A stretch of 64,000 nucleotides of DNA from Fulvia fulva. Its lineage: Eukaryota; Ascomycota; Dothideomycetes; Mycosphaerellales; Mycosphaerellaceae. The stretch lies in contig NC_063014.1 of the NCBI RefSeq assembly GCF_020509005.1, positions 4,898,001 through 4,962,000 of the forward strand, in the 5' to 3' direction. Of this stretch, positions 1 to 64,000 are shown piece after piece. The notes under the pieces were generated by a model that was not told where the DNA came from, made no database searches, and saw only the letters and a list, made by a program, of their open reading frames with translations. A program made the position numbers and the translations under genes. Each line of letters begins with the position of its first letter. Within the stretch, counting starts at the first letter, position 1.

Positions 1-94
1 AAGCGTCGAGATCGATGCGCCGAAAGGCCCAAAGCCGGCCAACATGATACAGCGTGGCTCACCAAGTGTTTTGACATGCTGCATACGTCTACTC

Positions 95-1498
95 TCACGA
101 GTCAAATATCGGCGCAAAAGCAGCAATGCCTCTTAACCTCGAAGCGCCTACGACCTGCTTCGTCAACTTTCTGTTGCTGATAAAGTACAATGCTTCCGCC
201 CGATGCTCCCTGCACACTTCCGTCGCAAGCTCTACAAGGTCCGGTCTTCCCTTTTCTCTCGTGTTCCAGATGATAGCATTCTGGTCCCAGCGTCTCAGCG
301 TCTTGCACATCTCAACCCCAAATATCTCTTCGGGATTCGGAGCCGACCATATGATACGCAGGTCAACATCTATCAGTAACGACAAAGCAGCCAGAACAGG
401 CCCAGCACCGCTTCCCGTGCACATATACACCACTCGCTTGAACATCTTCGCTGTCGATCCGACTCCAGTCTGGTGAATTCCTTTCATGTAGTAGTAGGGA
501 GCGGGATTCGCGATCGTGTCTGCTGTCCAGTCGCCGGCCCTGGAAATTATGACGGACGAGGATCCGCCTGCGGCATCCTCGAAGTCATCAATCGCTGCGA
601 AAGCATGCCACTCTCGTAGCGGTGATTTCGAAATCGCTGCGCCATGCTGTGGTGGTACCCTCTCCTTTGCATCAAAGTACAAACGGATAGCGTGGTCTGA
701 TAAGCGCTCTGTCTTCACGATTTGGACCTTGCGGAGGAGAAGCCATGGCCATATCGCACTGATGCTGAGGTAGAGGAGGAGCCAGAAGATAGGGAGTTTG
801 ATCAGTTGCAGGCCTATGGATGTGTTGAGAGTCTCGACTTGATCGCGCAGGAACAAGATGAGCGCGATCCAGAACACGCCGATTGCAAGCCATCCCAGAG
901 AACGATGGCACTGCTCGAAAAGATTGTGGTGTCTCCGACGCATTTGGGGCGTTGCCGTCACGACGATACAGACTAGGACGAGGATCAGGAAGAACACCAG
1001 CGTCAGCACGGCGACGTTCCTCCTCTTTCCCACAGCAGCATCTCGAACCAAGTACCCAGCGAAAACGCAGAACCACATGATCGACGAACAAGCCGCGCCG
1101 CTGTGGATCCCGCCAAACTCGTATACCTTGGCAAGCTGATGTCTGAGCCAAAGTGGTGTCGATCGAGGAACTCGCCATGTTATGTGGTACAAGAAGTTCA
1201 GAGTGTATGGTTGTCGAATGAAGACAGCAGCTGTCAGATTCGCCACTGCGGCGTTGGCGCAGCTCAGGAGTGGTGATGAGTCGTCGTTGATGTTATTCAA
1301 GACCACGGCGAGAGCGATGATGTTGGCTGATAGCACGAGTGTGAACAGTAGTTTGTATACGCTTGCGTAGTCACCAACCCAGGCGTTGTAGATCGGTCGG
1401 AAAAGGCGCTGGGCTGGATGGTGTCGTTGTTTGCGTTCTTGGCATTTCTCGACTTCGTCCATGGTAGATACGGAGGCTTTCTTCCCCGCCGTGGCCAT
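95..1498 (-). CDS. TmpA-like integral membrane protein of the ferric-reductase superfamily
   Basis: Seen: about 467 residues from the first in-frame ATG (1498). The N-terminal half has about six hydrophobic segments (for example LFTLVLSANIIALAVVL and VLTLVFFLILVLVCIVV). Histidines lie in and next to the membrane segments. A soluble C-terminal half carries the nucleotide-binding motif YMCTGSGAGPVLAAL and ends in a short ...PIFDS tail. Known: this layout matches the fungal TmpA family, plasma-membrane relatives of ferric reductases studied in Aspergillus nidulans conidiation; whether they reduce iron is unclear. The reading frame stays open upstream to about 1679 but contains no earlier ATG, so either the start is at 1498 or there is a further upstream exon. 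The next gene, 2.5 kb away and divergent, is an adenylating enzyme. The family call is good; the exact role is inference. Confidence 0.7.
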   Translation of the reverse strand: MATAGKKASVSTMDEVEKCQERKQRHHPAQRLFRPIYNAWVGDYASVYKLLFTLVLSANIIALAVVLNNINDDSSPLLSCANAAVANLTAAVFIRQPYTLNFLYHITWRVPRSTPLWLRHQLAKVYEFGGIHSGAACSSIMWFCVFAGYLVRDAAVGKRRNVAVLTLVFFLILVLVCIVVTATPQMRRRHHNLFEQCHRSLGWLAIGVFWIALILFLRDQVETLNTSIGLQLIKLPIFWLLLYLSISAIWPWLLLRKVQIVKTERLSDHAIRLYFDAKERVPPQHGAAISKSPLREWHAFAAIDDFEDAAGGSSSVIISRAGDWTADTIANPAPYYYMKGIHQTGVGSTAKMFKRVVYMCTGSGAGPVLAALSLLIDVDLRIIWSAPNPEEIFGVEMCKTLRRWDQNAIIWNTREKGRPDLVELATEVCREHRAEALYFISNRKLTKQVVGASRLRGIAAFAPIFDS

Positions 1499-2172
1499 GA
1501 CTTGGACATGTAGCACCGTTACGTCGGGGCTTTGGTTGGAGATTGACCGGATGAAGTCCTTTGCGGTCTCAGTACATGTACTGGACTTCGCAACCCCGGG
1601 AGTCGGCTGGACAGCGAAATCATCCGCCGATGCAGAATGGATATCGATCTCCAAGTACCAAGCTACTCGACCGGAGGTCTATGCAGCGAGTAGCGCGAGA
1701 GAGCGCTGAGTTGACAAGTGCCAAGGCTGCGGTGGTTGACGAGATGCCGCGTGAGTATTTCGAGCTGTCCGACGGTCATGAACTTTGTGTTGATGTTGCT
1801 GGGTCCATGAGCGGCCTGTAAAATCGACACATCAAGCCAAAGCTACATCTGTGCCGATCAAGGGCATCGCATCTTGCCATCGGATGGCAGAGGTGGCATT
1901 CTTTGGTGAGGTTGTTGGTTGTCAGTCCTAAAATTGGCGTCTGTAGCGTCAATGCAGCAGATCCTAGGCTTCTGAAGTAATGTAGGGCATGCCGTGCCGG
2001 TGAATACACGTGGCCCAGCTTGGTCCAGGATCACTTGCGTGGCTGGGTTGAGAGTATACCGATAACCTTCCGGCGCAGACAGATGCTGTAGGAACCCAAG
2101 TTACCCAACGGCACAATCAATGCAACGTTATCCTAGGGTTGCACGTTTGAACACTACCCTAGCTCGGAAATA
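1499..2172. other. Intergenic stretch left of the TIR-element nest
   Basis: No convincing gene is seen. The short frames here lack motifs and overlap on both strands. It presumably holds the promoter and 5' leader of the leftward membrane-protein gene. Confidence 0.5.
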
Positions 2173-2312
2173 CAGCGTCTTCCTGCAGCCGAGTTACATT
2201 CTAAATCCCGGCGGACCGATCATCCTAGCAAAATCTAGGTATAGAGCCAATAAGCCAACATCGATGTGGCGACAGCTAAAAGCGCATTTGACTCGGCTGC
2301 ACGAAGACGCTG
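2173..2312 (+). mobile_element. MITE copy 1 (Tc1/mariner-type, 140 bp)
   Basis: A 140-bp element with terminal inverted repeats of about 22 bp that start CAGCGTCTTC and end GAAGACGCTG. It is flanked on both sides by TA (2171-2172 and 2313-2314), the target duplication of Tc1/mariner transposons. A second 140-bp copy lies at 8611-8750 in the opposite orientation and matches over nearly its whole length. It has no coding capacity, so it would need a transposase supplied in trans. It abuts the TIR of the next element. Confidence 0.85.
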
Positions 2313-2314
2313 TA

Positions 2315-2666
2315 ACATCTGCCAGGGCCATTTCGCATCCCTTTGCACCTTTTCTCGGTCAAAGTTTCTCGAAAGTCAGCTCGTCCCCTGCCAGCTGCGT
2401 CCTCACATGATACGTCAAACGACAGGCACATGGGGGTCGCACGGACTGTTACGAACATGAACTTACACCTCAAACACGTATAGTGAGGCTGAAGATGCTG
2501 ATCGTAGAAGTAGACTCTTTTGTGTTCGAGTTTGCAAAGGGATCCTCAGCATCTCGCAAGCGTGCGGGTAAATCCTCTCACGACCAGGATATGTTTGCTA
2601 TCGGAGCGGCGGATTTTCCGGCACGCTTGCGAGATGCTGAGGATGCGAAATGGCCCTGGTAGATGT
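2315..2666. mobile_element. Second TIR element (MITE-like) interrupted by a third
   Basis: Ends are perfect inverted complements (ACATCT... and ...AGATGT), flanked by TA at 2313-2314 and 2667-2668. The arms match over about 50 bp once the insert at 2339-2541 is removed: 2315-2338 plus 2544-2575 pair with 2610-2666. Without the insert the element is about 147 bp, close to the size of the neighbouring MITE. It is probably another TA-target non-autonomous DNA transposon. Confidence 0.65.
2339..2541. mobile_element. Small TIR element inserted in the left arm of the 2315-2666 element
   Basis: A 203-bp insert that starts CCCTTTGCA and ends TGCAAAGGG. It is flanked by AT on both sides (2337-2338 and 2542-2543). 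The uninterrupted sequence survives in the right arm of the host element (revcomp of 2630-2650), which shows the insertion point directly. The TIR is only about 9 bp, so no family is assigned. Confidence 0.55.
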
Positions 2667-2668
2667 TA

Positions 2669-3968
2669 CTCGCATCAAGCTCAAAGTCAAGAGCCCGTAT
2701 TCCATGTGAAGGCGTTGGTTTCCTAATTGACAGGCATGAAGAGGGTGTATCCATCGAGGCGTATTGTCGGATGTCTTAGTTGGCGGCGCTGCTTACATCG
2801 CCCGCTCATCGCTCGTTGCGGATTAAACGAGGAAGTCAGCACTTAAGTATTGCCAAAAGCAGCCAGTGCCAAGCTGCGAGACTATGGTACAGTATCACCA
2901 TGGCTGTTGTCGACTGCATAGGTGCTATGTCTTGAGGCCAGTTGCGTAGCTGCAGACATTTTCACGCCGCGACGTACAACCTTCACGTCTTCGTTCTCCC
3001 GCCTCGCAGTCGCAAGTTACCAGGCCAGGTGGGCGCCTCGGATCTGATGCGATCGTTAACTTTTGTTCAGAACGTACTTCCCGCGGCCGCTCTCTGCCAG
3101 CATGTGTCTACAGACAGAACTATCGCCTTGGACATCCCTTTGCAGTCCTGTAGGTGTCTATGCGACGGGCGCGATCTTAGTGCGAGGCTGTGGTTGGCCG
3201 AAAATTGTTGTCAGTTGTCGGTTGAATGGGCATCGTCAAGGGTTGCAGCCAATGTTTTCCTTGTCTTCAGATGGAAACTAGCGGGAGCTATTTGGCAGTG
3301 AGTTTTCGATGGGATGCGCTGATACCCGACCAGCCTCACCCCAAAGCACCTGTACACCTTCTTCATCCCTGTCTTAGGAAGCTCCGAAGGCGGAAGGATC
3401 TACCACAGATTATGGCTGAACCCAGCCAAGTGTGCCAGAGGTATGCGACCTCGAACGTCCTTTCAGCTTTCTAAGAACAAACAAGCTTCTAGCTTACACT
3501 GCGGAACTCCGCAGAGCCTCTTGATGCTGGACGATGATGATTTCAGAACACGACCCAATGGTTCGATCTGTCGTACGCCGCTGGCCGACCAGACGAATCA
3601 CATCTTTGACCCTACACGGCATACCCCGTGAGATGGCCAGAAGGGACAGGCGGTCAGCCATAGTCTTCGCAGCAGGCTGTCAGGACCGGTTTGAGCGTCG
3701 GAACTCAGCGTGAGAGTACAGCGTCTTGTTGCATTGGACACATCGGGTAAAGCGCGGACCGATCAAGATCATCCCAGCAGAATCCAGGATCGATTATGGC
3801 CCCCAGAAGTTTAAATGCTGCTGTGCTTAATAGAGCCCATAGTTCCACTCGGTTAAGCAGCTTGCTTCGTTATAACATGCTTCAACGCGTGACCCGGCGC
3901 AGAGCTTCATAAAAGTTGCAGCGCGCTGTACAACCGGTCAGGCCACGCCATCAATACAATATCCAGTC
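2669..3968. other. Intergenic stretch upstream of the adenylating enzyme
   Basis: No gene with recognisable motifs was found; the open frames are short and overlapping. The last 150 bp are a plausible promoter: a GTTATAAC stretch near 3869 and CATAAAAG near 3908, followed by a leader ending CAATACAATATCCAGTC before the ATG at 3969. Confidence 0.4.
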
Positions 3969-6524
3969 ATGACCACAATGACCGAAGTCTGTAGCATCAA
4001 GAACAGCTGCCATGATGGGAAGGCTCTCCTGGAGTGCACGTTGCGGGATGTCTTCCTGGAGACGGCTGCAAGATTTCCAGATCAGACAGCTATTTTCGAT
4101 GACAACTGCCAGAGGAGCATCAGCTATAGCAAGGCCAATGGCTTGGCCACGTCTGTTGCAGCGTCTTTGCAGACAATTGGAGTAACGAAAGGAGACCGCG
4201 TTGCAACCAGTCTTGGCAACAGTCTTGAAGGATACCTGGTGAGTCTTTGTCTGTCTGTAAAAGAGCGAGCATTCAGGCTAACGTAGTCGTTGAAGTCCAT
4301 CTTGGCCTGCTACAATATTGGAGCTATTGCCGTTCCTCTTAATCCAGCATACAAGCTGGCGCAGGTCGTCGGTGCTCTGAACCATGTTAGTGCCAAGTGT
4401 CTCATCATTTCCCTCGATGCACGACTGGCATATGATCGATCGGAGTCGAACACCCCTCTGTTGCAAGAACTGGCGAAAGACGACGTGGTGCCCGGCCTAG
4501 ACCATATCATCGTGGTAGACAATGCAGGCGGCAGGACTGATGAGATCGTCCCGACGGAGAACTTCACGCCGTGGGACGATTTGATCGCTGGTGACAATAC
4601 CCTTCAGGAGACTCATGTTGGTCCAGGGGACGTCGCGCTCATTCAATTCACCTCAGGAACGACAACGGCTCCGAAAGGCGCATGTCTCACGCATCGTAAC
4701 ATCGTCAACTCTGCCTTGATCATGGGCGAGCGCCTGAGATACACCCACCGCGATGTGATATGCTGTCCTTTGCCACTCTTTCACGTATCTGGGACCATTC
4801 TCGGAATGGCAATTTCTTTGTGCTTTGGCGCGACTCTGGTATTCCCTGCTGAAGCATTCAGTCCTGAGGCGACCGTACTAGCGCTTCGTACGTTGGAGGC
4901 CTCGTCGTTGTACGCTGTGCCGACGATGTTCATCACAATGCTGGACTATGTTCGAGAGCATAAGATCAAGAACGAGGACTTCCAATCCTTGCGAACCGGG
5001 ATCATCAGTGGTTCTCCAGTCCACGCTGCACTATTGAGGCGGATACAAGATGTGTTTTCCCTGCCTGAGCTCGTGGTAGCATGGGGTATGAGCGAGACAA
5101 CTGGAGCAGCTACGATGTCACACCCGACCGAAGATAGCGTCTTGCAACGGACGTCGACCGCAGGAAGGCCCTTGGCGCATACGCACGTAAGAGTCGTAGC
5201 GCGAGATGATCCGTTTCGTGAACTTCCTGCTGGTGACCGCGGTGAGCTGGTTGTGTCCGGATACCTGTTGATGCAAGGCTATTGGGCAGATGTGGCCAAG
5301 ACCAACGATATCATGGTCCGCGACCCATCCACCGGGGTGATCTGGCTGCGGACTGGTGACGAGGGCCAGCAAGATGTCAATGGATACGTGACCGTGACTG
5401 GACGTATCAAGGATGTCATCATTCGTGGAGGTGAGAACATCCATCCTGCAGAGATTGAGAGCCTGTTGATCGAGCACCCTCTTGTTCAGGATGCTAGTGT
5501 GATCGGGATACCGGACCCATTCTACGGCGAGGTCGTTGGCGCATTTGTCGTCCTGGCGAGTGATGCTGAGCAAGCTAGTCATAAAGCTATTCGACTCTGG
5601 CTGGCTACCAAACTCGGCCGCACATGGTTGCCGAAAGAAGTCTTCTTCGTGACAGACCTCCCGAAGACACCATCTGGCAAGATCCAGAAGTTCGAGCTCC
5701 GCGAGAAGGCCACTCAATTATTGGCCGACAAGGCCAAGTGGAGCTACGCGGCGGATGCCTACAGCGAGGGCATCCAAAAGGCCTCATCCCGAGTTGCCGC
5801 TCATTTGATCGAGATGGTCAATCGTTCGCAACCGATTACAGAGATTTCTCGGGTTGTTGACGTTGGGGCAGGCACTGGAGCGGCGACAGCAGTCCTCGCA
5901 GAGACGACTGCAGCCGGACGCATCGTCGCAACAGATATTGCACCTCTCATGCTGGATAAGATCGTTTTGTCAAGCACATCCCTGACCAGTAAAAGAGTCG
6001 AGAAGCGTGTCGTGGACGTCTTCGCTCTCTCAAAAGTCTTTCCTCGCCATATCTTCACTCATACCGTCTCGAATATGCTTTTGCACATCTTAGACGATCC
6101 ATTACTAGCAGTCAAGGAGATGGCAGCCGTGACTCGCTCTGGTGGTGCTCTCGCGCTCGCTATCACGGGTACACCTGTGTTTCCATACATCCTTTGGGAA
6201 CGTGCTTGCCGGACCTTGGACGATACATTTCGAGTCTCCGACCCATTTCCAAGCCGATGGTCCAAGCCGCGAGACCTTCAACAAGCATTCGATGCTGTGG
6301 GTGCCGAGAACGTGGTGATCCAAGAGATAAGCGTTGAGTGGCCCTTCCGCGACGGAAGCGAATTCGTCAAGCTGTTTGGCAATGGCAAACATCCCGGCTT
6401 CACGGCCGCTGTTGCAGAATGGAAGGGTTGTCGAGACAGCGCTCTGCAAGCATTAGTCAAGGTCTTCGACGAAGAAGCAGACTTCTGCCTGAAGGCTGTC
6501 ATAGGTGTAGGGCGGTTGCCATAG
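3969..6524 (+). CDS. Acyl-adenylating (ANL) enzyme fused to a SAM-dependent methyltransferase
   Basis: Two exons, 3969-4238 and 4296-6524, give about 832 residues. The 57-nt intron starts GTGAGT, has branch GCTAAC (4278-4283) and uses the AG at 4294-4295; an AG at 4286 would also keep frame and add three residues. ANL core motifs in order: FTSGTTTAPKG (about 208-218), WGMSETTGA (about 352), RTGD (about 441), GRIKDVIIRGGENIHP, and the catalytic-lysine motif PKTPSGKIQK (about 545). After a short linker comes VVDVGAGTGAAT (about 609-620), motif I of class I methyltransferases, then a domain running to the C-terminus. Known: ANL enzymes make acyl-AMP and usually acyl-CoA. There is no carrier-protein domain. 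The fusion suggests that an acid is activated and then methylated, possibly in secondary metabolism, but the substrate is unknown. Confidence 0.88.
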
Positions 6525-6695
6525 CGTCAGATGGAATGAACCGCCGAGGCGGGCTAGAGAGGTCAAGCGATATCATTAAAGAAGAGTGTGCTCCTGTACA
6601 AAAATCTGGCAGCCCGTGCAGCGTGTTTCTGACCTTTCGCTGCGCAGTCAGAATCATCTGCCTCACGCCATCCCTCCACATTGCGATTCTCTGAC

Positions 6696-7211
6696 CTAGT
6701 AGATCAACTGAGCGAGCCTGCCAGTCATTCCAGCCAGCACCAAAGAGCTTGTCGCGAAGATCTGGAATCGGACCATGACCTTGTTCACAGTGGCCTGCAT
6801 GACGCTGTGAATGATTCGAGTAGCGACGTATGCCCAGGCGCCATACACAGTGTATGGGTGGTCATCTCCGAGGATGGCCAGAGACAGAGCAATGGCGTAG
6901 AAGACGGTTGGCTGCTCGTGCAAGTGATTGTAGTTGTCTGCCTTGAAGCGAACGCTCGGGGGAATCTTGGTCTGCAGATCGCTCGACACCTTGTCAGGGC
7001 TGACATCGACTAGTAGACAGAGTCAGTTTGGAAGTGACAATCAGAGACCGCTGCAGTCCGAGGGGCTAGAGCGAGACCGACCCTTGTACTTTTGCATGGC
7101 TGGGATCCTGGTCGCGTACATCCAGACCTCCATGACGAAGGTCCAGCCTGCGAGGGCGGCGACGGGGCGGATGAGTGGCGCTTTGCCGATGCTGAGGGCC
7201 ATGTTCGACAT
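6696..7211 (-). CDS. MAPEG-family membrane protein
   Basis: Two exons on the minus strand, 7211-7082 and 7009-6696, give 147 residues. Splicing a 72-nt intron (7010-7081, ending CTACTAG) joins ...MQKYK to VDVSPDK in frame; the donor GTCGGT is weak. Four hydrophobic segments are present. The MAPEG signature is visible as KADNYNHLHEQPTVFYAIAL. Known: MAPEG proteins are small ER-membrane enzymes (microsomal glutathione transferase or eicosanoid-synthesis type) that act on lipophilic electrophiles with glutathione; many fungal members are uncharacterised. The length is usual for the family. It converges with the adenylating-enzyme gene, with stops 172 bp apart, and could belong to a small metabolic locus with it; this is inference. 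Confidence 0.85.
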
Positions 7212-7315
7212 GTGGCGTGATGGGAATGTGATGCTGGTCGATGTTCCGTGATCTGCTTGTTTGTTGTGTTGATGAGGTGCCCAGGTGTGAGCCGGCTCAT
7301 GTTCAATGTTCAACC

Positions 7316-7362
7316 GCAAGAGAGGAGCCAAGAGAGGAGCCAAGAGAGGGGCCAAGGAGGTT
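7316..7362. repeat. Short tandem repeat, about 12-bp unit
   Basis: Three to four tandem copies of AAGAGAGGAGCC lie about 105 bp upstream of the MAPEG start codon, in its probable promoter or leader. Confidence 0.75.
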
Positions 7363-7539
7363 CAAGAAATTCAATGCCTCGGCCCGAAGTTGCACCGGGA
7401 CCTGCATAAATTGTGCATTCCTGAGTACCTTAATCTCTGAACTTCGAGAAGCTTGATATCTGCATGCTGCAAATCGAGCAACGAGACATGTCACAGGATT
7501 TCAAGCTTGATACGCACAGAAAATGTCTTCCGGGGGCTA

Positions 7540-8376
7540 CTACTGCGTGTCTCCTAGCAAAGCCCTGGTGTCGTCTGCCATGGACTGAACAGTCTCGGCT
7601 TCTGGCATGCATTCCTGCACGGTCGAGAAAGGACGACGCCTTCTTCGTGCCGTGACCTCGCCCGCTGTGCCCGTGTCCGCACTGCTCAGATAGATCCTGG
7701 TATGTGCGGGTAGTCCAAGTATCTTCTGCATCGATAGCCAGGCCTGGTGATACCGCTCGCTACTGTCCCAGTCATAACAACAATCCTTCATCGCCTGTTC
7801 CAACTTTGACTGAAGCTCGACAACAGGCTGTGCGCCGAAGATGTTGTCCTCCACGAGATAAGCTCGTCCATCAGGGCTGGAAAGTCCCGGCAAAGACACG
7901 ATTGAGATGCTCATGCTTCCCACAGCCATTGCCTCTCCATCCGCGTAGTCATTCTCCAGGGTGTCGCGAAAATTCTTGCCATATTTGCGGGAGAAGAGCC
8001 TGTTGAACGGAGCTGTAGCCCGGCTTCCGCAGATTCGTGGTGCGTAGCCCTGTGATACCAGTAGTTGCATTCGCAGGTACCAAGCTGCGGAGCGAGTAGT
8101 CTCTGACTGGGAACAGGTCTCGAAGATGGCATCGACTTGCAGCTGACGCTGCTTGATGAAATCGAGAAGCTCGTCTGCAGCTGTTGTTGATACTCGTGGT
8201 TGCTCATCAGTGTGCTCAAGGACCGGATCGACGATAACGCAGTGTATGCCGTGGGGTTCAATAACGACGTACTGCCAGGTTTTGGTTGACGGCTCGACAA
8301 ACGTGCGGACCTCGACTCGAGAAGACAGGTCGCATTGATCGAAGTCGGTTCTCGCTCGATCCATCGTGAAGTCCAT
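7540..8376 (-). CDS. Metallo-beta-lactamase-fold protein lacking metal ligands (probable pseudoenzyme)
   Basis: Single-exon ORF of 278 residues from ATG 8376. The N-terminal pattern TWQYVVIEPHGIHCVIVDPVLEH...STTAADELLDFI is typical of the ETHE1/persulfide-dioxygenase-like branch of the metallo-beta-lactamase fold. In that branch the next segment reads ETHAHADH and binds the metals. Here residues 86-93 read ETCSQSET, so every ligand in the motif is gone. The later GHDY-type histidine site near the C-terminus reads LSSAD. The rest of the fold appears intact and the frame is open. It is therefore unlikely to hydrolyse or oxidise by the usual metal mechanism; a binding, scaffolding or regulatory role is inference. 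Confidence 0.75.
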   Translation of the reverse strand: MDFTMDRARTDFDQCDLSSRVEVRTFVEPSTKTWQYVVIEPHGIHCVIVDPVLEHTDEQPRVSTTAADELLDFIKQRQLQVDAIFETCSQSETTRSAAWYLRMQLLVSQGYAPRICGSRATAPFNRLFSRKYGKNFRDTLENDYADGEAMAVGSMSISIVSLPGLSSPDGRAYLVEDNIFGAQPVVELQSKLEQAMKDCCYDWDSSERYHQAWLSMQKILGLPAHTRIYLSSADTGTAGEVTARRRRRPFSTVQECMPEAETVQSMADDTRALLGDTQ

Positions 8377-8610
8377 TCCAGGTCAATCGAAATAGAGCTT
8401 AGAGCTAGATTGCGATAGCGTCCGCTGAACCACGCGGCATTCGGGCTGCTGGATCGAGTGCATCGAAGCAACCAATCCGTTTTGTTCGCAGCATCCCCGT
8501 GGTCGCCGATGTGTTGAATTAAGGTTCCCGAGCAGCCTCCTTTCCCTGGCAGTGGTGCAATAGGATCATGCGGTGCTCTGTCACTGGAAGCCGGCATGGA
8601 TCCCATCCTA

Positions 8611-8750
8611 CAGCGTCTTCGTGCAGCCGAGTAAAATGCGCTTTTAGCTGTCGCCAGATCGATGTTGGCTTATTAGCTCTATACCTAGATTTTGCTAGGA
8701 TGATCGGTCCGCCGGGATTGAAAATGTAACTCGGCTGCACGACGACGCTG
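8611..8750 (-). mobile_element. MITE copy 2 (Tc1/mariner-type, 140 bp)
   Basis: Same 140-bp element as at 2173-2312 but in the opposite orientation. It starts CAGCGTCTTC, ends GACGACGCTG, and has TA on both sides (8609-8610 and 8751-8752). It lies in the gap between the lactamase-fold gene and MSH1. The identical length of the two copies supports recent activity of the family. Confidence 0.85.
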
Positions 8751-8874
8751 TAGGCCTACCAGTACATTTAGGCTGAGGTCCTCGGGCTTGCACATGAGTG
8801 GTGAGGTCTATTGTCTGACTACTAAACGGCAACAAAGGAGGCACAGGCAGAGGAAACTGGCCCCTGTCAAGGTC

Positions 8875-11862
8875 TCATCCAGCTAGGGCCATGGTCGCAG
8901 AATTGTCCTGAGTAGAGCTAGTTTGATTCACGCCAGATGTATCGGCCTTGTCTCGCTGCAGCTCTGCAAGCACTTCGGCTGCAACTGCGATAGCAGCATC
9001 CGGCATGCCCGCGAGCTCTGCCACTTTCAACGCATGCGAAGAACGATTGACTCCACGACGTAGCTTATGATCGTACATCCAGCTGCCGCCCTCTTGCTCT
9101 GTTACCTCCGTACAGTAGCAAGACAAGTAATCGAAGTCCCTTGTCATGTCGGCAAGCGCGTGAAAGTGCGTTGCGAAGAGAGATCGGCATTGGTTGACAT
9201 TGTGCAAGTGGTGCAGACAAGCATAACCGACAGCCAATCCGTCCTCAGGTGTGGTGCCTCGACCAACTTCGTCCATGATGACGAAAGAGCGCGGAGTGGC
9301 TTCTTTGAGGATGTCTGCAGTCTCCAGCATCTCGACCATGAAAGTCGACTGGTCTTGATAGAGATTGTCGGCAGAGCCGACTCTGCTGAAGATCTTGTCG
9401 ACGAGACCAATTTCGGCATAATCAGCTGGGACGAAGCAGCCTGTCTGGGCCAAGATCGTGATGAGAGCTGTTTGGCGAAGGAAGGTGCTCTTTCCCGCCA
9501 TGTTGGGGCCAGTAATGAGCAGGATCTTCTCCGTGTCGCCTACTGCACAATCGTTCGCGGTGAAGTTGCGGCCCTGCTCCTTGAGGCCAACATCGACTGT
9601 GGGATGACGTCCGCCAATGATCTTGGTAGTAGAGTTGTCTTTAAGCAGTGGACGGATGAGGCCTCGTTCTTGAGCGACGACTGCTGAAGAGCATGCTACG
9701 TCCAGTTCATCTAACACTGCAGCATTGCGCCGAAGCTTCATCAGGTTCTCCAGGACTTCAGCTCGTAGCTTGGCAAAAACACGATCTTCTTCGGTCCTGA
9801 TCCGCAGCTTACTGTCATCTATCCGCACACCAAGGTGCGTCCAATCGGACAAGTAGAAAGATCGAGTGCTCTTGCTGCTTCCGATGACTCGAGCTCCAGC
9901 CAACGCAGACAGGGTACTTTGTGCATCTTTGCCTTTGATATGGCAGTAGTGACCGAGTTGTGCGCTCCATTTCAGCGTGAGACTCGAGGATCGCAATTCT
10001 TGCTGCAACTTGGAAGTTAATTCGCGCTTGGCTTGCAGCAGACTATCGAGATCGTTATGCGCTCGTTTCAATGTTATCGACGCATCTCTGCGCATTACCC
10101 AGATGGCATCAGCTTTCTCTTCATTTGCAGGTGGCTTCGCTGCTCGTCTCGACAGCTTGGGTATGTCCGCTCCTGTCTCATCAGCTGCCACGACTTGCTC
10201 CGTCATCTGCTCAGCTTCTTCCATCGAGGCTTCCTCTGCGAGATGCTGCTGGTTCAGACCAGCTTCGTCAATGGCGGACAAGATCTTTTGCGCGATTTTC
10301 GATGGAGTGTCGAGGTCTAACCGCTCCAAAATATCCCAGAGGAAGGTCATTTCGGTATTTTCCACGGCGTTCCCTGTATTTGGGGATGCGTCCTGGTGAG
10401 TCAGTATGTGCGTGTGCAAGACCTCCGCTACTTCGTGCATGATCTCAACCGTTCGGGCGAGTCCAAGCAGATCATCGGCGTCGCCTCGACCAACAGAGAA
10501 TTTCTGCATCAAGCGGTATGTATCGGAGGTCCGTCTGAGAAGAGCAGTGACATGCTCACGCAAGGCCTCGTGCTGAAGCAACTCCTGCACAAGGTCGAGC
10601 CGGTTGTCGATGATTGACAGTGACATAGACGGTGCTACAAGTCGCTGGCTCAACAAACGAGCGCCGCTTTTGGTGACGGTCTGGCGCATTGCCTGCAGCA
10701 GACTGCCTTGGTATGTGCCGTCCCTGATCGTCGTGCGTACTTCAAGGTTGCGCAGGCTCTGCCTATCGATCGTCATGGCTTCGTCGTGAAGCCGCCGGAC
10801 AGGAGCTTGAAGTTGCAACTGTGTGCCGCCCAGCTTCTCCTTGACGTAGTCTAAAACAAGACTCCCAGCAGCCACTTCTGGAGAGGTATAGTCCGGTTGC
10901 TCGTCGTCCGGAACTGCCTTCTCTAGCATTGAAGACCAGTCTGATATTGTCGATAATGTAGCGGTCTGGGTGTGAAAGTGAATTGATAGATTCGCATCAC
11001 TAATCAGACGTTGAAGAACGACTTGGTCAACAGATTCGAGCGAGGAGTCTAGGACAATCTCTCTTGGACCTATGCGTGCTACCAGAGAAGGGAGGCTGCC
11101 AAGATCCGACGGTTGCGTGAAGAAAGCGCCACTAGACAGATCCACCCATGAGCAGCCGACCTTGACACGACGTTTCAGATGGTCGTGCACGGACCGGTTT
11201 TGATTGTTAGTCGTCCCTGTTGGTAGGGCTCCAGCGATATGTATTGCAAGCAGATAGTTGTTCTCGAAGGGGTCCACGAAGCTTTCGTCAATCAGCGTTC
11301 CGGCAGTAACGATGCGTGTCACTTTGCGGTCAAATAGCATACTGCCACCCTTCGCGCCACGTTCGGACTCTGGCAAGCGTATCTGCTCGCTGATGGCGAC
11401 CTGCTTGCCGAGGTCCTGGACGAACATCTTCAAGTAGCGGTCGAGCTGGGTGTGCTGAAAGCCTGCCATTGGCACATGGCCGAGGGAAGTTGCCCTTTTG
11501 GCTTTTTTCAGATTCACCAATGGAGCATACTCTTCGACTTGATCAAAGTACATCTCGTAGAAGTCGCCGACTCTGGTCAGTACAATGCAGTCCTTGAACT
11601 TTCGGACGTTGTTCAAGTGCTGCTGCAGGACGGCAGGATACGTCTTCTCCGGTATGGGTTCGACATGTTGTTCGGGCAGAGGGATAAGCGCTCCCTGAGG
11701 CAGGCGATCTGCTTTGATGGTGCTGCGTGTCTTGGCTCCTCTGAGTTGAATATGTTGCTGCACAACGTTGAAGCCATGTTCGTTGGTCCGCAAGCTGGCT
11801 GAGCCTGCAGGCGCGCGGTGCAAGCTACATCTCGCCGAGATGCGAAGAGTCCTGCCGTTCAT
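8875..11862 (-). CDS. MSH1: MutS homolog 1, mitochondrial mismatch-repair ATPase
   Basis: Uninterrupted ORF of 995 residues. The first 45 residues are rich in Arg and Ser and lack acidic stretches (MNGRTLRISARCSLHRAPAG), as in a mitochondrial presequence. Domain I, the mismatch-reading domain, has VGDFYEMYFDQ (about residue 99 on). The connector and core follow. The ATPase carries the Walker A GPNMAGKST (about 784-792), the Walker B VIMDEVGRG (about 855-863) and the ATHFHAL motif. Known: fungal Msh1 protects mitochondrial DNA by recognising mismatches and limiting ectopic recombination. The length matches the family. The start is fixed by the presequence and by no other in-frame ATG fitting. 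The upstream region (11863-12333) is shared with the divergent tRNA gene. Confidence 0.95.
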   Translation of the reverse strand: MNGRTLRISARCSLHRAPAGSASLRTNEHGFNVVQQHIQLRGAKTRSTIKADRLPQGALIPLPEQHVEPIPEKTYPAVLQQHLNNVRKFKDCIVLTRVGDFYEMYFDQVEEYAPLVNLKKAKRATSLGHVPMAGFQHTQLDRYLKMFVQDLGKQVAISEQIRLPESERGAKGGSMLFDRKVTRIVTAGTLIDESFVDPFENNYLLAIHIAGALPTGTTNNQNRSVHDHLKRRVKVGCSWVDLSSGAFFTQPSDLGSLPSLVARIGPREIVLDSSLESVDQVVLQRLISDANLSIHFHTQTATLSTISDWSSMLEKAVPDDEQPDYTSPEVAAGSLVLDYVKEKLGGTQLQLQAPVRRLHDEAMTIDRQSLRNLEVRTTIRDGTYQGSLLQAMRQTVTKSGARLLSQRLVAPSMSLSIIDNRLDLVQELLQHEALREHVTALLRRTSDTYRLMQKFSVGRGDADDLLGLARTVEIMHEVAEVLHTHILTHQDASPNTGNAVENTEMTFLWDILERLDLDTPSKIAQKILSAIDEAGLNQQHLAEEASMEEAEQMTEQVVAADETGADIPKLSRRAAKPPANEEKADAIWVMRRDASITLKRAHNDLDSLLQAKRELTSKLQQELRSSSLTLKWSAQLGHYCHIKGKDAQSTLSALAGARVIGSSKSTRSFYLSDWTHLGVRIDDSKLRIRTEEDRVFAKLRAEVLENLMKLRRNAAVLDELDVACSSAVVAQERGLIRPLLKDNSTTKIIGGRHPTVDVGLKEQGRNFTANDCAVGDTEKILLITGPNMAGKSTFLRQTALITILAQTGCFVPADYAEIGLVDKIFSRVGSADNLYQDQSTFMVEMLETADILKEATPRSFVIMDEVGRGTTPEDGLAVGYACLHHLHNVNQCRSLFATHFHALADMTRDFDYLSCYCTEVTEQEGGSWMYDHKLRRGVNRSSHALKVAELAGMPDAAIAVAAEVLAELQRDKADTSGVNQTSSTQDNSATMALAG

Positions 11863-12275
11863 ATGATGGCCGGTGTGGATGGAGACGTCGGCGGTGTTGT
11901 GTCGTTGATCGTAAGTGCCCCTGGAAGTCGATGCTGTTGTCGCGTCCCAGCAGCGCGTCTCGATCGGCGGATCTTGCCGAAAAACGTGCCTCGGCTCGAC
12001 TTTCCCACCACACTTCCCGAACTTCTAGTCCACTTCTTTCTCATCGCCAACAATACCAACACAACAACATAACGAGCACTAGTGAATGCATCTATTGTGG
12101 ACATCAAGCATCACTCGACGGCACTGGAATAATATCTGGACGATATCCCAGACACTCAGCGGTCTCGTCTTCGTCGTGTCTCGGATGCTATGCTATTTCT
12201 GGTTGTCTGAACACTGGTGTCTTTCCAGGACTTCCTCGGCTCACTTCTCCTCACCGCTGGAGTAACGTGGAGCGC

Positions 12276-12281
12276 TATATA
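12276..12281 (+). promoter_or_regulatory. TATATA element upstream of the tRNA-Thr gene
   Basis: TATATA lies about 53 bp before the first tRNA base. Upstream TATA-like boxes help recruit TFIIIB at some fungal tRNA genes. Here it could offset a disrupted internal A box; that role is inference. Confidence 0.4.
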
Positions 12282-12323
12282 CCGTCAGAATTGATCACGT
12301 GCATCAGCGAACGAGCTTGGCTC

Positions 12324-12329
12324 TCAACA
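12324..12329 (+). promoter_or_regulatory. TCAACA Pol III start-site motif
   Basis: Exact TCAACA four bases before the predicted mature 5' end. Yeast tRNA genes often have this CAA-type motif at the transcription start, so its placement supports a genuine Pol III transcription unit that begins at exon 1. Confidence 0.45.
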
Positions 12330-12342
12330 ATTCGCCCGCTTA

Positions 12343-12404
12343 GTGAGTTCATCACGAGACGAGTCCACTGTCCGAGAAGCTGTCGAAGCTAACAAAAAGT
12401 TCAG
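12343..12404 (+). other. Intron 1 of the tRNA-Thr gene (62 nt)
   Basis: Lies between tRNA positions 9 and 10. The donor is GTGAGT, the branch site GCTAAC (12388-12393) and the acceptor TTCAG, with the branch A 12 nt from the AG. These are textbook signals of the short spliceosomal introns in protein genes of this window and nothing like a bulge-helix-bulge tRNA intron. Confidence 0.8.
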
Positions 12405-12412
12405 GCTCAGAG

Positions 12413-12464
12413 GTATGATTATTCGCTGACAGCTTCAGTGCGCCGCCGACTAACCTAAACACAG
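12413..12464 (+). other. Intron 2 of the tRNA-Thr gene (52 nt)
   Basis: Lies in the D loop between G18 and G19. The donor is GTATGA, the branch site ACTAAC (12449-12454) and the acceptor CACAG, with the branch A 11 nt from the AG. It is separated from intron 1 by an 8-nt exon that supplies the 5' strand of the D stem. Confidence 0.8.
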
Positions 12465-12543
12465 GTAGAGCGCATCACTAGTAATGATGAGGTCATTGGT
12501 TCAATTCCAGTAGCGGGCAACTGCGGTTGCGCCTGGCTTTCTC

Positions 12544-12547
12544 TTTT
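12544..12547 (+). terminator. TTTT Pol III terminator candidate
   Basis: The first run of four T residues on the coding strand after the tRNA lies 25 nt downstream of the discriminator base, a reasonable distance for Pol III termination. Confidence 0.4.
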
Positions 12548-13423
12548 GCCATTGTGCTTGATCTTTTGGTCTGGAAATGCGTTTTGAGGATGTTCGGAGG
12601 TATCGTACGAAGACCAACGACGATGAAAGCGAGCTACGGCGATGGCAAGATGCTGCAAATGGTCTTTTCTTCCTGGTATGAAGCCTTTTTGTGATTTGAC
12701 ATATCCTGGCACAGCATATTTTTGCCACTATCACTACCGCTGGATCTTTACGAACGGCTGACAGAAGCAATACCGCTTCCTGCCTGTTCCCAGGTCCCGC
12801 ATGCCTTGAGACAGGGCCGTCGTGAACGAGGGCGACCATCACACGACAGATCGCCTCGACGACTCCGCGCACAGCACAGCATCTCGTTACCAATCTTGCC
12901 CTCGTGCGGCAGCTGAATGCCATTCGTGCCGTCTGCTTCGATCAACAAGTCATCATTATTCGGCTGTGGCGGGGACAAAACGTCGCACAGCAGCATGATT
13001 CTACCAGGATCTCAAGCCACGCTTTCATTCCTTCCACAGACGAGAACCAATCCGTGTCGATCACAGCTCTTCTACGAATACTGGCTATGCGGTACAAGTA
13101 TCTATCAGCGACGCCTCTCACTACACCCTCAGGACTCAACACTCCATACATATGTACGTCTTTCTCCTCGATGATGCGAGCCGGCAGAGCTCGTCTGCAC
13201 ATCTTGCTGCAAGGTGAGAGCTTCGATTGCTGTGCATTCGTGGCAATATGCAACAAGCTGTCCATGCTGGTGAGGTATGGCATGTGGAGGCAGCTTTCCC
13301 TTCCTTCTGCGGAGCTTCAGAGTTCTTGTAGGATTTTTTCGTCTTTTGTCTGTTGGTGTATCCTCTGCTATTCTCACACACTGCTAGCACCTTGGCAGTC
13401 AATCTACGCAAAGGCAGTCAGAA
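12548..13423. other. Intergenic stretch between tRNA-Thr and the aquaporin gene
   Basis: Several overlapping open frames occur on both strands, but none has recognisable motifs. The 307-residue frame from 12904 runs out of frame through the aquaporin exon and is a shadow. The last 150 bp probably hold the aquaporin promoter and leader. Confidence 0.5.
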
Positions 13424-14288
13424 ATGGGCCCTCCAAGGTTCGATCAACCCTTCGCAGGCTATGCTCAACCTCGAGATCCAGGATCCCAAAATGCAGCACG
13501 AAACCACTTCATCGCAGCAACGGGGGAGTTTGTTGGCACATTCATGTTCCTCCTCTTCGCCTTCCTGGGCCACACGATGGCAGTAGACCAGGCACCGGAC
13601 ACTGCACCAAATGGAGCCAACAGCAGCATGACCGTGATCTACATTGCAATGGCCTACGGCTTCTCACTTCTCGTCACCGCATGGACAATGTTCAGAGTCA
13701 GCGGTGGTCTTTTCAATCCTGCTGTAACGATTGGCCTCAGTCTGTCTGGACAATTGCCTTGGACACGAGCTTTGATTTTCTTGCCGACACAGCTTTTGGC
13801 AGCAATCTGTGCGGCGGCGGTATGTAGTGGCATCATACCTGGGGACATCGCGACAGTACAGACGACATTAGCATCTAATGTCGGCATTGCCCAAGGGTTG
13901 TTCTTGGAGATGTTCCTTACCGCCGAGCTCACTTCACGGTTCTCATACTGGCTGCTGAGAAGCACAAGAGCACATATATCGCACCTGTCGGAATAGGTCT
14001 CGCGCTGTTCGTAGCTGAGATCGCTGGAGTCTACTACACTGGAGGTGCGCTAAATCCAGCCCGTTCCTTTGGCCCTTGTGTCGCCGGAGCATCTTTCCAA
14101 GAACATCACTGGAGTACGTATCCAAATAAGAACGATTGGAGCCCATCGACTGACACAACCTAGTATACTGGGTCGGCCCATATCTCGGAGCCATGATCGC
14201 CGCCGGATATTACCACTTCGTCAAATTCTTCAACTACGAAGAAGCGAACCCTGGCCAAGACAGTGCCGACGGTAAGCACATCGATTAG
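13424..14288 (+). pseudogene. Aquaporin (MIP family) with an internal 1-nt frame break
   Basis: The N-terminal part reads RNHFIAATGEFVGTFMFLLFAF, followed by membrane segments and the first pore motif GLFNPAVT (NPA codons about 13714-13722). Homology continues as far as EMFLTAEL (through 13930), where the frame runs into a stop. One frame over, the protein resumes at 13933 with FTVLILAAEKHK and the second pore motif GGALNPARSFGP (NPA at 14053-14061). Only two bases (13931-13932) stand where one codon is expected, so one base is missing. A 50-nt intron (14114-14163, GTACGT...CCTAG) then joins EHHW to IYWVGPYLGA, ending at TAG 14288. Known: MIP channels conduct water or glycerol. Either the gene is broken or the assembly lost a base; the rest is well preserved. 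Confidence 0.82.
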
Positions 14289-15043
14289 GGAGGAAGACAG
14301 GCATGCCGGAAAAGCCAATCACCACTGCACTGCTGGATCACCAGCATAAGCTTGTGTTACAAGTGTGTATAGCTGCTCTGAGGGACGTCGTTGTTGACTT
14401 CCGTCGGTGAGAGTTTCTGACAAAATATCTCGGAGGCTTTCTACCTCATAAAGACTCACTCGATGCCGCGATGGGAACTCGACCGGAGAGTGGAGCTGAA
14501 GGGAGTAGCAAGGCTGGGCAGAGTAGTGGAGGGCGACTAGTCTGAGCAGTTGGACGAGGAGTATAATGCGGATCACGCGAGACAAAACGAAGATGACGGT
14601 CGAACGGGCGAAGACCCAAAGAGGCAATAGCACTCAACTAAGCGAAGGCGTCCGGGAAGCATGGCATAGCGTTGTATAACACTCTTCGGACATCAACACA
14701 TGACAGTCACAAAACACCAGGTGAGGTCGAAGTAACGTAGCACTACAAGCCTCTCGCACACTACACCACATCTAGTCAACAATGCGCCTTTCCTGCTTCG
14801 CTCACATGAGTACAAAAGCAGCCAACCTGGATCCATCACAAACAACCTTTAACATAGCACCGAGCACCCACAAATTACATCCATCCAGAAAGAACGCCAT
14901 CATCAACCACCAGGAATACACAAGCCTCCTGCCAGTGAACATGAATCGCCGCGCGAAGACGCATCGACAGCCACGCATATCCTTCAACCAGAGATGCCGC
15001 CCATCCATTACCATCACCGACGCTTCCACCCCCATTGACCTCA
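14289..15043. other. Intergenic stretch between convergent genes
   Basis: 3' flanks of the aquaporin gene and of the small secreted-peptide gene. Short open frames on both strands lack motifs or ATG starts. No repeat or RNA gene is seen. Confidence 0.5.
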
Positions 15044-15297
15044 TTAAGCACATTGTCCGCCTCCGCTACAAACCCCACTACAACACGCTGCTGCCCATCT
15101 GCACGGCACTATGGTAATGTGGTTAGCCACCGTGCGTACTTTCTCGCTGAGTGTCTGTCAGGGCGAGGGTTCAGGTACGCGGACATACCATTACTGTGTC
15201 TGCAATCCCTTGCGTCCAGTAGAATCCCGGGCAGGCCCAACGCCAACGCCGCAGTAGTGAAGGAGAGTACTGCGATGATGATGGCTGATAGTCTCAT
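15044..15297 (-). CDS. Small secreted cysteine-rich (knottin-pattern) peptide
   Basis: Two exons on the minus strand, 15297-15189 and 15108-15044, give 57 residues. The 80-nt intron (15109-15188) has perfect signals: donor GTATGT, branch GCTAAC, acceptor CATAG. Exon 1 encodes a strong signal peptide (MRLSAIIIAVLSFTTAALA, cleavage near residue 20). The mature part of about 37 residues holds six cysteines spaced C-x6-C-x5-C-C-x3-C-x5-C, the C...C...CC...C...C order of inhibitor-cystine-knot folds. Read without splicing, the frame runs on to a stop at 15109 and the pattern is lost, so gene finders may miss it. Secreted six-Cys peptides in plant-associated fungi are often candidate effectors or antimicrobial peptides. 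No function is shown here. Confidence 0.62.
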
Positions 15298-17596
15298 GTT
15301 CTGGCCGTGTCGGAGTCTTCACTCGCTTGGGGGCGGTTGCCGGGCTGTATAAAACAGGTTTGGAGTGATTGCGGTCCCACAGAGCCGCAGTGTTGCTTTG
15401 ACCTCGGGACCCGTCTGCGATGGTTTCGATGACGGAGTCGTTACCATAGATCACCTGATGAAGTCGGCGTGTATATCAATGATAATGATTCATGCTTGAT
15501 GGCTTGTATGAAGATGACTCTGCCAGCCCACTGCGTATCGACTGACAGAGAAGCTCCACTCCCCGGGGGGGATTGGATCCCTACATATACCATGCCAGAT
15601 GCGGCTCAGCTGCACGCCAAGTCCACCAACGAGGAGGATGACAGCCTCCACGAGTAGCCGTAGTGGTCACAAGGATCGCTTACACCCTCGAGTACAGCCG
15701 GAGTAGGTACCGATGGCTGCTCCGATGCACCCGGCTGGAGGCTTTTACACGACTGGAGCTGTAGTTCAGCCTCTGTCAGTCGGTCTACCGAGGCCGTGAT
15801 AGTTCGTGCCAATCGATGGGTGGTGTGCTCTGCGATTCGAATGTTCTCGAAGGTCGATATGGCGGTTGATATGATAGGAATGTGATCTCGTGACCGGTCA
15901 ACTCGCGGACAATGCCAACGGAGGAGGCTTGGTCACAACTGGGCAGAGGAAGCCAAGTGGTTGTGGTGGATCGGAGGTGACGGTGACCATAGGAGGTAGT
16001 ATCTAGCGCAAGCGGTCGCCATTGAATTGAGGCTTGAACAGCTGCGGCATTATTATCGCATTTGGTGGTTCTTGGTAACGACAATTCGCCCGACTCTCGA
16101 TCAATGTGCTCCGGCATGATTTTCTTCTGCATGGTTCTCTTCTGCCCGAGAGGCTGAATAGAAGTTTGTCTGCGCAGCTGTCGTCTTTGCCGGTCTGGCG
16201 TCGTTGAGTGTGGCCAGAAGGGACCTTTCCCGACCATCTTGCACGCATACGCCGCCTCGAACAAAGAATCATCGAAGGCCATCCGCGGCGGAGACGGGAA
16301 TCTTCGCCGACATTAATATCACGAGGCGGTGTCGCAATGGGTGTCACAATGGTCATGGTTCTATGCCTTGGCATTGCTGCTCACGTCGTCCACGATTCTG
16401 GTCCGGCGGAAGTGTTCCTGGGGACTGTAAGAAATCGTAAGTGTATAGATTCGGGGTATGAAGATGCATCGTGGCATCGTTCGCTCTTTTGGAGATCGAG
16501 TGTATGGGTGTTCACTCAGGTTGCGCGTCGACATTGGACTCATCGAGACCGATTCGCCCTCACACAAGACTGAGCCGGCTGATGACATCGTGCGACAGAT
16601 CTACAGGCACAGTTCGGCATGCCGGGTGAAAGTTGGCGATTGGCATACCGACCGCCATGCGGAAGAGCACGAGGACCCGTGCAGGGCCTTCAAACTCGGT
16701 CAGCCGGTAGTGTTGTGCGTCCATGATGGATTGACCTATGGCCATGCTGGACCTTCATGAACCACACCATGGACTATGGATGGACCAGATAGCTTAGCGG
16801 GTGGTGCGAGGCCGTAGCCAGGGCTATTCACCAAGGAAATCGTAGCAACCTCACTGTCGATACCAGATTAGGCTCAGCTCTACTATGAAACACGATGGAT
16901 CACGGCGGATCAGTCTTATAACCAGCCTGGTCCATTGTGGCCCGAATGAATATGGGTTTCCTACGGATCACGGAGTACAACACTACGGTCAGCCTCCGTC
17001 AGCCCCCCGTCAGGCTTCACAATTCAGAGACCTGCTGTGGTCGAGCGTCGGAGAGCACACTCGTGATGTAGAAGACAGGATGAATTTCATGATTCGGCAT
17101 CGTCCTACCACGTCCCAGATACATGTTGTCGAGGTCCGCTTCGGATGTCTGGCCGCGCCGACTGCCGAGATCTGTAAGGCGCTGTAGTAGCGCGATAGCG
17201 TCCTCAGTTTACGGTGCTTCGACCAAGTTCACGTGGCGCACAAGATGGCACCCAGAGCTGCCGGAGTACGGTGACTGCTGTTTGGTAAAGGGCCATGCGG
17301 CGCTGTGCTCGCTCTTTAGCGAGAGTGTAACCAGGCTTTTGCTGAGATCCCGGGCGACCGGAAAGTTCGTAACACTCGCGTGGGGGATGCTCAATTTCGT
17401 GTGCCGGTGGGTGGCCTGTCGAGTAGCGAGCACACTGTGCCCATGGCATTTCATCTACATACGCTCTTCTACACTATCATGCTCATTCCTCATCACAAAA
17501 AGGCGCTTAAACGCTAATGGCCCAGCCAAGCGCGATTCAAACGATGCTCGCGTGCTTTTATAGCTTCGTTAGAGGTTTGGTGGTCCCAGACTCGAT
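15298..17596. other. Long stretch without a supported gene
   Basis: Open frames of 60-165 residues overlap on opposite strands. The longest are a minus-strand frame at 15785-16282 and a plus-strand frame from 16208 with one hydrophobic segment (MGVTMVMVLCLGIAAHVV). Neither has a family motif or clear splice extensions. It may contain a diverged or lineage-specific gene, but none can be supported. Confidence 0.4.
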
Positions 17597-19327
<1,731 letters not shown>

Positions 19328-19636
19328 TCAATGGGAGTGGTGGTGGTGTTTCTGGTGAGACAGGCAATGGTTAGTGGGGTGGAGGTGTGGTTGATGGGAT
19401 GGTTGATGCTCACTCTGTCGAGGTGTGAGGTGGTACATGTATTGATGGAGGTGTCCGGATGAGGTGCGCAGTGGTGGAAGCAGCAGCAGCAGCCGCCAGC
19501 AGGAGATGCGAGTGGGCCGGAGTGAGAGGTTGCCGATGACGATTTGCCTCTCAAGTTCTCAACCACATGCACATTGCCCCACCATTGCACTCCAGCAGAA
19601 ACACAGAAACACAGAAACACGTCGGGTTGCTCCTGT

Positions 19637-19712
19637 CCCACCACTGCTCATGCTCATGCCACTGCTCATGCTCATGCCACTGCTCATGCTCATGCCACTG
19701 CTCATGCTCATG
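19637..19712. repeat. 18-bp tandem repeat, four copies
   Basis: About four head-to-tail copies of CCACTGCTCATGCTCATG lie 330-400 bp upstream of the PGI start. The copies appear identical. It is a minisatellite in the intergenic region. Confidence 0.9.
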
Positions 19713-19866
19713 CTAAGAGGCTCTCTCTTGACAACGACAACAAGGAGGCGTGTTGACATGCTGCCCTTCAATGACCCGTGCAATGGACATGTACTTTGCC
19801 TTCCTACGCTGCGTCACCAATCTGTTTCCTACCTCACACCATCACACCGTCTCTCGTAGCACTACC

Positions 19867-20226
19867 ATGAGCAAGTGGAGTACGAATGAAATGCCAACAA
19901 GCAGTGGTCATACGAATGATATCATCGAGGTGAAAAGACAGGACCAGACCCCCATCACAAGCCTCCAGGCCAGCATCGATGCCATGCAGGAAAAGCTCGA
20001 TGAAGTCGGCAAAATCATCTACATCGGATCAGTCGAGCAGGTCTGTCTACAGCTCTTCGACATCCAAGATGAGTTCAGGGTACAGGTAGGGCACAAAGCT
20101 GCGACTTGCGTGCCAAAAAACGTCGAGAAATTCCAGCACAATGCGAAGAAGAATGTTGATGTGTTTCAGTCGAGCATTGGCCAACTCGATGCGAGGGTGG
20201 GAAAGCTGCTGGAAGATACGACTTGA
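19867..20226 (+). CDS. Small coiled-coil protein, unknown function
   Basis: ORF of 119 residues from ATG 19867. From residue 30 on the sequence shows heptad-like spacing (SLQASIDAMQEKLDEVGKII, then a second helix ending LDARVGKLLEDTT). There is no signal peptide or membrane segment. No family was recognised. It converges with the coiled-coil gene at 20274-20948, with stops 47 bp apart. Composition looks coding, but there is no independent support. Confidence 0.5.
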   Translation: MSKWSTNEMPTSSGHTNDIIEVKRQDQTPITSLQASIDAMQEKLDEVGKIIYIGSVEQVCLQLFDIQDEFRVQVGHKAATCVPKNVEKFQHNAKKNVDVFQSSIGQLDARVGKLLEDTT

Positions 20227-20273
20227 GCTCCGCCGCACACTGCGTCAAGATTGGACGATGTAGGAGTATTCAG

Positions 20274-20948
20274 TCATCTTCGAATCACATTCGTGTCTAG
20301 ATCGTCGAGCCGGGATTCTGTGCGGGCGTAGCGCGAGTCGATCCTCGAGTTGAGGTTGTCCTGGAGAGTATCGACCTCACCCGACGTCACCGCAGTGTGC
20401 TGGATCATGCGAACCGACGCTCGCGTCTGGTCCACTGATGCTTTCGTCTCCTCAAGCGTGGCTCGGAGGTCTTGCGTTCCGGTACATACAGCAGTACCAA
20501 CAGCATCCGCGAAGTGGGCGGAAACGCCGCTCAGTTCTTGCACGGTAGGAGCCGCAGTGGCTTCAACTCGTGCCAATCGCTCGTCAACGCTGGCAAACTC
20601 AGCCTTGAGACTCGCCATGTCCGCTTTCAAGTCTTGCTGTCCTCTGAGCAATAGCATGTGTCCCTCGCTTAACTTCTCCACCAACGCCTTGTCCAAAGCC
20701 ACAGTCACTGCAGTGCTTGCATTTTCTTGCTCTTGTTCTTGTTCTGATCTTTGCGCGCTCGCATTACTCGGCTGCTCTAGTCCCTCAAGCCTCTGCGTCT
20801 TACTCAATGTTCGCACTTTGTTTGCGCAGGCGGGCGCTGCCTTGGTCTTCTGCACCTTGAAAGCCGGCTGGCCTGTGACTGTCTTGACAAGTGGAGCGGC
20901 GTTCGTTCGATAGCTAGACAGTCTGGTGCTTCTACGCTTCGGTGGCAT
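20274..20948 (-). CDS. Basic N-terminus plus coiled-coil protein, unknown function
   Basis: ORF of 224 residues starting at ATG 20948 (MPPKRRSTRLSSYRTN); the upstream in-frame codons are judged to be leader. The first 60 residues are strongly basic, like a nuclear-localisation or DNA-associated tail. Residues about 90-220 form a long predicted coiled coil rich in Ala, Leu, Glu and Arg (for example ADMASLKAEFASVDERLARVE). No family was recognised. It may be distantly analogous to the convergent coiled-coil gene to its left, but shared ancestry is not evident by eye. Confidence 0.55.
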   Translation of the reverse strand: MPPKRRSTRLSSYRTNAAPLVKTVTGQPAFKVQKTKAAPACANKVRTLSKTQRLEGLEQPSNASAQRSEQEQEQENASTAVTVALDKALVEKLSEGHMLLLRGQQDLKADMASLKAEFASVDERLARVEATAAPTVQELSGVSAHFADAVGTAVCTGTQDLRATLEETKASVDQTRASVRMIQHTAVTSGEVDTLQDNLNSRIDSRYARTESRLDDLDTNVIRR

Positions 20949-22120
20949 GTTCAAGATCGGACTTCGACGTGTGTATAATAGCAAGTTGTTGCAAAGGGCG
21001 GAGACAGACAGACGACTCCAAGAGATCAACACTCGGGTAATCCACGGCCATGCGCACAGGCCATGTAATACAACGCGAAAGGCTTCTCGAGATTAATTGA
21101 AACGCGTCTCGACGCGCCAGAACGTGATCATTGAAGGGTCTCCGGGGCGATGGAGTCCATACTGCCCGGTGTCCTCTCGAGTCCATACTGCCCTCAAAGA
21201 GACTGTGGCTCATTGACTGCCCTCTGCCATCATGTCCCACCCCTCCAGGCGTAACATCACGCAGCTGCAGCACAAGCCTGCCGTCTGACTTCATGACCGC
21301 ATGTCCCGTCACAAGACCTGCCTCGACAAGATCTGCTTGATCTCGTGGCATAGCTTGAATACCACTCCTCATGAAGGCGATTCTCTTGACTCGAGTCGCC
21401 GGGCTGGCCTCTTTCGCCTTGGTGAGTCCGACCCTGATCTCACCAGTAGGTTCCATACCAGGATCAGAGACTTCCTTGCCAATGTTCGTGAGGTGCCGAT
21501 TCAACGATGACTTTGTCAAGTCATGATCGTCCTCGCTCAAGCCACTGGAGCCGGTGGAGGCTAGTCTCAAAGTCAACGCCATCATGTGTGGCATCAGAAT
21601 ATGCTCTTTGACTTCATCATCGATGTCGTGAATTGTAAGGTCGCTGAGCAGAGGGCCATGGAGTATGTGAAGCTGCTTAGGATGCGGTGGTATCGCAAGA
21701 CTGAGTGCCTTAGGCCCATACAATATTTTGGCCCTTGGGTTGCCATGTGGCATGTCCCATCAGGGCCGGGAAGGTAGCAAGTATGTTGGTAGGGATGGTC
21801 GAGCTCCGAAATTTGGTGTATGCTACTCCTTCCAGGAACTCGTGCTCCTCAGCAGTCAGGCCTGCCTCGCCCTGACGAGCAATTGGGTTCTTGAAGTCCT
21901 TCAAGAGCGATGACGGAGGAGCTTCACTGAAGTCCGGCAGCCGTAATGTCCATCCATCACGTCCAGTATGTGGCCGATAGGGTCTCAACTGAGAGGCGAC
22001 GTCACAATAATAGTCCACATCCATGTCGTTGTCCTTTGCCGAGACGCTCATACGAACGAGGTCCGGCGAGCTCCGATACCAGTCTCTAGTGATGGAGCGT
22101 GACATTCTCGTGATCAGCAT
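20932..22120 (-). CDS. Unrecognised two-exon protein
   Basis: Two open frames join through a 49-nt intron (21673-21721, donor GTATGG, acceptor CAG) to give exons 22120-21722 and 21672-20932, about 379 residues. The join keeps phase and links ...PKGQNI to LHILHGPLLSDL. The branch signal is weak (CCTAAGC), so a frameshift is the alternative. The protein is soluble, with Arg, Asp and His-rich segments such as DIDDEVKEHILMPHMMALTLRLAS. No family was recognised. Its far C-terminus overlaps the start of the next minus-strand gene by 17 bp, so the true end may be earlier, behind another intron. Confidence 0.45.
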
Positions 22121-22882
22121 AATGCGTGTTGAAGCTTGAAGCAGAAAGGCATGTCGGTGTGAAGACGGCTCTGTGGATGCATGTCAAGCCGTTCGACAGG
22201 ATCGCTGTCCACGAGAGTGATGGACGAGTGTACATGTATGATGTGCGTGAAACGATGCGATGACGTCAGCTGGAAAGTTGCATGTGGTCTGCAGTGAATG
22301 TCGGAGGAGCATGTCCAAGGAGCATGCCGCGAAGGAGAAGTCAAAGCGCGTCTGCATCTCCACCTCACCTGCAGACTCCACCAACGCGCTTCGTCAATGT
22401 TTCTCATCCACTGGGCTTTCAGCCTTTCCACCTTGGAATTGCGCCGTGTGGTTAAGATGTTTGGACGGCTCAGCATGTTGGCTTAGAGGATACCAGGTAT
22501 AAAATGTGCTGTTGGCGGTTGTGAACCTCCAAAGGTAAGCGTAGCGGAGTGGAGCTCTCTACCAACCCTTCTAGACTGCAAAGTAGCGTGCGATCCACGC
22601 TACCGCTACCCGACGTACAGTGCTTATTATACGACGACATAGGCGTGAGCGACGAGTATATGTTTGCGAGTTCGCCAACAGGCAAAGTGCGGTAGGTCAC
22701 GTGACCCTCAAACTTGAAAGTTGATCAATCAGAGCGGGCGCCAAGGCTAGTTGAGGGCTGGTGATAGAGCTCCACTCCCTCCTCGCTGACGCCACCACCT
22801 ACGCTCGAGTGTTCGCAAGCTCGTACTCCGGTGTGGCTAGCGCTCGGTCGCTACGCTTGACTATAGCGGTAGCGGAGCGGCC
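22121..22882. other. Divergent promoter region between the unrecognised gene and ORC4
   Basis: No gene is supported. It holds a perfect 8-bp hairpin (GTAGCGTG/CACGCTAC, 22583-22603) and a 13-bp inverted repeat (GGAGTGGAGCTCT at about 22546-22558 against AGAGCTCCACTCC at about 22768-22780). The GTAGCGGAG motif recurs just before the ORC4 ATG. These may be promoter elements or remnants of a small palindromic element. Confidence 0.4.
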
Positions 22883-25348
22883 ATGTCGGCCTCACGAGCG
22901 CCCAAGCGCAGGAAATTGGAGGACAGCACGACCAACAATGAGGATGCACACCAGAGTTCGCCGGCGACAAGACATCCCCCTGCCACAGTCACTGCGAATG
23001 GGGCACACCTCAGACACGCCAAGTCGTCCCCAGCGGTCAAGTCAGCGCGCAATGGCCACATCTCAGCGCCCAGCAATGCGCCCTCGGCCAACGATACGTG
23101 GAAAGAGGCCAAGGCATTGCGGCAGCTGGAACGAGGGAAGAAGCTTCCTGCAACGACACGCGAAAGGCAAGACGTGGATGTTTATGATGACATTGAAGGC
23201 GCCAACGTCGGCCGGGAACCATTTGGCAGGATTGGGGGAAGACGCGCACCGTCACCAACACAACCTGCGAGCAATTCTGCTGGTCCGAAGCTCGTGAGCA
23301 AGACGCCGGGCTTCTTCAAGCAGTTCCACCGGCCGCCAGCCCAGCCAACAACAACGACCGCCATCAGCAACAACACGAATGACGCGGCAGCAAAGACTAC
23401 CGATGGGGTTAGCACTCCTCGCGGGAGTTTGGTCAAATCCAAAGAGAAGGAGGTCATCATTGAGGAGAGTGAGCAGGAAAGCGAGGACGACTTCGCAGAG
23501 GTCCAAAACATATCCCAACGTTCCACTGCTCGGCCTGCCCGGCATCAAGAAGAGTCGCCAACACGATCAGCGGCTACAGCAAGTCATCCGAAGAAGCACA
23601 CTTGGGTGTATGGCAAGAAGAAGACCTTTGAGGATGAAATACGGGAGCTGGAAGAACAAGCTCGAAAGAAGGCTGATGTCGATGACAGTGAAGATGAGCT
23701 GGCGTCGCAATCCGATGCTCGACGCTCGTCCAAGCGTCGACCCGTGCAGCGAGACATCTTCAAGCCAGATCAAGTGAAGAAGACGCAGAAGCCACTGGAC
23801 AGACGAAAAGATGATCTTGAAAGTATCAACGTCAGATCAGTCACGGAACATGACCCAGAGGACCGCATGGAGATCGACGAGTTTGACGATGAGCAGTTGC
23901 ATGTTGTCAAACCCACTGCAAGTGCAAAGACCGCACCTTCCAAGGTTATTACCACGCCCAAGAAAGCAACGATACAGCAGCCAAAGCAGAAGACAGACAC
24001 GGACCCAGCGCATACTTTTCAACCCGAAAGACTGCGACAGATTCAGACAGTGCTGCTTGAGAGAGCGACCAAGAACCGTGCACTCTCTTTGGCAAACCTG
24101 GACGACGAATATGCTAAAGTTTTCTCGGTCGTCAATCAAACAGTAACAGCGGGCGAGAGCAACAGCATGCTACTTATCGGCGCAAGAGGAAGCGGCAAGA
24201 CCGCCTTAATCCACAGCATCCTACGAGAACAGACTGCGAAACACCCAGACGACTTTCACGCGGTGCGCTTGAACGGCTTCTCACATACAGACGACAAGAT
24301 TGCACTTCGCGAGATATGGCGACAGCTCGGCCGAGAGATGGACCTCGAAGACGATGAGGGTGATTCGAAGAACTATGCCGACACAATGTCGAAACTGCTC
24401 GCGCTGCTGTCACATCCGGCTGAGACGGGCAATGATCAGCCTGAGCAAGTCACCAGGAGTGTCATCTTCGTGCTTGATGAGTTCGAGCTGTTCGCCACGC
24501 ACCCTCGCCAGACTCTACTCTACAATTTGTTCGACATTGCGCAGAGCCGGAAGGCGCCGATCGCGGTCCTGGGCTTGACGACGAGGATCGATGTGGCCGA
24601 GAGTTTGGAGAAGCGCGTGAAGAGTCGTTTCAGTCATCGATACGTGCATTTGAGTCTAGCGAAGAGCTTGCAAAGCTTCCAGCACGTCTGCGAGAGTGTC
24701 CTACGCATCGCGCCGACAGATCTCAGCTTGCCAGGATCGAGTGCGGATCAGCCCACGAACCTGACGAAATGGAATGAGTTGGTCGAATCCATCCTCGCAT
24801 CAGAGCCTTGCACTCGATACCTCCGCCGCCTCTACGCCACAACCAAGTCAATTCCTGACTTCCTTGCAACGCTCACACTGGCCGCCGCGAGCATGCCCGT
24901 AACAACTGCAACCACTTCCTCAGACGTCTATGACCACTTCGTCTCATCATTCGCACAGACAGCCCTACAACCACCCGACTCAAAGCTATCACTCCTCCCC
25001 TCCTTGAGCACTCTACAACTCGCACTCCTCATTTGCGCCGCCCGACTTACCAACATCTACAACACCGAAGTCATCTCCTTCGCACTGGCATACGAGGAGT
25101 ACAAAGTCTTGGCCAGCAAAGCTAAGCTGCAGGCCTCCGCAGCAGGAGCCGCGCAAGGTGCAGGGAGCAGAGTCTGGGGCAAAGAAGTGGCGAAGGGTGC
25201 TTGGGAAGAACTCGTCGAGAGTAGTCTTGTTATGCAGGAAGGGAGATCTGGTGGCAAAGAGGTTGCGAGGGTCGATGTAGGTCTAGAAGAGATTGGGATG
25301 AGTGGCGTTGAGTTGGGAGCTTGGGGAAGGTGGTGTAGGGAGATATAG
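22883..25348 (+). CDS. ORC4: Origin recognition complex subunit 4
   Basis: Uninterrupted ORF of 821 residues. A long, charged, disordered N-terminus (about 400 residues, with basic patches such as APKRRKLE and acidic runs such as EESEQESEDDF) precedes the AAA+ domain. Walker A is LLIGARGSGKT (about 429-439), Walker B VIFVLDEFEL (about 526-535), and sensor-1-like residues lie in VLGLTTRIDVAESLEKRVKSRF. A winged-helix region follows. Known: Orc4 is part of the six-subunit complex that binds replication origins and loads MCM in the nucleus. The extended N-terminus is common in filamentous ascomycetes. The start fits: the preceding context is GCGGCC and no earlier in-frame ATG is evident. Confidence 0.93.
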   Translation: MSASRAPKRRKLEDSTTNNEDAHQSSPATRHPPATVTANGAHLRHAKSSPAVKSARNGHISAPSNAPSANDTWKEAKALRQLERGKKLPATTRERQDVDVYDDIEGANVGREPFGRIGGRRAPSPTQPASNSAGPKLVSKTPGFFKQFHRPPAQPTTTTAISNNTNDAAAKTTDGVSTPRGSLVKSKEKEVIIEESEQESEDDFAEVQNISQRSTARPARHQEESPTRSAATASHPKKHTWVYGKKKTFEDEIRELEEQARKKADVDDSEDELASQSDARRSSKRRPVQRDIFKPDQVKKTQKPLDRRKDDLESINVRSVTEHDPEDRMEIDEFDDEQLHVVKPTASAKTAPSKVITTPKKATIQQPKQKTDTDPAHTFQPERLRQIQTVLLERATKNRALSLANLDDEYAKVFSVVNQTVTAGESNSMLLIGARGSGKTALIHSILREQTAKHPDDFHAVRLNGFSHTDDKIALREIWRQLGREMDLEDDEGDSKNYADTMSKLLALLSHPAETGNDQPEQVTRSVIFVLDEFELFATHPRQTLLYNLFDIAQSRKAPIAVLGLTTRIDVAESLEKRVKSRFSHRYVHLSLAKSLQSFQHVCESVLRIAPTDLSLPGSSADQPTNLTKWNELVESILASEPCTRYLRRLYATTKSIPDFLATLTLAAASMPVTTATTSSDVYDHFVSSFAQTALQPPDSKLSLLPSLSTLQLALLICAARLTNIYNTEVISFALAYEEYKVLASKAKLQASAAGAAQGAGSRVWGKEVAKGAWEELVESSLVMQEGRSGGKEVARVDVGLEEIGMSGVELGAWGRWCREI

Positions 25349-25786
25349 ATATGTACGAATCGATGCACTTAGGTGTGCATATCTGCTGCAGGCCTTTCTC
25401 AGTCTCGAGGAAGATGGACCTCAGCAACGAGATCCTGCAGCACCGACGAGCAAAGCCCCTCGGAACAGGCCGGTGACATCTTTAGAGTCAGCCCGTGTAC
25501 CACTTGGCTTTGATACAGGACAGCATGTGTCACCACTCCCACAGCCGCAATACTGCGAGTGTGTTGGTGCCCACACTGAGTCTCTGCGAGCTCTTTCATC
25601 TTGCATCCCTCCAAAGCCACCTTCAAGATGAGTGGCTGCGTCTGTGCTACCAACCTCAGCGGCAGTGTGGCACACGGCTTCGGCGCAGCATGAAGCAAGC
25701 GACTCCTTTCTTGACTCCAATCCTGATGAAGAGACTGGATCTCTCTATGGAGCGAGGTGAAGTACAACAGCCTCCGTACTAGTCGT
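25349..25786. other. Intergenic stretch right of ORC4
   Basis: A minus-strand open frame (25399-26319) covers this stretch but is the shadow of the plus-strand membrane-protein frame and lacks motifs. Nothing else is supported. Confidence 0.45.
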
Positions 25787-26272
25787 ATGTCATCCAGCAG
25801 AACGTACATCGCCCCCAACAGACCTACTCCACCAGACACCACGATGCCAAGAACACTTCTACCCCGAACGACCAACGCAGAAACGCACACATCAACATAC
25901 ATCACAATCGGCATCGTCACAGGCCTTCCAGTACTCATTCTGCTTGGCCTCGCACTATGGATCTGCCTTCGAGGCAAGACTACTCGGACACGCCGTGCTA
26001 CAACATCCAGTCGAACGCAAGCGACCGCCATACATCTTGACATCGAAAGGCTTGAGCATTTGAGAGCAGCCAAGGCAGAATCACAACTGCCACTACATCC
26101 TGCGCTACGGCCATCTGCTGCTGAAGTGGAAAGGGAAGAATGTGCGACGGAGGAGGGGAGAAGTAGTGAAGATACCAAAGCGGCTACCGCCAGCGAAGGG
26201 AAATCGTTGGCGACGCAGTCGAGTGATGAGATTTTGGCGATGAAGTATGGATTCTCCTGGATTCGAGCATAA
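25787..26272 (+). CDS. Small single-pass membrane protein, unknown function
   Basis: ORF of 161 residues from ATG 25787. A Thr/Pro-rich N-terminal segment of about 40 residues leads into one strong membrane helix (YITIGIVTGLPVLILLGLALWICLR), then a basic stop-transfer stretch (RGKTTRTRR). The acidic, Ser-rich cytoplasmic tail is about 95 residues long. The layout suggests a type I or type III single-pass protein similar in plan to fungal mid2-like or cell-surface proteins. No family was identified. It is the last apparently intact host gene before the repeat island. Confidence 0.5.
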   Translation: MSSSRTYIAPNRPTPPDTTMPRTLLPRTTNAETHTSTYITIGIVTGLPVLILLGLALWICLRGKTTRTRRATTSSRTQATAIHLDIERLEHLRAAKAESQLPLHPALRPSAAEVEREECATEEGRSSEDTKAATASEGKSLATQSSDEILAMKYGFSWIRA

Positions 26273-26358
26273 TATGATTCCGTCACGAATCCATCTTCCC
26301 ACCACAACCCTGCTCCCACCTCCTCCTGCTACTAGCCATCACAACACCACGCCCACGC

Positions 26359-27254
26359 CTAATCAAACGCAATGACCGCCTTCACAAGCTCATGCCTCTC
26401 AAACCTACTATACGCATCCGGCGCGTCCTCGATCGAGATCACATCACTCACAATAAACCCCGGCCTCGCCCGTCCATTAACGACCAAACTCAACAAAAAC
26501 GGCGCTAGCACAATAGGATTCGACGCAGCAGTCTCCCACTTGAACGCACCCGTGAAGAAATTAGCCATGTTAAACGAAATCTGATCCTGCGCAGCCGCAC
26601 CCCTCGGCGCCGTGGTGCTGTTGCCCATAAAATGTGTTGCGAGGCGGCGGAGCCAGTCCTCGGTGCGCCGCTATTGATACGCCCATTCCATGTTGTCGCT
26701 GCCGTAGAAGGTGAGCTTCTTATCCTTACTGCCCTCGTTGTTGTCGCCTTGCTAAGATCTTAGTGGTATTATAAAGCGTAGGTCCTGCTCGCTGTTGCTG
26801 TCGCTGTCGCTATTGTACTTAAACCGTAGTGGTAAGGAGCCTAGCAACGAGCCTTCTACAGACTCCGGCTTGTAGCGACTAAAGTGAATACAGGGCCCGT
26901 TATTTATATGCCATTCGTGGTCGTGCTTAATTAAGCTAAGGTTAATTATAGTGTCGTATAGCGCCCTGCTTCGAGGGATAATATCCTACTCGAGGTAACA
27001 CTAGGTCTATAGTAGATATTGCTAGCTACTAAGATCTTTATTATCTCCTAGTTAAGTAATGCGGTTAAGGTGTCCGTATCGGCTTAAGTAACTTCCCTTA
27101 ATAGCTCGTAGATAATGCACTCGTATTAGTAGTAAAGGCGTCGCTACGAAGGGTATGTAGCTGCTACTCGAAACGGACACGTCTAATCTATAGACAGTAG
27201 TATTAGCTTAATATCGAGGTATTCGAGGGTAAGAAGGATATTATCTTTAAGAGG
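26359..27254 (-). pseudogene. Zinc alcohol-dehydrogenase-like gene with RIP-type stops in its upstream half
   Basis: The last 89 residues (26628-26359) are intact and resemble the C-terminus of zinc-dependent alcohol/formaldehyde dehydrogenases: LVVNGRARPGFIVSDVISIEDAPDAYSRFERHELVKAVIAF. The same frame continues upstream for about 200 more codons, broken by in-frame TAG at 26671-26673, 26752-26754 and 26986-26988 and by further TAG/TAA beyond. Each is explained by one C-to-T change from a Gln codon, the mark of RIP. I do not recognise the upstream part as dehydrogenase, so the frame may be a fusion or a different repeat-derived ORF. It ends where Copia-1 begins. Confidence 0.6.
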
Positions 27255-27487
27255 TGTTAAACAGTACGAGTTACGTAGTAGTAGAAGACGGCGGATTATA
27301 CGAAAGACGAAGAAGGACCTAATAGGATAGCGTATATCTATATACAGTATCGCTAGTATTAGTATAGGTAGATACTAGGTGTCCGGATGTTTACTAGCCT
27401 ATAGGCTGGCAAACCCTAGTCACGTGATCTAGTCACATAACACACCTACACCTATATACTTGTCCTACGGCCTATATGTTCTCAACA
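27255..27487 (-). repeat. Copia-1 3' LTR
   Basis: 233 bp. On the minus strand it starts TGTTGAGAAC and ends ...TTTAACA. It is preceded by AGAGG, matching the duplication after the partner LTR. Confidence 0.85.
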
Positions 27488-29883
27488 CTCCTACTCAGGC
27501 TATATAGTCTCCTATAATCCCTTTACGTAAGCTAGAGCTACCTTATAAAGTTTTAGAACTGCTAGCTATTAAGGGGCTTTATTAACCTATTAGTAGCTAT
27601 ATACTTTATATAGCAGTAGTCTACTATAATCTTCTTCTACTACTAGAGATGTCTAATATAGTTATATATAACATCAATATGCTTTGACCTTTTATACATA
27701 TAGGCATCTTTAATAAGTGTTAAAGCGGCTTAGTTGTTACCTATAAGCTTGACTAGCCTTAGCTCGTTAATAGTGCCCTTACTTACCCTTATACTCGGCT
27801 AGAAAGAGCTCTTTCCTACTAGTTCTAGGCACCCTATTTCCCTAAGGACAGTAGCAAGAAATTGTGACTACTTTACGGCTACGTTTATAGCTATGAACTT
27901 AGCTTCTATTGTTAATATTATAACAGACTTCTGCTTCCTACTTATCTAGGACATAGGTGATCTATAAAGGAACTATACGTATCCTAGAATTGAGACTCTA
28001 TCTACTTTGTCTATAGCGTAGTCAGAGTCCGAGTATCCCTAGAGATTGCCCCCTCCCTTTCTATATATAAGACCTAGGTCTAGGTACGACCGTAGGTATT
28101 AGGAGAGCTTCTTCAAAGCCTTTATATACTACTACGAGGGATTAGTAACATATAAGCTAATTCTTCTAAGGGGGAATGCTAAGTCTAGCCTTGTTATTGT
28201 TATTAGCTATATCTAGGTACTATTATAGCTCTAGTAATCCTGTTTGTTATACCTCTTATCTATAGGAGCCGTAGGTACTAAATGCTCGTAGCTCTCTATA
28301 GATAAGTAGGTTAGCGTAGCCTTCTCTCTAGCTATATTCATCTTAGCTAAGTTAGCGTAGACATAGTGTCCTTAATCAAGCTTCTAAGTGCCTTAGGACC
28401 TGTCTCTTATAATCCTTATTCTAAGGATCTTCGTAGGTTCACTAAGATCTTTAATCTTAAACACTTTTCTAAGCTTAGCCTTAAACCACTAAGCATCTAA
28501 TAGCTTCGGAGCTACAATAGGTATGTCATCTATATAGGTAAGGACTATAAGGTCTCTATCCGTATAGATAAGTAGGTATAGATCTACCTAGGACTAGGTA
28601 AATCTAATCTTCTCTAGCTTCGTAACATAGAGCTTGTTCTAGTCTCTAGCTACTTGCTTAAGCCTATAAAGGCTTCGTAGGACCTTAAACACTATGTTTA
28701 GAGGTGCTTCAACTCCTAGGGGTGGGATTATATAGATGTCTTTAAGAAGGCTACTTTAGATAAAAGCATTATTTATATCTACTAGGTGCATCTCGAGATC
28801 TCTCTTATATACTACTGCTATAAATACTCGGAGAGTATTATGTCTAATAGTAGGTATAAAGGTCTCTCCGAAGCCAACCCTATATTTCTATAAAAACCCT
28901 CTTATAACTAGTCTTACCTTAAACTTCTTAATAGCTCTACTAATCATTCTTTTTATATTCAAGACCTACCTAGAAGTAATTAGATTCGTACCCTTTAGCG
29001 GTATAACTGCTTCCTAGGTATTATTGCTTACTAAGGTAATAAGTTCGTTCTCGATTACCTCTCTCTATATATATCCCTATTCGGGGTCTCCTACGGCTAC
29101 CTTATAGGACTTTAGGATTAGCACTTCCTGCTAATAGGCTATAGCCTATCTAATAGTAGCAAATATATATTCTTCTACGTCGTTTAGAATCTCCTCTACC
29201 TAGCTTATTATAGGGTCTAGATAGAACATCTAGGCGGTAAGAGCCTTATAGTATTTAGCCTTATACTCTTTAGAGTTATTATCTCCGTCCCCCCTTAACC
29301 TCTTGTTGCCTATAACCTAAGGTAGCGCTAGGTGTTCGGATAGGTCAAACTAAACAACATCTTCTTTTTCTTTTATTAGAGTACCCTAATCTCTAAACTT
29401 CTAGTATTCCCTAATGTCCTTTAGGGGAGGGGGAAGTTATATAAATAGCGGTTACTATAGTATTAATGACTTAGGTAGGTTCTATATAGATCTACCGTTA
29501 TTGGCCTTCGACAGTATTAAACCCGCCTTAATATTTTCTCCTAGCCTTCGTAACGGTGTCTCTAATCATCCCCTATCGGAAAATTTCGCCCTAAAGGGCT
29601 TCCTCCTAATAGGATTGCGCTATAGCGCTCGACTCGGCTAGTTAGTAAAGGTGATACTAAGATCTATATCTCCCCCCTTCTTATTCTTAAACTAGTCGAC
29701 GTGACTATACGCTTTTATAGCTTTTATGTCGGGATCCTAGAACAGCTATTGTTTTATAGTGTTTTCTAAGTAGCCTATAAACACGGCTTCTTTTCCTCGG
29801 TTTATCAACTTGTCTCTCCTTAAGCCTTAAGGTTAGGCTCTTAGGTCTATATAGACTATAGCTTTATATCCCTAGACGCGGAA

Positions 29884-30402
29884 TGTTATAGTCTCCCTAT
29901 AGAGTGTATAGAAGGTGGGGACAGAAGAGCCTTAGAGTGCTCAGAAGTCGTTAAGAAGTGACAGTCCAGCTTGGTATATAAGCGCCAAGAATTATATGCC
30001 CCGTAATATTCACTACGGGACCTAGCCCTCCAAATTCACCCCTCTACTAAACCTTGACAGATTCACTTCGGCTCGTAACTATGTAACTCACGGTACTCCC
30101 GCGAGCACCCGCGACTACGCTAGACCCTAGAAGAAGCACGTAGAAGACTCGGAACGTAGGGCAGGTTGGAATAAGGTTTTGAGCAAAGCTACTAAGCGCG
30201 GCTTCGTATAGGTTAGCCCTATTGATACGGGGACACGTACTCGCGAGGGTCGCGTATAAATATCTGGCCTTCCCTAGGCCTCTCTTGCTTTCTTCGTCTT
30301 TCGTTTTGTGTAGTAATTATACTACACCCTTTATATCTGTACTTCGTACCTACATTCTCGCTTTCACCCTTATATCTTATAGGCTAGGCTCTCGCCCTAA
30401 CA
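29884..30402 (+). repeat. Gypsy 5' LTR
   Basis: 519 bp, TG...CA ends, preceded by CGGAA. Nearly identical to the 3' LTR at 38092-38610; the visible differences are mostly transitions of RIP type. Confidence 0.9.
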
Positions 30403-33400
30403 TCACGAAAGACTAAAAAACCGTCAACCACTCGAGTTATCCTTATAGGTGACCACGCTACCGATAGAGGTGTTAACCTCGACAACTAGGACACTCTATT
30501 CTACTTTAGCGAGTAGACTAACATCCCCTTCTCGAACGCCGCTGCCTTCGGTACCTAGGCAAACGCTAACCCCGACACCGCCTACGCTCTTATTAACCGC
30601 ACCGTCTCCTCTTTCCGCGAGACCGCCTAGTAGGTCGAGCAAGCGAACAACTAAGTAACATACCTTTAAGGTATTATGAACACCTTCTAGAACCTCGCCC
30701 CGTACGCCGACGACAACCGCCGCTAGCACTTCTCTAAGAAGGTCAACGACCTAGACGAGTTCGACGGTAATAAGAGCAAGTTTAAGGCATTTGAGACATA
30801 GCTTACTATCAAGCTATTAGCTAATACCGACTACTTTCCGTAAGAGAAGGACAAAGTCACGTACGTCTTCTCCCTCCTTCGGGGAGACGCCGCGGCTTAG
30901 GTATAACACTATATCGATAATGCTACGTAGACTATCGGCTGCCCGGACGTCCTTACCTTAATGTAGGACCTCCGTGCTGCCTTTAGTGATCTAGACCGTA
31001 GAGCCACCGCCTAGAACGCTATCTATAACCTCCTCTAGAAGAACAAGAGCTTCGCCGAGTACCTCGCGGCCTTTAACCGCGACATCGGGTTTACCGGCTA
31101 TAACGAAGAGACTAAGAAGAGCACTCTCCGCCGTGGTTTATTAGTAGAGCTTCTTCGAGCCCTCGAGGACAAGGACGTCGGTGCTATAAGCTTCCGTAAG
31201 CTCGTCGAGACCTACTAGCGCCTCGACTCTAATATAAAACATACCGCCTCTCTCCTCGCTTCCCGTTCTTAAGGTCGTTAGCCTCGTAGTCCCGGAAGCT
31301 ACTTCGCTACTCTACTAGGCGCCGCCGCTCCTACGGCTCTCCCTCCCGTCTCTATAGGTAACGCTATAGATCTTAGCGCTAGTGCCGTAGTCTCTCGAGT
31401 CTAGGGCCTCGTTAACGGTAAGCTCACTTCCGAAGAGAAGCTTCGCCGTCGCTAGGCCGGACTCTATACCTACTGCGGCGGTCTAGGCTATATCGTAGCT
31501 AACTGTCCGTAGCTTGCTACCCGTAACGCCCGTAACCCGGTTCGCGGCGCTATCGGCGCTATCGAGCCTACTCCTACTACTCCCGCTAAGTAGGAAAAAG
31601 CCTAGGTCTTCCTTATCGACGCGATAGAGACTAAGAATAACGTTTACCGAAAGTGAAGAGAGGAAGGAAGTTGAGGATCAATATAGTATAGCTAGACCTA
31701 TACGACGAGACGGGTAAGGACTACGCTTATAAACCGTTCGTTACGAATGTAAATATCGGCTTAAAGAAACTCTCTTCTTCTAATCTCACTCTTATAGACA
31801 CTGGCGTACTAGGCGAGTCTTTTATAGACTATAAACTCGCGACCTCTCTTAACCTCGAACCCTAGGAACTAAAGTACCCTCGTACCCTTGAACTCTTTAA
31901 CGGTACGGAGACTACTACTAGTAAGATTACTTATGTTATATACACGTCAATTACCCTCGGAGGCAAGCGTATGTCGATCACTAGCTTCCTTACGTCCCTA
32001 CCGCATTAGAAGTTTATCCTCGGCCTCCCCTAGTTTAGACGATACCGATCTATTATCGACTAGACTTCCCTTACTATTAGCTTCCCTCTAGAAGTTCCTC
32101 CGGCACCTCCGCCTTCTCCGCCGCCTTAGCGCGGTCCTAAGTATACTAAGATCTTCTAGGTAAACGCCGCTACCTTCACTACTACTACTAAGTAGCCTAA
32201 AGCTCAAGTCTTCGCCGCCTCTCTCCGCGATATCGACATCGCCCTCGAGAAGCTCGATAAGAAGCGTACACCTACCGACCCTACTACGAAGGTCCCTCCT
32301 TAGGCACACTATATCCTCTACGTATTCGATACTAAAGCCGTAGACGAGCTGCCTCCTTATCGCCCTTACGACCATAAGATTGAGCTAGAAGAAGGTGTAG
32401 AGACACCGTTCGGACCGCTATATTCTATGACCCGAGAAGAGCTTATCGTCCTTAAGAGATACCTCGAAGAGAACCTAAAGAAGGGGTTTATTCGAGCGAG
32501 CCGTTCTAGCGCTAGCAGTCCCGTCATGTTCGTTAAGAAGCCCGGCGGTAGCCTACGCTTCTACGTAGACTACCGAGGCTTAAACGCTATTATAAAGAAG
32601 AACCGCTACCTAATACCGTTGATTTAGGAGACGCTCGAGCGCCTCTCTAAGGCTAAGTACTTTACTAAGCTCGATGTCATCGCTACGTTTAATAAGTTAC
32701 GAATAGTAGAAGGACACGAGTATCTTATAGCCTTCCGTACTCGCTACGGGCTGTTCGAGTCGCTCGTTATACCCTTCGGCGTTTGTAACGGGCCTAGTAC
32801 CTTCTAGAACTTTATTAACGACATCCTTTAAGAGTTCCTCGATCAGTTCTACACTACCTATATCGACTACATCCTAGTCTATAGCGAGACTAAGGAGGAG
32901 CACCGCGAGCACGTCTATAAGGTCCTTTAGAAGCTCGTAGACGCCGGCTTGTAGCTCGATATCGATAAGTACGAGTTTAAGAAGACCGAAGTCAAGTTCC
33001 TTAGTTTGATCATTACCGTAGACGGTATCAAGATAGACTAAGAGAAGATCGACGCTATCGTCGAATAGGATACTCCTACGAACGTTAAAGAGGTCTAGGG
33101 TTTCCTAGGCTTTACTAACTTCTACCGCCGCTTTATCTACGTATTCTCGGGCGTAGTACGCCCTTTAACGAAGCTTACGCGTAAGGGTAAGAAGTTCGCC
33201 TAGACCGACGAATGCTAGGAGGCTTTTGACTTACTTAAAGCGAAGTTTGTTAAGAACCCGCTTCTATAGCACTTCTATTTCGAACTAGAGACCCGTATAG
33301 AGACCGACGTATCCGACGGCGTAGTAGGCGGTGTCCTACTATAACGCCGCTCGCCTGAATCCCCCTAGTTACCTATCGCCTTCCTCTCTAAGAAGATAAC

Positions 33401-34555
33401 CGCTACGGAGTATAACTACGAGATCTACGACAAGGAGCTTCTCGCTATCGTTAAAGCTTTCGAAGAGTAGCGCCCCGAGCTCGAAGGCTCTACTATGCCC
33501 GTCTAAGTAAGCTCCGACCATAAGAACCTCGTCTACTTTATAAAGAGCAAGCTGCTTAATCGTCGCTAGGCCCGCTAGAGCGAGTTCCTCTCCGGTTCAA
33601 CTTTATAATCTCGTATACGCCCGGTAAGGCCAACTCGATAGCCGACGCCCTTACCCGCCGCCCTAGTGACTCTCTAGTTGATCGAAGAGGGGGCCGGCAA
33701 ATCGTAGAGCAACAAGTTATTAAAGAGCACAACCTCTCTTCCGAGCTTCGAGAGTACCTATCGAACGGCTAGCCTACGCTCGCCGCTTCCTTTGCTACTC
33801 TCGTGCTCGCTCCTACCTACCTTAACGAGAGTAACGATGAATCCGAGCCTAAAGAATACGCCTCGGACGCTAAGGACTTAAACGACGATAAAGAGGGCTT
33901 AGTAACGACCGACGGCTTATCCGAATTAGACTTTAAGGGGTTTAATAATAAGGAGCAGCCCGAAGGCATTATAGTACGAGTACGAATAGCGTACGATACC
34001 GATATAGACGCCTAAGAGTTAGTTTAGGCCCTTAGATCTAGCGCGAGGACATTCCCGGGCTTCTCGCTATCCGAGTACGAGCTCTAGGAAGGTGTCGTCT
34101 ACTTCCGTAAGAAGCTTTACGTACCGTAGCCCGAAGGCTCTAATATCCGAGCTAAGATTCTTCAAATCGTCCACGACTCCGCCTCTAGGGGTCACCTAGG
34201 CGTAGCTAATACCTATAAGCTCCTCGCTAGGTATTACTAGTAGCCGTATTCCTAGAAGGACGTCCGCCTCTACGTACTGAACTGCGCTACTTACCGAAGA
34301 GCTAAAGCTAACCGCTACCGCCCCTACGGTCTCTTATACCCTCTCCCGGCTCCTAATCGTCCGTGGAAGCACATCACGATAGACTTTATCACCGATCTTC
34401 CTTACGGTAAGACCTTTAGCGGCGTGAAAGCAAAGGCCCTTCTAGTGATCGTAGACCGGTACTCTAAGGACCGGTACATAATCCCGTGCTAGAGCATAAC
34501 CGTAAAGGAGACTACTCGCTTGTTCTACGAATTCGTCTAGCGCTTTCAAGGCCTC

Positions 34556-34908
34556 TGTTACGGTCTGAAAGGTGGGAGAAGCTCATTTGTCAGACAAGCG
34601 AAGAACGAGGGGAGATCACTAGGCAGCCAGTGTATTGGAGTCACTTGGGTCACTCGTGAACGAGGTGACTCAGGGTCACTCGTGAACGAGGTGACTCAGG
34701 GTCACTTAGGTCACTCGTGAGCGAGGTGACCGCGCCAAGACATAGTACTATATAGACGACGCTCCTTTGCAAGTAGATAGGAGCCTCGTGCTCAACTCAT
34801 TTTAAGTATACACCATATACTGTTTGGGACCACTACCTTCTCAACGAGTCAGAGACATCATTGCAAAGATCCAAGCCCGGTTGGGATAACGTACAGCGGT
34901 TCCTAACA
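34556..34908 (+). repeat. 5' LTR of the gag-only element, with palindromic repeats
   Basis: 353 bp. It contains three copies of the near-palindrome GTCACTCGTGAACGAGGTGAC (34649-34669, 34675-34695 and, with one change, 34710-34730), each able to fold as a hairpin. TACTATATA follows at about 34746 as a candidate TATA box. The 3' LTR (36637-36989) carries the same array. Confidence 0.9.
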
Positions 34909-34940
34909 ACTTTGAGCACCACCACCAGGGCCCTTTGCAT

Positions 34941-35933
34941 ATGTCTGGGAGAGACGCTACCCGGAGTCCGTCAAGACAAGGAACGCCACAGTCAACTGGC
35001 ATTACGGAACGAATGAGCGAAATGTCGATTACAGGAAGCAGCAAGAACAACAACGCTCCTATGAGTATGCTGAACTCACAGGACCACCACCGTGCACCTA
35101 AGGTGTCTACGCCGGAGACGTTCGACGGGACCAAGGACAAACTGGAGGCTTTTCAACTGCAGGTTCAGTTGTACCTTCACTTCAACGCACACCAGTTTCA
35201 AGGCGAGGCCGGCAAGGTCTTGTACGCCGCATCCTTCCTACGAGGAAAAGCAGCTAGAGGATTCCGACCATACCTCAAGGACTGGCTCCACAACCAGGGT
35301 GAGGGGGGGACACCGAAGACGGAAACTCGAAAAATTTTCCACGACTACGACGAGTTTGAGACGAAACTCGATGATCTATACGGGATACCGAATGAGGAGG
35401 TATACGCCGACCGACATATCCGACAACTTCGACAGACCACTTCTGTAGCGCTGTACGCCTCAGAATTCCAAGGATATGCCGCCGACCTAGAATGGAACGA
35501 CGCAGCATTGCGATCGCAGTTCTACCTCGGGCTGAAGGACAACGTTAAAGCCGAACTATCCCGAAACGCCAGCGTTGTGACGCTAGGGGCGATGATCAAG
35601 GCAGCAAAGGAGATCGACGAAAGGCTCCAGGATTTGAGGTACGACCGACACGTACAGCCTGGATACCAGAGACCCGCCGCGAGCGGAAGAGGGGGCTTCA
35701 AGGCCAGAAGTCAGGACCCTAGTTACGGAGACCCAATGGAATTGGACGTAACGGATCGTAGGACAGGAAGGGGGCTGAAGAGCAAAGGTTCCACCTGCTA
35801 CGTATGTGGCGAGCAAGGCCACTTTGCAAAAAACTGCAAGAAGAAGAATATAGTTAGCCGCGAGTTCAACGCAATGATTCGCGAAGAGAAGACATACCAG
35901 GAATGCGAGAACTTCTTCTCGAAATCTGCTTAG
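34941..35933 (+). CDS. Retrotransposon Gag with CCHC zinc knuckle
   Basis: Open frame of 330 residues from the ATG at 34941 (six bases after a possible TTG), within 33 bp of the 5' LTR. A basic/Ser-rich start leads into the capsid-like Retrotrans_gag domain (TFDGTKDKLEAFQLQVQLYL at about 55-75, then LRGKAARGFRPYL and FETKLDDLYGI). A CCHC knuckle CYVCGEQGHFAKNC lies near residues 287-300. It ends at a true stop with no pol frame after it. Gag packages element RNA into particles in the cytoplasm. It is the only intact retroelement structural gene in the island. Confidence 0.92.
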   Translation: MSGRDATRSPSRQGTPQSTGITERMSEMSITGSSKNNNAPMSMLNSQDHHRAPKVSTPETFDGTKDKLEAFQLQVQLYLHFNAHQFQGEAGKVLYAASFLRGKAARGFRPYLKDWLHNQGEGGTPKTETRKIFHDYDEFETKLDDLYGIPNEEVYADRHIRQLRQTTSVALYASEFQGYAADLEWNDAALRSQFYLGLKDNVKAELSRNASVVTLGAMIKAAKEIDERLQDLRYDRHVQPGYQRPAASGRGGFKARSQDPSYGDPMELDVTDRRTGRGLKSKGSTCYVCGEQGHFAKNCKKKNIVSREFNAMIREEKTYQECENFFSKSA

Positions 35934-36039
35934 CAGAAACGACCTGACGACAAGGCATCAAACAGCGGCTTCTTGATTTGATGACCTAAGGACTAGAAGT
36001 CAACACAACGACACGGATAAACGACTACTGGAACACGAC

Positions 36040-36543
36040 TTACGAAGGCGCCTCGGGAGGAGGATCAGAACAAAAACCAGACCAGGAGAAAGGGGACGCT
36101 ACACCGACGCTTTGGAGGCTCTTCTCCAGCTCGGATGCGGACAGGTGGACGACCCGAGTATCGTCTCCCTCGGCGGCGAGCTCACGATCCAAGCAACGGA
36201 GTTTTTCTTCTTCACGGGCACGGTTCTGCTCGAGTACTTGGCGCTTCCTGGTGAGGATCGCCCGGACCTGCTCCAGTTGCTGCAGGAGCGATTCCTGTTG
36301 TTGCTCCGCCAGCTCGATTTCTCTTTTTATGGATGCTTCGGTCCGATCTATGGCGGCCCACGACGTACGGACACAGGCGCGACCTCTACGGACACACTCG
36401 GAACACCGCGAGTCGGAGCCAGGCATGACGAAACACAGACGCAACTTCGAACAACAGTTCTCGCAGGGGGACTCGGCCAGGTGATTCTGTCGCTCGATGC
36501 GGGAGGCACGAAGTTCGCGTTTCTGTGACGAGGAGGAAGACAT
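36040..36543 (-). CDS. Antisense Zn2Cys6-like, coiled-coil protein inside the gag-only element
   Basis: Open frame of 167 residues on the strand opposite to gag, from ATG 36543 to stop 36040; it ends 107 bp beyond the gag stop. Six cysteines at 27, 30, 37, 47, 50 and 57 are spaced C-x2-C-x6-C-x9-C-x2-C-x6-C, the spacing of fungal Zn(II)2Cys6 binuclear clusters, with basic residues between (SKLRL and VRRGRA). A coiled coil at about 69-125 follows (EASIKREIELAEQQQESLLQ and onward), as in dimeric zinc-cluster regulators. A Ser-rich start and a short acidic/Pro tail complete it. A DNA-binding regulator of the element or host is inference; a chance antisense frame of this pattern seems unlikely. 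Confidence 0.65.
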   Translation of the reverse strand: MSSSSSQKRELRASRIERQNHLAESPCENCCSKLRLCFVMPGSDSRCSECVRRGRACVRTSWAAIDRTEASIKREIELAEQQQESLLQQLEQVRAILTRKRQVLEQNRAREEEKLRCLDRELAAEGDDTRVVHLSASELEKSLQSVGVASPFSWSGFCSDPPPEAPS

Positions 36544-36636
36544 TTTGGACAAGCTGAGGAATGAAAATGATGGGACATTCGCTTATATCATCATGACACG
36601 TGATCGTTGGGACACCGATCCTGGGGAGGGGGATGG

Positions 36637-36989
36637 TGTTACGGTCTGAAAGGTGGGAGAAGCTCATTTGTCAGACAAGCGAAGAACGAGGGGAGATCAC
36701 TAGGCAGCCAGTGTATTGGAGTCACTTGGGTCACTCGTGAACGAGGTGACTCAGGGTCACTCGTGAACGAGGTGACTCAGGGTCACTTAGGTCACTCGTG
36801 AGCGAGGTGACCGCGCCAAGACATAGTACTATATAGACGACGCTCCTTTGCAAGTAGATAGGAGCCTCGTGCTCAACTCATTTTAAGTATACACCATATA
36901 CTGTTTGGGACCACTACCTTCTCAACGAGTCAGAGACATCATTGCAAAGATCCAAGCCCGGTTAGGATAACGTACAGCGGTTCCTAACA
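36637..36989 (+). repeat. 3' LTR of the gag-only element
   Basis: 353 bp, the same as the 5' LTR except for A at 36964. It is followed by the GCCTC duplication at 36990-36994. Confidence 0.92.
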
Positions 36990-38091
36990 GCCTCCCGGAT
37001 AGCATCACCTCTGACAGAGGCACCTAGTTCATCTCGTACTTCTAGAAGCGTCTATGTGCTATCCTAGGCATTAAGTATAACCTCTCGACTAGTTTTTAGC
37101 TATAGACCGACGGCCAGACCGAAATTACGAACGCTATCCTCGAGTAGGTCCTTCGTTACTTCGTCGACTACTACTAGAAGGATTGGCCTTAGCATATCCC
37201 TACGGTGGAGTTCGCTACTCGTAACTAGGACTCGGAGACTACTGGCTACTCTCCCTTCTATACTACGAGAGGTTACTATCCTCGTATAGGTATAGAACTA
37301 GAAGAACCTCTCCCGCCTACCGAAGACGTAAACGAGCAAGTAGTAGACGAGTTCGCTACTATACTCTTATAGATCTATAAAGAAGTTCTTGACGAGATAG
37401 TATACGTATAAGTAATCTACGAGGATCAAGCTAATCGTCGTCGCTAGCTAGCTCCCGACTACTAAGTAGGCGATATAGTCTACCTTAACTCTAAGAACAT
37501 TAAGACGGACCGCCCCTCTAAGAAGCTAAACTAGAAGAACCTAGGTCCTTTTAAGATCACCGAGCGTATTAGTTTATACGCCTACCGTCTAGCTCTTCCT
37601 ACGAACATAAAGATCTACGACGTCTTCTATCCCGTACGCCTTCGGCCGTCGGCTAAGGACCTATTCCCGAACCAAAACTAAGACATACTAGGTCCTCCCG
37701 ATGAAGTAGAAGTCGACGAGCCTATTAACCTACCTTCTGACGACTATACCGTCCGCAAGATCCGGGGAATCCGCGTAGAGCCTAACGACGTTAAAGGACT
37801 ACCGCCGATTAAGTATAAAGTCGAATAGTAAGGTTGCCCTAAGTAGGATACCTTATAGGAACCTATCTAACATATCATCTTTAATCGTCAAGCAATCGAA
37901 GAATACTACGCCCGCGTAGACGGCCTAGAAGTCAACATCGGTAGGCTCTTCGAATCTAAGCTCTTCGGCGGGGCTTACTAATAGTATATCGACTATAATA
38001 TTAGGCCTAGGCCTAGTACTGAAGCTGAACATCCTCGATATATAGAACTACTACGGCTTCGTAGGAACTTAGCTTTGTTCGGGGGGGCTAC

Positions 38092-38610
38092 TGTTATAGT
38101 CTCCCTATAGAGTGTATAGAAGGTAGGGATAGAAGAGCCTTAGAGTGCTTAGAAGTCGTTAAGAAGTGACAGTCTAGCTTAGTATATAAGCGCTAAGAAT
38201 TATATACCCCGTAACATTTACTACGGGACCTAGCCCTCCAAATTCACCCCTCTACTAAACCTTAACAGATTCACTTCGGCTCGTGACTATGTGACTCACG
38301 GCACTCCCGCGAGCACCCGCAACTGCGCTAGACCCTAGAAGAAGCACGTAGAAGACTCGGAACGTAGGGCAGGTTGGAATAAGGTTTTAAGCAAAGCTAC
38401 TAAGCGCGGCTTCGTATAGGTTAGCCCTATTGATGCGGGGACACGCACTCGCGAGGGTCGCGTATAAATATCTGGCCTTCCCTAGGCCTCTCTTACTTTC
38501 TTCGTCTTTCGTTTTGTGTAGTAATCATACTATACCCTTTATATCTGCACTTCGTACCTACATTCTCGCTTTCACCCTTACATCTTATAGGCTAGGCTCT
38601 CGCCCTAACA
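38092..38610 (+). repeat. Gypsy 3' LTR
   Basis: 519 bp, TGTTATAGTC to CCCTAACA, followed by CGGAA (38611-38615), which matches the 5' duplication. Confidence 0.9.
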
Positions 38611-41312
38611 CGGAAATAGTCGACTAACGGTACTTAGCTAGTAAAGGCTTCTTCTAGTAAAAGAGCAATACTATTAATGATCGGACTATTAGGTAGTCTG
38701 TTTCTAATTATAGTCTATACTTATAAAGCTTCTAGCTAGAACTTAACTAGTATGCTAGAGTCTTTAAGTATAGCCCGGACTATATTCTTAGAGGCTTAAA
38801 TTGACCTTTCTATAGGTCCATTTTAAAGAGAGTTATAGGCATTAGTTATATCTATCTAAGTACTAAACTCCTTCTCCTACTCTTTTAGTAAGGCGAGAAT
38901 TTCCTTTATACTATTACTACGGATCGTAGACAGAAAGTACCTTGACTACCGTTCTGTCTAGACCTTCTAATCCCGTAGGGCTATAGGAGCGTCGCTCCTA
39001 GCCTTTAAAGGGATTACCCACTTCTTCCTAGAGAAGTTATCTATAATCTTAAGCTAATATTTGTATCCTAGCCTAGATACTACGCCCTAAAAAGGCCTAT
39101 AGATATCAATAGAGATGAGGGCTAGCCTCTCCCCTTTCCTCTCTATAGTAGGTCCTTTGAACTTCCTTATATTTATAAGAGAGCAGACCTTATAGTTCTA
39201 GTACTTAGGAGGAACAGGAATAGGATCTTTCTTATTAGTAACTCTATATAGGTTTCTTAGCAGTCCCTTACTAAGGTGTGTACATCTTCTATACTATAGC
39301 TCCTACTGATCTTCGGACTTAGTATTAGCTATAGCGGTGCCGTTACGTTCTTAAGAGAGTATACTAGTATACTATAGCTTGAGAATTTCCGAGATCGAGT
39401 AGATAAACGGTACTCCTCCTCGAAGTTTAGTCTAGACAACGGGTTTACTAGACAAGGATTTTAGGGTAAAACTAGGTAGTTAGATAGCAAACTGTTAGCT
39501 AAACTAATTCTACGAGACAAGACTAACTCTAAGGCTAGGAATAAACAGGACATTTTCTAAGACAATTTGCTTTCTAGAAGGACTACCTTTTACTACACTT
39601 CCTATATATATAGCTTATAGATAGCCACCCCTAACCTTGATCTACTTCCTCTTTTAAAGAGGCTTTAGTGTCCTAAATAGTAAATCTTAGTCAGTTATAC
39701 GTAATGAAGCATAAGAGTTAAGTAACTACTCGGACGAGGGGTACTTACCCTTAGCTTCTATAGTAGAATAGGCAACCTCATTAACATTATCATCTTCTAA
39801 TAGTATCTTAGAGTCTAATACGTCTTCCTAGGTCGTATAGGCCCTTATAGGCTTCTTACTAGAGGAGGCCTTTAGCTTACGGCTCTCCTTTATCTACTTT
39901 ATAAGGTCCGTTATTACCTTAAGCACATTACGAAGGTTTAGTAATAATAACCTCCTACGAGGTAGTAACGGTTATCTCTTAGTAGGGTAGGTAACCCTAG
40001 CTAGTTTGTCCTTGTTCCTAATAGCCTACTAAGCTATAGAAAGGTATAGGCACTTGCTTATAAAATAGTCACTATTATAGAGATGGTACGTAAGCTTGCC
40101 CTAGAAACCCTTCTTAGCGAATATAGCTATCCCTTAATAAATCATTAATTCTTGCTTCTCCCTAAGAATTGTAAGAATGTCTTATAGTAAGAGATTTACC
40201 TAGGCATCAATTGTATCGCGAATTGAGCCAAATGAGTCTAGTAGAGCTACTAAGAGTTGCTAGATCTTTCTGTCCTTAGTCTTAATGTCTTAGAACTAAG
40301 GCGAGATTAAAACAGTCATCCTTATAATTAAGCTAAGCTCCTACTAGGCGTTATCTATTGACTAGTCCTCTATTATCACGAAATTAGTATATTACTAAAG
40401 CAAACTTCTTCTAGTAGCGAGAAGTCTTCTCTTATATTTAGCTTTAGCCTATTCCTATAACTCCTTCTTATACCGGATCTCGTATATTATCTCTTAGTTA
40501 TCTATTAACAGATAGATGTACATCTTATATAGGGCCGTTACATTGTACCGTCTATACGATACCTTCCTTATCGCTTAATCTAAAGGAAGGGATGACTCCG
40601 ATAATATAGAGGGTGTCGCTATAGATAGGGTTATAGCGGGAATGTCCGTAATAATATCTTCGAGGACCTAGTTAACCTACTTTGATACTAGGTGTATTCT
40701 TATTAGCTTGAACTATGTTTCGTGGTTCTCTCTTATTAGAACAGGTGCTACTCTCTTTCTTATAAACCTAGTCTCGTTCTCTATTTTTTATAAGTTAAGG
40801 GATAGGTTAGCTACCCTTAGGTAGAAGGATATATTCGGTCGTACGCGATCGGATCGAAATAGGATAAACCGAACGCGAGGTTAATAGCGGAGAGGATAGC
40901 TATCCGCCGGGAAGAGGAGGAAAGTCGGTTAGTAAGGATCGTGTTTCTAAGACACTGTCTTGTATTAGTACTAAGACACTATAGCGTAACTCTCTTAGTA
41001 GAGGGGGTTTCTAAGACACTACGGCTCTCTTAGAATAAACAGTTAGTCGATACGAACGCGATGTCCGGAGAGCGACTCTTCTTAGTAAGCTCGCCTACTT
41101 ATCTAAGGTATTAGTATAGGCTCCCTAACTCGGAGTCTAATAGTTCCTTACTAGGCTCTTTTACGTCTTATATATACCTATAGCACGGCTATAGCTTCCT
41201 ATATAAGGCGGGTACGGCCTCTAGTCTACCTTCCTTTTATTCTAAAGAGGAATAACTCTAATACGACTTTATCGAGGGTGAAACACCGAGTTACTAACCC
41301 GGGCTTATAACC

Positions 41313-41546
41313 TATTAAATAGGTACGAGTTACGTAGTAGTAGAAGACGGCGGATTATAAAAAAGACAAAGAAGGACCTAATAGGATAGCGTATATCTAT
41401 ATATAGTATCGCTAGTGTTAGTATAGGTAGATACTAGGTGTCCGGATGTTCACTAGCCTATAGGCTAGCAAACCCTAGTCACGTGATCTAGTTATATGAC
41501 ACACCTACACCTATATGCTTGTCCTGCGGCCTATATGTTCTTAATA
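41313..41546 (-). repeat. Copia-1 5' LTR
   Basis: 234 bp. The ends are altered to TATTAA...AATA by RIP-type changes from the TGTT...AACA seen in the partner. It is followed by the AGAGG duplication. Confidence 0.82.
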
Positions 41547-44500
41547 AGAGGGATTGAATCATTGCTATTAATCGTATTAAATAGGTACGGGTAGATAGTA
41601 GCGGAGTAGAGTAAGAGATTAATCTTTAACTAACTAATAGTATAAGTATATAGTAATATATTAGGAACTAATGTGTTAATTGTGTTGGATGTCTATCTAA
41701 GCTAAAGGGGAGAGAAGGTATCTCCCTATAAGCTAAGCTATCGTAGATGCCTTAGGCTACTAGATTACTTCCTAATTATTGACTCCCTTTAAGATGCTAC
41801 ATCTTAATACTCCTACTTATCTCGTATAGGAGGTTACAGTCTGCTCACTTCCTATTAATAGTACTTAGACCTTTTTATGACAGGTTAAGCTAGCTTACAA
41901 ACCTCTAGAAGTAGAGACTAGTCTTTAGTTTCATAAACCTGTCTATAACTATCTTAGAGGTTAGGGTGTACTTAATAGTAATAAGCCTCCTCTACTAAAG
42001 TTTCCTAACAGCGTTATAGGCAATATTAATGTGCTTCGACTTGTTATAAATATATACATCTTTTACTAGGGTAAGGGCAGCTTTATTATTACCTCTTAAT
42101 TAGACTAGTCTCAAATTTAATATAGTCTCCTAGTTTCTAGTGATTCTTAGTTAATAGGAACAGTCTCCTACTAACTCTAGACAATCCATTTCTCTTAGTA
42201 GTAAAGCTAGGAATTAGGACTACTTCGTATATACATTTATAGCTATATATTTAGCCTCTATTATAGATGTTGCTACAGACTTTTGCTTCTTACTTATCTA
42301 AGAAACTAGTGCCCTATAGAGGAAGAAGACATACCTAAGGATTGAGACTCTGTCTGCTTTGTCTATAGCATAATCAGAATTATAGTATCTAATAAGGTAT
42401 TCTTTTCTAGACTTTAAGAACTAAAGTCCTAGATTAGGGTATAATCTTAGGTACCTAGTGATCTTCTTTAAAGCCTTTATGTAGTAGGTAGATAGGTCAC
42501 TTATAAATAAGCTTATCCTTCCTAGGGCAAAAGTAATGTCTAGCCTTATAATTATTACTAGCCACATCTAAGTACTATTAATACTCTAGTACTCTACCTT
42601 GTTATACCTCTTATCTATGTGGCTTGAAGGTTTAAGGGCCTTATAGCTATCTATAGGTGAGTATGTAGGTGCTACCTTCTTATAGTTCATTCCTATCTTA
42701 GCTAGGCTATCCCTAATAAAGTGTCCTTAGTCAAGTTTTAGGGTTCCTCTCTTCCTGTCCCTTATAACTCTTATGCTAAGGATCTTTTTAGGTTCACCTA
42801 GATCTTTGATCTTAAAGATCTTACTAAGTTCTCTTTTGAACTAGAGAACATCTATTAAGTTTAGTATAGCAATTAGAATGTTATCTATATATATCAGGAT
42901 TATGATCTCCCTCTTCTTATAGATAAGTAGGCATAGATCCACTTCTGACTATATAAATCCAATCTCTCTAAGCTTTAATATATAGAGTTGATTCTAATCT
43001 CTAGCTACTTGCTTAAGTCTATATAAGCTTTTAAGGATTTTGAACACTATATTTAGTAGAAGCTCAATTCCTAGTAGTAGTAATATAAAGATGTCTTTAT
43101 AGAGAGTGCTTTCTATAAATGCATTGTTTATATCTACTTAGTAAAGATGAAGATCCTTCTTATACACAATAGCCATAAATACCCTAAGGGTGTCCTATCT
43201 TACTATAGGTACAAATGTCTCTATGAAGTCAACACTAAACTTCTATAAGAAGCCCCTTATAACTAGTCTAGCCTTAAACTTTTCAATAGCTCTACTAATA
43301 CTTCTCTTAATATTAAAGACCTATCTTAATGTAACCAGATTTGCTCCTTTTAGTAGAACATAATTGTCCTAGGTATTGTTACTCTATAGAGCATCTAGTT
43401 CCTTTTGTATTGCTTCCTTCTAAAGATGTCCCTATTTCTTATCATTTATAGCATCCTTATAGGATTTTGGAATTAGGACCTCTTACTTATATATAATGGC
43501 TTCTATAGTTACTATAAAGGCCATTTCCTTAACTTCTTCTAGGAATTCGCTATCCTATAGTATTGAACTATCTACTGATTATATAGCTATAAAGAAAGCT
43601 TAGTGAAAAGTAGCAAGGTTCTCTAAGAGGTCTATTACTTCTCCTACTTTAGTAGTTAGTTCGGGCTTAGGGACTATAGATTTTAGGACTTTCTGTTTTA
43701 TGTTATAGCCCTTAACATCATAGTTAGCCTTTCTCTTTCTAAGGGATAATTTAGGGACCGTTACTTATAACCTAGTAACGTCTATTTCCTAGGGATCTAG
43801 GGAGCTTCTCTTAATTAGCTAATCGATTTTCTGAAATTCCCCTACGTTCTCCGGAGGTTAGGGAAGTTATATAAACAGCTTTCTCGGCTAAGCGACTTTA
43901 GGGCTCTTAATTAGCTGATCTATTTCGGGGGTGCTTTAATAGACGCCTAAATAGTAGGTAGATTGTCCTAAGGATACGTTCTTCCTCGGCCTTTCTAAGG
44001 GCTTCCTAGCTAGTACGCTACTTGGTAGATTCAATATTAGAATATTGAGACCTATATTACCTCTAGGCTAGTCCTTAAAGAAGTCTATATATATATGTTG
44101 TTTAACAGCTCTTATGTCTAGTTCCTAAAAGAGCTAGGCTTTAGCTATATTTTTAATATAGTTACCTAATAAATACTACTTCTTTACCCCTATTTATCAG
44201 CTTGTCACTCCTTGCCTATTAAGGTTAGGATCTTGTGTCTATATAGACAACAGCTTTGTATCCCTAAACTTTTAAATGGTTGATAGTCGGTTTAATACTA
44301 TCAAAAGCCTTATCTAGTAAAACCTTAAACCTATCGTAATCTAGGCTATTTAGTAGTTTGTTCCTTATATAAGTTTAGGCCTCTAGTGCTTTAGGCCAAA
44401 ATTTAACCGGCATTTTAGCCTCTTTAAGCATTGCCCTTATAGAGTCCTTTAAGGTTAGTATTGACCTCTTAACTAGTCTATTCTATAGGTAGTTGTATGC

Positions 44501-44844
44501 CTTAGTCGGCTCGAGCCCAATCCCTAAATCCTTCTTCTACTACTTTACTAATATAATAAGTTCTTTTGTATTATTAAGCCTTACTACTTTTAGCTACGCT
44601 AATAATTTCCTCTCTACTTTAATCTTCTAGTTCTAGAGAGCAACTAGAGCATCTTCTCTTTTCCTAAGAGGAAAGGTCTACTTCTTCCTAGAGAAGTTGT
44701 TAACAATCTTAAGCTAGTATTTGAATCCTAGTCTTAAGATTAGTAGTAGGCTATATATATTAATAGATATAAGGGCAAGTCTTTTAGGTCTTCTCTCTAT
44801 AACTTTGTCTTTATACTTCTTCATCTTTACTATTAAACATATTC

Positions 44845-47800
44845 GGTTCTACCTTATTTAATCTAGATAGCTTGAAGCTCTCTTTACCCTATTTCTTTAG
44901 CTCTAAACGCCGCGGAGGTACCTAGCTACATTAGGCAACTCCTAGGCAATAGTAGCCTAGGCTACGGCACTAACGGCGCCTACGGCCCTATAGACGAAGC
45001 TCCCTTAAGACAACTAGTAGCAACTTATAGAGGACGTAAAAAGTATAGAAAGTAATAATCAGCTCCTATATCGGTCTCTATAGGTAATAATCACTTAGCT
45101 ACGTACGGCGCTTATACTATCGTATTACCGAGGGTAATAAGAAATAAGGACGACGTCCTAGGCAATTAATAAGGCCACCCGGAATCAACACCCCTATAGC
45201 TAGGCATCGATCGCGGCATCGATACTAGGCCCCCGCCTAACGTACGATATAGTTACGATCCGTATTGTAGTAAAGGAAGACTAGGCCGAAGTTACGAAGC
45301 TATCGAACAAGGAGCTCGCCTAACGAATTAACTAACTAGGGGTAGTCGTAGTGAACTAATAGTCTAACGGTACTCTATAGATCTATACTAGCTCTACTAC
45401 TACTAGGAGGCACCTAGAGGTATAGCTATAGTAGGCATCTAAGGTTACGGCATTAGCGAAGGTCTTAACGAAGTAATTTACAATCCTAGTCTACGACATA
45501 CCTAAGGAGTTCGACCTAACTAACTAAGGTCACCTACGTGCTCTCTAAGAGGATAACCCGGTCACCCTAAACTCTCTAATCTAGAAGGCGACTTGGCTCT
45601 ATAGGAAATGGCTAGAAGGTAAGAAGGCCTCGGCGCTAATAGTATAGGTATAAGACGCGAAAGCGGCGGATCTAGCGATAGAACAAGGCCTGATCTAGTA
45701 ATATAGCCTCAAGATAGTAGAAAAGCACTCCTTATCCTTTCGTGTCCTCTAATGCTTCAAATGCTAACAGTATAGATACGAAACCTATACGCGTATAAAT
45801 AAGTAGGCCTGCTCGAACTATATAGGAGACTATATATCTAGGGAGGTCGACGACGAGAATTACCTATACGTAGTGTCGGCTACGAACCTCTCGTCTAGCT
45901 ACGAGAGAGCTAAGTATTCTCACGCTGGAGCGTCGTAGGCGCGACGGGCGCGTAGCGTAGGCGAAGCCGCGGCGAATAGAGGACTACTAGTAAAACGGGT
46001 ATAAAAACTATCCGACGAGCGTGTACTCGTGTCGGGAGCGAGTCCCTCTTCTTTCTACGTATAAGAAGGGCGCGGAACCGTGGCCTATACGCTCGACAGG
46101 ACACCTCTAGTATAAGTATAGAATTTTTACCTCCGGAGACCGTAAACCGAGCGGGCTAAGCGACGAACATTAGACGAGCGGACTATAGAACAACAACTGA
46201 GCGGACTATATAACGGCGTCGAGCGGACTACGAAACAATCTAGTGTTTGCTAGCGGGCAATGCGGTGGGTAGGTAGACACGCGACGAAGCCTATAAGGGC
46301 CTATTAAATACCCGGTATAGGAACGAGGGTTTTGCCTAAGGCACTGCCTGTCCCGCTACATAACGTACCTAGTCTGACATAGTAGATTACGACGAGGAAA
46401 AGACGATAGCCTAAGCAAGGAAAAGACGGCTATTAGGACGGGGAAAAGACGTATAATACAAGTGGATTAGTTCTGTGATCGGGGAGGATCGAGGGCAGGG
46501 TGATAAGGAACTTCATATTAGTTAGTAGGTAGAAACGCAAGGAGTACGCTGCCCGGCGTAGTGTGTGCCCCGAGCAAACCTACGAGGTATAGACGGCCGC
46601 TTTCTAGAGATAGGCTACGGTAACGCGAAGGGCGTCAAAACCTAGGGCGTAGTGTATACTAGTAGCGACGGCTAACACTATCTATATAGCCCGAGAGGAC
46701 GGATACGTATGTCGGTCAATAGAGAGCACTAAAGGGCTTAGGCCTATAGAGGTAGATATTAGCTTAAGGAGCAAACAGGGAGGGAGGGCGTAGAGGGAAG
46801 CTTTTGCTCCGGGCTAACCTCTCGAAACGAGGCTATACGGTAGTGCTAGATAAGTAGGAAAGCGCGGTTAAGACTTGTTACCTTATCTCGTAGCTAGCTT
46901 ACTAAATACGATTCCTTCCTTACTAGACATATCGGGAGCCTTCGACTACGTGTCACACCCGCGGCTACTCTATATCCTAAGGTCGAAGGGACTCCCTAAG
47001 TGGCTTGTCAACTTCGTACGGTCCTACCTCTAAAACCGTAGTACGTCGATCCTAGTCGGCTAGTATAGAAGCCTATTTCAAGTAGTCTATACTAGAATCC
47101 CGTAAGGCTTAACGCTAGCACCTATTCTGTTCCTCTTCTTTATAGCGACGCTACTCCTAGCCCTAGAATCCCAGAACACCGCTACGAGCGGCTTCGTAGA
47201 CGACACAAACATCCTAGCGTAGTCTTCCTCGACTAAGGAGAACTATAGGCTACTAGAAGAGAAGTATAAGATCTACGAGGACTAGGCTAGGAGGCACGGG
47301 GCTCGGTTTGCCCTAGAAAAGTACAATCTAATACACTTTACGCGCCGGCCACGGTTCTATAATATATAAGCTTCTATCTAGATATAGGGGCACACGACTA
47401 ACCCGGCAAATCAGCTTAGGATCCTCGGACTATAGGTAGACCCGGCGCTACGGTAGAGGAAGCACGTATAGGCAATATTACGGAAAGCTAAACAGAATAT
47501 AGCATTATACTAGAGGCTCACTACGTCTATATAGGGGGCGGACTTCCGGTAGTCACGACTTCTATATACGGCTATTATACGGCCAGTCCTTACCTATAGT
47601 AGCTAAGTGTAGTCCTTAGGCGAGAGGGCCTGCCTATCGAAGGGACTCGTCGCGCCGCTAGCGAAGATCTAAAACTAATGCCTAAGGAAGGTCACCGGGG
47701 CATATAAGTCGACACTAACGAGGATGCTTAAGTACGAGACCGGTATACCGCCGATCGACCTATATATCTAGGGACTACGGACCTCCTACTTAGGCAAGTC

Positions 47801-50800
47801 GGTATAGTACCTAGTATAGAAGATCATCGCTAGTATAGTCGTAAGGGCCCGCGAATCAGTACTAGCGTATAGGGGCATTCGACCCGGAAACGAGCCGAAC
47901 TACCGGGCAAGGGACGAATAGCTAGTAATATAATAGGAAGGTAAGAAATCGTTTATAGAGCAACTATAGAAAGAGAGGTAGAACAACTAGGTTATAGGGC
48001 ATAGTGGACGCCCTTAGCTAGCGGGACAACCTAAGGAATAGTTAGCTACAAAATCCGCGGTCAAGCACCCCCCGAAGCTTATCTACTACCGCCTTACGAG
48101 GGTATAGAGTAGTATAGCAACCCAACTACGAAGCGAACACATCGGCCTCTAGGGGTACCTATTATAGAGGAAGGTTCTAGGATACACGAATACTAGCTAC
48201 CCCTACGGCTATCGCTCCTAGAACGTACGGCACGTACTCCTCGTCTGTCCGAGGTGGTCGCTAGGAAGGGGGGAGTGGATGGCAAAGGCGAGGAACCGGA
48301 CGATTAGGGTACTTCTTAATAACGCTAAGGACCTACGGCGTATTACGAACTAGATACTAGAGAAGGGCTAGCTAGAACAGTACCGCCTAGTAGGAGTAGT
48401 ATAGGAAGAGAGGACACGACGTAGCGCGACGAGACCGGCTAGGAGCGGGGGCTAACGGGGTAGTGACATAGACTACGTACGTTTAGAGGGAAAGCTAAAC
48501 TAGATAAGGAGTAGTCGGGGGCGGGAAGGGTTTTCACCTATTCGGGTTTCCCTTTGTACATAACAATAGATATATACCTGTATAGGCCGGATAGGGTCCT
48601 AGAACAGGGGAATAACAAATCTATCTATCTCTATATATCTAGGGACTATATATCGGCTACGAGACGGTACGCGAACTGTCCGGGGCACTACCTATCGTAT
48701 AGCGCGGAATGCCTATAGCGGAAACTAGCGAAAAACAAGGCAATTATAAACAGAACCGTCGCCCTAAGGTTCTACGGCGACCGCGAGGCTAGCCTATACC
48801 GGAACTAGCTAGCGGCGGTCGGGCATAAGCGCCCTAGGGCCGAGAACGATATAAGAAATACGTAACCTAGGGCGTACGGGAGGCTACTTACTCTACTAGC
48901 TACGGCGAGGGAATCTAACTAGGCCCGGCTCCCCTTTAGTATATAGCCGATAGGCGTAGACTAGGACGTATAGGGTAGTAGGACATAGGACGCTATAGAG
49001 GAAATAATTGTCGATACCGATAACTAGCCTCGACACGCTTAGTATTATCTAGTATAACGTTAACTATAGCAAGGATATAGTCTAGAACTATTTCCTATAC
49101 GAGGCGGACCCGCGCGTCTACTACGTCCTTATAATCTAGGAGCTATAGATTAACCCGTACTATAAGAGACTAACGACCTATAAGTTACTAGGCTATACGA
49201 CATACCTACGAAGCGACGGTAGACCCCGTACGTACTTCTATATTAGTAAGGATATACGAGAATCCGAATAGGAGGTAGTGTACTACGTAGACGAAGAAGG
49301 CGGGGGAGATATTACCTTCCTCTACGTAGGTAGTACTTAGATACACAACATATATATATAACCGCTAGCCTCGAGATCTAGCCGCGACCTTAGGGTCTAT
49401 AGACACCTAGACAGTACGCTTAAGAGACAAGGCTACTATATTATAGTAGGAGACTTTAATATATACTACCCTTCCTAGGAAAGCCTTATATAGCCGCACC
49501 CTATAGCCGACGAAGTAATCGACTTAATAGCGAGTAACGTAATTGCCCTTAATACCCCGAAGGACCTAGGCACCTAGAAGAGAGGGGGACTCTAAGGCAC
49601 GATCGACCTCTCCTAGATCTCGGATAGCTACTACTATATAGTAACCTACTATAGGATCGAATATAAACTCGAGGCGTCGTTAGACTATATACTAGTCAGG
49701 ACCTCTACTATAATATAGATATAACGTATACTAGCGAGAACCCCTAAGCTAAACTAGGGAAAGGCCTACTAGGCTAATATCTAGGCGTACCTCGATAACT
49801 CTAAGAGGCTAGTCTAGATCGCGTAGTAGTAATATAATAGTAAAGACGAGATAGACGAGGCAGTCTAGGGGTTAATAGACGAAATAAGAAAAGCGACCTT
49901 ACTTTACGTTCCGCTTACCTAACTAACGATATAGTCTAAACTATACTAGACGCCGAAGTGTACTACGGTAGTAAGAGAAGTAAGGAGAGCCCGCCGGGTG
50001 TGGACGAGCAGCTATAGCGAGGAGGCCTAGAACGTATATAGGGAGGTATACTAATAGAAGAAAGCTATAATACGGAGGGAGAAAGCAGTCGGCTAGAGGG
50101 CTACGGTAGAAGAAATCGCCGGTAAGCTAGAGAGGATGTAGAAGCTAGCGAAATAGGCCCGACAGGACCCTATATAGGGCCCCTCCTTCTCTATTCTAGC
50201 GCTATAATCGCCTAGTAGCCCGGTTAGCGACCCCGAGGCTTAGGCGCGTCTACTAGCTAGCAAGTTCTTCCCGCCCCTAGTCGAGGCTAATCTAAGCGAC
50301 ATAAATAGCTCTACTCCCCTAGCTCCTAGTATAGCGGTCTAATAGAATATGTCTAAGGGAGATATTACCGCTATACTTAGGAAGTTACCGGCGAAGAAAG
50401 CCCCGGGGCCGGATAGGATCCTAAACGAACTACTAAAGAAGTATAGAGATTAACTAGCCCTAGTAGTCGTAGCGATCTTTAACGCCTACCTATAGACCGG
50501 ATACTACCTAACGGCATTTAAATAATCGACGATAGTAGTCCTACGTAAGCCGTAGAAGTAAGCCGTAGAAGGAAGACTATACGTAGGTGAAGTCGTACCG
50601 CCTAATTACGCTCCTTAATACTCTTAGGAAGGCGCTTAAGAAGCTAGTTATAACGAGACTCTCCGAGGCGGTAGAGGAGTACTCCCTACTCCCGGATACC
50701 TAGATAGGTACGCGCCTTTAGCGGTCGACGCTATCCGCGATAGAACTTATCACCTCTTAGGTAAAGGCCATCTAGTATAGGAATAGGGACAAGGTAGCAT

Positions 50801-52519
50801 CCTTACTTAGTCTAGATATATCGGGAGCCTTCGACTACGTGTTATACCCGCGGCTACTCTATATCCTAAGGTCGAAAGGACTCCCTAAGTGGCTTATTAA
50901 CTTCGTACGGTCCTACCTCTAAAACCGTAGCACGTCGATCCTAGTCGGCTAGTATAGAAGCCTATTTTAAGTAGTCTATACTAGAATCTCGTAAGGCTTA
51001 ACGCTAGTACCTATCGTATTCCTCTTCTTTATAGCGACGCTACTCCTAGCCCTAGAATCCTAGAATACCGCTACGAGCGGCTTCGTAGACGACACGAATA
51101 TCCTAGCGTAGTCTTCCTCGACTAAGGAGAACTATAGGCTACTAGAAGAGAAGTACAAGATCTACGAGGACTAGGCTAGGAGGTACGGGGCTCGGTTTGC
51201 CCTAGAAAAGTACAATCTAATATACTTTACGCGCCGGCTACGGTTCTATAACATATATACTTCTATCTAGATATAGGGGCACACGACTAACCCGGTAAAT
51301 CAGCTCAGGATCCTCGGACTATAGGTAGACCCGGCGCTACGGTAGAGGAAGTACGTATAGGCAATATTACGGAAAGCTAAACAGAATATAGTATTATACT
51401 AGAGGCTTACTACGTCTATATAGGGGGCGGACTTCCGGTAGTCACGACTTCTATATACGGCTATTATACGGCCAGTCCTTACCTATAGTAGCCAAGTGTA
51501 GTCCTTAGGCGAGAGGGCCTCCCTATCGAAGGGACTCGTCGCGCCGCTAGCGAAGATCTAAAACTAATGCCTAAGGAAGGTCACCGGGGTATATAAGTCG
51601 ATACTAACGAGGATACTTAAGTACGAGACCGGTATACCGCCGATCGACCTATATATCTAGGGACTACGGACCTCCTACTTAGGCAAGTCGGTATAGTACC
51701 TAGTATAGAAGATCATCGCTAGTATAGTCGTAAGGGCCCGCGAATCAGTACTAGCGTATAAGGGTATTCGACCCGGAAACGAGCCGAACTACCGGGTAAG
51801 GGACGAATAGCTAGTAATATAATAGGAAGGTAAGAAATCGTTTATAGAGCAACTATAGAAAGAGAGGTAGAACAACTAGGTTATAGGGTATAGTAGACGC
51901 CCTTAGCTAGCGGGACAACCTAAGGAATAGTTAGCTACGAAGTCCGCGGTTAAGTACCCCCCGAAGCTCATCTACTACCGCCTTACGAGGGCATAGAGTA
52001 GTATAGCAACCCAACTACGAAGCGAACACATCGGCCTCTAGGGGTACCTATTATAGAGGAAGGTTCTAGGATACACGAATACTAGCTACCCCTACGGCTA
52101 TCGCTCCTAGAACGTACGGTACCTACTCCTCGCCTATCCGAGGTAGTCGCTAGGAAGGGGGGAGTAGATAGTAAAGGCGAGGAACCGGACGATTAGGGCA
52201 CTTCTTAATAACGCTAAGGACCTACGGCGTATTACGAACTAGATACTAGAGAAGGGCTAGCTAGAATAGTACCGCCTAGTAGGAGTAGTATAGGAAGAGG
52301 GGACACGGCGTAGCGCGACGAGACCGGCTAGGAGCGGGGGCTAACGGGGTAGTGATATAGACTACGCACGTTTAGAGGGAAAGCTAATCTAGATAAGGAA
52401 AAGTCGGGGGCGGGAAGGGTTTTTACCTATTCGCATTTCCCTTTATATATAACAATAGATATATACCTATATAGGCCGAGTAGGGTCCTAGAACAGGAGA
52501 ATGACAAATCTATCTATCT
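44845..52519 (+). mobile_element. LINE-A (Tad/I-like non-LTR element), interrupted by LINE-B
   Basis: Plus-strand coding. An ORF1 zinc-knuckle remnant is at about 45.76 kb (CFKCQQY...). An APE-type endonuclease is at about 49.0-49.7 kb (VLIIQEL, with INPYYKR). RT is at about 50.3-51.9 kb with the box GFVDDTNILA, and a C-terminal HxxxCP region follows. The 3' end carries an ATCT repeat tail. The 5' end is about 100 bp shorter than LINE-C, a normal 5' truncation. LINE-B interrupts it at 45845-48630. All frames are full of TAG/TAA. Confidence 0.82.
45845..48630 (+). mobile_element. LINE-B inserted into LINE-A, with an unrelated 5' segment
   Basis: Flanked by a perfect 15-bp duplication, CTATATATCTAGGGA (45830-45844 and 48631-48645), where LINE-A and LINE-C show a single uninterrupted copy. 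From about 46905 it matches the RT and 3' region of LINE-A (GFVDDTNILA again at about 47.19 kb, ending in ATCTATCTATCT). The first 1.06 kb (45845-46900) has no counterpart in the other two LINEs here. That makes it either a divergent subfamily or a chimera formed during reverse transcription. Confidence 0.75.
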
Positions 52520-52659
52520 ATTAGCCACTTATATTAGGAATGTAGAGATGAGTAGGAGAGCTAGCAGAAAAGTTGTTTTAGAAAATATCCTACTTATACC
52601 TAAGCTTAGAGTAAACCTGATTTTATAGAACTAGTTTAGTAAGTAGTTTAGTGTTTAAC

Positions 52660-53026
52660 TATTAACTAGGTATAGTATATATATACACGGAAGTCAGGAT
52701 ACGTAATAGGGAAGGAGGAAGGACTAATATAGTATACGAAGGTATATAGTAGAATAGTATTTAGTACTAAAGGTATCTCTACTATCGGTATAGAGACTAC
52801 GTCTCTTATACCTATATAGAGGGATATCGCTCTAGTCCTAGTTCTATTTCACTACGCCTTATCGGTTTTACCTATATCTTATCCTACGACGGCAGTTCCT
52901 CTAAGTCGCTCCTACTATTCGTACGGTATTATAATAGTATTGCCGTACTATTGTCTCGACTAGCTTAGTATATACTAAGTTAGTCTTAGTACCGTACGAT
53001 ATACCTACTGACCTATATTCGTAATA
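52660..53026 (-). repeat. Copia-3 left LTR
   Basis: 367 bp, preceded by TTAAC. Ends read TATTAACTAGG...TTCGTAATA on the plus strand. Confidence 0.87.
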
Positions 53027-56000
53027 CTCCTACTTAGGTTATAAGGTAAGGAACGATTGTTCCTACTATACTAGCTATAGCTATCGTACGAAGGTCTAGA
53101 ACTAGAGACCGGCTAGCGGCTTAGTCAAACTATCTACTACTATCTCCTTAGTATAGTAGTACTCTACTTTAATCTTCCTCTACTACTAGAGGTGCCTAAT
53201 ATAGTTATAGGCAACATTAATATACTTGGATCTTTCGTAGATATAGGCGTCCTTAACTAAGGTCAGAGCCGCCTAGTTATCCCCTATAAGGCGTACTAGT
53301 CTCAGTTCGTCAACGGTGCTCTTGTCGGCTAGGACTATTAGTTAGAAAGAGTAGTCTCCTACTAGCCCCGGGTAGTCTATCTCTCGGAGGATAGCTACTA
53401 GGAACTAGGATTATTTCGCGGCGGCGTTTATCGCTATAAACTCTACCTCTATAGTAGAGGTTACTACAGACTTTTGCTTCTTACTTATCTAGGATATAGG
53501 CGTACCGTATACTAGCTAGACATGTCCTAGAATTGAGACCCTATCTACTCGATCTATCGCGTAGTCGGAGTCTAAGTATCCGGTTAGGGCACTACTACTA
53601 CGTCTAAATATTAACCCTAGGTCGGGGAACGACCTTAGGTATCTCGAGACCTTCTTTAGTACTTTTATATACCGCTTTGTTAGATCCGCGACATATGTAC
53701 TAGTTCTCCCGAGTAGGAAGGCTAGGTCCGGTCTCGTTATAGTTAGTAGCTATATCTAGGTCCTATTATCGCTCTAGTAGTTATCCTTGCTATATCTCTC
53801 GTCGTTCGGGGCTATAGGACGGAGATTATCGTAACTATCTATTAGCGAGAGTGTTAGGCTTGCCTTTTCTTTTACTATGTCTATTTTAGTAAGGGCCTTA
53901 CGGATATAATAGCCCTAGTCGAGTTTTAGGGTACCGTTACGCCTATCGCGAGTGATCTTTAGTCCTAGTAGTTTCTCCGGTTCCCCGAGGTCCTTAATCT
54001 TAAGGTGTTACGCGAACTGCTTCTTAAACTATTAGATATTAGCTAACCTTAGTGCTATAATAGGTATGTCGTCTATATAGATAAGTAGTATAATGTCTCT
54101 CTTAGTATAAGTTAGGAGATATAGGTCTACCTCGGACTAGTAGAATCCTATTTTAACTAAAGTAGAGATATAGAGCTTGTTCTAGTCTCTAGCTACCTAC
54201 TTTAGGCCGTAGAGACTCCGGAGTACCTTAAGGACCGTATTCGGTAGGGTTTCGACTCCTAGTAGGGGTTTTATATAGATGTCTTCGGCTAGGTAGCTTT
54301 AGGTAAACATATCATTGACGTCGACCTAGTGTATCTCGAGATCCCGCTCGTAAACTACTACTATAAAGACCCTTAGGGTGTTATAGCGTACTATAGGTAC
54401 GAATGTCTCTTCGAAGTCAACGCCGAATTTCTATAAAAACCCTCTTATAACAAGTCTTGCCTTGAACTTTTCGATTGCTCCGCTAATAAGTCTCTTTACG
54501 TTAAAGACCTACTTAGAGGTGACTATATTCGCCCCCCTTAGAGCGATAGCCGTTTCCTAGGTATTATTACTTAATAACGAGAGTAGCTCGGTATCGATAG
54601 CGTCCTTCTATAAGTAGCCCTATTTAGGATCCCCTACCGTAGCCTTATATATCTTCGGGATAGGTACTTCCTATTAGTAGGCGATACCGGGTCCGAATAT
54701 AGTAAAGGCGTGTTCTTAGACTTCGTTAAACAGTTCCTCTACCGTAGCTATAAATATACGTTCGTCGGTATTAGTAAGTCTATTGTTTACCTAGGGCAGT
54801 TAGTAGAACAAAGCTATTATAGCTTTATAGTACTTAGCCTTATAGTCCTAGTCCTAGCCGTAGTTATCGTTAGGATCCCTAGTCCTTTTCCTCCGGACGA
54901 TTAGTTCCGGTAGCTCCGGGGTTTCCTCGATCTTCTTATAGTCCGCGATATTATCTAGTCTACCGGGAAGTTAGATATAGAGCGGTCTTAAGACAGTTAG
55001 TCCTTTATCCTTAGCCGTAGCGGGTTCGGTCTCTACGTAGGGAGCGGGGATTAGCTAGATCGGTTCTTCTATAGAGGAGTTACTCTCGTTAGGCCTAGGT
55101 ATTATACTACCCGAGGATCGTAAGATTGCTATCGGGGCATCCGCTAGTTACTATAGTAGTAGTCGCGAGACCGCCGGTAGTCGACCGACTAGCCTTTGTT
55201 CGGGTGCTTTACTAGGTTAGTTCGTAAAGGAGACACCTAAATCTAGATCTCCCCCCTTCTTGTTTTCGAACCAATCTACTTGGCTATACTACCTAATAGC
55301 TCGTATATCTAGCTCCTAGAACAACTATTGCTTAGTCGATTGACCGTATCTAACGAAAACAGCTTCCTTACCCCGGTTTTTTAACTTATCCTATCGTAGC
55401 CCTTTTAGATATAATTTCGGTTCTACGTAAACTACTACCCTATAACCCTATACTCTTAGGTAATCCACCGTTAGTACTTTGCTAGTAAATGCTTCTTCCG
55501 GTAAAAGTTAGATACCGTTAAGTAACGGTCCGTTCGGTAGTAGGTTACGTATAACCGCCTATACCTCTAGCGCTTTAGGCTAGAATTCTACCGGTATCCC
55601 CGATTCCTCGAGCATTACGCGGATCGCGTTCTCCAATACCTGGATTGACCTTTCTACTACTCCGTTTTGTATAGAGTTGTAAGTATCCGTCGTATCGTAT
55701 TAAACCCCCGATTCTTTCTCCTATTCTTTTAGAACTATTAGTAGCTTAGGTATATTATTACTCCGTACTACTCTTACGTAGCATTTCGATACTTTCTCTA
55801 TAGTTAGCCGCTATTATCGTAGTGCTTACGGTACGTCGGATTTGTTCTTAAGCGGGATTACCTACTTCTTTCTTAAGAAGTTATCTACGATCTCTAGCTA
55901 GTATTTAAAACCTAGCCTAAATGTCGTATTTCTAAAGGGTCCGTAGACATCAATAGATATAAGCGTAAGTCTTTCGTTCTTTCGTTCTACGATAGCGCCT

Positions 56001-57743
56001 TTAAACTTCCGTATATTCGCGATAAAGTATACCTTATAGTTATGCTCGTCCGGGATAGGGATCGGGTCCTTCTTATTACTTACCCTATAGACGTTCCGGA
56101 GTAACCCTTTTCCTAGGTGTACGAATCTTCTATACTAAAGCTCCTACTAATCCTCGGTAGTTACCGCGGCTAGAGCTTCCTCGTATAGTACCTCCGGTAG
56201 TCTATTATCTACCTAGTTTAGGGAGTCGGATATCGAAGATACTACCGGTACCCCCCCTCGTAGTACTGTTCGTACGATAGGCTTTCCGCCTTTATACTTA
56301 AGTATAAAGTTTAGAGGTTCGATATCGAATTACTTACTAAACTACCTCTATAAAACTAGATTAACTCCGAGATTAGGAACAAACAAGACTTTCTCTAGAG
56401 TAATTTGTTTCCCCGTTAGGCCTCCTATAGTTACTATTCCTTTATAGAATATATCTAGGTACCCCCTACCGACTTTAATTACTTTCCTTCTCGCTAGTTT
56501 CCTAAGCGATCTGAATAGAGACTTATTATTAGTTATATATAAGGAGGTATAGGAGTCTAGTAACTATTCGGAGGCGGGAAACTTGCCTTTTACTTCGGTA
56601 GTAGAATAGGCGACTTCGTCGTCGTATATTTCCTCGGTATCGCTTTCTCGTAAGGTATAGGCTCGTATCGCCTTTGCCTTTGTCTTGTTGTCGGATTGGC
56701 TTCTCCTATCCTTCTACTATTTCTTAGACTTCTTAAGGGCGTTTTAGGCCTTCTCTAGAGCCCGGACTAGCTCTTCGTAGGACTTCTTTTCCGGTTGCTT
56801 CTAGGTGTTCTTCTTTTTAATAAACTCCTTTACGGAATCTAGTTCCGGGCACGATATAACTAGGTAGTTACTATCGTAGATAAAGTAGCCGCTCTTACCC
56901 CCTTACCTCTAGGAGTATAGAGCGGTCTCGCCCTTACTCTCTTAGATCCGTAATTCGTAGGATTTAAGTAAGGTTATAGCGGATTCCTAGCCTAGGTTTA
57001 GCTAGGCTAGGATAGTGTCCCTAGTACTAGCGTAGACGTCCGGGAGGCTACTTAGTAGGTACTTAAACCTCCGGATAGGGTCCTTATAGTAGGTCTCTTT
57101 ACTATCTATTTCGGCAATCTATATAGATAGGTTACCTAGATATGTCTACCCTTATCTAATTGTCTAATTGTCCGGTAGCTAAAACGATACTAGCTATTTT
57201 ATAAGCGCTACTACGTATACCTTATAGACCTTACTATACTTCTTCTATAGAAGTTTCTAGATTTCTTTCGTATCTCGTATATCTAAGATTTCTTAGTTGT
57301 CCTCCTCGGATAAATATACTAAGATAGTATATCTCGCTATACCGTTCGCCTTCGAAGTAATCTTAGGCGTATTGGATTCTAGGAGATCAGCCGACGAGTC
57401 GTCGATAACCTAGAATACCTCCCGGCTTTCGAGATAGTCTTGTAGTATAACGAACTAGCGCTTCTAGTTCTTACGAGTAAGGGTAGGGCCGACCTTCCGG
57501 GGGCCCTCGTAACTCGTTAAGTCTTCTATAGCGAAGGTAGCCTTAGATATATAGTAAGCTCTACTTAACTACGGTAGTTAGAATAAGCTTAGACTCCCCG
57601 AGTCTATTAGTAGCGTTCCGTATAGTAGACTCCCCGAGTCTATTAGTACGTTACCGTACGGATTCCGGGTATAGGGTACAATACCCTACGTCGTACTTCC
57701 TTAATATATCGATGTCCTATTAAGCAAACCCGGGCTTATAACC

Positions 57744-58110
57744 TATTAAATAGGTATAGTATATATATACACGGAAGTTAGGACACGTAATAGGGAAGGA
57801 GGAAGGACTAATATAGTATACGAAGGTATATAGTAGAATAGTATTTAGTACTAAAGGTATCTCTACTATCGGTATAGAGACTACATCTCTTATACCTATA
57901 TAGAGGGATATTGCTCTAGTCCTAGTTCTATTTTACTACGCCTTATCGGTTTTACCTATATCTTATCCTACGACGGCAGTTCCTCTAAGTCGCTCCTACT
58001 ATTCGTACGGTATTATAATAGTATTGCCGTACTATTGTCTCGACTACCTTAGTGTGTACTAAGTTAGTCTTAGTACCGTACGACATGCCTACTAACCTAT
58101 ATTCGTAATA
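57744..58110 (-). repeat. Copia-3 right LTR
   Basis: 367 bp, followed by TTAAC. Nearly identical to 52660-53026. Confidence 0.87.
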
Positions 58111-58430
58111 TTAACCTCTATTATTTTCTCTTATTTGCCCCTCTAGTAAGACTATTGTCTAGACAAAGCTCCTTAGGGGGGTTCTATTTATTGTTAAGAT
58201 TTCTCCTCTCCTATAAGAACGGGCATATTACTCATTATATATACTACTAATAGAGAATACCTTTGTGACTACTTATTTAGAGACCGACCTGAAGTAGTAG
58301 GAGCTTTAGTATAGAAGATTTATACACTTTAGGAAGAATTTGCTCTAGAATCTTTATAAGGTAATAGACTTAAAAGAACCTATTCCTATCCCTAAGGATA
58401 GCTTTCACTAGTACAGAATATGTTTAATAG

Positions 58431-61400
58431 ATAGATAGATTTGTTATTCCCCTGTTCTAGGACCCTATCCGGCCTATATAGGTATATATCTATTGTTATA
58501 TATAAAGGGAAACCCGAATAGGTGAAAACCCTTCCCGCCCCCGACTACTCCTTATCTAGATTAGCTTTCCCTCTAAACGTACGTAGTCTATATCACTACC
58601 CCGTTAGCCCCCGCTCCTAGCCGGTCTCGTCGCGCTACGTCGTATCCTCTCTTCCTATACTACTCCTACTAGGCGGTACTGTTCTAGCTAGCCCTTCTCT
58701 AGTATCTAGTTCGTAATACGCCGTAGGTCCTTAGCGTTATTAAGAAGTGCCCTAATCGTCCGGTTCCTCGCCTTTACTATCTACTCCCCCCTTCCTAGCG
58801 ACTACCTCGGATAGGCGAGGAGTACGTACCGTACGTTCTAGGAGCGATAGCCGTAGGGGTAGCTAGTATTCGTATATCCTAGAACCTTCCTCTATAATAG
58901 GTACCCCTAGAGGCCGATGTATTCGCTTTGTAGTTAGGTTACTATACTACTCTATACCCTCGTAAGGCGGTAGTAGATAAGCTTCGGAGGGTACTTAACC
59001 GCGGATTTCGTAGCTAACTATTCCTTAGGTTGTCCCGCTAGCTAAGGGCGTCTACTATACCCTACAACCTAGTTGTTCTACCTCTCTTTCTATAGTTGCT
59101 CTATAAACGATTTCTTACCTTCCTATTATATTACTAGCTATTCGTCCCTTACCCGGTAGTTCGGCTCGTTTCCGGGTCGAATACCCTTATACGCTAGTAC
59201 TAATTCGCGGGCCCTTACGACTATACTAGCGATGATCTTCTATACTAGGTACTATACCGACTTGCCTAAGTAGGAGGTCCGTAGTCCCTAGATATATAGG
59301 TCGATCGGCGGTATAGCGGTCTCGTACTTAAGTATCCTCGTTAGTATCGACTTATATACCCCGGTGACCTTCCTTAGGCATTAGTTTTGGATCTTCGCTA
59401 GCGGCGCGACGAGTCCCTTCGATAGGGAGGCCCTCTCGCCTAAGGACTATACTTAGCTACTATAGGTAAGGACTAGCCGTATAATAGCCGTATATAGAAG
59501 TCGTAACTACCGAAAGTCCGCCCCCTATATAGACGTAGTGAGCCTCTAGTATAATGCTATATTCTGTTTAGCTTTCCGTAATATTACCTATACGTACATC
59601 CTCTACCGTAGCGCCGGGTCTACCTATAGTCCGAGGATCCTAAGCTAATTTACCGGGTTAGTCGTATACCCCTATATCTAGATAGAAGTATATATGTTAT
59701 AGAACCGTAGCCGGCGCGTAAAGTACATTAGATTGTACTTTTCTAGGGCAAACCGAGCCCCGTGCCTCCTAGCCTAGTCCTCGTAGATCTTGTACTTCTC
59801 TTCTAGTAGCCTATAGTTCTCCTTAGTCGAGGAAGACTACGCTAGGATATTCGTGTCGTCTACGAAGCCGCTCGTAGCGGTATTCTAGGATTCTAGGGCT
59901 AGGAGTAGCGTCGCTATAAAGAAGAGGAATAGGATAGGTACTAGCGTTAAGCCTTACGGGATTCTAGTATAGACTACTTAAAATAGGCTTCTATACCAGC
60001 CGACTAGGATCGACGTGCTACGGTTTTAGAGGTAGGACCGTACGAAGTTAATAAGCCACTTAGGGAGTCATTTCGACCTTAGGATATAGAGTAGCCGCGG
60101 GTATAACACGTAGTCGAAGGCTCCCGTTATATCTAGACTAAGTAAGGATGCTACCTTGTCCCTATTCCTATACTAGATGGCCTTTACCTAAGAGGTGATA
60201 AGTTCTATCGCGGATAGCGTCGACCGCTAAAGGCGCGTACCTATCTAGGTATCCGGGAGTAGGGAGTACTCCTCTACCGCCTCGGAGAGTCTCGTTATAA
60301 CTAGCTTCTTAAGCGCCTTCCTAAGAGTATTAAGGAGCGTAATTAGGCGGTACGACTTCACCTACGTATAGTCTTCCTTCTACGGCTTACGTAGGACTAC
60401 TATCGTCGATTATTTAAATGCCGTTAGGTAGTATCCGGTCTATAGGTAGGCGTTAAAGATCGCTACGACTACTAGGGCTAGTTAATCTCTATACTTCTTT
60501 AGTAGTTCGTTTAGGATCCTATCCGGCCCCGGGGCTTTCTTCGCCGGTAACTTCCTAAGTATAGCGGTAATATCTCCCTTAGACATATTCTATTAGACCG
60601 CTATACTAGGAGCTAGGGGAGTAGAGCTATTTATGTCGCTTAGATTAGCCTCGACTAGGGGCGGGAAGAACTTGCTAGCTAGTAGACGCGCCTAAGCCTC
60701 GGGGTCGCTAACCGGGCTACTAGGCGATTATAGCGCTAGAATAGAGAAGGAGGGGCCCTATATAGGGTCCTGTCGGGCCTATTTCGCTAGCTTCTACATC
60801 CTCTCTAGCTTACCGGCGATTTCTTCTACCGTAGCCCTCTAGCCGACTGCTTTCTCCCTCCGTATTATAGCTTTCTTCTATTAGTATACCTCCCTATATA
60901 CGTTCTAGGCCTCCTCGCTATAGCTGCTCGTCCACACCCGGCGGGCTCTCCTTACTTCTCTTACTACCGTAGTACACTTCGGCGTCTAGTATAGTTTAGA
61001 CTATATCGTTAGTTAGGTAAGCGGAACGTAAAGTAAGGTCGCTTTTCTTATTTCGTCTATTAACCCCTAGACTGCCTCGTCTATCTCGTCTTTACTATTA
61101 TATTACTACTACGCGATCTAGACTAGCCTCTTAGAGTTATCGAGGTACGCCTAGATATTAGCCTAGTAGGCCTTTCCCTAGTTTAGCTTAGGGGTTCTCG
61201 CTAGTATACGTTATATCTATATTATAGTAGAGGTCCTGACTAGTATATAGTCTAACGACGCCTCGAGTTTATATTCGATCCTATAGTAGGTTACTATATA
61301 GTAGTAGCTATCCGAGATCTAGGAGAGGTCGATCGTGCCTTAGAGTCCCCCTCTCTTCTAGGTGCCTAGGTCCTTCGGGGTATTAAGGGCAATTACGTTA

Positions 61401-63387
61401 CTCGCTATTAAGTCGATTACTTCGTCGGCTATAGGGTGCGGCTATATAAGGCTTTCCTAGGAAGGGTAGTATATATTAAAGTCTCCTACTATAATATAGT
61501 AGCCTTGTCTCTTAAGCGTACTGTCTAGGTGTCTATAGACCCTAAGGTCGCGGCTAGATCTCGAGGCTAGCGGTTATATATATATGTTGTGTATCTAAGT
61601 ACTACCTACGTAGAGGAAGGTAATATCTCCCCCGCCTTCTTCGTCTACGTAGTACACTACCTCCTATTCGGATTCTCGTATATCCTTACTAATATAGAAG
61701 TACGTACGGGGTCTACCGTCGCTTCGTAGGTATGTCGTATAGCCTAGTAACTTATAGGTCGTTAGTCTCTTATAGTACGGGTTAATCTATAGCTCCTAGA
61801 TTATAAGGACGTAGTAGACGCGCGGGTCCGCCTCGTATAGGAAATAGTTCTAGACTATATCCTTGCTATAGTTAACGTTATACTAGATAATACTAAGCGT
61901 GTCGAGGCTAGTTATCGGTATCGACAATTATTTCCTCTATAGCGTCCTATGTCCTACTACCCTATACGTCCTAGTCTACGCCTATCGGCTATATACTAAA
62001 GGGGAGCCGGGCCTAGTTAGATTCCCTCGCCGTAACTAGTAGAGTACGTAGCCTCCCGTACGCCCTAGGTTATATATCCTTTATATTATTCTCGGCCCTA
62101 GGGCGCTTATACCCGACCGCCGCTAGCTAGTTCCGGTATAGACTAGCCTTACGGTCGCCGTAGAACCTTAGGGCGACGGTTCTGTTTATAATTGCCTTGT
62201 TTTTCGCTAGTTTCCGCTATAGGCATTCCGTACTATACGATAGGTAAAGCCCCGGACAGTTCGCGTAGCGCCTCGTAGCCGATATACAGTCCCTAGATAT
62301 ATAGTCTCCTATATAGTTCGAGTAGGCCTACTTGTTTATATACGTGTAGGTTTAGTGTCTATACTGTTAGTATTTAAAGCATTAGAGGACACGGAAGGAT
62401 AAGGAGTACTTTTCTACTATCTTAAGGCTATATTGCTAGATCAGGCCTTATTCTATTACTAGATCCGCCGCTTTTACGTCTTATACCTATACTATTAGCG
62501 CCGAGGCCTTCTTACCTTCTAGCCATTTCCTATAGAGCTAAGACGCCTTCTAGATTAGAGAGTTAAGAGTGACCGGGTTATCCTCCTAGAGAGCTCGTAG
62601 GTAACCTTAGTTAGTTAGGTCGAACTCTTTAGGCATATCGTAGACTAGGATCGTAAATTACTTCGTTAAGACCTTCGCTAATGCCGTAACCTTAGATGCC
62701 TACTATAGCTATACCTCTAGGTGCCTCCTAGTAGTAGTAGAGCTAGTATAGATCTATAGAGTATCGTTAGACTATTAGTTCACTACGACTACCCCTAGTT
62801 AATTGATTCGCTAGGTAAGCTCCTTATTCGATAGCTTCGCTACTTCGGCCTAGTCTTCCTTTACTATAATACGGATTATAACTATATCGTACGTTAGGCG
62901 GGGGCCTAGTATCGAAGCCGCGACCGATACCTAGCTATAGGGGTATTGACTCCGGGTGGCCTTATTAATTGCCTAAGATATCGTCCTTATTTCTTATTAC
63001 CCTCGGTAATACGATAGGACTAGCGCCGTACGTAGCTAAGTGATCATTACCTATAGAGACCGGTATAGGAGCTAATCGTTAGTCTCTATACTTTTTACGT
63101 CCTCTATAAGTTGCTACTAGTTATCTTAGGGGAGCTTTGCCTATAGAGCCGTAGGCGCCGGTAGTACCGTAGCCTAGGCTACTATTGCCTAGGAGTTGCC
63201 TAATGTAGCTAGGTACCTCCGCGGCGTTTAGAGCTAAAGAAATAGGGTGAAGAGAGCTTTAAGCTATCTAGATTAAATTAGGTAGAACTCCCTTAATTCT
63301 AGGGGTAGTAGCCTACGTTATAGGTCGTTAGAATAGCCTTAATAAGGGCTTTCGATTATGTCCTCCTCGAAAAATACAAACGCGGGT
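58431..63387 (-). mobile_element. LINE-C, longest and uninterrupted LINE copy
   Basis: Minus-strand copy of the same LINE family, about 4.96 kb. It starts at the right with about 100 bp missing from LINE-A and ends at the left with the ATAG-type tail (the complement of ATCT). It contains the ORF1 zinc-knuckle region (about 62.3 kb), endonuclease (about 61.3-61.9 kb) and RT with the FVDD box (about 59.86 kb). It is the best template for a family consensus because no insertion breaks it. It is RIP-mutated throughout. Confidence 0.83.
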
Positions 63388-64000
63388 TAAGTAGCTAATA
63401 AAAATCTACCTCCTACTTTGATCTATTTCTTCCTTATTAAGGGAGTTATAGATCTAAAGAGGCAGCTTTAGTTAGTTATATAGGATAAAGTATAGGAGTT
63501 AGTAACTACTCTAACGAGGGGAACTTGCCTTGGACTTCTATAGTTAAGTAAGCCACTTTATTATACTTATCATTATTAGACATTGTCTCTAGGGATGAGC
63601 TATATAAGTTACGTGACTCTTAGGCGGAAAAACCTTTTCTAGTCTTCTTTACTTTAGAGGTATAAGACTAGGCCTAGTTCTTCTAGAGCGACAGTATATT
63701 AGAGCTAAGTTTCTTTACTATTTTCTTAAGTTCTTCTATAGAGGACTTCTCTCTTAGTGTCCTCCTTAAAGTAGGTAGTAGAGTTCTCTTCTTCTTAACA
63801 TATGTTATATTCTAGGAAGATAGTAGTTAGGAATGAGATCTAAGGACCTTTCTTGCCTTAGGTAGACTAGGGCAGTCCTTGATTAGATAATCCTTCTTAT
63901 AGAGAAGGTAGTAGAGTAGTCTTACTAGACCTAAGGGCTTGACCTAGGTAGCTACTATACTATACTTAGCCTTAGAGGGATCTAACCTAGCTTCTTAAGC

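Follow-up and report, generated by a model that had tools for sequence, protein, structure and literature searches.

Candidate spliceosomal introns in a nuclear tRNA-Thr(AGU) gene and in other tRNA genes of Cladosporium (Fulvia) fulvum

The splicing of tRNAs and the splicing of mRNAs are treated as separate systems. A short locus (12334-12519) within the window, the analyzed 64,000-nt stretch of DNA from C. fulvum, the tomato leaf-mould fungus, raises the question of whether a tRNA gene can carry introns of the mRNA type. The best explanation, to which we give a probability of roughly 0.87 on the basis of sequence, is that the locus is a functional nuclear gene for tRNA-Thr(AGU), that the Pol III precursor made from it would lose two U2-type introns to the spliceosome, and that it is one of many such genes in C. 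fulvum. If true, the separation of the two splicing systems would be broken, and the spliceosome, which is not known to take part in tRNA production, would be needed to build the translation machinery. Several matters would also become testable, including the action of the spliceosome on short Pol III transcripts, the joining of 8- and 9-nt exons, the response of Pol III factors to split internal promoters and the entry of introns outside the reach of Pol II. A literature search of open-licence PubMed Central (outside which subscription journals and preprints mostly lie) found no report of tRNA genes with spliceosomal introns, and the main text of PMC9453070, which describes the Race 5 genome, contains no word that starts with tRNA.

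The organization of the locus is summarized in Table 1. The intron coordinates proposed in an earlier sequence-only reading proved exact: excision of both introns yields a 72-nt tRNA-Thr(AGU), recognized by ARAGORN as Thr(agt) (CCA added). The joined exons (GCCCGCT-TA-GCTC-AGAGGTA-GAGC-G-CATCA-CTAGTAA-TGATG-AGGTC-ATTGG-TTCAATT-CCAGT-AGCGGGC-A) form a complete cloverleaf with the conserved bases and the anticodon AGU, and all four stems are fully paired, as had been claimed, with a G-U pair within the T stem. In the default ARAGORN scan, neither the unspliced stretch nor the forms from which a single intron had been removed gave a call; when anticodon introns were allowed, one of the single-intron-removed forms produced a spurious Val reading. 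ARAGORN detected no tRNA over the whole 64,000-nt window, and the Rfam tRNA model matched only positions 12445-12519 (35.5 bits), a match whose start falls inside intron 2.

Table 1. Coordinates and properties of features at the tRNA-Thr(AGU) locus (window numbering).
Feature	Position	Strand	Description	Basis
TATATA box	12276..12281	+	53-58 nt upstream of tRNA 5' end	read in sequence
Exon 1	12334..12342	+	9 nt; acceptor 5' strand and positions 8-9	ARAGORN on spliced tRNA
Intron 1	12343..12404	+	62 nt; position 9/10; donor GTGAGT; branch site GCTAAC (12388-12393), branch A 12392, 12 nt from intron end; 3' end CAG	splice motifs, ARAGORN, motif-free scan
Exon 2	12405..12412	+	8 nt; D stem 5' strand and first part of D loop	ARAGORN on spliced tRNA
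Intron 2	12413..12464	+	52 nt; between D-loop bases 4 and 5 (G18/G19); donor GTATGA; branch site ACTAAC (12449-12454), branch A 12453, 11 nt from intron end; 3' end CAG	
Exon 3	12465..12519	+	55 nt; remaining D arm, T arm, acceptor 3' strand	
Anticodon AGT	12480-12482	+	exon 3	
B box	12498-12508	+	GGTTCAATTCC; T arm, exon 3	
Discriminator A	12519	+	exon 3	
T4 run	12544..12547	+	candidate Pol III terminator, 25-28 nt downstream of tRNA 3' end	
Additional T4 runs	12564-12567; 12582-12585	+	downstream of the tRNA	

In both introns, a donor of the spliceosomal type, CTAAC as the branch site and CAG at the 3' end can be read directly in the sequence. Their boundaries were also sought from structure alone. 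For intron 1, a motif-free scan of 2454 intervals, with intron 2 removed beforehand, returned three equal placements one base apart, the middle one of which is GTGAGT...CAG. Intron 2 lies within the D loop, where many boundaries are structurally equal, so that the GT-AG assignment there rests on the motif. The presence of spliceosomal-type introns outside position 37/38 in this tRNA gene is supported.

The sequence-only reading had also likened the branch spacing of 11-12 nt to that of mRNA introns in the window. This holds for the intron of a phosphoglucose isomerase gene (18275-18225, minus strand, 51 nt), which contains GTGAGT, GCTAAC and CAG with the branch A 11 nt from its end, while the GTGAGT...GCTAAC intron of an AMP-binding gene near 4239 has an ambiguous 3' end; the comparison therefore comprises two introns, one firm and one ambiguous. 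Motif-only counting of mRNA-like introns across the window was uninformative. An aquaporin-like (MIP) gene in the window (13424-14100, + strand) shifts frame midway with no obvious intron, and is possibly a pseudogene or the result of a sequence error.

The genome of C. fulvum Race 5 (67,169,167 bases in 14 contigs) was searched for related genes; paralogs inside this genome, in place of other fungal species, formed the basis of comparison. With the spliced window tRNA as query, three Thr(AGU) places were detected genome-wide at E <= 10, and no uninterrupted Thr(AGU) gene was found among them. All three genes contain GT-AG introns in or beside the D arm. The gene on contig 7 (L010) encodes a mature tRNA identical to that of the window gene and has the same exon 1 sequence, but is uncut at 9/10; its sole intron occupies the same D-loop position as intron 2 of the window gene, and the two are unrelated in sequence. 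The gene on contig 13 (L011) specifies a second Thr(AGU) tRNA, with an intron after D-loop base 1. Between the window gene and L010, the introns share 52-56% identity and the flanks 52-58%, values near the baseline for shuffled introns (mean 49%, maximum 60%).

The survey was then based on the B-box pattern GGTTCRANYCC, which occurs at 182 genome places, fewer than its reversed control (229); the GGTTCGANYCC class accounts for 89 places versus 153 for its control. Coverage extended to 88 of the 89 GGTTCGANYCC places (the one left out is on contig 9, 3828709) and 18 of the 93 GGTTCAANYCC places, i.e., one class was surveyed nearly completely. With identical copies counted once, the set came to 102 distinct places (84 GA and 18 AA). 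Another B-box pattern, TGTTCGANYCA, was present at 189 places versus 495 for the control, and twelve fungal tRNA queries gave no match, an outcome that is uninformative. A splice-aware finder allowed up to four introns (GT or GCAAG donor, branch-like site and AG) together with one canonical intron; introns could be 42-110 nt long, lengths beyond the 45-70 range incurring a small penalty, and the branch spacing could be about 5-23 nt. Scores of at least 22 were obtained at 38 of the 102 places, from which L072 (unresolved) and L085, L090 and L094 (poor tRNAs) were dropped, leaving 34 curated genes; eleven places scoring below 22 were left out of the counts. The boundaries of L015, L019 and L088, which the finder had mis-split, were set by hand from sequence and paralogs, and an automated re-run of L088 departed from the hand reading in giving the gene a long variable loop and a canonical intron that is short.

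Of the 34 curated genes, 27 carry a total of 48 spliceosomal-type introns and represent 15 anticodons and 11 amino acids. Ten genes have one such intron, 13 have two and four have three; within the GA class, such interruptions occur in 24 of the 30 curated genes. The intron-bearing genes are Thr(AGU) (three genes), Thr(CGU), Gly(GCC) (four), Glu(CUC) (two), Ser(AGA), Ser(CGA), Asp(GUC) (four), Gln(CUG) (two), Gln(UUG), Pro(CGG), Val(CAC), Tyr(GUA) (two), Leu(AAG) (two), Leu(CAA) and Lys(CUU). The seven genes that lack such introns comprise three Ala(AGC) genes, Ala(CGC), one Gly(GCC) gene (L043), Gly(UCC) and an Ile(GAU)-like gene. Insertion positions fall under 28 labels, from 8/9 through 67/68. 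The proposal of spliceosomal-type introns in a tRNA gene, made for the window locus only, is thereby extended to the two further Thr(AGU) genes and to 24 curated tRNA genes with other anticodons. The Rfam tRNA model matched at least 22 places at E <= 0.001 in 67 Mb, all above the cut-off, a lower bound for which 63 of 1234 candidates were scored. In genomes of this kind, a large part of the tRNA complement may escape standard tRNA finders.

Several of the remaining places merit brief mention. One tRNA-like sequence (Rfam, 41.9 bits over 115 nt) recurs at six places on contigs 1, 2, 5, 9, 12 and 4 (L033/L046, L047-L051), and is possibly a multi-copy tRNA or a tRNA-derived repeat. L090 (contig 6, 953666) and L094 (contig 8, 40497) are near-identical tRNA-like stretches with poor acceptor pairing, and are possibly part of a repeat. 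L059, L060 and L061 gave weak Rfam matches (19.9-20.5 bits) and look by eye like the 5' parts of more interrupted Lys, Thr(UGU) and elongator Met genes.

All 48 introns are GT-AG and 49-62 nt long, the terminal dinucleotides being partly imposed, since the finder demands a GT (or GCAAG) donor and an AG. G occupies position +5 in 46 of them, and CTRAY is present in 46, with the branch A located 10-13 nt from the 3' end in 45 of these; the exceptions at the branch site are L018 and L108 (no CTRAY) and L066. Boundaries within loops were set by motif alone. The introns themselves look ordinary, and the novelty appears to lie in their location in tRNA genes.

The concern over imposed dinucleotides is answered, only in part, by decoy and motif-free controls. 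At a raw score of at least 28, the real motifs restored tRNAs at 20 of the 102 places, compared with 0-2 for nine decoy motif sets. At net scores of at least 22, 24 and 26, the real motifs were successful at 23, 21 and 15 places, respectively, the decoys at 1-5, 0-2 and 0-2, and five shuffles of all 102 places (510 tries) at 2, 1 and 0. The motif-free scan tried, at every place, the removal of one interval of 44-65 nt at a time. For the ten genes with a single intron, it yielded one best interval, with GT-AG ends, in five cases (L012, L018, L057, L063 and L103); GT-AG was one of two best intervals in L116 and one of four in L106, and in L010 and L011, whose introns lie in the D loop, it shared the top score with other intervals (40 and 27 equal solutions, respectively). 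In all, GT-AG was among the best solutions in nine of the ten, L092 being the exception. The same scan gave scores of 27-30.4 for intervals other than GT-AG in L016, L025, L090 and L094 (places dropped or lacking an accepted model) and 30.2 with mixed dinucleotides in L085, and several intron-free genes scored at or above their unspliced value, such that the scan is not specific by itself. Together, the decoy motifs and the motif-free scan argue against a chance origin of the intron pattern. ARAGORN was applied to the 24 genes that the finder had solved without hand-setting: the expected anticodon was obtained for 24 of 24 mature forms, for 23 of 24 in which the canonical intron was kept and for two of 24 unspliced forms. 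The latter two are L057 and L092; the program fails on spliced L057 if the canonical intron remains.

The identity of the polymerase is central to any explanation, and transcription of the tRNA by Pol II had been suggested earlier. According to this alternative, Pol II would produce longer RNAs that undergo mRNA-like splicing, after which the tRNA is cut out. Such a route would account for the presence of splicing, which is normally coupled to Pol II, and for the disrupted internal promoters: the A-box region of the window gene is cut by both introns, as had been noted (with the B box intact and a T4 run present), and introns of other genes at 50/51 to 52/53 and 62/63 to 64/65 lie in the T stem, at 50-53 and 62-65, where the B box is formed. 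The flanking signals nevertheless point the other way. A run of at least four T residues occurs within 80 nt downstream of 33 of the 34 curated genes (all but L108) versus 17% of 1044 random sites. The upstream signal is less general: the 60 nt before the gene include a TATA-like box in only 18 of the 34, versus 5.7% of 1044 random sites. The terminators favor Pol III over Pol II, and the earlier suggestion of Pol II transcription is not supported, both signals being those expected of Pol III. U6 is a Pol III transcript. Its spliceosomal introns, described in PMC5832005, provide a precedent. We regard the Pol II route as unlikely. In C. fulvum, U6 was found at one place, as a full-length match with no large insert. 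The terminator downstream of many curated genes is often CTTTTTGC or similar, which hints at a preference for G-C following the T run.

The preferred reading, i.e., Pol III transcription followed by spliceosomal excision, would proceed as follows. The Pol III precursor of the window gene would end in a T run, and U1 and U2 snRNPs would bind across the 49-62-nt introns; the spliced product would then fold as a tRNA and be trimmed. In most of the other genes, the intron at 37/38 would be taken out by the tRNA endonuclease, and one small RNA would hence need two unrelated splicing machines. Splitting of the A box in the window gene and of the T stem in others would imply either that TFIIIC binding is altered or that the TATA box does more. 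Beyond Pol III transcription and removal of the introns by the spliceosome, we infer that the product is charged and used in translation. On a broader scale, the spliceosome is probably required for the C. fulvum tRNA set: the Pol III precursors of tRNAs for 11 or more amino acids would contain between one and three spliceosomal introns, in most cases alongside an endonuclease intron, translation capacity would be coupled to splicing, and Pol III would be aimed differently, perhaps via an upstream TATA box.

It is very unlikely that the inserts are instead removed by the tRNA splicing endonuclease, like the non-canonical tRNA introns known from Cyanidioschyzon, nucleomorphs and crenarchaea. 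Introns at many tRNA positions, including the D and T arms, and several per gene are described for these groups in PMC4090602, where the non-canonical eukaryotic cases are those of nucleomorphs and Cyanidioschyzon, and cutting of the Cyanidioschyzon and archaeal introns is assigned to the endonuclease. Endonuclease-domain genes are also present in C. fulvum, in which PF01974, the endonuclease catalytic domain, was detected at two genome places, and a canonical 37/38 intron coexists in 24 of the 27 intron-bearing genes. Against this, the inserts share a donor, a branch site, a 3' end, a length of 49-62 nt and a fixed branch spacing, none of which is read by the endonuclease, whereas the canonical introns of the same genes span 8 to 65 nt; the additional introns differ from the latter in position, shared splice motifs and uniform length. 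Nucleomorph introns, at 3-24 nt (PMC4090602), are likewise unlike the 49-62-nt introns with spliceosomal motifs reported here. An assignment of the window introns to the 37/38 endonuclease type was rejected: as originally stated, they lie at 9/10 and in the D loop, and the anticodon arm is uninterrupted.

The closest parallels for introns of this kind in small structured RNAs are those of fungal U3 snoRNA and U6 snRNA, which have GT-AG introns and RCTRAC-like branch sites; according to PMC5832005, no other small structured RNAs are known to contain an intron frequently. In that account, one or two introns occur in one gene family (the U3 introns averaging 92 nt), and some genomes have copies both with and without introns. 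The C. fulvum introns differ in being located in tRNA genes for 11 amino acids, at up to three per gene and often beside an endonuclease intron.

The suggestion that the interrupted genes are decaying or silent copies, with intact genes elsewhere supplying the tRNAs, is the least probable of the alternatives and can largely be set aside: D- and T-arm insertions in eukaryotic tRNA genes are usually read as pseudogenes (PMC4090602) and one Gly(GCC) copy (L043) indeed lacks a spliceosomal-type intron, but the stems remain paired across the separated exons, no uninterrupted Thr(AGU) gene was encountered, and paralogs have the same or nearly the same mature tRNA while their introns differ (three of four Gly genes, two of two Gln genes, Asp L037/L119 and two Thr genes). 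The mature tRNAs of Gly(GCC) genes L018, L063 and L103 are identical to that of intron-free L043, and that of L012 is one base off; Gln genes L064 and L095 are likewise identical in their mature tRNAs, as are Asp genes L037 and L119. Intron identity between such Gly, Gln and Asp paralogs ranges from 49% to 85%. When 15 spliced tRNAs (representing 12 of the 15 anticodons) were used as queries, 17 matches were obtained, of which only that at Gly(GCC) L043 was full-length, the rest being pieces. This search excluded Leu(CAA) and Lys(CUU), Thr(AGU) having been searched separately; short pieces are poorly detected, so that it argues against intact copies and provides no full list of interrupted ones.

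Spliceosomal introns are also found in ascomycete nuclear rDNA, which likewise gives rise to a non-mRNA transcript, but these reside in ribosomal RNA rather than in tRNA. In F. fulva itself, introner-like elements are spliceosomal introns that have spread by multiplication (PMC4457414). The 48 tRNA introns, compared among themselves only, are not near-identical copies. An all-against-all BLAST comparison of them produced five matching pairs, all between paralogs or the two Ser genes, and recent introner copies were rejected as a source because no single sequence family is apparent among them. An old introner origin may nonetheless apply. The shared positions of the Gly (62/63) and Asp (27/28) introns, together with their diverged sequences, suggest that these introns are old, and gain, loss or sliding is suggested by differences in the number or location of introns between paralogs of Thr and of Asp. 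Among the Asp(GUC) genes, L019, L037 and L119 have the 27/28 intron in common and differ at 10/11, 11/12, 51/52 or the variable loop, while L057 carries a single intron at 49/50, a pattern as if the introns had slid or been gained separately.
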